IMG/VR virus record: IMGVR_UViG_3300042691_016020
Coordinates: 1-32,049 of that record
Strand: one strand, 5' to 3'
Source of the DNA: a virus
Length of the DNA: 32,049 nt
Part shown: in pieces, positions 1 through 32,049 of the stretch
Layout: each line of letters opens with the position of its first letter
Numbering within the stretch: the first letter of the stretch is position 1
Translations under genes and position numbers: made by a program
Notes under the pieces: generated by a model
The model's database searches: none
What the model was told of the DNA's origin: nothing
What the model saw: the letters and a program-made list of their open reading frames with translations, nothing else

Positions 1-69
1 CCGTTGCCATCGGTTCCAAAACCTATGTTGTGAAAATACTTTGTGAGGGTCTTTACAAAAATTACAATG
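1..69. repeat. Terminal direct repeat, copy 1 (circular-contig overlap)
   Basis: The first 69 bases are identical to the last 69 bases (31981-32049), and the match stops at the window end. A tail gene reads in frame through the join. The simplest reading is a circularly permuted or circular genome whose contig ends overlap by an assembler word length. A true 69-bp terminal repeat is less likely because it lies inside a coding sequence. Confidence 0.95.
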
Positions 70-479
70 TACATTTTTTGAATAAATGGGGCGGTTATGA
101 AACCATGATGTTCAATAAGGTTTCACGTAAAACATACGATGTCGAACGCAAAACGTTTAAGCAATTGCCGTACCGAGTAGGTGCAACGGGTGGAGTTTCT
201 GTTTTAAGCAATTACACAATGTACAAACAAACAACACAATTCGGTGGTAGGTTCCGCGAAAAGTTGCGAATGAATACTGATTGGCTGACCGACGCGGAAT
301 ACCAATGGTTGGCACAATTAGCAACATCGGCCGAGGTTTACATAGAGGATGAAGGTGAATTGTATCCGGTTATCATGACGGCTAATAACTACGAATTCCG
401 AGAACATATTGTTGATGGATTAATTAACTTGATGATTGAGGTTGATTTTGGGGTAACGTATAAAACACAATTCCAATGA
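1..479 (+). CDS. Tail protein, 3' part of a gene spanning the contig junction
   Basis: C-terminal part of a structural gene that begins at 31314 and crosses the circular junction; the full protein is about 381 residues. The open frame enters at base 3 and ends with TGA at 477-479, overlapping the next gene's ATG (476) as ATGA. The C-terminal portion has a pattern common in tail proteins of Bacteroidota phages: an aromatic segment (HFLNKWGGYETMMFNKVSRK), a Tyr/Thr-rich beta-like stretch and a closing VDFGVTYKTQFQ. Its place just before the large baseplate-like protein and tape measure suggests a distal-tail (Dit-like) role. That role is inferred from position; no catalytic motif is present. 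A GTG at 30 is in frame but is internal. Confidence 0.75.
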   Translation, partial: VAIGSKTYVVKILCEGLYKNYNVHFLNKWGGYETMMFNKVSRKTYDVERKTFKQLPYRVGATGGVSVLSNYTMYKQTTQFGGRFREKLRMNTDWLTDAEYQWLAQLATSAEVYIEDEGELYPVIMTANNYEFREHIVDGLINLMIEVDFGVTYKTQFQ

Positions 480-2506
480 TCCAACTTTTTGTAGAAAAAC
501 AGGCGGTTGACATTAACGAATCATTCAGCACATTGCTCACAATGTCGATTGATGACATAAAAGATTTTGGAGCAAAGAATACAACGTTTTCTAAAACAAT
601 TGTTTTACCAGGTACCAAAAACAACAACAAACTTTTTGGAAACATTTTCAACATCAACGCAAGAAACGATTATAATCCAGCCGAATTAAATGTTGGTATA
701 AATTTTAACCCTGCAATTTCAGCAGATGCAATAATATTTGCGGACAATCTGCAAGTATTCAAAGGCGTTTTTAGAATACTTGAGATCGTAATTGAAGATG
801 ACTTCATAGAATATGAGTGTGCAGTATTTGGTGAACTAGGTGGTTTTGTTGCGGCGTTAGCAAATAAAAAGATTGAAGAACTTGATTTCAGCGCATACAA
901 TACGGCGTGGAATTATACCAACATAACGGCATCATGGAACACCATCGCCGGGGCCGGCCTTTATTTTCCGCTGATTGATTACGGCGCAGCATCGACAAAC
1001 AAAACGGATTTCAATTTTGATACATTCCGCCCGGCGTTGTATGTTAGGCAAATCCTGGAAAAAATGATAACTGCGTCTGGATATACGTGGGAATTTCCTG
1101 CGTTGTCATCTGCGTTGTTTAATCGTTTGATTGTTCCACATAATCAAAAAAATCTTTATCGTTATAATTCAACAGCGTTTCAAGCAACGCCAACAACAAC
1201 AAATTATCTTTCGGCGCAACCAATTGTTTTTACGGTTTCAACGTTAGGCGATTTTACGCCAAGCGGTGGGAATACTATTTTTACTTATGGCGGCGCATCG
1301 GCAATAACAACAAACATCATTTTAGAAATTGATGCAGTTATCAATGCGATTGATCCGGTATTAAATACGTTCCGGGTTAATTTGCAAAAAAACGGAACAA
1401 CCATTTCAACCGCCGCCGATGTGGTTTCATATACGCCCGGATATGCAACGATCTTGATTCTATCGGTTAACAATATCACAATTAACCCGGCCGATACTTT
1501 ATCCGTCCAGGTCAGCGCAAACGTTGGCGATTATTCAATCAACACCGGAACATTGTTTCAAATTGAATTAACAACACCGGGGTTGATTACTATCGGTTAT
1601 GGCGATACCATTATCGTAAACGATACGATTCCGAAAGGTATTTTTCAACGGGAATTCTTTTCGACAATATGTAAAATGTTCAATCTTTATGTTTTCGAGG
1701 ATTACGAAACGGATAAGAAATTAAGGGTTTTACCATTCGTTACATTTTATGAGGATGCCACATCGGTTGATTGGTCATTGAAAGTTGATCGCTCGAAACC
1801 AATGCGCATCAAGCCAATGGCGGAATTGAATTCACGATATTACAATTATAAGTTCAAACAAGATAACGATTTCTATTCTGAAAATTATCGAAAGAAATTC
1901 AATGAAGGGTATGGCGATTTCATTTTTGATACGGAATTTGAATTCGCAAAGGAAACAACATCGGTTGAATTGATTTTTGCGAATTCCGTTTTGACAAAGT
2001 TTACCGGCAAGGATAAAATATTTTCATCCATTTACAAATTGTCGAATTCAAACAATTCTGAAGATCGGATGGATTCGGTGATTCGAATAATGCAGGCAAA
2101 GAAAATGACCGGGGTTGGCACATGGAATATACTGAATGTCGGTTCATCCGTTGGCAGTCAAACCGTGTATGGATACGCCGGCCATATCGATGATCCAATA
2201 ACTCCAACGTTTGATTTGTGTTTTTCGCCACCGCAAGAATTGAGTTTTGAGGTTTCCAATTACACGCCGAACAATTTGTTCAATGATTATTGGGATTCGT
2301 ACATGGCGGAAATTACCGACAAAGATTCCCGGTTATTGACATGCACCATGAAATTGGCATTTAAAGATATTTATAAATTAGATTTTGCCAAGTTGATTTG
2401 GATAGATGGAGTTTTGTATAGGCTAAATAAGATCACAGATTTTAATGCAACAAGTGAAGATGTTTGTAATGTTGAACTATTAAAAATTATAAATAGGATA
2501 TACTAA
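476..2506 (+). CDS. Large tail protein, baseplate/tail-hub candidate
   Basis: A 676-residue protein between the junction-spanning tail gene (ATGA overlap) and the tape measure (start overlaps its stop at 2506). The N-terminus includes DFGAKNTTFSKTIVLPGT and a following beta-rich region, a combination seen in structural proteins near the tape measure of Bacteroidota siphoviruses. The middle (about residues 230-390) is Thr/Asn/Ile-rich and beta-like; the C-terminus (RLLTCTMKLAFKDIYKLDFA) resembles tail-associated hub proteins. I infer a baseplate hub or Tal-like role from position and size; no peptidase motif is evident. From about 900 to 2340 the codon use is visibly richer in GCC, CCG and CGG than in the flanking parts, suggesting the middle was exchanged by recombination. 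Confidence 0.65.
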   Translation: MIQLFVEKQAVDINESFSTLLTMSIDDIKDFGAKNTTFSKTIVLPGTKNNNKLFGNIFNINARNDYNPAELNVGINFNPAISADAIIFADNLQVFKGVFRILEIVIEDDFIEYECAVFGELGGFVAALANKKIEELDFSAYNTAWNYTNITASWNTIAGAGLYFPLIDYGAASTNKTDFNFDTFRPALYVRQILEKMITASGYTWEFPALSSALFNRLIVPHNQKNLYRYNSTAFQATPTTTNYLSAQPIVFTVSTLGDFTPSGGNTIFTYGGASAITTNIILEIDAVINAIDPVLNTFRVNLQKNGTTISTAADVVSYTPGYATILILSVNNITINPADTLSVQVSANVGDYSINTGTLFQIELTTPGLITIGYGDTIIVNDTIPKGIFQREFFSTICKMFNLYVFEDYETDKKLRVLPFVTFYEDATSVDWSLKVDRSKPMRIKPMAELNSRYYNYKFKQDNDFYSENYRKKFNEGYGDFIFDTEFEFAKETTSVELIFANSVLTKFTGKDKIFSSIYKLSNSNNSEDRMDSVIRIMQAKKMTGVGTWNILNVGSSVGSQTVYGYAGHIDDPITPTFDLCFSPPQELSFEVSNYTPNNLFNDYWDSYMAEITDKDSRLLTCTMKLAFKDIYKLDFAKLIWIDGVLYRLNKITDFNATSEDVCNVELLKIINRIY

Positions 2507-4242
2507 TGGCGGATATAAATATAAAAGCTAAGATAGAGGTTGAAACGGGTGGCGCGGAGAAGAAGATAGATAATATGCAGCAAGGTCTTAAAGGGGCCAG
2601 TAAAAATGCAGGCGATACCGGTGGATCATTCTCTAAATTAAAAGGTGAGTTAGGAGCTTTGTCACCGGCTCTTGGACAAGCCGGGCAAGGTGTTGGTGCA
2701 CTTACTCAGGCTTTTAATATTTTAAAAGCAAATCCAATTATAGGTGTTTTTGCTTTACTTGCGGGATTGGTAGTAGCATTGTTCCAGAAGTTTAAACAAA
2801 TGGAAGGTGTTTCTGATTCACTAGGTAAAGCATTTGGAACTTTATCAGGTGTTTTCAATACATTCATTACTGGTATTTTAACTCCATTAATTGATGGTTT
2901 TGTTTGGTTGATTGAAAATATAACTGGTGGATTAGTTAGTGCTTTATCTGCTTTAGGAGTAACAACAGAAAAAACAGCACAACGTTTTGGTGAGATTACA
3001 GAAGCATTAGATGATCTAGAAGATGCGCAAAGGAATAGTGCGATAGCTACTGCTGAAGCCAATAGAAAACTACAGGATGCAAGAGAAATTGCAGCAGATG
3101 CAAACTTACCTATTAAAGATCGTATTAATGCTTTAAAAGAAGCAGCTAAAATTGAAAGAGAGGAATCATTAAAGGTTATTGAAATTAACCGAATGAAAGC
3201 CAAGCTAACAATGGAAGCAATGGCAATGGAGCTTGGTGCTAGAGGTGATTTGATTGCAAAGATTCGCGAGGGTTCATTAGAGCAATTAAAAGCTGCAAGG
3301 TTAGAATTGCAGAACATGAAAAATGTTGACAAGGAAAAATTGTCTGCAATTGATCAAATGATTATTGCTGCTGAAAATGAAGCTGCGTCAATGGCAAAGA
3401 TTTCTAAAAAAACGCAGTCACAAATTACATCTATTGAAAATGATGAAAGACAAAAGAGAGAAGAAGCAGCAAGAAAAGAAGCAGAAAGAAAAAAGAAATT
3501 ACATGAACAAGAACTCGAAAGAATAAAAAAAGAAGCTGAAGAAAATTTAAAAAGATTTTTGGCTGGCAGATTAAATGAAGAAGATCAGCAAAAAATAGAT
3601 GAAAGAAGAAAAGAATCAATTAAAAGTATTGATCCAGTTATTAAAGGATCAATGGAAGCAAATTTGCAAGCGATTGGTGCAGTCGCAAATGCAAGTGCAG
3701 AAGCAGCGTTAAAGAAAAAGAAACAAGATGATGAAGATGCAGCTAATGTAGAAAAACGTGAACAGGCTAAACGTAATGCACTTAAAGATACTGGTGATGC
3801 ATTAAACGCGGTAGGTGAGATAGTTGGTAAGCAAACTGTAGCAGGAAAAGCATTAGGAGTTGCACAAGCTTTAATTAATACTTTTTTAGGTATTACAGAA
3901 ATATGGAGAAATAAAACTATAATACCTGAACCATTTGGTACTATTTCTAAAGTTGCAGCTACTGTTACTGCAGCTGCATCAGGTTTTGCAGCAGTTCGTG
4001 GAATCATGAGGACACAGGTTCCAGGAGCTGGTGGGGGAGGAGCGGGTGGATCTATACCAGCAATGCCAACTAATGCGCCAGTTACACCAATGGGAACTTC
4101 AACAAGTTTGAATGCCGCATCTATACAAGGTATAGGAAATGCTGCTGCAGGTGGAGTTGGTAGAGCTTATGTATTAGATTCGGATATTAGAAACAGTGAT
4201 GAACGTCAAATGCGTTTACAAAGAGCTGCTAGATTAGGTTAA
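2506..4242 (+). CDS. Tape measure protein
   Basis: Tape measure proteins set tail length and travel through the tail on ejection. This 578-residue protein has the expected layout: a short N-terminus, a Gly/Ala-rich segment, a membrane-like helix at about residues 78-95 (IIGVFALLAGLVVALFQKF), a second hydrophobic stretch at 112-150, a long charged coiled coil from about 160 to 430 with runs of E, K, R and A, and a Gly/Pro-rich C-terminus with GAGGGGAGG. Its position after tail genes fits. It is short for the class; at the usual ~1.5 Å per residue it would predict a tail of about 85-90 nm, which is inference. The start overlaps the upstream stop (TAATG). Confidence 0.85.
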   Translation: MADINIKAKIEVETGGAEKKIDNMQQGLKGASKNAGDTGGSFSKLKGELGALSPALGQAGQGVGALTQAFNILKANPIIGVFALLAGLVVALFQKFKQMEGVSDSLGKAFGTLSGVFNTFITGILTPLIDGFVWLIENITGGLVSALSALGVTTEKTAQRFGEITEALDDLEDAQRNSAIATAEANRKLQDAREIAADANLPIKDRINALKEAAKIEREESLKVIEINRMKAKLTMEAMAMELGARGDLIAKIREGSLEQLKAARLELQNMKNVDKEKLSAIDQMIIAAENEAASMAKISKKTQSQITSIENDERQKREEAARKEAERKKKLHEQELERIKKEAEENLKRFLAGRLNEEDQQKIDERRKESIKSIDPVIKGSMEANLQAIGAVANASAEAALKKKKQDDEDAANVEKREQAKRNALKDTGDALNAVGEIVGKQTVAGKALGVAQALINTFLGITEIWRNKTIIPEPFGTISKVAATVTAAASGFAAVRGIMRTQVPGAGGGGAGGSIPAMPTNAPVTPMGTSTSLNAASIQGIGNAAAGGVGRAYVLDSDIRNSDERQMRLQRAARLG

Positions 4243-4260
4243 AAATAAAAAACATATAAA

Positions 4261-5289
4261 ATGAAGAATTTACCAGTTTATGAAATGCTTATATCAGATG
4301 ATGTTGAATCCGATATGCAAGTAGATTTTATTGCGCTTGTTGATAAGCCAGCAATCAAGAAAGACTTTATGAAATTTAGTGAAGACTTTGTAGAGCCATC
4401 ATCCGGGGAACATAAAGATCATTTCTTACCAAGATGTATTTCTTATGTAATCAATGAGGGTAAAGACAACGAGCAAGCTACAGCAATATGCTATTCTATA
4501 TGGGATCAGCATTTTGCAGAAGAGTCTTACAATGATTATCCTGATTCAGTAAAGAATAATGCTAAGGCCGTTTTAAAATGGGTTGAAGAAAATGGTTGGG
4601 GATCTTGTGGAACTGCAGTAGGGAAACAAAGAGCAAACCAGTTAGCTAATGGAGAAAAGATAAGTATTGAAACTATCAAGCGTATGTATTCATACTTATC
4701 TAGGCATGAGGTAGATTTAAAAAATAGTAAAGGATATGGTGATGGCTGTGGCAAACTTATGTATGATTCATGGGGTGGGAAGTCCGCATTGTCTTGGGCG
4801 GAGAGTAAGATAAAGCAAGTTGAGCGTATGGCATTTGCAATTCAAGACGAAGAGAAGCGTATTATTAGTGGGCCATTGATGGTAGCAAATCAAAAGATTT
4901 ATAGGAATGATCCTGAGATGGGAGAGTATGAAGTATTTTTCTCCCCGGAAACTATTAGAAAGATTGCTATAAAAATAGCTAAGAAAGGTTTTCATAATAA
5001 TATTAATCTCATGCATAGAGAAGATATGGCTGTGCCTGATGTTACTTTATTTGAAGTATTTCAAAGTGATAAAGAAAGAGGTATAAGGCCAATGAAAGGA
5101 TTTGAAGATCTTGCTGATGGATCATTGTTTGGATCAATGTATGTAGAAAATGATGTTGCATGGCAGATGGTTAAAGATGGCATGATTAAAGGTTTTAGTG
5201 TTGAAGGCCAATTTGGGATGAAGAAAAAAGATAAGTATGATGAAACATTTGAAAAAATTGTTTCAATCTTAAATGAAACAAACATCTAG
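4261..5289 (+). CDS. XkdF-like prohead serine protease with inserted domains
   Basis: The ends of this 342-residue protein match the XkdF-like putative prohead protease pattern: an N-terminus with FIALVDKPAIKKDFMKF (residues 23-39), then KRIISGPLMVANQKIYRND (199-217), a candidate His in NLMHRED (His252) and a candidate Ser in KGFSVEGQF (Ser313). The enzyme would trim the scaffold and capsid during head assembly. Between the first and second blocks, residues about 45-190 hold extra modules: one with LPRCISYVI and ATAICYSIWDQHF, and one with RANQLANGEKIS, ETIKRMYSYLSRHEVD and WGGKSALSWAE, a motif set known from other phage head proteins. Scaffold-like and capsid genes follow. The family call is good; catalytic residues are inferred by position only. 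Confidence 0.75.
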   Translation: MKNLPVYEMLISDDVESDMQVDFIALVDKPAIKKDFMKFSEDFVEPSSGEHKDHFLPRCISYVINEGKDNEQATAICYSIWDQHFAEESYNDYPDSVKNNAKAVLKWVEENGWGSCGTAVGKQRANQLANGEKISIETIKRMYSYLSRHEVDLKNSKGYGDGCGKLMYDSWGGKSALSWAESKIKQVERMAFAIQDEEKRIISGPLMVANQKIYRNDPEMGEYEVFFSPETIRKIAIKIAKKGFHNNINLMHREDMAVPDVTLFEVFQSDKERGIRPMKGFEDLADGSLFGSMYVENDVAWQMVKDGMIKGFSVEGQFGMKKKDKYDETFEKIVSILNETNI

Positions 5290-5320
5290 TAATTGCCATT
5301 TATAAAAAAATAGTCATTTT

Positions 5321-5842
5321 ATGTCAACAAAAGAAGCAGTAGAAAAAATAAAATTAATGCTATTTGGTGATATGGTTAAACCAGAACCAGCCCCAGCACC
5401 AGTAGAAGAAGCAAAGTTTATGGATTATAAACTAAAGAATGGTGGGGTAGTAGCAATTGATAAGCTTGAAGTTGGTGGTTCTGTTACTCTTGATGGTCAG
5501 CCTGCCCCGGACGGTGAGCATGAGTTTGAAGATGGGACTAAGATCATGGTAACTAGTGGTCTTATTACAGAAGTAAAAGCACCTGAAACTCCATCAATTG
5601 AAGTAGAAGTTGAAGCAATGAAAAAACTTCCCGGTCAATTCAGCGCTATTGAGCTTAGCTTTGCAGAGCATGCAGCTGAGGTTAAAGAACTGAAGAACAC
5701 TATTGAAAAGCAAGATCAAGCATTGAAACAAATGTTTAGTCTTGTAGAAAAGATTGCAAATAACAGTATTGAAAAGCCTATTGAAAAAGTAAGGTCATTT
5801 GAAGAGATGACACCACTTGAAAAATTTAGGGCACAAAAATAA
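5321..5842 (+). CDS. Scaffold-like head protein
   Basis: A 173-residue protein lying between the prohead protease and the capsid gene, where scaffolds usually sit. Residues 20-30 are Pro/Ala/Glu-rich (KPEPAPAPVEE); 35-85 form a small beta-rich unit with repeated D/G turns (IDKLEVGGSVTLDGQPAPDG); 115-150 is a heptad-like coiled coil (HAAEVKELKNTIEKQDQALK); the end is EMTPLEKFRAQK. A coiled coil with an acidic linker is typical of scaffolds cleaved by the neighbouring protease. The role is inferred from order and shape, without a recognised family. Confidence 0.6.
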   Translation: MSTKEAVEKIKLMLFGDMVKPEPAPAPVEEAKFMDYKLKNGGVVAIDKLEVGGSVTLDGQPAPDGEHEFEDGTKIMVTSGLITEVKAPETPSIEVEVEAMKKLPGQFSAIELSFAEHAAEVKELKNTIEKQDQALKQMFSLVEKIANNSIEKPIEKVRSFEEMTPLEKFRAQK

Positions 5843-5845
5843 AGT

Positions 5846-6025
5846 ATGGCATTAAAAATTAAAGATGGTGCAGAAATTTGGGCTTATGGTCACAAGTCTA
5901 ATCCATTTACATCTGAATCAGAATTATCTCAGGAGCAACTAGAACATTTGAAATCTAGATTTCCTGATGAAATTGAGGAAGTAGAACAAACAGAAAAAAA
6001 ATCGTTAAAATCTAAAAACAAATAA
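5846..6025 (+). CDS. Small hypothetical head-region protein (59 aa)
   Basis: A 59-residue frame (ATG 5846, TAA 6023) fills the space between the scaffold-like gene (stop 5842) and the capsid gene (ATG 6028), leaving only a few bases on each side. The protein starts MALKIKDGAEIWAYGHKSNP, is followed by an acidic segment, and ends in a Lys/Ser-rich tail (KKSLKSKNK). I do not recognise a family. The tight fit and the charged, low-Cys composition support a real small structural or assembly protein. Confidence 0.6.
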   Translation: MALKIKDGAEIWAYGHKSNPFTSESELSQEQLEHLKSRFPDEIEEVEQTEKKSLKSKNK

Positions 6026-6027
6026 CA

Positions 6028-7026
6028 ATGGCAATTAGCGCAACAATCGTGGACATCCGGGGCAAAGCCTACGAACCAATCTTGGAGGAACTGCTTTTTG
6101 AAAATAAAACCGTTTCCGAAAACCTTGTATCTTTTGAGACAGATGTTAAGAATGAAACAATCATCACTGAATCAAGTGCTGTTGTAACTCTTCAAGCTTA
6201 TGCTTCTGGTGCACCAACTTCTCAAGGTACACTTGGTTTTGTTGATACAGCAGTAACTCCAACCAAGGTAATGTTTTACCAAGAGTTTGATCCTAATGCT
6301 CTTCGTCCTTCACGTTTCAAAAGAAGCATGAAGCCTGGCGCTTGGGAAATTATGAGCACTGAATTTGAGCGTACAGTTATGGCGACTTACGGTAAAGAAG
6401 TATCACTTGATGCTGAAAGCAAATGGTGGGCTGGTATTACTTCTGCTACTAAAACTGCTATTGCTGCATTGACTCCTGGCACTGGTCAAACTTCAGTTGG
6501 TGCTGCAGAACAAACTTGGGCTGCTGCTCAAACTGCAACTCAATTTGATGGTGTGGTTGCTAAGATGATCTATAACAATGGAGCTCTTGGTCTCAGGGTT
6601 AAAGTCGCTGGTACAACTATTTCTAGTACAAACGTAGCTACTGAGTATGGTAAAGTATATGCTGCAATTCCAGCAGTAGTACTTGCTCAAAGTGAAAAGC
6701 CATTCCTTTATGCGCCTTACAGTCACAAACAGTTCATTAACATTTATAATGTTAATGCTACTTATCGTGATTTGTTCAGTGTAGATATTAAGGCTGATAA
6801 GTATTTCTATAATGGAATTGAAATTAAATTCGTTCCAGTTCCAGAAAACTGTATCATAGCTGCTCTTCCTTCTAACCTGATCTGGTGCACTGATCTTGTT
6901 GCTGACATTAATAAAATGGAGATCAACAAGGTTGCAAACAATCGTGAGGATATGTTCGTTAAGCACATCTTTACTATTGCTGCACACGTTGCAAGGCAAG
7001 CAAACAACGTGCTGTATCTTGGTTAA
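6028..7026 (+). CDS. Major capsid protein
   Basis: A 332-residue protein immediately after protease and scaffold-like genes, of the expected size for a major capsid protein. It starts MAISATIVDIRGKAYEPILE and shows a long N-terminal arm, an Ala/Thr-rich middle, the block MKPGAWEIMSTEFERTVMAT (residues about 106-125) and a C-terminal half including LAQSEKPFLYAPYSHKQF and VAARQ-like AAHVARQANNVLY near the end. It resembles capsid proteins of Bacteroidota siphoviruses; an HK97-type fold is inferred rather than shown. Codon use differs from its neighbours: GCT, ACT and CTT are frequent, as in highly expressed genes. Confidence 0.75.
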   Translation: MAISATIVDIRGKAYEPILEELLFENKTVSENLVSFETDVKNETIITESSAVVTLQAYASGAPTSQGTLGFVDTAVTPTKVMFYQEFDPNALRPSRFKRSMKPGAWEIMSTEFERTVMATYGKEVSLDAESKWWAGITSATKTAIAALTPGTGQTSVGAAEQTWAAAQTATQFDGVVAKMIYNNGALGLRVKVAGTTISSTNVATEYGKVYAAIPAVVLAQSEKPFLYAPYSHKQFINIYNVNATYRDLFSVDIKADKYFYNGIEIKFVPVPENCIIAALPSNLIWCTDLVADINKMEINKVANNREDMFVKHIFTIAAHVARQANNVLYLG

Positions 7027-7039
7027 TTGATTCAATAAC

Positions 7040-7063
7040 AAGGGCGGGGTAAAACCTGCCCTT
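7040..7063 (+). terminator. Hairpin between capsid and next structural gene
   Basis: An inverted repeat: AAGGGC at 7040-7045 pairs with GCCCTT at 7058-7063, extended by GGG against CCT (one G-U pair), with the loop GTAAAA. Only a weak T stretch follows, so it may attenuate or stabilise mRNA after the capsid gene rather than fully terminate. Confidence 0.5.
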
Positions 7064-7080
7064 ACTTAAAATATAAGATT

Positions 7081-7593
7081 ATGCCGTGTGCACTTACAAC
7101 TGGATATAACTTAGACTGTCGATTGAACTATGGCGGTGTAAAAGAAATTTATGTCATAGAGTTTGAAAATGTTACAGCAGTAACTGAAACAGCTGGTATT
7201 ATTACTGGAATAACAAAAGCAGCAACTAAGACATTTAAAAAATATAATCTTATTGCTCATACCGCAGAAGGTGATGAAGCTTTGACCGCTTCTCGTGAAA
7301 TGGGTACATTGAGTAATAAACAGACTATTAAGTTTCCTATTAATAAAATGACAACAGCTGTAAGGAACGAGCTTTTCTTGCTTGCTCAAAACAGGTTGAT
7401 GTTTGTTTTTGTTGATGAGAATAGTACAAACTGGCTTTATGGTCGTGACTATGGTTTGACACTTACCACTGCCGCTGCTAAAACTGGTAAAGTACTTGCT
7501 GACAGGAATGGTTATGAATTGGTATTTGAAGGAGATGAAAAGAATCTTGCTTACGAAGTAGATGATACTACGCTCGCTACCTTGACTACATAG
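7081..7593 (+). CDS. Structural protein, possible tail tube
   Basis: A 170-residue protein after the capsid gene, closed by a strong terminator. The start, MPCALTTGYNLDCR followed by GGVKEIYVIEF, is characteristic of a conserved structural protein of Bacteroidota phages. The rest alternates beta-like stretches: RNELFLLAQNRLMFVFVDENS, then WLYGRDYGLTL, then DRNGYELVFEGDEKN. The size and beta-rich pattern, and the gene's own leader hairpin, fit an abundant protein such as the tail tube or a head decoration protein; which of the two I cannot tell. Confidence 0.55.
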   Translation: MPCALTTGYNLDCRLNYGGVKEIYVIEFENVTAVTETAGIITGITKAATKTFKKYNLIAHTAEGDEALTASREMGTLSNKQTIKFPINKMTTAVRNELFLLAQNRLMFVFVDENSTNWLYGRDYGLTLTTAAAKTGKVLADRNGYELVFEGDEKNLAYEVDDTTLATLTT

Positions 7594-7627
7594 TTCATAA
7601 TGTGGGTTTTTAATTACTATCACATGA

Positions 7628-7656
7628 CCCCCTAATTATTTAGGGGGTTTTTTTTT
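7628..7656 (+). terminator. Strong rho-independent terminator
   Basis: CCCCCTAA (7628-7635) pairs perfectly with TTAGGGGG (7640-7647) around a TTAT loop and is followed by nine T residues. It closes the capsid/structural transcript about 35 bases after the stop at 7593. The remaining gap up to 7691 is AT-rich with no clear promoter. Confidence 0.9.
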
Positions 7657-7691
7657 GAAACAAAAACCGCTTTTTTGCCACTATATAGTGT

Positions 7692-8072
7692 ATGATCGTT
7701 TATACTATAGGACAGCAATCAGATACTGTTGTGACTTTAAATGAGTCTACCACTTTGATCAATCCCTATTATTTATTTATTTTTACTAATGTATCTACAA
7801 AGGTTGTAATAAGTAAAGTAGTAAATTCCACGTCTGATACTTCTTTGTATCCTGATCGTGTTAATATATATCAATTTAATACTATAACATTATTTGCAAC
7901 AGCACAAGCCGGTCAATATAGTTATGAGGTGTATGAGCAAGAGAGTTCTACTAATACTAATCCAGATGGATTAAATTTAGTAGAATGTGGTAAGATGAAA
8001 CTATTTCCAGCTGTTAATTTAATACAACAAGGATATGAGCCAACGACGACATACAAAGGATACGCTGGTTAA
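7692..8072 (+). CDS. Hypothetical beta-rich structural protein
   Basis: A 126-residue protein between the strong terminator and the portal gene, whose start it overlaps by 38 bases. Sequence blocks: YYLFIFTNVSTKVVISKVV, YPDRVNIYQFNTITLF, AGQYSYEVYEQESSTNTNPDG and LVECGKMKLF. This arrangement (a Phe/Thr-rich strand pair, then GQYxYEVYEQ, then a VExGK motif) recurs in small structural proteins of Bacteroidota phages, and a beta-sandwich is likely. No function is known to me; position suggests a head or neck accessory component. Confidence 0.65.
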   Translation: MIVYTIGQQSDTVVTLNESTTLINPYYLFIFTNVSTKVVISKVVNSTSDTSLYPDRVNIYQFNTITLFATAQAGQYSYEVYEQESSTNTNPDGLNLVECGKMKLFPAVNLIQQGYEPTTTYKGYAG

Positions 8073-10209
8073 AAATGATGGTGACATCATAGAGATTCAG
8101 TCACATCAATTTGCTGACTCACGTATTCCATTAATGGAAGAGAAGCGTGGTTACGACTACATACCATTTGGTGATCGTAATGATTATCCAACTTATTTGT
8201 TGTGGCTTTATAACAAGTCAGCAAAACATAACGCCATCATCAATGGTAAGTGTGTTTATATTATTGGCAATGGTATAGAAACAGAAGATCCAGCAGGTAA
8301 ATTGTTTTTGCAAAAAGCAAATGAGTCTCAAAGCTGGAATCAATTAATGAAACTTGCCACACTAGATATTGAAAATTTTGGTGGTTTTTATTTTCAGGTT
8401 ATCCCTAAATTGGCTGGTGGTTATAATTATTACCATGTGGCTTATGAAAGAATAAGGTCTAATGAAGATAATTCAGAGTTTTATTATAAGAAGAAATGGG
8501 AGATGAATCTCATTAAGCCTGAAAAGTGCTATCCAAAATTTAGACCGGGCATTACTGAAACATCTATTTTTTATTTTAAAGAGTATAGGTGTGGTAAGAA
8601 TGTTTATGCTTTGCCATCTTGGGTTGCAGCATGCAACTGGGTTGAATCAGATATTGAAGTATCAAGGCATACTTTAACAAATGCAAAGACGGGTTTTAGT
8701 GCTTCTAAGTTTATCAATTTTTATAATGGTGAACCTAATGAAGAAAAGAAGTTTAAGATACAAACCAGGTTGGAGAATGCGGCAACAGGTGCAGAAGGTA
8801 AAAAGTTATTGATTGCATTTAATAATTCAACAACATCTAAGCCTACAATAGATGATCTTGGTCAATCTGATTTAACTAAAGAAGACTTTACTACAGTAGA
8901 TAATTTGATCACAAATAATATTTTTAGTGGTCATAATATTACTCATCCTTTGCTTTTTGGTATACAACAAGAAGGCAAGCTTGGATCTGCTACTGAATTA
9001 AAGACGGCTTATGAAATATTTAAGAACACTTACATAACTCACAAGCAAAAGCAAATTGAAGAAATAGTGGGTTACTTTTCTGATGTTGCCGGTATCACAA
9101 CTGATTATTATATAAAAGATGTTGAGCCGGTTGGATTAGAGTTTGATGCTGCAACAATTTTGCAAGTAGCCCCTAAAGACTGGATTACTGATAAACTTGG
9201 TATTGATAAAAAATATTTTGAAATTACTCAAAGCCAGGGAGCTAAAAATGTAATTAATGCATTGAATAGCTTATCACCACTTGTTGCTAATAAGGTTTTA
9301 GAAAGCATGGGCGAAGATGAGATTAGATCTCTTGTTAATCTTTCTCCAAGAAATTCAGTATTAGATTCAAGTGGTATGCCAGTTGTTAATCAAAATGTTG
9401 ATCAACAATTATCAAATGAAGCATTAGTTAATATATCAGGAAGGCAACAACAAAATCTAATGCGTATTGTTAGATTGTTTAGCCAAGGTAAATTAACTAA
9501 AGGACAAGCGTCAATTCAATTATCTGCGTATGGTTTTACTGATGCACAAATAAATCAATATCTTGGTATAGATGACGATCCTAATACAAATGATCAATCA
9601 TTTAGTGATGATGAGATAGAAGTAGATCTATCAGAGTTCGGTGAAGATAGAAGCAAATATACTATACTAAAATCAGTTGAGTATAATGGAGAAGATGATG
9701 ATAGTTTGAGTTTTGCTTTTGCTGCAATAGATGAGTATACAGAAAAAGAACAAAGTGTTTTAGAGTTGCTTAAAAAACAACCTGATCTTTCTAATGTTCA
9801 AATAGCTGAAGCATTAAAGTATGAAGTAAAGGTTGTTGATGATATTCTAGAATCTTTGGTAAAACAAAAAGCTATTGAGTCTGCTGTCGTTAGTGGAAAG
9901 CTTATAAGAAAAGTATTGGAAAATATTCCAAAGAAATCTTTGCCTCAAATAAAAACAGCCTATACTTACGAACTTAGAGCAGGTGTTCCTGGTCCAGTAA
10001 TACTTCCAAACAATAGGACTAGACCATTTTGCAAAAGAATGGTAGAGATTTCAAAGACTAGAATGTTTAGTATTAAAGACATACAAAACATGTCAATGAA
10101 ACTAGGTTATAATGTATTTAAAAGAGGTGGTGGATTTTGGAATAATAAAGGCGTAGTTGAATATCATTGCCGTCACGTTTGGTTTAAACATATAATTATT
10201 GTAAAGTAA
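8035..10209 (+). CDS. Portal protein with C-terminal winged-helix-like and MuF-like extensions
   Basis: The portal forms the dodecameric DNA channel at one head vertex. Residues 1-450 show portal features: GYDYIPFGDRNDYPTYLLWL, SAKHNAIINGKCVYIIGNGI, then ENFGGFYFQVIPK and, near residue 300, HNITHPLLFGIQQEGKLG. At 724 residues it is unusually long. After an acidic linker (about 515-560) lies a winged-helix-like segment (about 568-625, LLKKQPDLSNVQIAEALKYE) and a C-terminal unit with TRPFCKRM (about 662), RGGGFWNN and YHCRHVW (about 710). That Cys/His ending resembles the C-terminus of MuF-type head morphogenesis proteins. The start is set at 8035 because no better ATG precedes the conserved block. 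The final TAA overlaps the next ATG. Confidence 0.8.
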   Translation: MSQRRHTKDTLVKNDGDIIEIQSHQFADSRIPLMEEKRGYDYIPFGDRNDYPTYLLWLYNKSAKHNAIINGKCVYIIGNGIETEDPAGKLFLQKANESQSWNQLMKLATLDIENFGGFYFQVIPKLAGGYNYYHVAYERIRSNEDNSEFYYKKKWEMNLIKPEKCYPKFRPGITETSIFYFKEYRCGKNVYALPSWVAACNWVESDIEVSRHTLTNAKTGFSASKFINFYNGEPNEEKKFKIQTRLENAATGAEGKKLLIAFNNSTTSKPTIDDLGQSDLTKEDFTTVDNLITNNIFSGHNITHPLLFGIQQEGKLGSATELKTAYEIFKNTYITHKQKQIEEIVGYFSDVAGITTDYYIKDVEPVGLEFDAATILQVAPKDWITDKLGIDKKYFEITQSQGAKNVINALNSLSPLVANKVLESMGEDEIRSLVNLSPRNSVLDSSGMPVVNQNVDQQLSNEALVNISGRQQQNLMRIVRLFSQGKLTKGQASIQLSAYGFTDAQINQYLGIDDDPNTNDQSFSDDEIEVDLSEFGEDRSKYTILKSVEYNGEDDDSLSFAFAAIDEYTEKEQSVLELLKKQPDLSNVQIAEALKYEVKVVDDILESLVKQKAIESAVVSGKLIRKVLENIPKKSLPQIKTAYTYELRAGVPGPVILPNNRTRPFCKRMVEISKTRMFSIKDIQNMSMKLGYNVFKRGGGFWNNKGVVEYHCRHVWFKHIIIVK

Positions 10210-10808
10210 TGGCAACAGTAACGTATTTGGTATTGCCTTCAGTAGTAAAAGAGCGCATGTCATTACATGATAATGTTGATGATAAGCTTATCTATCCTGA
10301 GATCTTAGCTGTACAAGATCTATACATAATGCCTTTATTGGGATCAACATTATTTAATAAGATCTTGTCTGATATTGATGCTGGCACTCTTACAGGTAAC
10401 TATAAAAATCTAATGGACAATTATATAGTACAATGTATTTGTAACTATGTAATGAGTGAATTACCTGAGGGGTTGAATTATCAATATTGGAATAAAGGAG
10501 TATCACAAAAAACTGTTGATAATGCAACTCAGCCATCAATGAGTGAAATGTATCAGATAGTTGCAAAGTATAAAAGCAGAGCAGAATTTTATGCTAGAAA
10601 AGCAAGGTTATATTTAGTACAAAATAGTCCAGCTATGTTTCCTGAATATAGAACTTTTGTTGCTGGTGTAGATGTTGTTTATCCTGATGCAGAAAGTTAT
10701 TCTTCACCAATATATCTTGGAGATATTAGTGAACTTCCATCTGATGATTACTCGTTAAATAAACGACCGCCAGCTGGATATAATAGTAACGATCCATTCT
10801 ATGTCTAA
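10209..10808 (+). CDS. Head-tail connector-like neck protein
   Basis: A 199-residue protein directly downstream of the portal (TAATG overlap). It is helical with the blocks DKLIYPEILAVQDLYIMPLL and GSTLFNKIL, then NYKNLMDNYIVQCICNYVM and a helix with KYKSRAEFYARKARLYLVQN, and ends with a Pro/Asn-rich tail. This pattern resembles the gp6-like head-tail connectors and a small-domain family (DUF6712-like) seen beside portals in Bacteroidota phages. Position and helical layout support a neck adaptor; the family name is from memory. Confidence 0.6.
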   Translation: MATVTYLVLPSVVKERMSLHDNVDDKLIYPEILAVQDLYIMPLLGSTLFNKILSDIDAGTLTGNYKNLMDNYIVQCICNYVMSELPEGLNYQYWNKGVSQKTVDNATQPSMSEMYQIVAKYKSRAEFYARKARLYLVQNSPAMFPEYRTFVAGVDVVYPDAESYSSPIYLGDISELPSDDYSLNKRPPAGYNSNDPFYV

Positions 10809-10932
10809 AAATGTAAGTAAAAAAAATGAAGCAAAGTTAAGGTTGTACTTAGCTGAGCAACAGAAAAAAAATGACATTAAAGCAAGTCATACAAAGATTA
10901 GAACAGTTGGCGTTAAGCCATCAGCAAATTAA
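10801..10932 (+). CDS. Possible small basic protein (43 aa)
   Basis: A 43-residue frame starting MSKNVSKKNEAKLRLYLAEQ overlaps the end of the connector gene by 8 bases and runs 62 bases into the next gene in another frame. It fills the otherwise empty gap 10809-10870. The N-terminal half looks like a basic amphipathic helix; the C-terminal half may be an out-of-frame shadow. Low confidence. Confidence 0.3.
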   Translation: MSKNVSKKNEAKLRLYLAEQQKKNDIKASHTKIRTVGVKPSAN

Positions 10933-11872
10933 ACATTTCTTTATTGGCGGTGCCGATGAATTTTTGGATGATGCTGATGTAGTATATCCAGCATTATTTT
11001 GTGAATTAAAACAAGACTCAACTATTAGCTTAACAAATAGAGTAGCTAATTTTAATTTCACATTTTACTTCTTTGATCTAATGGATACAGCAGATAGATC
11101 TCTACAAAATACTTGGGAGGTAACATCTGACATGGCTAGTATTGCGCAAGATTATATAGCATTGCTTTATGATGTAACATATACAGATTGGGAAGTTGGT
11201 GATAACTATACTTTAAATATTAAAGATTATCAACTTCAAGATCTCACTTGCGGTGTTAGTGTTGATTGTACAATAGGTGTAAAGTTTGACGCAAATCGTT
11301 GTCAGGTACCTACAGATTATTCTTTTGCAGAATATTCTCAAAGTACATTAACACTAAAACAAATATTAGATAGGTTACAAAACTTAGCTCTTTCACATAA
11401 GCAAATAAATCATTATTACTGTGGATCATTTAATGAATTTCTAGACGGTCCAGATGTAGTATATCCAGCTTGTTTTGCTGAGTTGAATCAAGCAAGTTCA
11501 ATAAGCTTAGTAGATAGAAGAGCAACATACAGTTTTACTTTTTACTTTTTTGATCTAATGGATATAGCTGATAGATCATTACAAAATGAATTTGAAGTAA
11601 AGAGTGATATGGCTAGTGTTGCAATGGACTTCTTAGCAATGTTAAATTATTTTGGATTTCAACATTCTTGGGAAATAGGAGAAGAATATCCAATGCAAAT
11701 AAAGGATTATCAATTGCAAGATCTAACATGTGGAGTTAGTGTTACAGTTGATATATCTAGTAGGTTTGATGCTAACAAGTGTCAAGTTCCTATTGTTACA
11801 GAAGATTTGTTATTGTGGGATGATGGTCAATATTTCTTGATTAATAATACAAGCAAGTTAAAATATAATTAA
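10871..11872 (+). CDS. Neck/tail-terminator-like protein with tandem duplicated domain
   Basis: The 333-residue protein is two copies of one domain. Copy 1 (residues about 2-155) has LKQVIQRLEQLALSHQQIKH, DVVYPALFCEL, FTFYFFDLMDTADRSLQN and IKDYQLQDLTCGVSV. Copy 2 (about 160-315) has LKQILDRLQNLALSHKQINH, DVVYPACFAEL, FTFYFFDLMDIADRSLQN and the same IKDYQLQDLTCGVSV. Single-domain proteins with the ALxHxQI, YP and DLxxxDxSxQNExxSD features occur in the neck region of Bacteroidota phages and probably act at the tail terminus. About 15 residues link the copies. The duplication is plain; the role is inferred from order. Confidence 0.7.
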   Translation: MTLKQVIQRLEQLALSHQQIKHFFIGGADEFLDDADVVYPALFCELKQDSTISLTNRVANFNFTFYFFDLMDTADRSLQNTWEVTSDMASIAQDYIALLYDVTYTDWEVGDNYTLNIKDYQLQDLTCGVSVDCTIGVKFDANRCQVPTDYSFAEYSQSTLTLKQILDRLQNLALSHKQINHYYCGSFNEFLDGPDVVYPACFAELNQASSISLVDRRATYSFTFYFFDLMDIADRSLQNEFEVKSDMASVAMDFLAMLNYFGFQHSWEIGEEYPMQIKDYQLQDLTCGVSVTVDISSRFDANKCQVPIVTEDLLLWDDGQYFLINNTSKLKYN

Positions 11873-13824
11873 TGGCAAATAAAAAAATTAATCAGTTAGA
11901 TAGTAGGGTATTGAGCGCTACTGATTTAATGCTTGTTGGTGATCCAATAACAGGTACATCTTATAAGAGTTTGGTAAGTGGATTAGGATTGGTGTATGTA
12001 CCTTATACTGGCGCTACCGCTAATGTTAATCTTGGGGAGTACGCTTTATCTGCTGGTCAATTAACTTTAGATACTTCACCAACTGGTACAGCAACAGTTG
12101 GTACTACGAGATGGAATGATGCGATAGGAAGCAGTGAGACCACTTTAAAAGGTGGCAATGTTATTCTTAAGAATGGTGTTGACTTGGTTGCAAGGGTGGT
12201 GAACAAGGTTAGTCCTAATACAACACTAACTAAAGCAGCATATCAAGCGGTAAGGATTAGTGGTGCTCAGGGTCAGAGACTTGCCATAGAACTTGCACAA
12301 GGAAATAATGATTTAAATAGTGCTGACACAATCGGATTGGTGACTGAGACTATTGCACCAAATCAAGAAGGATTTATAATGACTGTCGGGCAACTTGAGA
12401 ACATCAATACAACTGGAAGTCTTCAAGGTGAGACTTGGGCAGATGGTGATGTACTTTATCTTAGTCCTACAACAGCAGGAGCAATCACTAATGTGAAGCC
12501 TACAGGTGCAACTGGTCATCTTGTTATTATTGGATATGTTGAATATGCTCACGCAAACAATGGTAAAATATACGTCAAAACCACGAACGGCTTTGAACTT
12601 GATGAACTCCACAATGTTGCTATCTCATCACCTGCCAACAATGATGCACTTATCTACGAATCAAGCACCTCACTTTGGAAGAATAAGACAATTGCAACTG
12701 CGTTAGGTTATACACCAGTTACCAATGCTCGTACAATAACAATAAATGGAGACACTAAAGACCTTAGTGCAGACCGTTCATGGACAATTGCAGGTGTAAC
12801 AGATGGAGACAAGGGAGATATCACAGTCAGTTCAAGTGGTGCAACTTGGACAATTGACAATGGCGTAGTAGGTGTCGCTAAACTAAGTGCAACAGGTACC
12901 CCATCCTCAACAACATATTTGCGAGGTGATAATACTTGGGCGAATGTGAGTGGTGGTACTCCTGCTGGTTCTAATACTCAGATTCAATATAATAATAGTG
13001 GTGCTTTTGGTGCGAGTGCAGGATTGACTTATGTTGATTCTACGGGAATATTTTCACTTACTAAGAATCAGAATTCTGCAACAACTATTAATATTTCCAA
13101 TACTAATAATAATGCATCTTCAGAATCAAATTTAGTTTTAACATCAAATTCAGGACAAGCAAGTATTGGTAAATATTCAACTACTAAAAGTTATAAAATA
13201 ATTTCAGGCGGTGATGCCTATATATATAATTCTTCAGGTGATTTAGCAATTCAAAATGATATTGGTGGTGGCAAAATAAAATTTGCATCAGGCAATTCAT
13301 CTACTGCACATATGACTCTCACCGCAGCAGGTCGCCTATTGTTGGGAACAACGACAGAGAGTACGTATTTGCTTGATGTCAACGGGAATGGCAGGGTAAG
13401 ACCTAATTTCTATATTGGAGATTCTACTGGTAATTATGCAGGATTGAATACGCTTTTTATTGGGGGTTCTACATCGGCAGCAGTTTTAGATTTTTGGACT
13501 TCAAATGCAAGAAGTGCTGAACTATTTGCAAATTCATCTGAGTTTCAAATTTTTACACAAAGCACTCCTATAAATTTTAATGCATCTAATACTCTAAATC
13601 CTATTTTAAATTTACAAGGATTTTCTGTTCAAATTGGAACAACAACTGCATCTGCTTCATCAATACTTACACTTCAATCTTCAAATCGTGGATTCCTACC
13701 ACCCCGTATGACCACGACACAAAAGAATGCTATCAGTTCTCCTGCTGCTGGTCTTGTGGTATATGATACAGATACAAACAAACTTTGTTGCTATAACGGC
13801 ACAACTTGGAATGATTTATTTTAA
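11872..13824 (+). CDS. Tail fibre/adhesin protein
   Basis: A 650-residue Ser/Thr/Gly/Asn-rich protein. The N-terminus (KKINQLDSRVLSATDLMLVG) is a conserved attachment-like segment; the middle contains GDKGDITVSSSGATWTIDNG and LSATGTPSSTTYLRGDNTW, a module common in phage fibres; the end has LLGTTTESTYLLDVNGNG and the closing block GFLPPRMTTTQKNAISSPAA with LVVYDTDTNKLCCYNGTTW, typical of fibre ends and host-derived adhesins in Bacteroidota. The start overlaps the upstream stop (TAATG). It shares the repeated module with the second fibre gene at 14140. Receptor binding is inferred; the receptor is unknown. Confidence 0.8.
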   Translation: MANKKINQLDSRVLSATDLMLVGDPITGTSYKSLVSGLGLVYVPYTGATANVNLGEYALSAGQLTLDTSPTGTATVGTTRWNDAIGSSETTLKGGNVILKNGVDLVARVVNKVSPNTTLTKAAYQAVRISGAQGQRLAIELAQGNNDLNSADTIGLVTETIAPNQEGFIMTVGQLENINTTGSLQGETWADGDVLYLSPTTAGAITNVKPTGATGHLVIIGYVEYAHANNGKIYVKTTNGFELDELHNVAISSPANNDALIYESSTSLWKNKTIATALGYTPVTNARTITINGDTKDLSADRSWTIAGVTDGDKGDITVSSSGATWTIDNGVVGVAKLSATGTPSSTTYLRGDNTWANVSGGTPAGSNTQIQYNNSGAFGASAGLTYVDSTGIFSLTKNQNSATTINISNTNNNASSESNLVLTSNSGQASIGKYSTTKSYKIISGGDAYIYNSSGDLAIQNDIGGGKIKFASGNSSTAHMTLTAAGRLLLGTTTESTYLLDVNGNGRVRPNFYIGDSTGNYAGLNTLFIGGSTSAAVLDFWTSNARSAELFANSSEFQIFTQSTPINFNASNTLNPILNLQGFSVQIGTTTASASSILTLQSSNRGFLPPRMTTTQKNAISSPAAGLVVYDTDTNKLCCYNGTTWNDLF

Positions 13825-13843
13825 ACTTTAAACAAATATAAAA

Positions 13844-14140
13844 ATGGCAAAACAAATCTCGCCTGTGACAATCTGGGCAAATGGACAAAGTAAGGATGCA
13901 GAATTTTTTCAACTTACTGGCATCAATGACAACTATGAAAGCAGTGCAACAAACTACTGGGCATTGTTTACATTGGTAACAGATGCAGAAGGTAACGATG
14001 TACCTGGAGAGCAAGTTGCAAATGGAAATTTGACAATCGCTGGGCAGGATTATATTAACTGGGGAGATCAACCGGCAATGGCAATTAATGAATGGATTTA
14101 TGATTGGTCGGCACAACAATTGAATCTTACTATCATCTAA
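13844..14140 (+). CDS. Hypothetical protein between fibre genes (98 aa)
   Basis: A 98-residue protein starting MAKQISPVTIWANGQSKDAE and ending with an aromatic-rich stretch (AINEWIYDWSAQQLNLTII). It lies between the two fibre genes, and its stop overlaps the next start (TAATG), so the two are translationally coupled. A small beta-rich protein, possibly a fibre accessory or chaperone. Not a family I can name. Confidence 0.6.
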   Translation: MAKQISPVTIWANGQSKDAEFFQLTGINDNYESSATNYWALFTLVTDAEGNDVPGEQVANGNLTIAGQDYINWGDQPAMAINEWIYDWSAQQLNLTII

Positions 14141-15603
14141 TGGCTGGAATTAATTTAACAGATATAACATCAACTGGTATTGATAATGCAGTACCAGAAA
14201 CTAGAACATTAACTATTGGTGGTGTCACTTATGATCTATCACAAAATAGAACATGGGCTGGTGGAGGTGGCGGTACTGGTACCGTCACCTCTGTTGATAT
14301 GTCAGTACCAACTGGATTTCAAATAACTGGAAATCCAATAACTACAAGTGGAACTCTTGCTCTAGCTTTTGCAAGTGGTTATGCGCTACCGACAACTGTT
14401 AAACAATCTAATTGGGATGACGCTTATACTTTTGTTACTGGATTCCCATCTCAAACTGGTAACAATGGTAAGTATCTTACAACTGATGGTAGTGTATTAT
14501 CTTGGGCAACAGTTGCAGCATTAACTGATGGTGACAAAGGTGACATTACTGTTAGTGGTAGTGGATCAACTTGGTCGATCGATAATGGTGTAGTTGATAT
14601 TGCAAATCTATCAGCAACAGGAACACCATCATCAACAACTTATTTAAGAGGCGACAATACTTGGGCGACGGTTTCAGGTGGTGGTGGATCTCCAGGTGGT
14701 ACAACTGGTGAAGTACAATACAATAATGCTGGATCATTTGCTGGTGCTGCCAATGTTGAAATAGATGGTGGTGATCTAACTTTAGTTGATGCTGGTTTTC
14801 CTGCGTCACCAGCTGCTGGGCGTACTAAAGTTTTTACAGATAGTATGGCGACAAGGCGTTTAGTTGGATCAGTTGATTCAGCCGGAAATCATTTCGATTT
14901 TCAACCGGCATTGTTCAATTCAACAACATACATGTGGCTTGCCGGAACCGGTACAACATTGGCCATAAATTGGGGAACATCATATACAGCAAGGAACAAT
15001 GGTACTAACGCAGCACAAGCACATCCAATAAGGAATAACCTTAGTGCGATTAACTCAATGAATCGCGCTACTTTTAGTACTGGTACTACCGCAACTGGCG
15101 CAAGTGGTATTCAATCTGCATCTACAAATGCATGGCGTGGAAGTTCCGCCGGCCTGGGTGGGTTTTTCTTTTTTGCCAGGTTTGCGTTGGAGGCCAGGAG
15201 TGGAACACATCGTTTGTTTGTCGGATTAAGTGAAAACAACGCAACATTAAACGCGCAACCTTCAACGTTAAACAATACATTAGGGATTGGTTTAGATAGT
15301 GCCGATACGAATTTACAATTCATGATCCGCAACACCGCCACAACAACCAGGATCGATACAACAATCGCGGCGGATACAACAACCATTTATGATTTTTATA
15401 TGTACTGCGAACCGAATGGATCAACAATTTATTTTGAATTAAGAAACGCGTTGACAAATGCCGTTTTAAAAAATTCTCAGGAAACCGCAAACTTACCATC
15501 CAACACGTCTTTTTTTTATATGCAAGCACATATTCAGTCTGTAACTGGAACAACGGCAAAATTATTGGCACTTAATAGAATGTACTTAGAATCAAACTTA
15601 TAA
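14140..15603 (+). CDS. Second tail fibre / receptor-binding protein
   Basis: A 487-residue protein. ATG 14140 is chosen because it overlaps the preceding stop and begins the conserved MAGINLTDITSTGIDN; in-frame codons further upstream lie inside the preceding gene. Residues 125-185 carry the same fibre module as the first gene: TDGDKGDITVSGSGSTWSID then LSATGTPSSTTYLRGDNTW. The C-terminal ~245 residues (from about 14870) are a different, beta-rich domain (QPALFNSTTYMWLAGTG, AGLGGFFFFARFALEARSG, HRLFVGLSENNA, IYDFYMYCEPNGSTIYFEL) resembling a lectin-like jelly roll that may bind a surface glycan. That domain uses more GCC/CCG codons than the rest, suggesting exchange with another phage. Confidence 0.75.
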   Translation: MAGINLTDITSTGIDNAVPETRTLTIGGVTYDLSQNRTWAGGGGGTGTVTSVDMSVPTGFQITGNPITTSGTLALAFASGYALPTTVKQSNWDDAYTFVTGFPSQTGNNGKYLTTDGSVLSWATVAALTDGDKGDITVSGSGSTWSIDNGVVDIANLSATGTPSSTTYLRGDNTWATVSGGGGSPGGTTGEVQYNNAGSFAGAANVEIDGGDLTLVDAGFPASPAAGRTKVFTDSMATRRLVGSVDSAGNHFDFQPALFNSTTYMWLAGTGTTLAINWGTSYTARNNGTNAAQAHPIRNNLSAINSMNRATFSTGTTATGASGIQSASTNAWRGSSAGLGGFFFFARFALEARSGTHRLFVGLSENNATLNAQPSTLNNTLGIGLDSADTNLQFMIRNTATTTRIDTTIAADTTTIYDFYMYCEPNGSTIYFELRNALTNAVLKNSQETANLPSNTSFFYMQAHIQSVTGTTAKLLALNRMYLESNL

Positions 15604-15604
15604 T

Positions 15605-15811
15605 ATGGCATTGACATACAAATATGTAATAAGGCAATCTGTAAACATGCTATACTATACAGAAAATTATGATGTGCCAATGGCGGATAGATGGTCACCT
15701 AATTTTATGGATGCACATCTTTATGACAGTAAAGCATTAGCTGAATCTGAGATTGAACTAGATGATCATGGAGCAATATATTTTCAGGTTCAAGAAGTCA
15801 CAATAAAGTAG
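15605..15811 (+). CDS. Hypothetical protein after the fibre genes (68 aa)
   Basis: A 68-residue protein starting one base after the fibre stop, MALTYKYVIRQSVNMLYYTE, with an acidic second half (ESEIELDDHGAIYFQVQEV). No cysteine, no membrane segment. Its immediate coupling to the receptor-binding protein suggests an accessory such as a fibre chaperone, which is only inference. Confidence 0.6.
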   Translation: MALTYKYVIRQSVNMLYYTENYDVPMADRWSPNFMDAHLYDSKALAESEIELDDHGAIYFQVQEVTIK

Positions 15812-15836
15812 TATTTTTATATCTAAATTTTATATT

Positions 15837-15968
15837 ATGAACTTAACAGAATTAAAAGCCCAGGCTTACGACATCCTTGCTCAGATCGAGTATTTGCAAA
15901 AACAATTGCAAGAAACTAATGCTAAGATCGGAGAAGAAATTCAAAAACAAAAAGAGGAAGGGTTGTAA
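15837..15968 (+). CDS. Small coiled-coil protein (43 aa)
   Basis: A 43-residue frame between the fibre region and the lysis genes: MNLTELKAQAYDILAQIEYL followed by QKQLQETNAKIGEEIQKQKE, a clear heptad-type amphipathic helix, probably an oligomeric coiled coil. Its last codons and stop form the left arm and loop of a terminator hairpin. Short Gln/Glu-rich coiled-coil proteins at this place are common in Bacteroidota phages; function unknown. Confidence 0.65.
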   Translation: MNLTELKAQAYDILAQIEYLQKQLQETNAKIGEEIQKQKEEGL

Positions 15969-15983
15969 CCCTTCTTCTTTTAA
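15951..15983 (+). terminator. Terminator overlapping a stop codon
   Basis: AAAGAGGAAGGGT (15951-15963) pairs with ACCCTTCTTCTTT (15968-15980) over 13 positions with one G-U pair and a TGTA loop; the stop codon TAA (15966-15968) spans loop and right arm. The right arm itself is T-rich (CTTCTTCTTTT). It separates the structural operon from the lysis cassette. Confidence 0.75.
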
Positions 15984-16002
15984 CTAAAAAATCTGTTAAT
16001 AC

Positions 16003-16224
16003 ATGGAAGAGTTAGGGTTTATTCTAGATCGATTAGAAGCTATAGATAAAAAGTTTGATGATAAATTAGATAAAATTTTAATTCAAACTACTAAAACAAA
16101 TGGCAGAGTGTCACTACTAGAAGATTGGAAAAGATTAGTAGGAAAAATAGTTTGGATAGTCGTTGGTTTTGCTGTTACAGTTTTAGGTTTTTATATTCAA
16201 AACTTTATTAATAAAGGTAAATGA
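16003..16224 (+). CDS. XhlA-like holin-associated membrane protein
   Basis: A 73-residue protein with an acidic/basic coiled coil (residues 1-45, LEAIDKKFDDKLDKILIQTT) followed by one membrane helix (residues 46-68, LVGKIVWIVVGFAVTVLGFY) and a short basic tail. This is the layout of haemolysin XhlA-like proteins that accompany holins in lysis cassettes. The gene overlaps the next by 4 bases (ATGA), so they are co-translated. Confidence 0.65.
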   Translation: MEELGFILDRLEAIDKKFDDKLDKILIQTTKTNGRVSLLEDWKRLVGKIVWIVVGFAVTVLGFYIQNFINKGK

Positions 16225-16406
16225 GACAATTCTTTACTGAAGATAATGACAGATTAAGCATGAAAAGATTTTGTGCGTTTATTGGCACAGTATCACTTTG
16301 TATTATAGCAATTTGTAAACCCACTGAGGAAATCATTTATGCTCTTACATTTATTGTATCATCATCCCTTGGATTTACTTCAGTTGAGAAAATATTTAGA
16401 AAATGA
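16221..16406 (+). CDS. Candidate holin
   Basis: A 61-residue protein with two probable membrane segments: residues 16-32 (FCAFIGTVSLCIIAICK) and 36-53 (EEIIYALTFIVSSSLGFT), and short charged ends (MRQFFTEDNDRLSMKR and VEKIFRK). Small two-helix membrane proteins next to an XhlA-like gene, a spanin and an endolysin are usually holins, which form the lysis-timing holes in the inner membrane. The start overlaps the upstream stop and its stop overlaps the spanin start. No named holin family is recognised. Confidence 0.6.
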   Translation: MRQFFTEDNDRLSMKRFCAFIGTVSLCIIAICKPTEEIIYALTFIVSSSLGFTSVEKIFRK

Positions 16407-16852
16407 AATACTTGTTTTTATTATTGATATTTATCAGTTGCAATCCAATAAAGCAAGTATTGCGTGATCAAGATAAACTAGAACAAGTTGCAAAAGTTAT
16501 AGTCAAAGGCGGGTGGTGTGCAAATGATACTACATTTATAACTAAATCAGATACACTTATTAAAGTTGATACTTTGGTAACTACTGACACAGTTAATGAA
16601 GTACTTGTTTATAATGATTCTGTATTTATTACTAAGTGGAAAACTAGAGAGATTATTAAATCAATTACTATCCATGATACATTAAGATCATACATTGTAG
16701 ATAACGCTCGTATAAAGCTATTACAGGCTGATTCTGTCAGTTTAACAATAAAAATGAATGAATATAAGCATAAAGCAAATACTCGTCTATCGTGGCTTAT
16801 ATCACTTCTGATTATTGCTGGAGTTTATGTATATTTTAAAGTAAGGAAATAA
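16403..16852 (+). CDS. Unimolecular spanin-like lipoprotein
   Basis: A 149-residue protein with a lipoprotein signal at the N-terminus (MKYLFLLLIFISC, lipobox Cys13) and a membrane helix at the C-terminus (about residues 128-146, RLSWLISLLIIAGVYVYF). The periplasmic part is rich in Thr/Val/Asp beta-like repeats (TKSDTLIKVDTLVTTDTVNE). A lipid anchor in the outer membrane plus a C-terminal inner-membrane helix in one chain is the topology of u-spanins such as T1 gp11, which fuse the two membranes in the last step of lysis. The gene lies between the holin candidate and the endolysin, as expected. Two-component spanin genes are not seen. Confidence 0.7.
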   Translation: MKYLFLLLIFISCNPIKQVLRDQDKLEQVAKVIVKGGWCANDTTFITKSDTLIKVDTLVTTDTVNEVLVYNDSVFITKWKTREIIKSITIHDTLRSYIVDNARIKLLQADSVSLTIKMNEYKHKANTRLSWLISLLIIAGVYVYFKVRK

Positions 16853-16923
16853 TGATCAAAAGGTTATTATCAATACTAGATAGAATCAATATTGTGTATA
16901 CAAAAAATATGTACAGAAGATGA
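16852..16923 (+). CDS. Tiny basic peptide in lysis cassette (23 aa)
   Basis: A 23-codon frame (MIKRLLSILDRINIVYTKNM plus YRR) starts on the last base of the spanin stop and its TGA overlaps the endolysin ATG (ATGA). It exactly fills the space between these genes and looks amphipathic and basic. It may be a real lysis peptide or simply a translation-coupling bridge that carries ribosomes to the endolysin. Confidence 0.4.
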   Translation: MIKRLLSILDRINIVYTKNMYRR

Positions 16924-17408
16924 AAGATCAAAAGACTTTAGATAGAATAAAACTGCTCCATCCCAAATTAAGAGATGAAGCAGATAAAATATATGATGAA
17001 ATTTGTAAGGTCTTAACTGGTCGTGCAGTATGTAGATTTAGTTTTACATTAAGAACATTTGCAGAACAGGATGCATTATTTGCACAAGGAAGAACTAAAC
17101 CAGGTAGTATTGTAACAAAAGCAAAAGGTGGTCTTTCAATGCATAACTATGGTCTTGCTATTGATATAGTTTTGATCATAGATGGAAAGACTGCATCTTG
17201 GGATGTAAAAGGTGATTTTGATGGAGACAGTAAAAGTGATTGGATGGAAGTAGTAACCATATTTAAACAGTATGGTTGGGAATGGGGAGGAGATTGGAAA
17301 TTCTATGACGCACCACATTTTCAAAAAACATTTGGTAAATCAGTCAGGGAATTGTTGGCGTTGCATGAAGCTGGTAAAGTTGATGAACATGGTTTTGTCA
17401 GGATTTAA
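16920..17408 (+). CDS. Endolysin, M15-family peptidase
   Basis: A 162-residue enzyme that would cleave the peptide cross-links of peptidoglycan. The zinc-peptidase M15 pattern is clear: Arg45 in FTLRTFAEQDALFAQGR, then GGLSMHNYGLAIDI with His75 and Asp82 as zinc ligands, and WGGDWKFYDAPHFQ with Asp130 as probable base and His133 as third ligand. This resembles L-Ala-D-Glu peptidase-type phage endolysins (M15C). There is no signal peptide, so release depends on the holin. The stop (17406-17408) overlaps the stop of the convergent minus-strand gene through the palindrome TTAA. Confidence 0.9.
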   Translation: MKDQKTLDRIKLLHPKLRDEADKIYDEICKVLTGRAVCRFSFTLRTFAEQDALFAQGRTKPGSIVTKAKGGLSMHNYGLAIDIVLIIDGKTASWDVKGDFDGDSKSDWMEVVTIFKQYGWEWGGDWKFYDAPHFQKTFGKSVRELLALHEAGKVDEHGFVRI

Positions 17409-17590
17409 AAATGTGAAATAATATTTCCATCTTGACGTTTTTTTCTTTTCATTTTATCATATTCTGATTTGCATTTTTTGCACTTGTTTTCCCTGTGATC
17501 ATTCATCATAATGTTCACAGGGAAATTATTTTTGTTTTTAGTCTCATTACAATACTTACATTTTTTCAATTGTATAGGATTTGACATCAT
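17405..17590 (-). CDS. Small zinc-ribbon protein (HNH-like N-terminus)
   Basis: A 61-residue protein with two Cys pairs: KKCKYCNETKNKNNF (CxxC, residues about 11-14) and ENKCKKCKSEYDKMKRKK (CxxC about 37-40), a zinc-ribbon spacing like that at the start of phage HNH and endonuclease VII-like nucleases, though no HNH catalytic part follows. The last residues are basic and may bind nucleic acid. It overlaps the upstream gene by 35 bases and is convergent with the endolysin. Confidence 0.6.
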   Translation of the reverse strand: MMSNPIQLKKCKYCNETKNKNNFPVNIMMNDHRENKCKKCKSEYDKMKRKKRQDGNIISHF

Positions 17591-17798
17591 ATTTTTTAAA
17601 GTTTTTAACTAGATAAAGTTCGGCTTCTTCTCTTTGATCAAGAGTATAAAATAGTGCAATACTTGATGATACTGTAAATGACGCATACACTTCACCCATT
17701 ATTTTTTGATAATTAAAGTATGCAGGCATTGATCCATAAATAAAATTGCACTTAATTGCATAATACTTACTGGATGTACGTTCCGTCAGGGTTCTCAT
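17556..17798 (-). CDS. Small hypothetical protein (80 aa)
   Basis: The frame is open from 17939, but its first part is out-of-frame coding of the neighbouring gene; the protein-like part begins near the ATG at 17798 (MRTLTERTSSKYYAIKCNFI). The body shows YQKIMGEVYASFTVSSSIAL and LDQREEAELYLVKNFKKYDV, an ordinary mix of helix and strand. It overlaps its upstream neighbour by 32 bases and its downstream neighbour by 35, an unusually deep chain of overlaps. The start could lie a little further in. Family unknown. Confidence 0.5.
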   Translation of the reverse strand: MRTLTERTSSKYYAIKCNFIYGSMPAYFNYQKIMGEVYASFTVSSSIALFYTLDQREEAELYLVKNFKKYDVKSYTIEKM

Positions 17799-17970
17799 TA
17801 GGATTCTTTTTATATTCGTATTGAGGAAAAAATCTATCAAAAGATTGTTCATGTTGCCAAAAACCGGGGAACAATTCAAAAAACCATTTGCCATCATGAA
17901 TTTTCCATCGTACCATTTTGCGTACATTATTTTTTTCAATATACTCTTTTATTGAATGTGTTGTTATCAT
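17767..17970 (-). CDS. Small aromatic hypothetical protein (67 aa)
   Basis: Start ATG 17970 chosen because it overlaps the stop of the upstream small membrane-protein gene as ATGA and gives MITTHSIKEYIEKNNVRKMV. The centre is rich in Trp and Phe (RWKIHDGKWFFELFPGFWQH) and the tail is Pro/Asn-rich. An in-frame GTG at 17991 would add seven residues. Family unknown, but the aromatic composition is not what a shadow frame would give. Confidence 0.55.
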   Translation of the reverse strand: MITTHSIKEYIEKNNVRKMVRWKIHDGKWFFELFPGFWQHEQSFDRFFPQYEYKKNPNENPDGTYIQ

Positions 17971-18083
17971 AATTTTCTTTTTATTAACCACATAATTTCA
18001 TTGGCCAAATAAAATGCAACCATTATAGGTAATGCAATAAATACAAAGTATAGTATTTCAAGAATGAAGTAAATGTTTTTCAT
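17967..18083 (-). CDS. Tiny membrane protein (38 aa)
   Basis: A 38-codon frame: MKNIYFILEILYFVFIALPI continuing MVAFYLANEIMWLIKRKL. One long hydrophobic helix (about residues 5-27) with a basic C-terminus (KRKL), consistent with an inner-membrane micropeptide. It fills an otherwise empty stretch, its start lies within the end of the upstream gene, and its stop overlaps the next start (ATGA). Candidate for superinfection exclusion or membrane modulation, on analogy only. Confidence 0.5.
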   Translation of the reverse strand: MKNIYFILEILYFVFIALPIMVAFYLANEIMWLIKRKL

Positions 18084-18294
18084 TGTAATATTTTTGAGCT
18101 ACCGAAATTTTCCAATATCCAGTATGACCATCTTCATCAAGACCATAGATTACAGCATCTTTAATCTGTTCCTGCTCCATTTCTTTTGCTTGTTCAAGCA
18201 ATTTATTAAATTGTTGTGCTTTATTAATATCTTGGTATGGTATTAAATTATCTATTTCATTCCATAACCATTCTACTGCTGTTTGTTTTTTCAT
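18058..18294 (-). CDS. Small QTAVEWL-family protein, copy 2
   Basis: A 78-residue protein with the start MKKQTAVEWLWNEIDNLIPY, a helical middle (KLLEQAKEMEQEQIKDAVIY) and the end SVAQKYYNEKHLLHS. It is a paralogue of the gene immediately upstream (18298-18498): both share KxQTAVEWL, an A-x-x-IEKQQI/MEQEQI helix leading to an A-x-x-G segment, and a YYNE/YFNE ending. Proteins of this type occur widely in Bacteroidota phages, usually several per genome, without a known function. Confidence 0.7.
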   Translation of the reverse strand: MKKQTAVEWLWNEIDNLIPYQDINKAQQFNKLLEQAKEMEQEQIKDAVIYGLDEDGHTGYWKISVAQKYYNEKHLLHS

Positions 18295-18297
18295 ATT

Positions 18298-18498
18298 TTA
18301 TTTATTATAAGTTTCATTGAAATAATCTTCCATTGGTTTATACTTGCCTGAAACAATATCTTCTGCCCCATCATTATAAGCAAATTTAATTTGCTGCTTC
18401 TCGATTGCTTTTGCTTCTGCAATATCATCTTGAGATAAATATCCTTGCCTATGATGGTACCTTAATGCAAGCCATTCTACTGCTGTTTGTTCTTTCAT
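18298..18498 (-). CDS. Small QTAVEWL-family protein, copy 1
   Basis: A 66-residue protein beginning MKEQTAVEWLALRYHHRQGY with AEAKAIEKQQIKFAYNDGAE and the end MEDYFNETYNK. It is paralogous to the downstream gene (18058-18294) over its whole length, indicating tandem duplication and divergence. The start overlaps the stop of the upstream gene by 4 bases (ATGA). Function unknown. Confidence 0.7.
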   Translation of the reverse strand: MKEQTAVEWLALRYHHRQGYLSQDDIAEAKAIEKQQIKFAYNDGAEDIVSGKYKPMEDYFNETYNK

Positions 18499-18740
18499 AA
18501 TTCATCATTTAATATGATCACACAATCATCACATCCTTTACCACCACATTCAGGACAAGTTTCATTTTGTGGTAATATAATAGATCTAACGTAACCCATT
18601 AATCTAAACTGTTCTACTGTTACCTTAAGGTGTTGAACGGCTTCTCCAGAATAGATCATACTGTCAATTAGTTCACCAAGTAATTTGTGTCGTTCGTAGG
18701 TATTAAGGTCACCCCATTTAGGCAAAGGCATCTTGGACAT
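18495..18740 (-). CDS. Small protein with C-terminal zinc-binding cysteines
   Basis: An 81-residue protein. The first 55 residues are helical (TYERHKLLGELIDSMIYSGE, then VEQFRLMGYVRSIIL); the C-terminus holds a compact Cys set, CPECGGKGCDDC, with spacing suited to one zinc ion, as in DnaJ-type or other CxxC motifs. The ATG at 18740 follows an AACTAAAAC leader (18750-18758) that overlaps the end of the upstream gene. No family recognised. Confidence 0.6.
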   Translation of the reverse strand: MSKMPLPKWGDLNTYERHKLLGELIDSMIYSGEAVQHLKVTVEQFRLMGYVRSIILPQNETCPECGGKGCDDCVIILNDEL

Positions 18741-18752
18741 AAACTTTGTGTT

Positions 18753-18938
18753 TTAGTTGTTATTGTATATTTGTGTTTGCAACATCTGCATTTGATCCAT
18801 ATCGGTTTGTGGTTCAGGATCTTTTTCTTTGTAGAAGTTTCCATACTTTTCATACTGCCAAATCTCATAAGGTGTTATCGGCAGAATTGATCTTGGATCT
18901 GACCAACTATCCAAAGCATCGTAATAATAATTCCCCAT
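18753..18938 (-). CDS. Small Tyr/Gln/Met-rich hypothetical protein (61 aa)
   Basis: A 61-residue protein, MGNYYYDALDSWSDPRSILP and then PYEIWQYEKYGNFYKEKDPE, with a Gln/Met-rich tail (TDMDQMQMLQTQIYNNN). The stop lies inside the leader of the next gene. A diverged leader motif (AACTAAAAC with one change) lies at 18948-18956. Tyr-rich and probably soluble; function unknown. Confidence 0.55.
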   Translation of the reverse strand: MGNYYYDALDSWSDPRSILPITPYEIWQYEKYGNFYKEKDPEPQTDMDQMQMLQTQIYNNN

Positions 18939-18964
18939 TTAATAATTGTTTTAGATTTCATAAA

Positions 18965-19288
18965 TTAATAATTATTTGTTTCTAATGATTCGGCCCAGTC
19001 ATAAATTTCTTCAATATTATCAAACTCAGATAATCTTCTTTCTGTCTCTTCACCGTCTTCTAAATTTGTATGCATTACCCATACATCATGATCATTTAAT
19101 CTGCAATCAATTTCCATATATAAAGTAAATGGATAATCTTCTAGCCACAAATAAGTATAACCTGTACTTGAATTAACATCTATTTCGCCGTAACAATTGA
19201 AATTCATACAAAGCTTTTTTGCTGCTTTGATAAGGTAAATGGCTTTTGTCAATTCCCATCCTTGTAATTTTGAAAGATCTAGTTGCAT
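18965..19288 (-). CDS. Acidic hypothetical protein (107 aa)
   Basis: A 107-residue acidic protein: MQLDLSKLQGWELTKAIYLI, a basic short stretch (KAAKKLC), a beta-like middle (TGYTYLWLEDYPFTLYMEID, VWVMHTNL) and a strongly acidic end (EDGEETERRLSEFDNIEEIY). The composition resembles DNA-mimic or anti-restriction proteins only loosely. It has a clear AACTAAAAC leader at 19296-19304, 8 bases before the ATG. No family recognised. Confidence 0.6.
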   Translation of the reverse strand: MQLDLSKLQGWELTKAIYLIKAAKKLCMNFNCYGEIDVNSSTGYTYLWLEDYPFTLYMEIDCRLNDHDVWVMHTNLEDGEETERRLSEFDNIEEIYDWAESLETNNY

Positions 19289-19335
19289 TTTATTTGTTTT
19301 AGTTGTTGATTGATTTTAAAAAAACTAATAATTTT

Positions 19336-19557
19336 TTATTTAATTTTTATTTCATCTTTGAAAACTTTTCCAGTTGTTGTTCTGCTGCCATATTTAAAAT
19401 GCACAATATAGCAATCTTCTCCCCAAAATGTTTTTTCAACAAATAAAACTTTTCTTTTTGACCATTGATTTTTATCATATACCATAATGAAATCACCTTT
19501 CTTAATTTGTCCATCTAAGATCTGTACTTCGTTAGTTATTTCAATTAAATTTTTCAT
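19336..19557 (-). CDS. Small beta-rich hypothetical protein (73 aa)
   Basis: A 73-residue protein with a pattern of short strands: NEVQILDGQIKKGDFIMVYD, WSKRKVLFVEKTFWGEDCYI and KYGSRTTTGKVFKDEIKI. This suggests an SH3-like or OB-like small barrel, an inference from strand pattern. A shortened leader motif lies further upstream (19599-19606) than for the other genes. Function unknown. Confidence 0.55.
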   Translation of the reverse strand: MKNLIEITNEVQILDGQIKKGDFIMVYDKNQWSKRKVLFVEKTFWGEDCYIVHFKYGSRTTTGKVFKDEIKIK

Positions 19558-19600
19558 ATTGTAATTTTATTATAATTAAAGTAATAATTTTTTAATTAGT

Positions 19601-19867
19601 TTAGTTGTTGATTAATTTTGAAAAAAGATTAAAAACTTTAGATTTACTAGAAGCGCCGCGAGATGTTCTTGCAGTGGTTATAGAATACGTTTCAAAAAAT
19701 ATAATATTTGAACTATCATTACTAAACCCGATCCAATTATGGATTGATTTGGTTTGTATCCCTATCCATATAAAATCATAGTCGCCAATAACATACTTAA
19801 ATTCAACTTGTTTTTGAGTTAAAATTTCTTTAATTTCTTTTGCAGTGAGTTCAGATAAATTAATCAT
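19601..19867 (-). CDS. Small hypothetical protein (88 aa)
   Basis: An 88-residue protein: an N-terminal helix (MINLSELTAKEIKEILTQKQ), a beta-like middle with many Ile, Phe and Trp (YDFIWIGIQTKSIHNWIGFS), and a Ser/Arg-rich loop before the last helix. Its leader AACTAAAAC (19869-19877) abuts the ATG closely, ending only one base away. Family unknown. Confidence 0.55.
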   Translation of the reverse strand: MINLSELTAKEIKEILTQKQVEFKYVIGDYDFIWIGIQTKSIHNWIGFSNDSSNIIFFETYSITTARTSRGASSKSKVFNLFSKLINN

Positions 19868-19888
19868 TGTTTTAGTTTTTGTTTTTAA

Positions 19889-20077
19889 TTAATTTTTTTC
19901 GTCGAAAAATATAGAAGGTAAAATAAAATCTATATCGGTGTCATTCCACTTTCCATAATAATGGTGCTCGCCATTATAGAATTTAACTTTATATATTTTA
20001 GCTTCTCTATCTTTTTTTAAATTCCAAAAGTCAGAATCAAAAGTTGCAATAGCAATAAACATTGGTTTCTTTTTCAT
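19889..20077 (-). CDS. Small aromatic hypothetical protein (62 aa)
   Basis: A 62-residue protein, MKKKPMFIAIATFDSDFWNL with YKVKFYNGEHHYYGKWNDTD and the end FILPSIFFDEKN. Aromatic and His-rich, probably a small beta fold. A leader of the recurring type (AACAACTAAAA) precedes the start by a few bases. Function unknown. Confidence 0.55.
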   Translation of the reverse strand: MKKKPMFIAIATFDSDFWNLKKDREAKIYKVKFYNGEHHYYGKWNDTDIDFILPSIFFDEKN

Positions 20078-20104
20078 TTTTTTAGTTGTTTTGTATTTTA
20101 ATAA

Positions 20105-20272
20105 TTATATCATTTCAATGCTATAACCTAACCAATTAAATTTTTGAATTTTAAATTTTATATATTCAGGCGTGAATCTCCATTCTTCTATAAGAATAGT
20201 TATTGGTTCTGTAGTAGTTCCCATTTTGTAGATCTTAAATGCTGGTTTAAGGTTTTCTCCAATTTTGCCCAT
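20105..20272 (-). CDS. Small hypothetical protein (55 aa)
   Basis: A 55-codon frame, MGKIGENLKPAFKIYKMGTT with PITILIEEWRFTPEYIKFKI and the end NWLGYSIEMI. It lies in line with its minus-strand neighbours, with the related leader AATTAAAACAAACC upstream and a TATCTTTG box at 20307-20314. Natural amino-acid composition; family unknown. Confidence 0.55.
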   Translation of the reverse strand: MGKIGENLKPAFKIYKMGTTTEPITILIEEWRFTPEYIKFKIQKFNWLGYSIEMI

Positions 20273-20306
20273 GATTTGGTTTGTTTTAATTGTTATTTTG
20301 ATAAAT

Positions 20307-20314
20307 CAAAGATA
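20307..20314 (-). promoter_or_regulatory. Bacteroidota-type -7 box for the minus-strand cluster
   Basis: On the minus strand this reads TATCTTTG, a full match to the Bacteroidota -7 consensus TAnnTTTG, about 35 bases before the ATG at 20272. No convincing -33 TTG is seen; the upstream stretch is A/T runs. It lies downstream of a minus-strand terminator (20371-20394), which fits a new transcript starting here. Confidence 0.55.
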
Positions 20315-20365
20315 GTGTTTTTATTTCTAAATAAAAAAATATTTTTTAAAATATATTTTAAATAT

Positions 20366-20394
20366 ATAAAAAAAGGCCCATTTCTAGGCCTTTT
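20366..20394 (-). terminator. Rho-independent terminator of the first minus-strand gene
   Basis: AAAAGGCC (20371-20378) and GGCCTTTT (20387-20394) form a perfect 8-bp stem around CATTTCTA. Read on the minus strand the stem ends in TTTT and continues TTTATATA, directly after the stop of the gene ending at 20398. Confidence 0.85.
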
Positions 20395-20397
20395 AAG

Positions 20398-20589
20398 CTA
20401 TCTTCCTAGATTTGCTATATTCATTACAGCCTTTTCTAGGTGCTCTATAATAGAGTCATGATGTATTCCGACCGGGTAAAAACACCTTACTTTTATGCCT
20501 AGATCCTTATTAGATACCGTGGCTTTAATATAAGTTTTACTGGATGCATCAATCTTAAAAACGTTGTCTAGCTTTTTAATTGTTTTCAT
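20398..20589 (-). CDS. Small hypothetical protein, first leftward gene (63 aa)
   Basis: The ATG at 20589 is preferred over an in-frame upstream ATG (20634), because it follows the recurring leader (AACTAAAACAAAT) and the upstream extension is a Leu/Ile-rich artefact of AT-rich DNA. The protein, MKTIKKLDNVFKIDASSKTY with YIKATVSNKDLGIKVRCFYP and HDSIIEHLEKAVMNIANLGR, looks like a small alpha/beta unit. It forms its own transcript, closed by the terminator at 20366-20394, divergent from the early operon. Such a lone gene beside a divergent promoter could be regulatory; that is inference. Confidence 0.6.
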   Translation of the reverse strand: MKTIKKLDNVFKIDASSKTYIKATVSNKDLGIKVRCFYPVGIHHDSIIEHLEKAVMNIANLGR

Positions 20590-20723
20590 TTTATTTGTTT
20601 TAGTTATTAATAATAAAACTAAGTTACAATACATAGGTGTAATAAAAAAATATTTTTTAAAATAAATTTATTTTTTTTTATAAAATATATTCTGTACGTT
20701 TGCATAAATCAAAAAACAAATTA
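20590..20723. promoter_or_regulatory. Divergent intergenic promoter region
   Basis: This 134-bp AT-rich region separates the leftward small-gene cluster from the rightward early operon. It contains long A and T runs (20645-20690), which are likely bent DNA, and on the plus strand a TACGTTTG box at 20695-20702 that fully matches TAnnTTTG, about 22 bases before the ATG at 20724. A clear -33 element is not visible. No equally good box was found for the leftward gene. Confidence 0.6.
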
Positions 20724-20879
20724 ATGGAAAAACAAAAAGCTGGTAGGAAAAAACTACCTGACAATGAGAAAGTAAAAATGGTGTCTGCCTATATTAAAGA
20801 CAAACACAAGAATGAAATTGTCAAGAAATTCGGATCACTTACAAACGCAGTAAAAGAATTAATAATTCCTAAACTATAA
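20724..20879 (+). CDS. Small DNA-binding protein candidate (51 aa)
   Basis: A 51-residue basic protein: MEKQKAGRKKLPDNEKVKMV with SAYIKDKHKNEIVKKFGSLT and the end NAVKELIIPKL. The order GRKKLP, a short strand (VKMVSAYI), then two helices (KDKHKNEIVKKFG, LTNAVKELI) resembles small ribbon-helix-helix regulators found in Bacteroidota phages. As the first gene behind the divergent promoter it may be an early autoregulator. The fold assignment is by pattern only. Confidence 0.6.
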   Translation: MEKQKAGRKKLPDNEKVKMVSAYIKDKHKNEIVKKFGSLTNAVKELIIPKL

Positions 20880-20882
20880 ACA

Positions 20883-21752
20883 ATGGACAATTTACAACTA
20901 AAGAAAGCAACTAGAAAAAAAGTCAAATTAAGATTAAACCTATCAGCCCCATCTGGCGCGGGCAAAACGTATGGCGCCTTATTATTAGCAAAAGGATTAG
21001 TAAGATCATGGGACAAGATTGCAGTAATAGACACTGAAAATGGTTCCGCTTCTCTCTATGAACATTTAGGAGATTTTAATGTTATTGATCTTACGCCGCC
21101 ATTTTCACCTGAAAGATATATGCAAGCAATTGATGCATGCGTATCCGCTGGAATTGAAGCAATTATTATAGACTCATCTTCTCATGAATGGTCCGGACCG
21201 GGCGGATGTTTAGAAATAAATGAGAAGCTTGCTCATGCAAGATACCGTGGAAACACATGGTCGGCATGGCATGAAACCACTCCTAGGCATGATGCTTTTG
21301 TTCAGAAAGTTTTGCAATGCGATGCTCACGTTATAACATGCACAAGATCCAAAATGGAGACTGTTATGGGCGACGATAAGAGAGTTAAGAAGTTAGGCAT
21401 GAAAGATATACAAAGAGACGGATGGGAATATGAATTAACTGTATCACTTAATATAGACAGAGATACACATTTAGCCGTGGCTTCAAAAGATCGTACTGAA
21501 ATATTTGAAGGTAAAGAACCGTTTATGATTTCAGAAAATACGGGCTTTATGATTAAAGAATGGTGTGACAAAGGAGTAATGCCTGAAAAGAAAAAAGAAG
21601 TAGACTATATTGCTCAGCTTGACGAATGTACTTCAAAAGAACAATTGACAGAAGTATGGAAGTCTTTGCCCGTAAGCATTAGAGCCTCACAAGACATCAT
21701 TGATTTCAGTAAAATAAAAGCATCTAGTTTCAATAAAATAGTTGATCTATGA
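20883..21752 (+). CDS. Sak4-like RecA-type recombination ATPase (AAA_24)
   Basis: A 289-residue P-loop ATPase. Walker A is APSGAGKTYGALLLAKGL (residues 22-39), the acidic strand follows as KIAVIDTENGSASLYE (45-60), and Walker B is AIIIDSSSHEW (93-103), followed by HETTPRHDAFVQKVL and a sensor-like VITCTRSKME. This set is that of the phage AAA_24 / Sak4 family, RecA-like proteins that promote single-strand annealing with their cognate SSB. An SSB-like gene lies two genes downstream, strengthening the call. The C-terminal ~60 residues (from about 230) are helical and less conserved. The gene ends in an ATGA overlap with the next. Confidence 0.8.
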   Translation: MDNLQLKKATRKKVKLRLNLSAPSGAGKTYGALLLAKGLVRSWDKIAVIDTENGSASLYEHLGDFNVIDLTPPFSPERYMQAIDACVSAGIEAIIIDSSSHEWSGPGGCLEINEKLAHARYRGNTWSAWHETTPRHDAFVQKVLQCDAHVITCTRSKMETVMGDDKRVKKLGMKDIQRDGWEYELTVSLNIDRDTHLAVASKDRTEIFEGKEPFMISENTGFMIKEWCDKGVMPEKKKEVDYIAQLDECTSKEQLTEVWKSLPVSIRASQDIIDFSKIKASSFNKIVDL

Positions 21753-22174
21753 ATATCAGAGAAGTAAATATAATAGAAAGGCCATTATCTAAGGAAGAAA
21801 TATCAAAAATGGTAGATCATATATCTGATCTAGTTAATGAAGGATTTTATAATAGTATTCATGTTGCAATTATCATGAATAGTCTAGAGCATTTAACCAA
21901 AATGGTTAAGGAAAAAATACAATCAGATGTTTTAAATGAGCTATATAAATATCCTAAAAACAAAGCTGAGATCCATGGTGCTACTGTATCACTTATGGAT
22001 TCAGTAAAGTATGATTATTCTAATCTACCCGGTTGGTCTGAACTTGAAGAACAGATAATTGCTTTAAGACTACAACAAAAAGAAATTGAAGATGTAGAAA
22101 AAAAATATCATAGAGGTGATCTACCTATTAAATCTTCAACATCAACATTTAAAATTCATTTAAGTAAAATTTAA
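21749..22174 (+). CDS. Helical hypothetical protein between recombinase and SSB (141 aa)
   Basis: A 141-residue protein with long amphipathic helices (SKEEISKMVDHISDLVNEGF, EHLTKMVKEKIQSDVLNELY) and a block KAEIHGATVSLMDSVKYDYS that, with LPGWSELEEQI, is shared by helical phage proteins next to recombination genes in Bacteroidota phages. It is reminiscent of Gp157-like proteins but I cannot assign it. The coupling to the Sak4-like gene (ATGA) suggests a part in recombination. Confidence 0.6.
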   Translation: MNIREVNIIERPLSKEEISKMVDHISDLVNEGFYNSIHVAIIMNSLEHLTKMVKEKIQSDVLNELYKYPKNKAEIHGATVSLMDSVKYDYSNLPGWSELEEQIIALRLQQKEIEDVEKKYHRGDLPIKSSTSTFKIHLSKI

Positions 22175-22180
22175 ACCGCT

Positions 22181-22201
22181 GGTTAACGGGTAAAATTAAC
22201 C
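22181..22201. promoter_or_regulatory. Inverted repeat before the SSB-like gene
   Basis: GGTTAA (22181-22186) and TTAACC (22196-22201) are perfect inverted arms around a 9-base spacer, 10 bases before the ATG at 22211. It could be an operator, or a hairpin masking the start so that the protein controls its own translation. No promoter box accompanies it. Confidence 0.4.
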
Positions 22202-22210
22202 AAAACAATT

Positions 22211-22477
22211 ATGGCAACAAACATTTCAGTAAAACTCGACGTCATGAAGATTGACAAGAAAAAACTTTATCAAGGTGAAAAAGGCACCTATCTAGATGCC
22301 GTTATTATCATGAGAGATGATCCAGATCAATATGGTAACATCGGAATGATTGTACAAGGTAGCACAAAAGAAGAAAGAGAACAAGGAATAAAAGGCGCAA
22401 TACTTGGGAATGTTAGATACATTCAAAAGCAAGTGCAAGAACAACCTAAAGTTGATTTTGACGATCTTCCTTTCTAA
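22211..22477 (+). CDS. SSB-like single-stranded DNA-binding protein
   Basis: An 88-residue protein. The C-terminal tail PKVDFDDLPF is the hallmark acidic/Phe tip of SSB proteins that recruits partners. The body is short beta strands (ISVKLDVMKIDKKKLYQGEK, TYLDAVIIMRDD, NIGMIVQGSTKEE) as in minimal OB-fold SSBs of phages; it lacks the full length of a bacterial SSB. It sits in the operon with a Sak4-like recombinase, a pairing known to be functional in other phages. A strong terminator follows. Confidence 0.75.
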   Translation: MATNISVKLDVMKIDKKKLYQGEKGTYLDAVIIMRDDPDQYGNIGMIVQGSTKEEREQGIKGAILGNVRYIQKQVQEQPKVDFDDLPF

Positions 22478-22480
22478 AAA

Positions 22481-22510
22481 AAATGGGGGACTAAAAATCC
22501 CCCTTTTAAA
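22481..22510 (+). terminator. Rho-independent terminator after SSB-like gene
   Basis: GGGGGA (22485-22490) pairs with TCCCCC (22498-22503) around CTAAAAA, followed by TTTT. It ends the recombination operon just after the stop at 22477. The following gene at 22521 has its own leader AACTAAAAC adjoining the ATG. Confidence 0.8.
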
Positions 22511-22520
22511 AAACTAAAAC

Positions 22521-22841
22521 ATGCACATACTACAAAGAGCTCACGAAATAGTAAATCTTAGATCAGAAGAAAAAGAAAGAGAATATGGCCCATTTGATGA
22601 GTCATTAAAAAAGGTGGCTAATATTGCATCTGAATTATGTAGCAAAGAGATTACTACAGAGGATGTCTATAAAGTTTTAATTGCATTGAAACTTAGTAGG
22701 ATGTCATACAATCATAAAGAGGATACGTATTTAGATATGATTTCTTATATTGCAGCATTGTATAACTTTAAAAATAAACAAAATGGACAACAAAAAACAG
22801 ACAGTAAAAAGCCAAGTAAAAGAGCTAAAAGAAAACGCTAA
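22521..22841 (+). CDS. DUF6378-like phage protein
   Basis: A 106-residue protein with the pattern of the DUF6378 phage family: EKEREYGPFDESLKKVANIA (residues 17-36), EITTEDVYKVLIALKLSRMS and EDTYLDMISYIAAL. The C-terminus is a Lys/Arg-rich tail (SKKPSKRAKRKR) absent from the core family. The family has no settled function and is often found near nucleotide-metabolism genes. The ATG follows ACTAAAAC directly. The last 59 bases overlap the next gene. Confidence 0.7.
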   Translation: MHILQRAHEIVNLRSEEKEREYGPFDESLKKVANIASELCSKEITTEDVYKVLIALKLSRMSYNHKEDTYLDMISYIAALYNFKNKQNGQQKTDSKKPSKRAKRKR

Positions 22842-22968
22842 TTTGAAACCTAAGGAAATCTTCGCTCTCCTTACAGAAAAAAATGTGAAGACTACTCAGA
22901 ACTCAATTAACTATTACTACTATGTTAAAAAAGGATTGGTTGCAGCAGACTCTAAAAAAGTTGATTAA
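22783..22968 (+). CDS. Small helix-turn-helix-like protein (61 aa)
   Basis: ATG 22783 is chosen over an earlier in-frame ATG because it gives MDNKKQTVKSQVKELKENAN, a natural basic N-terminus. The middle, LKPKEIFALLTEKNVKTTQN, has the length and hydrophobic spacing of a helix-turn-helix and continues with a Tyr-rich stretch (SINYYYYVKKGLVA). It overlaps the upstream gene by 59 bases and the next by 47. A regulator of the nucleotide genes is possible. Confidence 0.5.
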   Translation: MDNKKQTVKSQVKELKENANLKPKEIFALLTEKNVKTTQNSINYYYYVKKGLVAADSKKVD

Positions 22969-23701
22969 TAAACCAATAATTACTACAAGAGCCGGGGATG
23001 CTAAGGTCTTGATTGGATGGCATAAAACATTTGATCTAGATCGATTCCCGGCTACTACTAGTAAGAAATTGGTATTATCACAGGTAGCAAAAGAACTTTA
23101 TTGCTTTATTAATAAGCTTGAAAAAAAAGAAGATATTAATAAGCATGGGTTGATTATATGGGATGACAATATCAAAGCTGCTAACATGGATGGTATTGGT
23201 CGCGTTTATGGTATACAGTGGCGTGATTGGAATAAAAAAATTGATCAATTACGTGATAGTATTAATTTAATTAAAAGTGATAAAACAACAAGGCGTGCTA
23301 TTGTTACGGCATGGAATCCTAGCGAATTAAATGAAGGATGTCTTCCACCTTGTCATATTTTGTTTCAATTAAATGTAGTAAAAAATACTTTGTATTTATC
23401 TGTATATCAAAGAAGTGCCGATGCTTTTCTTGGTTTGCCTTTTGATATTGCTTCTTATTCAATACTAGCAAGGCTTATACAAAATGAATTAAATATAAAA
23501 AATGCAAAGCTTTCTTATTACGTTTCTAATTTGCATTTATATATGAATCACTTTGATCAAGCTAAAGAATGTATTGATCTAGAATGTCATGAGTATCCAA
23601 AATTAAAATTGAATGATACTATAGACAACTTCCATTATAACAACGTTATTCTAGAAGACTACAAGTATATAAAATTTATTAAAGCAAATATGAATGTATG
23701 A
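22922..23701 (+). CDS. Thymidylate-synthase-family enzyme, predicted dCMP (hydroxy)methylase
   Basis: A 259-residue member of the thymidylate synthase fold. Conserved elements: Arg23 in ITTRAGDAKV, AKELYCF (Glu58), IIWDDN (80-83), RVYGIQWRDW (94-103), TTRRAIVTAW (122-131), the catalytic Cys144 in CLPPCHILFQ, YQRSADAFLGLPF (162-174) and LHLYMNHFDQ (204-213). The residue reading the pyrimidine ring is changed: thymidylate synthases have Asn in PFNIASY, this protein has Asp175 in PFDIASY. T4 dCMP hydroxymethylase has Asp at the matching place, and the same change in Lactobacillus casei TS favours dCMP. I predict a dCMP hydroxymethylase or methylase; folate dependence is inferred. MazG-like and dCMP deaminase genes follow directly. 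Plain thymidylate synthase activity remains possible. Confidence 0.8.
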   Translation: MLKKDWLQQTLKKLINKPIITTRAGDAKVLIGWHKTFDLDRFPATTSKKLVLSQVAKELYCFINKLEKKEDINKHGLIIWDDNIKAANMDGIGRVYGIQWRDWNKKIDQLRDSINLIKSDKTTRRAIVTAWNPSELNEGCLPPCHILFQLNVVKNTLYLSVYQRSADAFLGLPFDIASYSILARLIQNELNIKNAKLSYYVSNLHLYMNHFDQAKECIDLECHEYPKLKLNDTIDNFHYNNVILEDYKYIKFIKANMNV

Positions 23702-23997
23702 ATCTAACAAATGAATTTCAATCAATAAGAGACTGGGCTTCTGAAAGAGGTATATACGAAAAAGGAGATCCTAAGACTCAATTCCTTAAACTTCAAGAAG
23801 AAGTAGGTGAACTAGCAAAAGCTATTTTAAAAAATGATGATGTAGAAATTGTTGATGCCATTGGCGATTGTGTAGTAGTATTGACTAATTTAAGCGAGTT
23901 AACTGGATACAAGATAGAAGACTGCATTAACTCTGCTTATGAAGTAATTGCAAAACGAAAAGGATCAATGATCAATGGAACATTTGTCAAGGATTAA
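23698..23997 (+). CDS. MazG-like nucleotide pyrophosphohydrolase
   Basis: A 99-residue all-alpha protein with the MazG signature: KLQEEVGELAKAIL (Glu34, Glu35, Glu38) and, after the spacer, VEIVDAIGDCVVVL (Glu50, Asp53, Asp57), giving the metal-binding EExxE...ExxDxxxD set. It would hydrolyse an NTP or dNTP to the monophosphate and pyrophosphate. Next to a dCMP-type TS homologue, a dCTP or dUTP substrate is attractive (T4 gp56 dCTPase is a functional analogue), but the substrate is not readable from sequence. ATGA overlap with the upstream gene; 23-base overlap with the next. Confidence 0.8.
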   Translation: MNLTNEFQSIRDWASERGIYEKGDPKTQFLKLQEEVGELAKAILKNDDVEIVDAIGDCVVVLTNLSELTGYKIEDCINSAYEVIAKRKGSMINGTFVKD

Positions 23998-24382
23998 ATT
24001 TTATTTATCAATAGCAAAAGAAGTCAGTAAAGCTTCTTATTGTGAAAAATATAAGGTAGGCGCCGTTATAGTTAAAGATGATAATATAATATCATTTGGC
24101 TATAACGGCATGCCTCCTGGTTTTGATAATATTTGTGAAATTGATGGCAAAACAAAGAAAGAAGTTTTGCATGCGGAATCTAATGCAATTACAAAATGTG
24201 CTAAAAGCATATACAGTTCCAACAATTCACAAATGTATTTAACCCTTTCTCCTTGTCATAATTGCGCAAAACTGATCCTACAATCTGGTATAAAAGAAGT
24301 ATACTATATTCAACAATACAAAGATACTTCAGGCATAGAACTTCTAAAACAATCAAATGTCCACGTTGAACAAATCACATAG
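23975..24382 (+). CDS. dCMP deaminase family protein
   Basis: A 135-residue zinc deaminase with the signature HAESNAI (His67 zinc ligand, Glu69 proton shuttle) and SPCHNCAKLI (Cys94, Cys97 zinc ligands), preceded by YKVGAVIVKDDNIISFGYNG. This is the ComEB/dCMP deaminase subfamily, converting dCMP to dUMP. It provides dUMP for thymidylate synthesis and, as in T4, coexists with enzymes that act on dCMP. The C-terminal 26 bases overlap the next gene. Confidence 0.88.
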   Translation: MEHLSRIKFYLSIAKEVSKASYCEKYKVGAVIVKDDNIISFGYNGMPPGFDNICEIDGKTKKEVLHAESNAITKCAKSIYSSNNSQMYLTLSPCHNCAKLILQSGIKEVYYIQQYKDTSGIELLKQSNVHVEQIT

Positions 24383-24833
24383 TACAATAAAAGATAGATA
24401 CTGCAAAGCTCATGAAATCTGGTTTAAAGAATCATATCCAAATGCATATAAGGATGGATATTATCTAGATCCTAAGCTACCAAAAGTAGATACTGCAAAT
24501 GGGCTTACTACTTTCATTTGTAATTTTTTATCTTGGTCTGGACATAGAGCAACAAGAGTAAATGTATCAGGTAGATTAATTGATGGCATTGAAAAACAAC
24601 CATCAGGTGCAAAGATAGGAGTAAAAAAATGGATACCATCATCTACTAGAAAAGGTACAGCAGATATTTCAGCTACAATAAAAGGCAGATCTGTTATGAT
24701 TGAAATAAAAGTTGGATCAGATAAACCTAGAGAGGATCAATTAAAAGAACAGATTAGAGAAAGAAAAGCTGGAGGCATTTACGAATTTATTAAAGATCCA
24801 GATGAATTTTTTAATCTGTACGATAACTTGTAA
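24357..24833 (+). CDS. VRR-NUC-like nuclease
   Basis: A 158-residue protein. The C-terminal half carries a PD-(D/E)XK-type core of VRR-NUC style: KGTADISATIKGRSVMIEIK with Asp103, Glu116 and Lys118, then GSDKPREDQLKEQIRERKAG with Gln128, and the closing GGIYEFIKDPDEF. The N-terminal 95 residues (YCKAHEIWFKESYPNAYKDG, FLSWSGHRATRVNVSGRLID) are an extra segment. Such nucleases act on branched DNA or in recombination. It overlaps the deaminase gene by 26 bases. Confidence 0.75.
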   Translation: MSTLNKSHSTIKDRYCKAHEIWFKESYPNAYKDGYYLDPKLPKVDTANGLTTFICNFLSWSGHRATRVNVSGRLIDGIEKQPSGAKIGVKKWIPSSTRKGTADISATIKGRSVMIEIKVGSDKPREDQLKEQIRERKAGGIYEFIKDPDEFFNLYDNL

Positions 24834-24845
24834 TTTAGCGGCATA

Positions 24846-24864
24846 ACGCTTGTAGCATAAGCGT
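24846..24864 (+). other. Hairpin in the leader of the DUF4373-like gene
   Basis: ACGCTT (24846-24851) and AAGCGT (24859-24864) form a 6-bp stem with a GTAGCAT loop, flanked by repeated GCATAA. It follows the nuclease gene stop closely and is not followed by T residues, so it is not a simple terminator. Confidence 0.45.
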
Positions 24865-24874
24865 ATTAACTTCT

Positions 24875-24938
24875 TGGCCTCATTAACCCGATTGAGATGC
24901 TACCTTGATCGTGTGTTTTTGGGGCCATTCTTTTTTTT
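24875..24938 (+). terminator. Long-loop terminator or attenuator before the DUF4373-like gene
   Basis: TGGCCTC (24875-24881) can pair with GGGGCCA (24921-24927), seven pairs with one G-U, across a 39-base loop; the right arm is followed by TTCTTTTTTTTA. The next ATG is at 24942, so a structure here could act as an attenuator controlling the replication genes. The long loop makes this uncertain. Confidence 0.45.
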
Positions 24939-24941
24939 ACA

Positions 24942-25325
24942 ATGAAGGAATCATTTTATTTTTCACACGATAGCAATGCTAGAAATGATGTTAAGATATT
25001 AAAGCTTAGAAGAAATCTTGGATTTGAAGGCTATGGTTTATATTGGTGCTTGATTGAAATGCTTAGGGAAGCGCCTGAATATAAACTATCAATAAATTGC
25101 ATTGACGATATTGCTTACTCATTTAATATTGATCAGAAGATTATAAAATCAATTATCAATGATTTTGATTTGTTTTTAACCGAAGACGATCTTTTTTATT
25201 CCGAAAGACTTGTAAGAAGTATGGAGCAATACAAATTGCTTAAAGAAAAAAAGTCTATGTCAGGAAAAGAAGGGATGAGAAAGAGATGGGATAAAACTAA
25301 CAAACAAAATAAAATGATTTTATGA
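24942..25325 (+). CDS. DUF4373 (Lin1244/Lin1753-like) replication-associated protein
   Basis: A 127-residue protein with the DUF4373 N-terminal pattern: FSHDSNARNDVKILKLRRNL, then GFEGYGLYWCLIEMLREAPE, and a helix-turn-helix-like stretch (IDDIAYSFNIDQKIIKSIIN). Family members stand in phage replication regions and often resemble DnaD/replication initiation proteins. The C-terminus is basic (GKEGMRKRWDKTNKQNK), as for DNA binding. Its stop overlaps the primase-helicase start (ATGA). Confidence 0.7.
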   Translation: MKESFYFSHDSNARNDVKILKLRRNLGFEGYGLYWCLIEMLREAPEYKLSINCIDDIAYSFNIDQKIIKSIINDFDLFLTEDDLFYSERLVRSMEQYKLLKEKKSMSGKEGMRKRWDKTNKQNKMIL

Positions 25326-27088
25326 TTAGCCATGAATCAATTATAAAATTAAAAGAGATATGTAAGCTAACAGACATAGTAGATAAGTACGTTAAAACAA
25401 AAAGATCGGGATCTGATTATGTTGCTTGCTGTCCTTTTCATAATGAAAAAACGCCTTCATTTAAAATACCCACATCAAATAACTTTTACAAATGCTTTGG
25501 TTGTGGTAAATCAGGTGATATATTTTCATTTGTATCTGAAATAGAAAATTGCACTTTTACTGAATCCGTTGAAATAGTTGCTAGGCATTACAATTTTGAA
25601 TTAGATACTTATACAAAAGAATATGTCAAGCCAGTTAAAAGACTTGAGAAAATCAATCCACGATACATTGATTGGTTTGAGAATAGATTAATATCAAACA
25701 ATACTCTGCTAAGATTTAAAATAACTCAAGCAACTGAATGGATGCCTAAATCAAAAGCTGAGGTACCCGTTGTATGCTTTAATTATTTTAAAGATGATGA
25801 GTTAGTAAATATAAAGTTCAGAGGACCAGGCAAAGACTTTAAACTAGCAAAAGACGCTGAACTGATATTTTATAATATAGATTCAATTAAAGGAACCGAT
25901 GAAGTAGTTATAGTAGAAGGTGAGATCGATTGCCTAACCATGTATGAATGTGGTATTTATAATTGTATATCTGTACCAAATGGAACAACACCAAATGGAA
26001 AGATGGCATTGAAATACCTCGACAACTGTTATGAGTATTTCATAGACAAAAAGAAAATCATAATAGCAACAGACAATGATGAAGTAGGTAAGAAACTAAA
26101 AGAAGAATTATCTAGAAGACTTGGAAAAGAAAGATGCTATGAAGTTGAATTTCCAAATGATTGTAAAGATGCAAATGATGTTCTGAATAAACATGGAAAG
26201 GATGAAGTAAAAAAACTAGTATTCTATGCTAAGCAATTCCCTATCGAAGGCATCGTATCAAATGATGAAATAGAAGTTGATATATGGGAATACTATAAGA
26301 ATGGTTATCCTAAAGGCGTTCAAGTAGGAATCCAAGGTTTTGATGATCACATCAGATTAATGGATGGACAAATGACCGTTGTCACAGGTATCCCCGGTTC
26401 AGGTAAGAGTGAATTTACAGATTATATAATATCTAGAACTTCAATAAATCATGGATGGAAATGGGCGATATGTTCTTTTGAAAATACCCCGCCTGTATTC
26501 CATGCCACAAAACTGATTGAGAAGCTATCCGGGCGCGCATTTGACCACCGAATCGATCCGGCTAACAGAGTATCAGAATTTGAATTAGAGATGATTGTTG
26601 ATCATTTAAAGAACAATTTCAATTTTATAAATACAAATGAAACAGATATATCAATTGATGGCATATTAAATAAAACAGCGGAACTAGTTTTAAGAAAAGG
26701 AATCAAAGGTTTACTGATAGATCCATGGAATTATATTGAACACAATATACCAAATGGATATTCTGAAACACAGTATGTGAGTGAATGCCTTACTAAAATA
26801 AAGAAAACAGCTTTGAAACTAGGCATACATATTATAATAATTGCTCACCCAACAAAATTGCAGAAGGATAAAACAACAGGAAAATATGAAGTACCAACAC
26901 TATATTCAATATCAGGATCAGCCCACTTCTTTAATAAAACGGATAATGGCATCACGGTTTATAGAGACTTTCAAACAAACAATGTGACAGTGTACATACA
27001 AAAAGTAAGATATTCTTGGCTTGGAAAAATCGGTTTTGTAACCTATAATTATAATACATTTACAAGACAATATGAGTTCATTGAATAG
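25322..27088 (+). CDS. Primase-helicase (CHC2 zinc finger, Toprim, RecA-like ATPase)
   Basis: A 588-residue fusion like T7 gp4. The zinc-binding CHC2 domain has CCPFHNEKTPSFK (Cys37, His40) and YKCFGCGKSGDIFSFV (Cys58, Cys61). The Toprim part has EVVIVEGEIDCLTMYECG (Glu199) and IIIATDNDEVGKK (Asp251, Asp253). The helicase part has Walker A VTGIPGSGKSEFTD (about 355-367), SFENTP (385-390), Walker B-like KGLLIDPWNYIE and IIIAHPTKLQKD. It synthesises primers and unwinds DNA at the fork. It lies just upstream of the iteron region, as expected for replication genes near an origin. Confidence 0.92.
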   Translation: MISHESIIKLKEICKLTDIVDKYVKTKRSGSDYVACCPFHNEKTPSFKIPTSNNFYKCFGCGKSGDIFSFVSEIENCTFTESVEIVARHYNFELDTYTKEYVKPVKRLEKINPRYIDWFENRLISNNTLLRFKITQATEWMPKSKAEVPVVCFNYFKDDELVNIKFRGPGKDFKLAKDAELIFYNIDSIKGTDEVVIVEGEIDCLTMYECGIYNCISVPNGTTPNGKMALKYLDNCYEYFIDKKKIIIATDNDEVGKKLKEELSRRLGKERCYEVEFPNDCKDANDVLNKHGKDEVKKLVFYAKQFPIEGIVSNDEIEVDIWEYYKNGYPKGVQVGIQGFDDHIRLMDGQMTVVTGIPGSGKSEFTDYIISRTSINHGWKWAICSFENTPPVFHATKLIEKLSGRAFDHRIDPANRVSEFELEMIVDHLKNNFNFINTNETDISIDGILNKTAELVLRKGIKGLLIDPWNYIEHNIPNGYSETQYVSECLTKIKKTALKLGIHIIIIAHPTKLQKDKTTGKYEVPTLYSISGSAHFFNKTDNGITVYRDFQTNNVTVYIQKVRYSWLGKIGFVTYNYNTFTRQYEFIE

Positions 27089-27090
27089 CT

Positions 27091-27156
27091 GTGTTATAAC
27101 ACTGCTATAACAAACGCATAACAGTGTTATAACAAAGGCATAACAAAAGTGTAACA
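27091..27156 (+). repeat. Iteron array A: six tandem 11-bp repeats
   Basis: Six units at 27091, 27102, 27113, 27124, 27135 and 27146, exactly 11 bp apart, each ending TAACA. The best copies (27091, 27124) are GTGTTATAACA; the others vary in the first half (CTGCTATAACA, AACGCATAACA, AAGGCATAACA, AAAGTGTAACA). The full copies contain the palindrome GTTATAAC. Eleven-bp phasing places each unit on nearly the same helix face, typical of initiator-binding iterons. It starts 3 bases after the primase-helicase stop. Confidence 0.85.
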
Positions 27157-27223
27157 AAACAGAAATTGAAAAAATAGCCCATATTAATAATTTTTATAAT
27201 GAATAAAATAATGAATATCAATT
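27157..27223. other. AT-rich spacer, possible DNA unwinding element
   Basis: About 67 bp between the two iteron clusters, almost only A and T after position 27181 (runs such as ATTAATAATTTTTATAAT). AT-rich stretches flanked by iterons are where origins melt. No coding frame or promoter box is convincing here. Confidence 0.55.
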
Positions 27224-27278
27224 AATTAATAACAGTGTTATAACGGTGTTATAGCAGTGCTACACTTGTGTTATAACT
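27224..27278 (+). repeat. Iteron array B: five tandem 11-bp repeats
   Basis: Units at 27224 (AATTAATAACA), 27235 (GTGTTATAACG), 27246 (GTGTTATAGCA), 27257 (GTGCTACACTT) and 27268 (GTGTTATAACT), again exactly 11 bp apart. Copies at 27235 and 27268 match the perfect copies of array A over ten bases. Confidence 0.85.
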
Positions 27279-27296
27279 ATAAATAAAATATATACA

Positions 27297-27327
27297 GTGC
27301 GTGTCATTCGCTGACGCGAACACGCAC
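27297..27327. other. GC-rich hairpin next to the iterons
   Basis: GTGCGTG (27297-27303) pairs with CACGCAC (27321-27327), and TTCGC (27307-27311) with GCGAA (27316-27320) around TGAC, leaving a TCA bulge. A strikingly GC-rich 12-bp stem in very AT-rich DNA. Adenines rather than thymines follow on the plus strand, so it is not a plus-strand terminator. It could be a single-strand initiation (primosome) site or a protein site. Confidence 0.7.
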
Positions 27328-27344
27328 GTAAAAAAAGATTAAAT

Positions 27345-27821
27345 TTGAACGTGAACAGCAAAGAAATACTAGAAGAGATTTATAAATCAAAAGACTTGAA
27401 AGAGTGCTTAGCTAAGATCCGTCCAGTTCACATTCAACAAGACATACTACAATATACGTTCACTGAATTATTAATGAAGGATGAAAAAATAATAATTGAG
27501 TTGTACGTTAAAAATAAATTGATGGCATACATAGCTAAGATGCTATACAACATGGTAAGATGGGAAAGAGGAACTTATAGAAAATCACTATCAAAGGAAA
27601 TGATTGTAGAAACACTTCCTGATATTGCTGATGAACAACCAACTGAAATTATTGTTATACCTCTTGAAAAGATATATTGGTATGATGCAAAAATATTAGA
27701 GCTGTATGCTGAGCTAGGAACTTATAGGAAAGTAGCAGAAGTAACTGGGATTCCACACATCACAATATACCACACAGTAAACAAAGCTAGAAAAAATATT
27801 AAAAAACACATAGACTTATGA
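27345..27821 (+). CDS. Sigma-70-like / HTH transcription regulator
   Basis: A 158-residue protein. The C-terminal part (about residues 118-155) reads like sigma region 4: ELYAELGTYRKVAEVTGIPH then ITIYHTVNKARKNIKKHI, a helix-turn-helix; the earlier part (KLMAYIAKMLYNMVRWERGT) resembles sigma-like helices. There is no ATG near the front: the frame opens with TTG (27345) or GTG (27351), so translation may be weak. Standing between the replication genes and the packaging/late operon, it could direct late transcription. Similar proteins in Bacteroidota phages are often called sigma factors on this pattern alone. Confidence 0.6.
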   Translation: MNVNSKEILEEIYKSKDLKECLAKIRPVHIQQDILQYTFTELLMKDEKIIIELYVKNKLMAYIAKMLYNMVRWERGTYRKSLSKEMIVETLPDIADEQPTEIIVIPLEKIYWYDAKILELYAELGTYRKVAEVTGIPHITIYHTVNKARKNIKKHIDL

Positions 27822-28012
27822 CGCCAACAGAAAAAGCAGATCAACTATGCTTAGCAATGCTATCAATAACTGAATGGCAAGGATCAGTAGAAAGAACAAA
27901 AGAAGTAGCAAGAAAATGCGCTATAATTGCAGTAGATGAAATCATCAACGCAAAAAAAGTTCCTGATCCGATATTTTGGAAAAAAGTAAAACAAAAAATA
28001 CAATCAATATGA
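27818..28012 (+). CDS. Small hypothetical protein (64 aa)
   Basis: A 64-residue helical protein, MTPTEKADQLCLAMLSITEW with KEVARKCAIIAVDEIINAKK. The A-(R/K)-(K/Q)-CAIIAVDEII helix recurs in small early/late-junction proteins of Bacteroidota phages. It is translationally coupled on both sides (ATGA overlaps). Function unknown. Confidence 0.65.
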   Translation: MTPTEKADQLCLAMLSITEWQGSVERTKEVARKCAIIAVDEIINAKKVPDPIFWKKVKQKIQSI

Positions 28013-28215
28013 CACACTTAGAGTATTTGTATGAAAGGGTAAAAATAGGGATTGATGCCCACCCTTCAGAAAAAGAAATTGAAGACTTCATTTGGTACGC
28101 CAAACTAATTAGTCCACACAGGACATTTGTAGTTAAAGGATGCCAAGACTGCGTAAATGAATTAGTTAGATTTGTATTTGAAAACGTAAATAGATTAAAC
28201 AATGGGAACAACTAA
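28009..28215 (+). CDS. Small hypothetical protein (68 aa)
   Basis: The start at 28009 is preferred over an upstream in-frame ATG (27976) because it overlaps the preceding stop as ATGA. The protein, MTHLEYLYERVKIGIDAHPS with EKEIEDFIWYAKLISPHRTF and CQDCVNELVRFVFENV, has one CxxC and helical stretches. It overlaps the terminase small subunit start by 14 bases. Family unknown. Confidence 0.6.
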   Translation: MTHLEYLYERVKIGIDAHPSEKEIEDFIWYAKLISPHRTFVVKGCQDCVNELVRFVFENVNRLNNGNN

Positions 28216-28615
28216 AGGATTAGGAAAGTACATAGAGACACCGGAAGAATTATGGAAATTATTTGAAGCATACAAAAAGGATATCAAAAGCAAACCTTTT
28301 GTAGTTACTGATTGGGTAGGTGGTATGGGCGCTCAAGTAGAAAGGAAAAAAGAAAAACCTTTAACAATGGAGGGTTTCAATATGTTTTGTTGGGATAAGA
28401 TCAGCACTGTTAGAGATTATTTTCTAAATAAAGATGGAAGATACAACGACTATATTACTATCTGTTCACGCATAAAGGAAGCAATCAGGCAAGATCAGAT
28501 TGAAGGTGGTATGGCAGGAATGTATAATCCGTCGATTACACAAAGGTTGAACGGGTTGGTTGAGAAGACTCAAACAGATATAAAGGTTGAACAACCACTA
28601 TTTCCTGAAAACTGA
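28202..28615 (+). CDS. terS: Terminase small subunit
   Basis: A 137-residue protein of the gp3-type DNA-packaging family, which recognises the phage DNA and loads the large terminase. Blocks: YIETPEELWKLFEAYKKDIK (residues 10-29), LTMEGFNMFCWDKISTVRDY, and a C-terminal helix with ICSRIKEAIRQDQIEGGMAG and YNPSITQRLNGL, which matches the family's MAGxYxxxxxxRLNGL ending. It lies two small steps upstream of the large subunit. Confidence 0.85.
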   Translation: MGTTKGLGKYIETPEELWKLFEAYKKDIKSKPFVVTDWVGGMGAQVERKKEKPLTMEGFNMFCWDKISTVRDYFLNKDGRYNDYITICSRIKEAIRQDQIEGGMAGMYNPSITQRLNGLVEKTQTDIKVEQPLFPEN

Positions 28616-28619
28616 TTTT

Positions 28620-28712
28620 ATGAAAATAAATAAATACAGGATTTTAGGTTTGTTTATATGGTTGACTGTTACTGTATCTTTTTGGTATCTCATTATTCAA
28701 TACATGATTTAA
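28620..28712 (+). CDS. Tiny membrane peptide between the terminase genes (30 aa)
   Basis: A 30-codon frame, MKINKYRILGLFIWLTVTVS ending FWYLIIQYMI: a short basic start followed by one membrane helix. Its stop adjoins the terminase ATG (28713) exactly, and it fills the gap after terS. A membrane micropeptide here is odd in a packaging operon; function unknown. Confidence 0.5.
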   Translation: MKINKYRILGLFIWLTVTVSFWYLIIQYMI

Positions 28713-29906
28713 ATGGCATTCATCAGAACAACAGCGATCAACAAGATCTTAAAACTTAAACGCTTTTGTAGAGGTGTTCAGGGTGGATCATCAGCAGGAA
28801 AGACTTATGCAATACTTCCAATACTCATAAACATAGCTGCAAAACAACCATTATCTGAAATATCAGTAGTTGCTGAGTCAATACCACATCTTAAACGTGG
28901 TGCCATGAAAGATTTCAGGAAGATCATGGCAGAAACAGGAAGATGGTTTGACGAAAGATGGAACGCCACTGACTTTAAGTATCAGTTTGCCAATGGATCA
29001 CAGATTGAATTTTTTTCTGCTGACAACGATGCTAAGTTGAGAGGAGCAAGAAGAGATTGGCTTTATATGAATGAAGCAAACAACATGAGTTTTCATTCAT
29101 ATACTGAATTGGCTTCTAGAACTAAGCAAGGAGTTTACATGGACTGGAACCCTACTAATCCATTCTGGTTCCATGATGAATTGCTAAACGATGATGATGT
29201 AGATTTCTTGATCATAAACTATACTGATAATGAGGCCTGCCCGGAATCAGCACTAAACTTTATCCTAAAAGCAAAAGAGAAAGCGGATAAAGGATCGGCT
29301 TTTTGGCAAAACTGGTATAAGGTATATGGCCTAGGAGAAATAGGTGCGCTAGATGGTGTAGTATTTAACAACTGGCAATTGTGTGATAAAATACCTGAAG
29401 AAGCTGAGTTTATATCGTACGGAATAGACTGGGGATTCACAAACGATCCTACGGCCTTAATAGAAGCCCATAGGCACGACGGAAAGATATATCTAAGTGA
29501 AATGCTTTACCAAACAAAATTGACTAACAGTGAGATCGTATCGCGTCTTAAACAGTATGGTATTTCACAAACTCAATGTATAGTAGCGGACAGTGCGGAA
29601 CCGAAAAGCATACAAGATTTAGCAAATGCCGGGTTTTATGTGGAAGCGGCAAAGAAAGGTCCGGATAGTGTAAAGGCTTCAATAGATAGATTACAGCAAT
29701 ATGATTTGATGGTTACTAAATCATCTTTAAACTTGATCAAAGAGTTAAGACAATATAGATGGGCAAAGGATAAAGATGGTAAAGCATTAAATGCACCGGA
29801 AGATATAATGAACCATGCTATTGATGCAGTTAGATATATTGGCTTGAATAAGCTAAGCCAATATGAGAACAATGGAGAATATTCTTTTGCAGATGATTTC
29901 TATTGA
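28713..29906 (+). CDS. terL: Terminase large subunit
   Basis: A 397-residue packaging motor and nuclease. Walker A-like GVQGGSSAGKTYAILP (residues 21-36), Walker B/catalytic WLYMNEANNM (116-125), and coupling motif near DWNPTNPFWF (144-153) form the ATPase. The RNase H-like nuclease has YGIDWGFTNDPTALIEA with Asp239, IVADSAEPKSI with Asp293, and MNHAIDAVRYIGL with Asp371. This is the PBSX-type (Terminase_3) family. Intact and of usual length. Followed by a terminator. Confidence 0.95.
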   Translation: MAFIRTTAINKILKLKRFCRGVQGGSSAGKTYAILPILINIAAKQPLSEISVVAESIPHLKRGAMKDFRKIMAETGRWFDERWNATDFKYQFANGSQIEFFSADNDAKLRGARRDWLYMNEANNMSFHSYTELASRTKQGVYMDWNPTNPFWFHDELLNDDDVDFLIINYTDNEACPESALNFILKAKEKADKGSAFWQNWYKVYGLGEIGALDGVVFNNWQLCDKIPEEAEFISYGIDWGFTNDPTALIEAHRHDGKIYLSEMLYQTKLTNSEIVSRLKQYGISQTQCIVADSAEPKSIQDLANAGFYVEAAKKGPDSVKASIDRLQQYDLMVTKSSLNLIKELRQYRWAKDKDGKALNAPEDIMNHAIDAVRYIGLNKLSQYENNGEYSFADDFY

Positions 29907-29936
29907 TTAACTTTACTCAGTTGTTTTAGTTAGTTG

Positions 29937-29970
29937 CCCTGATGTTTCTACGTCGGGGATTTTTTTTATA
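29937..29970 (+). terminator. Terminator after terL
   Basis: CCCTGATG (29937-29944) pairs with CGTCGGGG (29951-29958), eight pairs including two G-U, around TTTCTA, followed by ATTTTTTTTATA. It separates the packaging genes from the tail operon, whose first ATG is at 30008. The 29971-30007 leader is AT-rich without a clear promoter box. Confidence 0.8.
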
Positions 29971-30007
29971 CAGAAACAAATCAATAAAAAACGCCACATA
30001 TTATAGT

Positions 30008-30670
30008 ATGACTTTATCGCAGTATCAAAGATTAGCAGCATTATGGTCTGATCAAAATGACGAGGTGACACAGATTGCATTGATAATCTGTGATCTATAC
30101 AATTACTCAGCAGAAGAACTAGATAATATTGGAGCTAAAAAGTTTTTAAAGTATTCTAAAAAAGTTGAAAAGACATTTATTAGAATAGGTAAGAAACCAT
30201 GGTATAGCACAATAAAGCTAGAAAGAGACGCAAATAAAATAACGCTTGGTCAATTCATAGAAGTGCAACACTTCTTGAAGATGGGTGAAATAGATAGTAT
30301 GCATCTGGTTGGTGCATCTATATGGAAAGACAAACGTGATCATGGATTAAAAGCTGAATTATTAAGGAATAAAAAAGTAGAACATGTTCTTGAGGATATT
30401 ACGTCTTTCTTGCTTTCGTTTGCTGAGCTTCTTGTTTCGTACAAAGGCTTATTTGAAACGGACGAACTTGAAAAGGAAAATGAAGATGCAAAAGTAGAAA
30501 AACCACATCCATTCATAGAGCAATATGGGTGGATCTTCAGTGCTAAAAAAGTCGCTGAACATGAAGGCATAACATTGGAGAAAGCATTTGAACTTCCAGT
30601 TATTCAAGCTTTGAATGATCTGTCTTACTTGAAATCAGAACAATCTTATCAAAGAAAAATTAACGAGTAA
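30008..30670 (+). CDS. Hypothetical tail-region protein (220 aa)
   Basis: ATG 30008 is taken as the start because the earlier in-frame ATG (29942) lies inside the terminator. The protein is helical: MTLSQYQRLAALWSDQNDEV, ALIICDLYNYSAEELDNIGA, KITLGQFIEVQHFLKMGEID, then an acidic linker and a C-terminal EQYGWIFSAKKVAEHEGITL with EKAFELPVIQALNDLSYL. A similar C-terminus and position precede tail genes in other Bacteroidota phages, and a tail assembly chaperone role is possible but not shown. TAATG overlap with the next gene. Confidence 0.6.
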   Translation: MTLSQYQRLAALWSDQNDEVTQIALIICDLYNYSAEELDNIGAKKFLKYSKKVEKTFIRIGKKPWYSTIKLERDANKITLGQFIEVQHFLKMGEIDSMHLVGASIWKDKRDHGLKAELLRNKKVEHVLEDITSFLLSFAELLVSYKGLFETDELEKENEDAKVEKPHPFIEQYGWIFSAKKVAEHEGITLEKAFELPVIQALNDLSYLKSEQSYQRKINE

Positions 30671-31317
30671 TGTCATACAAAAAGTTGGTGCATGAATTAC
30701 TTGAGGGTAGCGATATAGAACTTGCTACATATAGCAAGAATCAAGTTGAAAAAGTAAAATTAACTGATGTTGAGAATACAGTAATACAACTTGGTGCCGC
30801 TTATGTTGATGCAATAACTAATGAAATAGAAAAAAAGGATGTAAAAAGTTCTGGCAATATGCAAGAACTAATTACTCCAACTGATGTTGAATATAACAAC
30901 GGAACTTATACGATAGGTATTAATGCACCTGCATATGCATCTTATCAAGATGAGGGTGTAAATGGTTGGGCAATCGATAGGGGATCAAGATTTAATTTTA
31001 AAAAACCAGGGAAAAGATCTAGTAAAACAGGCGATTACCAAGAAAGCAAAATGGTAAAAAGTCTAAAAGAGTGGATTCAAAGAGAAGGAGCATCTGCAAG
31101 AAATGTAAAAGTTTCAGTGACAGATAGGGAAAAAAGAGGTATGCAAATGAAAGACGCAACAACTCAAGCTGCGGTAAGAGCTGCTTATTTCATTAAAAGA
31201 AAAGGTATTAAGCCAACTCGATTTTGGACTGATGGCACAAAAGGATTTGAAGAATATATGGCAAAAGAATTAGGTGAAGCAATAAAAATTGACATCATAA
31301 ATAATTTAGTAGTATGA
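30670..31317 (+). CDS. HK97 gp10-like tail completion protein
   Basis: A 215-residue protein with the features of HK97-gp10-type neck/tail completion proteins: an N-terminal helix, a strand with GTYTIGINAPAYASYQDEGV (residues 78-97), and a C-terminal block TQAAVRAAYFIKRKGIKPTR with FWTDG (165-189), as in the family's IxxxGIxPxPF ending. The central Lys-rich part (FKKPGKRSSKTGDY) is an insertion. Its stop overlaps the next start (ATGA). Confidence 0.65.
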   Translation: MSYKKLVHELLEGSDIELATYSKNQVEKVKLTDVENTVIQLGAAYVDAITNEIEKKDVKSSGNMQELITPTDVEYNNGTYTIGINAPAYASYQDEGVNGWAIDRGSRFNFKKPGKRSSKTGDYQESKMVKSLKEWIQREGASARNVKVSVTDREKRGMQMKDATTQAAVRAAYFIKRKGIKPTRFWTDGTKGFEEYMAKELGEAIKIDIINNLVV

Positions 31318-32049
31318 CATTTGAAAGTACACCGACGCAATACTCAAGCGTCAATGATCCACTTGTATATGTAGTATATGATGCTCATGCTGCAAATCCT
31401 ACTACTTATCCAAACTATAAGTATGTTGCTGAACTTGAAATAAACGGAACACAAGTTTTTAAAGGAAAGTATTTTCCACATCCAACAACTAACCGAGGTA
31501 TCATTGATCTGGGTTCCGTGATCCGAGAATATTGTGTGCAATCATTTAATGCATCCGTTGGCGGTGCAATGGTTGCTGATGAAATGGGTGAAGGGGAATG
31601 GCGAGTTTCATGTGTGGTAAAAATACGTGAGGAGTACGGAACAACAACGTCAGCTGTATTGATCACCGATTCGTCCAGGGTTTATTTTAATTACTACAAT
31701 GGTAGATACCCTGGTTTTGAATCATTGTCCAACTATGATGATGATGTTTTATCTGATCGACCAGCAAACATCAATTTAACATTTACAACCGGAAACTATT
31801 TCATCCCATACTTTGCCGAATTATCATCGGCGTTCAATGTTGTTGTAACAGGTGGCACATCAACCAGAACAAAGGTAATCACACCAACGGCGGCTAATAC
31901 AATGCAGTTGATCAACATATCGCCATCGGCCATCAACGATGAATATCCTGGCAATTTTACAACATCAACAACGCAATATTCCGTTGCCATCGGTTCCAAA
32001 ACCTATGTTGTGAAAATACTTTGTGAGGGTCTTTACAAAAATTACAATG
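31314..32049 (+). CDS. Tail protein, 5' part of gene crossing the junction
   Basis: ATG 31314 overlaps the preceding stop as ATGA and opens a frame that runs off the window end; joined through the repeat it continues at base 1 and stops at 479, giving about 381 residues. The N-terminal part, MTFESTPTQYSSVNDPLVYV with YDAHAANPTTYPNYKYVAEL and FKGKYFPHPTTNRGIIDLGS, is a beta-rich tail-protein pattern of Bacteroidota phages. From about 31490 the GC content rises, as in the following tail gene. A distal-tail role is inferred. Confidence 0.75.
   Translation, partial: MTFESTPTQYSSVNDPLVYVVYDAHAANPTTYPNYKYVAELEINGTQVFKGKYFPHPTTNRGIIDLGSVIREYCVQSFNASVGGAMVADEMGEGEWRVSCVVKIREEYGTTTSAVLITDSSRVYFNYYNGRYPGFESLSNYDDDVLSDRPANINLTFTTGNYFIPYFAELSSAFNVVVTGGTSTRTKVITPTAANTMQLINISPSAINDEYPGNFTTSTTQYSVAIGSKTYVVKILCEGLYKNYN
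31981..32049. repeat. Terminal direct repeat, copy 2 (circular-contig overlap)
   Basis: Second copy of the 69-bp terminal repeat, identical to bases 1-69. Joining the two gives a unique circle of about 31,980 bp and restores one uninterrupted tail-protein gene (31314 through the junction to 479). Confidence 0.95.

Follow-up and report, generated by a model that had tools for sequence, protein, structure and literature searches.

Described systems of cytosine modification in phages

In bacteriophage T4, cytosine modification relies on the dCMP hydroxymethylase gp42, the dCTPase gp56, and the deaminase cd, whereas in phage Xp12 5-methylcytosine (5mC) is found in DNA in place of cytosine. A third point of reference is the thymidylate synthase (TS) family itself, as the switch of substrate caused by a single Asn-to-Asp replacement is a textbook result of protein engineering. 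The respective mutants of E. coli (N177D) and L. casei (N229D) prefer dCMP and convert it to 5-methyl-dCMP (Hardy and Nalivaika, 1992; Liu and Santi, 1992; as summarized in PMC8670742). In experimental metagenomes, TS genes encoding Asp177, along with PRA-PH and dCMP-deaminase domains, track with contigs containing modified cytosine (PMC8670742). For hydroxymethylation, the proposed signature consists of Asp or Glu at the third position ahead of the catalytic Cys (Cys-3), together with Ser or Thr preceding the catalytic Tyr by two positions; replacement D145N killed the activity of the T4 enzyme, which lacks the C-terminal tail of TS (PMC6400193).

In Stenotrophomonas phage AXL1, which is Xp12-like, adjacent genes gp62–gp64 (L168:26147-28334) encode a dCMP deaminase, an Asp-type TS homologue, and a nucleotide pyrophosphohydrolase. 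The middle gene (gp63), annotated as thymidylate synthase, has the Asp-type motif GLPYDVMGH, and judging from its sequence is likely the source of the presumed 5mC of AXL1, the genetic mechanism of which is still called unknown in the literature (PMC9206674). Our search of the literature yielded no report of 5-methyl-dCMP in phages, nor one of hydroxymethylcytosine in phages of Flavobacterium.

Gene content of the locus

We analyzed a virus record of 32,049 bases (IMG/VR IMGVR_UViG_3300042691_016020), the whole of which is referred to here as the window. The best matches of its terminase are Flavobacterium phages, and several Cellulophaga, Tenacibaculum, and Flavobacterium phages are among the named-phage matches of its primase, in agreement with the first-pass annotation, which had attributed the DNA to a Bacteroidota phage. 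Genes for a DUF6378 protein, a TS homologue, a MazG-like protein, a dCMP deaminase, a nuclease-like protein, a replication-initiation-like protein, and a primase-helicase follow each other in this order (Table 1). Adjacent cassette genes share overlaps of a few bases, fitting one operon.

Table 1. Features of the predicted cytosine-modification locus and of the corresponding slot in sister phages
Feature	Coordinates	Strand	Evidence
DUF6378 (PF19905) protein; first gene of the presumably imported block common to other Asp-TS phages	22521..22841	+	Pfam E 6e-15
Asp-type TS homologue, predicted dCMP 5-methylase	22922..23701	+	PF00303 E 1e-63, residues, tree
Leu141 codon, position Cys-3; TS-type (Leu), not hydroxymethylase-type (Asp/Glu)	23342..23344	+	criterion of PMC6400193
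Cys144 codon (TGT), catalytic nucleophile in LPPCH	23351..23353	+	
Asp175 codon (GAT); counterpart of Asn177 in E. coli TS and of Asp179 in T4 gp42	23444..23446	+	
MazG-like all-alpha NTP pyrophosphatase, candidate dCTPase	23698..23997	+	PF03819 E 1e-7, PF01503 E 1e-4, phrog_1992 E 7e-36
dCMP deaminase homologue	23975..24382	+	PF00383 E 2e-24, phrog_174 E 2e-51
Small nuclease-like protein, marker of the sister-phage backbone	24357..24833	+	phrog_93 endonuclease E 3e-7
Junction; sister phages hold a gene for a 216-aa T4 gp42-like hydroxymethylase there	24382..24390	+	
Swappable slot in sister phages	L170:3831-4580; L171:2092-4735; L173:2100-4743		

The three-gene cassette claimed at first reading is confirmed, as intact MazG-like and dCMP deaminase genes follow the TS homologue. 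The deaminase retains the HAE and PCxxC motifs, and its best PDB match is the deoxycytidylate deaminase 4p9c (E 2e-33); the MazG-like protein retains the EExxE...ExxD motif and has a weak PDB match (1vmg, E 7e-5). By sequence, the window thus places a dCMP deaminase next to a candidate dCMP C5 enzyme, as does the T4-type cassette. We assign a probability of about 0.58 to the reading that the TS homologue is a dCMP 5-methylase giving rise to 5mC-containing DNA, in a variant of the T4 logic.

Active-site residues of the TS homologue

The TS homologue (259 aa) matches the Pfam family Thymidylat_synt over residues 27–259. Its identity to E. coli ThyA is 34% (BLASTP E 3e-45), and it shows no specific kinship to T4 gp42 (BLASTP E 0.005). 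The catalytic Cys, the phosphate-binding Arg pair, Glu58, Asp169, and the C-terminal tail of ThyA are present, and the protein scores above the thymidylate synthase cut-off of NCBIfam TIGR03284, which is a point against the methylase reading. However, position 175, aligned with the uracil-selecting Asn177 of E. coli TS, is occupied by Asp; the motif reads RSADAFLGLPFDIASY, i.e., PFDIASY instead of PFNIASY, the norm for TSs. Alignment therefore bears out the Asn-to-Asp switch that had been reported from the letters of the window; Cys144 and the remaining catalytic residues are preserved. The hydride-transfer residues of TS and the Asp177 equivalent, both present in the alignment, form the combination expected of a dCMP methylase.

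Since Asp175 also aligns with the pyrimidine-reading Asp179 of T4 gp42, and since a true hydroxymethylase occupies the same locus in related phages (see below), the enzyme might be a dCMP hydroxymethylase as in T4, producing 5-hydroxymethylcytosine (5hmC). We consider this unlikely, as the water-activating Asp at Cys-3 (Asp145 in T4, also Asp in the sister phage L170) is replaced by Leu141, and the window has Arg94-Val95-Tyr96, that is, no Ser two residues before Tyr, where L170 and T4 have Ser-Asn-Tyr (Ser94-x-Tyr96 in T4); both signature positions are essential according to PMC6400193. In addition, a TS-type tail is retained, the terminal YIKFIKANMNV aligning with HPGIKAPVAI of E. coli, and so are, unlike in hydroxymethylases, Leu at Cys-3 and the equivalents of His147, Val93, and Phe176. 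Given the absence of the hydroxymethylase signature and the much greater closeness to ThyA than to gp42, the window enzyme resembles the N177D and N229D mutants of TS, and 5-methyl is a better prediction than 5-hydroxymethyl. Of the two products named in the first-pass annotation, the hydroxymethyl one is thus disfavored and the methyl one is predicted.

The window enzyme and the mutants have in common the TS scaffold with the identical replacement, which in the mutants, following the same summary in PMC8670742, leads to methylation of dCMP; unlike them, the window protein is natural, has its own clade and operon partners, and its activity is a predicted one. With the TSs of modified MetaGPA contigs (PMC8670742) it shares Asp177 and the proximity of pyrophosphatase and deaminase genes, the corresponding domains there being PRA-PH and dCMP deaminase. 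On the other hand, position 147 also separated modified from unmodified contigs in that study, whereas the window has the His147 of TS, and the carbamoyltransferase of the MetaGPA contigs is absent from the window. AXL1 gp63, with NVPCP and SAY in its active site and an architecture of its own, differs from the window enzyme, which keeps LPPCH; hence, the known 5mC phages provide no direct support for the architecture seen here.

Conservation and phylogeny of Asp-type TSs

Asp is invariant in the eight closest viral relatives of the window enzyme (67–88% identity) and hence is not a sequencing slip. A pattern scan of the viral collection yielded 33 stretches with the Asp motif and at least 120 with the Asn motif. 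In a tree built from 57 sequences, the window protein belongs to an all-Asp group of 11 rows (support 81/91; present in 87% of bootstrap trees), while seven other Asp-type sequences are dispersed among Asn-type ones. Thus, the clustering with true TSs that would speak against cytosine modification is seen in part: the protein groups with TSs and not with gp42, yet it does so inside an all-Asp clade. A joint tree that also covered T4 gp42 and SPO1 was rejected for placement, as its branches are very long. No bacterial home of the Asp-type family was confirmed in a scan of genome contigs.

Sporadic Asp-type TS genes with no adjoining deaminase occur within Asn-type clades (L012, L013, L014, L016, L017, L022, L026, L028), and by sequence they appear to be natural Asp variants of otherwise ordinary TSs. 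The existence of such cassette-less variants in other phages, the degree of identity to ThyA, the full set of catalytic residues, and the TIGR03284 score would all be compatible with the window enzyme being an ordinary TS, in which a natural Asp does no harm and dUMP, provided by the deaminase, is still the substrate. This seems improbable to us for three reasons. Firstly, Asp is maintained across a very divergent clade. Secondly, the engineered Asn-to-Asp mutants, as summarized in PMC8670742, turn to dCMP. Thirdly, the gene has been exchanged with that of a hydroxymethylase in the same locus.

Association with pyrophosphatase and deaminase genes

An NTP pyrophosphatase gene (MazG, PRA-PH, or dUTPase_2) lies at most 1.4 kb from the TS gene in all 14 testable contigs of the Asp clade, and a dCMP deaminase gene is found near TS in 13 of them; these counts cover only contigs long enough to judge, with one-half (7/14) being close kin of the window enzyme. 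The DUF6378 gene is present in the wider cassettes of the clade as well. Among 27 Asn-type contigs, there is neither a deaminase within 2 kb (0/27) nor such a pyrophosphatase within 1.4 kb (0/27). The raw table of deaminase adjacency (10/18 Asp-type vs. 0/27 Asn-type; Fisher p 1e-5) ignores kinship, and a kinship-independent test retains two pairs, too few to reach significance. As the association is confined essentially to one clade, it indicates that the partnership is stable, not that it arose repeatedly.

One contig (that of L033) encodes, between PRA-PH and the Asp-type TS, a kinase-like protein with weak similarity to thymidylate kinases and PPK2 (L257:16335-17294), which on the basis of its sequence is a candidate kinase for modified dCMP. 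A phage with an Asn-type TS (contig of L121, G044) contains a second, divergent TS homologue (13221–13538) in the vicinity of genes for a dCMP deaminase (14859) and PRA-PH (8838).

Exchange with a hydroxymethylase in sister phages

The nearest relatives of the window phage were found by a primase search. Those with primase identity of 81–95% encode, between the equivalent deaminase and nuclease genes, a 216-aa gp42-like protein that has T4 dCMP hydroxymethylase (1b49) as its best PDB match (E 8e-21) and a complete hydroxymethylase signature (DTPCT, SNYG, GFCND). No Asp-type TS was seen in this locus of the hydroxymethylase-bearing sisters. Conversely, the hydroxymethylase gene is absent from the window between positions 24381 and 24390, which correspond to 5448 and 6067 of L170. 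The T4-like logic put forward at first reading is thereby strengthened, as a T4-type hydroxymethylase is found at the same locus of sister phages. Remoter relatives with no C5 enzyme likewise had no MazG and no deaminase in the stretch examined.

In the primase tree, the window is nested within the hydroxymethylase-bearing group, and therefore loss of the hydroxymethylase in the window lineage, along with gain of the Asp-type TS, is the simplest scenario. The identities to the Asp-TS phage L002 and to the sister L170 are, respectively, 79 and 56% for DUF6378, 71 and 83% for MazG, and 59 and 85% for the deaminase; the small nuclease-like protein is 86% identical to that of L170. Such mosaicism suggests that a block of DUF6378 and Asp-type TS was imported into a former hydroxymethylase backbone, whose original MazG and deaminase were retained. 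The same mosaicism relative to the sister phages would also fit an assembly chimera or a non-functional import. We regard either as very improbable, since the reading frames are open and overlapping and all catalytic residues are intact; moreover, no other TS found has more than 88% identity to that of the window, which hence was not spliced from a known contig. Among the sequence-based arguments, the exchange is our best evidence that the Asp-type TS acts on dCMP in DNA modification: as it occupies the place of the relatives' T4-type hydroxymethylase, the virus probably methylates its cytosines, and this methylation probably protects its DNA.

T4 gp42-like hydroxymethylases of small Bacteroidota-type phages are encoded at L170:5424-6074, L171:5418-6077, and L175:3714-4370. 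The first of these shares approximately 53% identity with proteins annotated as deoxycytidylate hydroxymethyltransferases in Bacteroides fragilis phages, e.g., BF486P2, in which two genes of this kind occur along with dut. Between DUF6378 and MazG, the sisters have a variable slot, which contains either a SAM methyltransferase with a 61-aa protein or a set of three genes, one of them threonine-dehydratase-like (phrog_7093); products of the slot genes could modify 5hmC further. Another arrangement (L191:4137-6154), with MazG, dCMP deaminase, a divergent Asp-type TS homologue, and then an asparagine-synthase/glutamine-amidotransferase protein, suggests a different cytosine hypermodification.

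Palindrome avoidance and the role of the deaminase

Asp-TS phages close to the donor of the imported block (L010–L037) strongly avoid C/G-containing palindromes (observed/expected 0.57–0.77; 0.58–0.77 for L010, L015, L036, L037, and the contig of L024), and the window itself is relaxed (0.94). As full protection should relax avoidance, the low values in these phages count somewhat against it; the measure is noisy, with 0.66–1.12 in sister phages, and the test is weak, since T4 itself has 0.82.

The deaminase could also act downstream of the TS homologue. T-even-type dCMP deaminases accept 5-substituted dCMP, and thymidylate might be made in reversed order, 5-methyl-dCMP being converted to dTMP by the adjacent deaminase with no dUMP step and with normal cytosine in DNA. 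The nearly constant adjacency of the deaminase in the Asp clade, the palindrome avoidance of donor-type phages, and the fact that none of the scanned window proteins is a kinase devoted to modified dCMP all fit this route. Nevertheless, we find it rather unlikely, for the MazG and deaminase of the sisters accompany a hydroxymethylase, which cannot give dTMP in this way, and an enzyme of the MazG, PRA-PH, or dUTPase_2 type, expected for dCTP exclusion, is present in every cassette of the clade. A branch point, at which 5-methyl-dCMP would either enter DNA as 5mC or be passed on to dTMP by the deaminase, is likewise doubtful.

Proposed pathway

For the preferred reading, 5mC synthesis by a dCMP 5-methylase, we infer the substrate, the product, its incorporation, and the benefit as follows. 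The window enzyme would be a member of the TS family that acts specifically on C5 of dCMP and retains the hydride-transfer machinery of TS; with methylene-tetrahydrofolate as the second substrate, its most likely product would be 5-methyl-dCMP. Phosphorylation by a kinase would then lead to 5-methyl-dCTP, which would enter phage DNA and replace cytosine in part or in full. Meanwhile, the MazG-like enzyme would clear dCTP and yield dCMP, like T4 gp56, and the deaminase would set the balance of dCMP and dUMP, like T4 cd; the payoff would be resistance to host restriction. As had been noted at first reading, neither a dNMP kinase nor a glucosyltransferase is visible among the window proteins scanned, which comprise part of the ORFs, some of them with no family match. 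This is a difference from T4 and, with respect to a kinase for 5-methyl-dCMP, a point against the pathway; the kinase is thus probably that of the host.

Implications

The locus shares with T4 the cytosine-reading Asp, the NTP pyrophosphatase and dCMP deaminase alongside, and the predicted pre-replicative modification of dCMP at C5; as a dCMP 5-methylase system deduced from sequence comparison, it is probably a novel version of the T4 scheme. The replacement known from engineering appears to have been made naturally in a clade whose TS is otherwise intact and has matching operon partners. Through the replacement of the hydroxymethylase in one lineage, 5hmC and predicted 5mC can be compared cleanly on a common backbone, and one can test what minimum of changes suffices for a pathway of DNA-cytosine methylation to evolve. 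More generally, many phage genes annotated as thymidylate synthase may encode cytosine-modifying enzymes.
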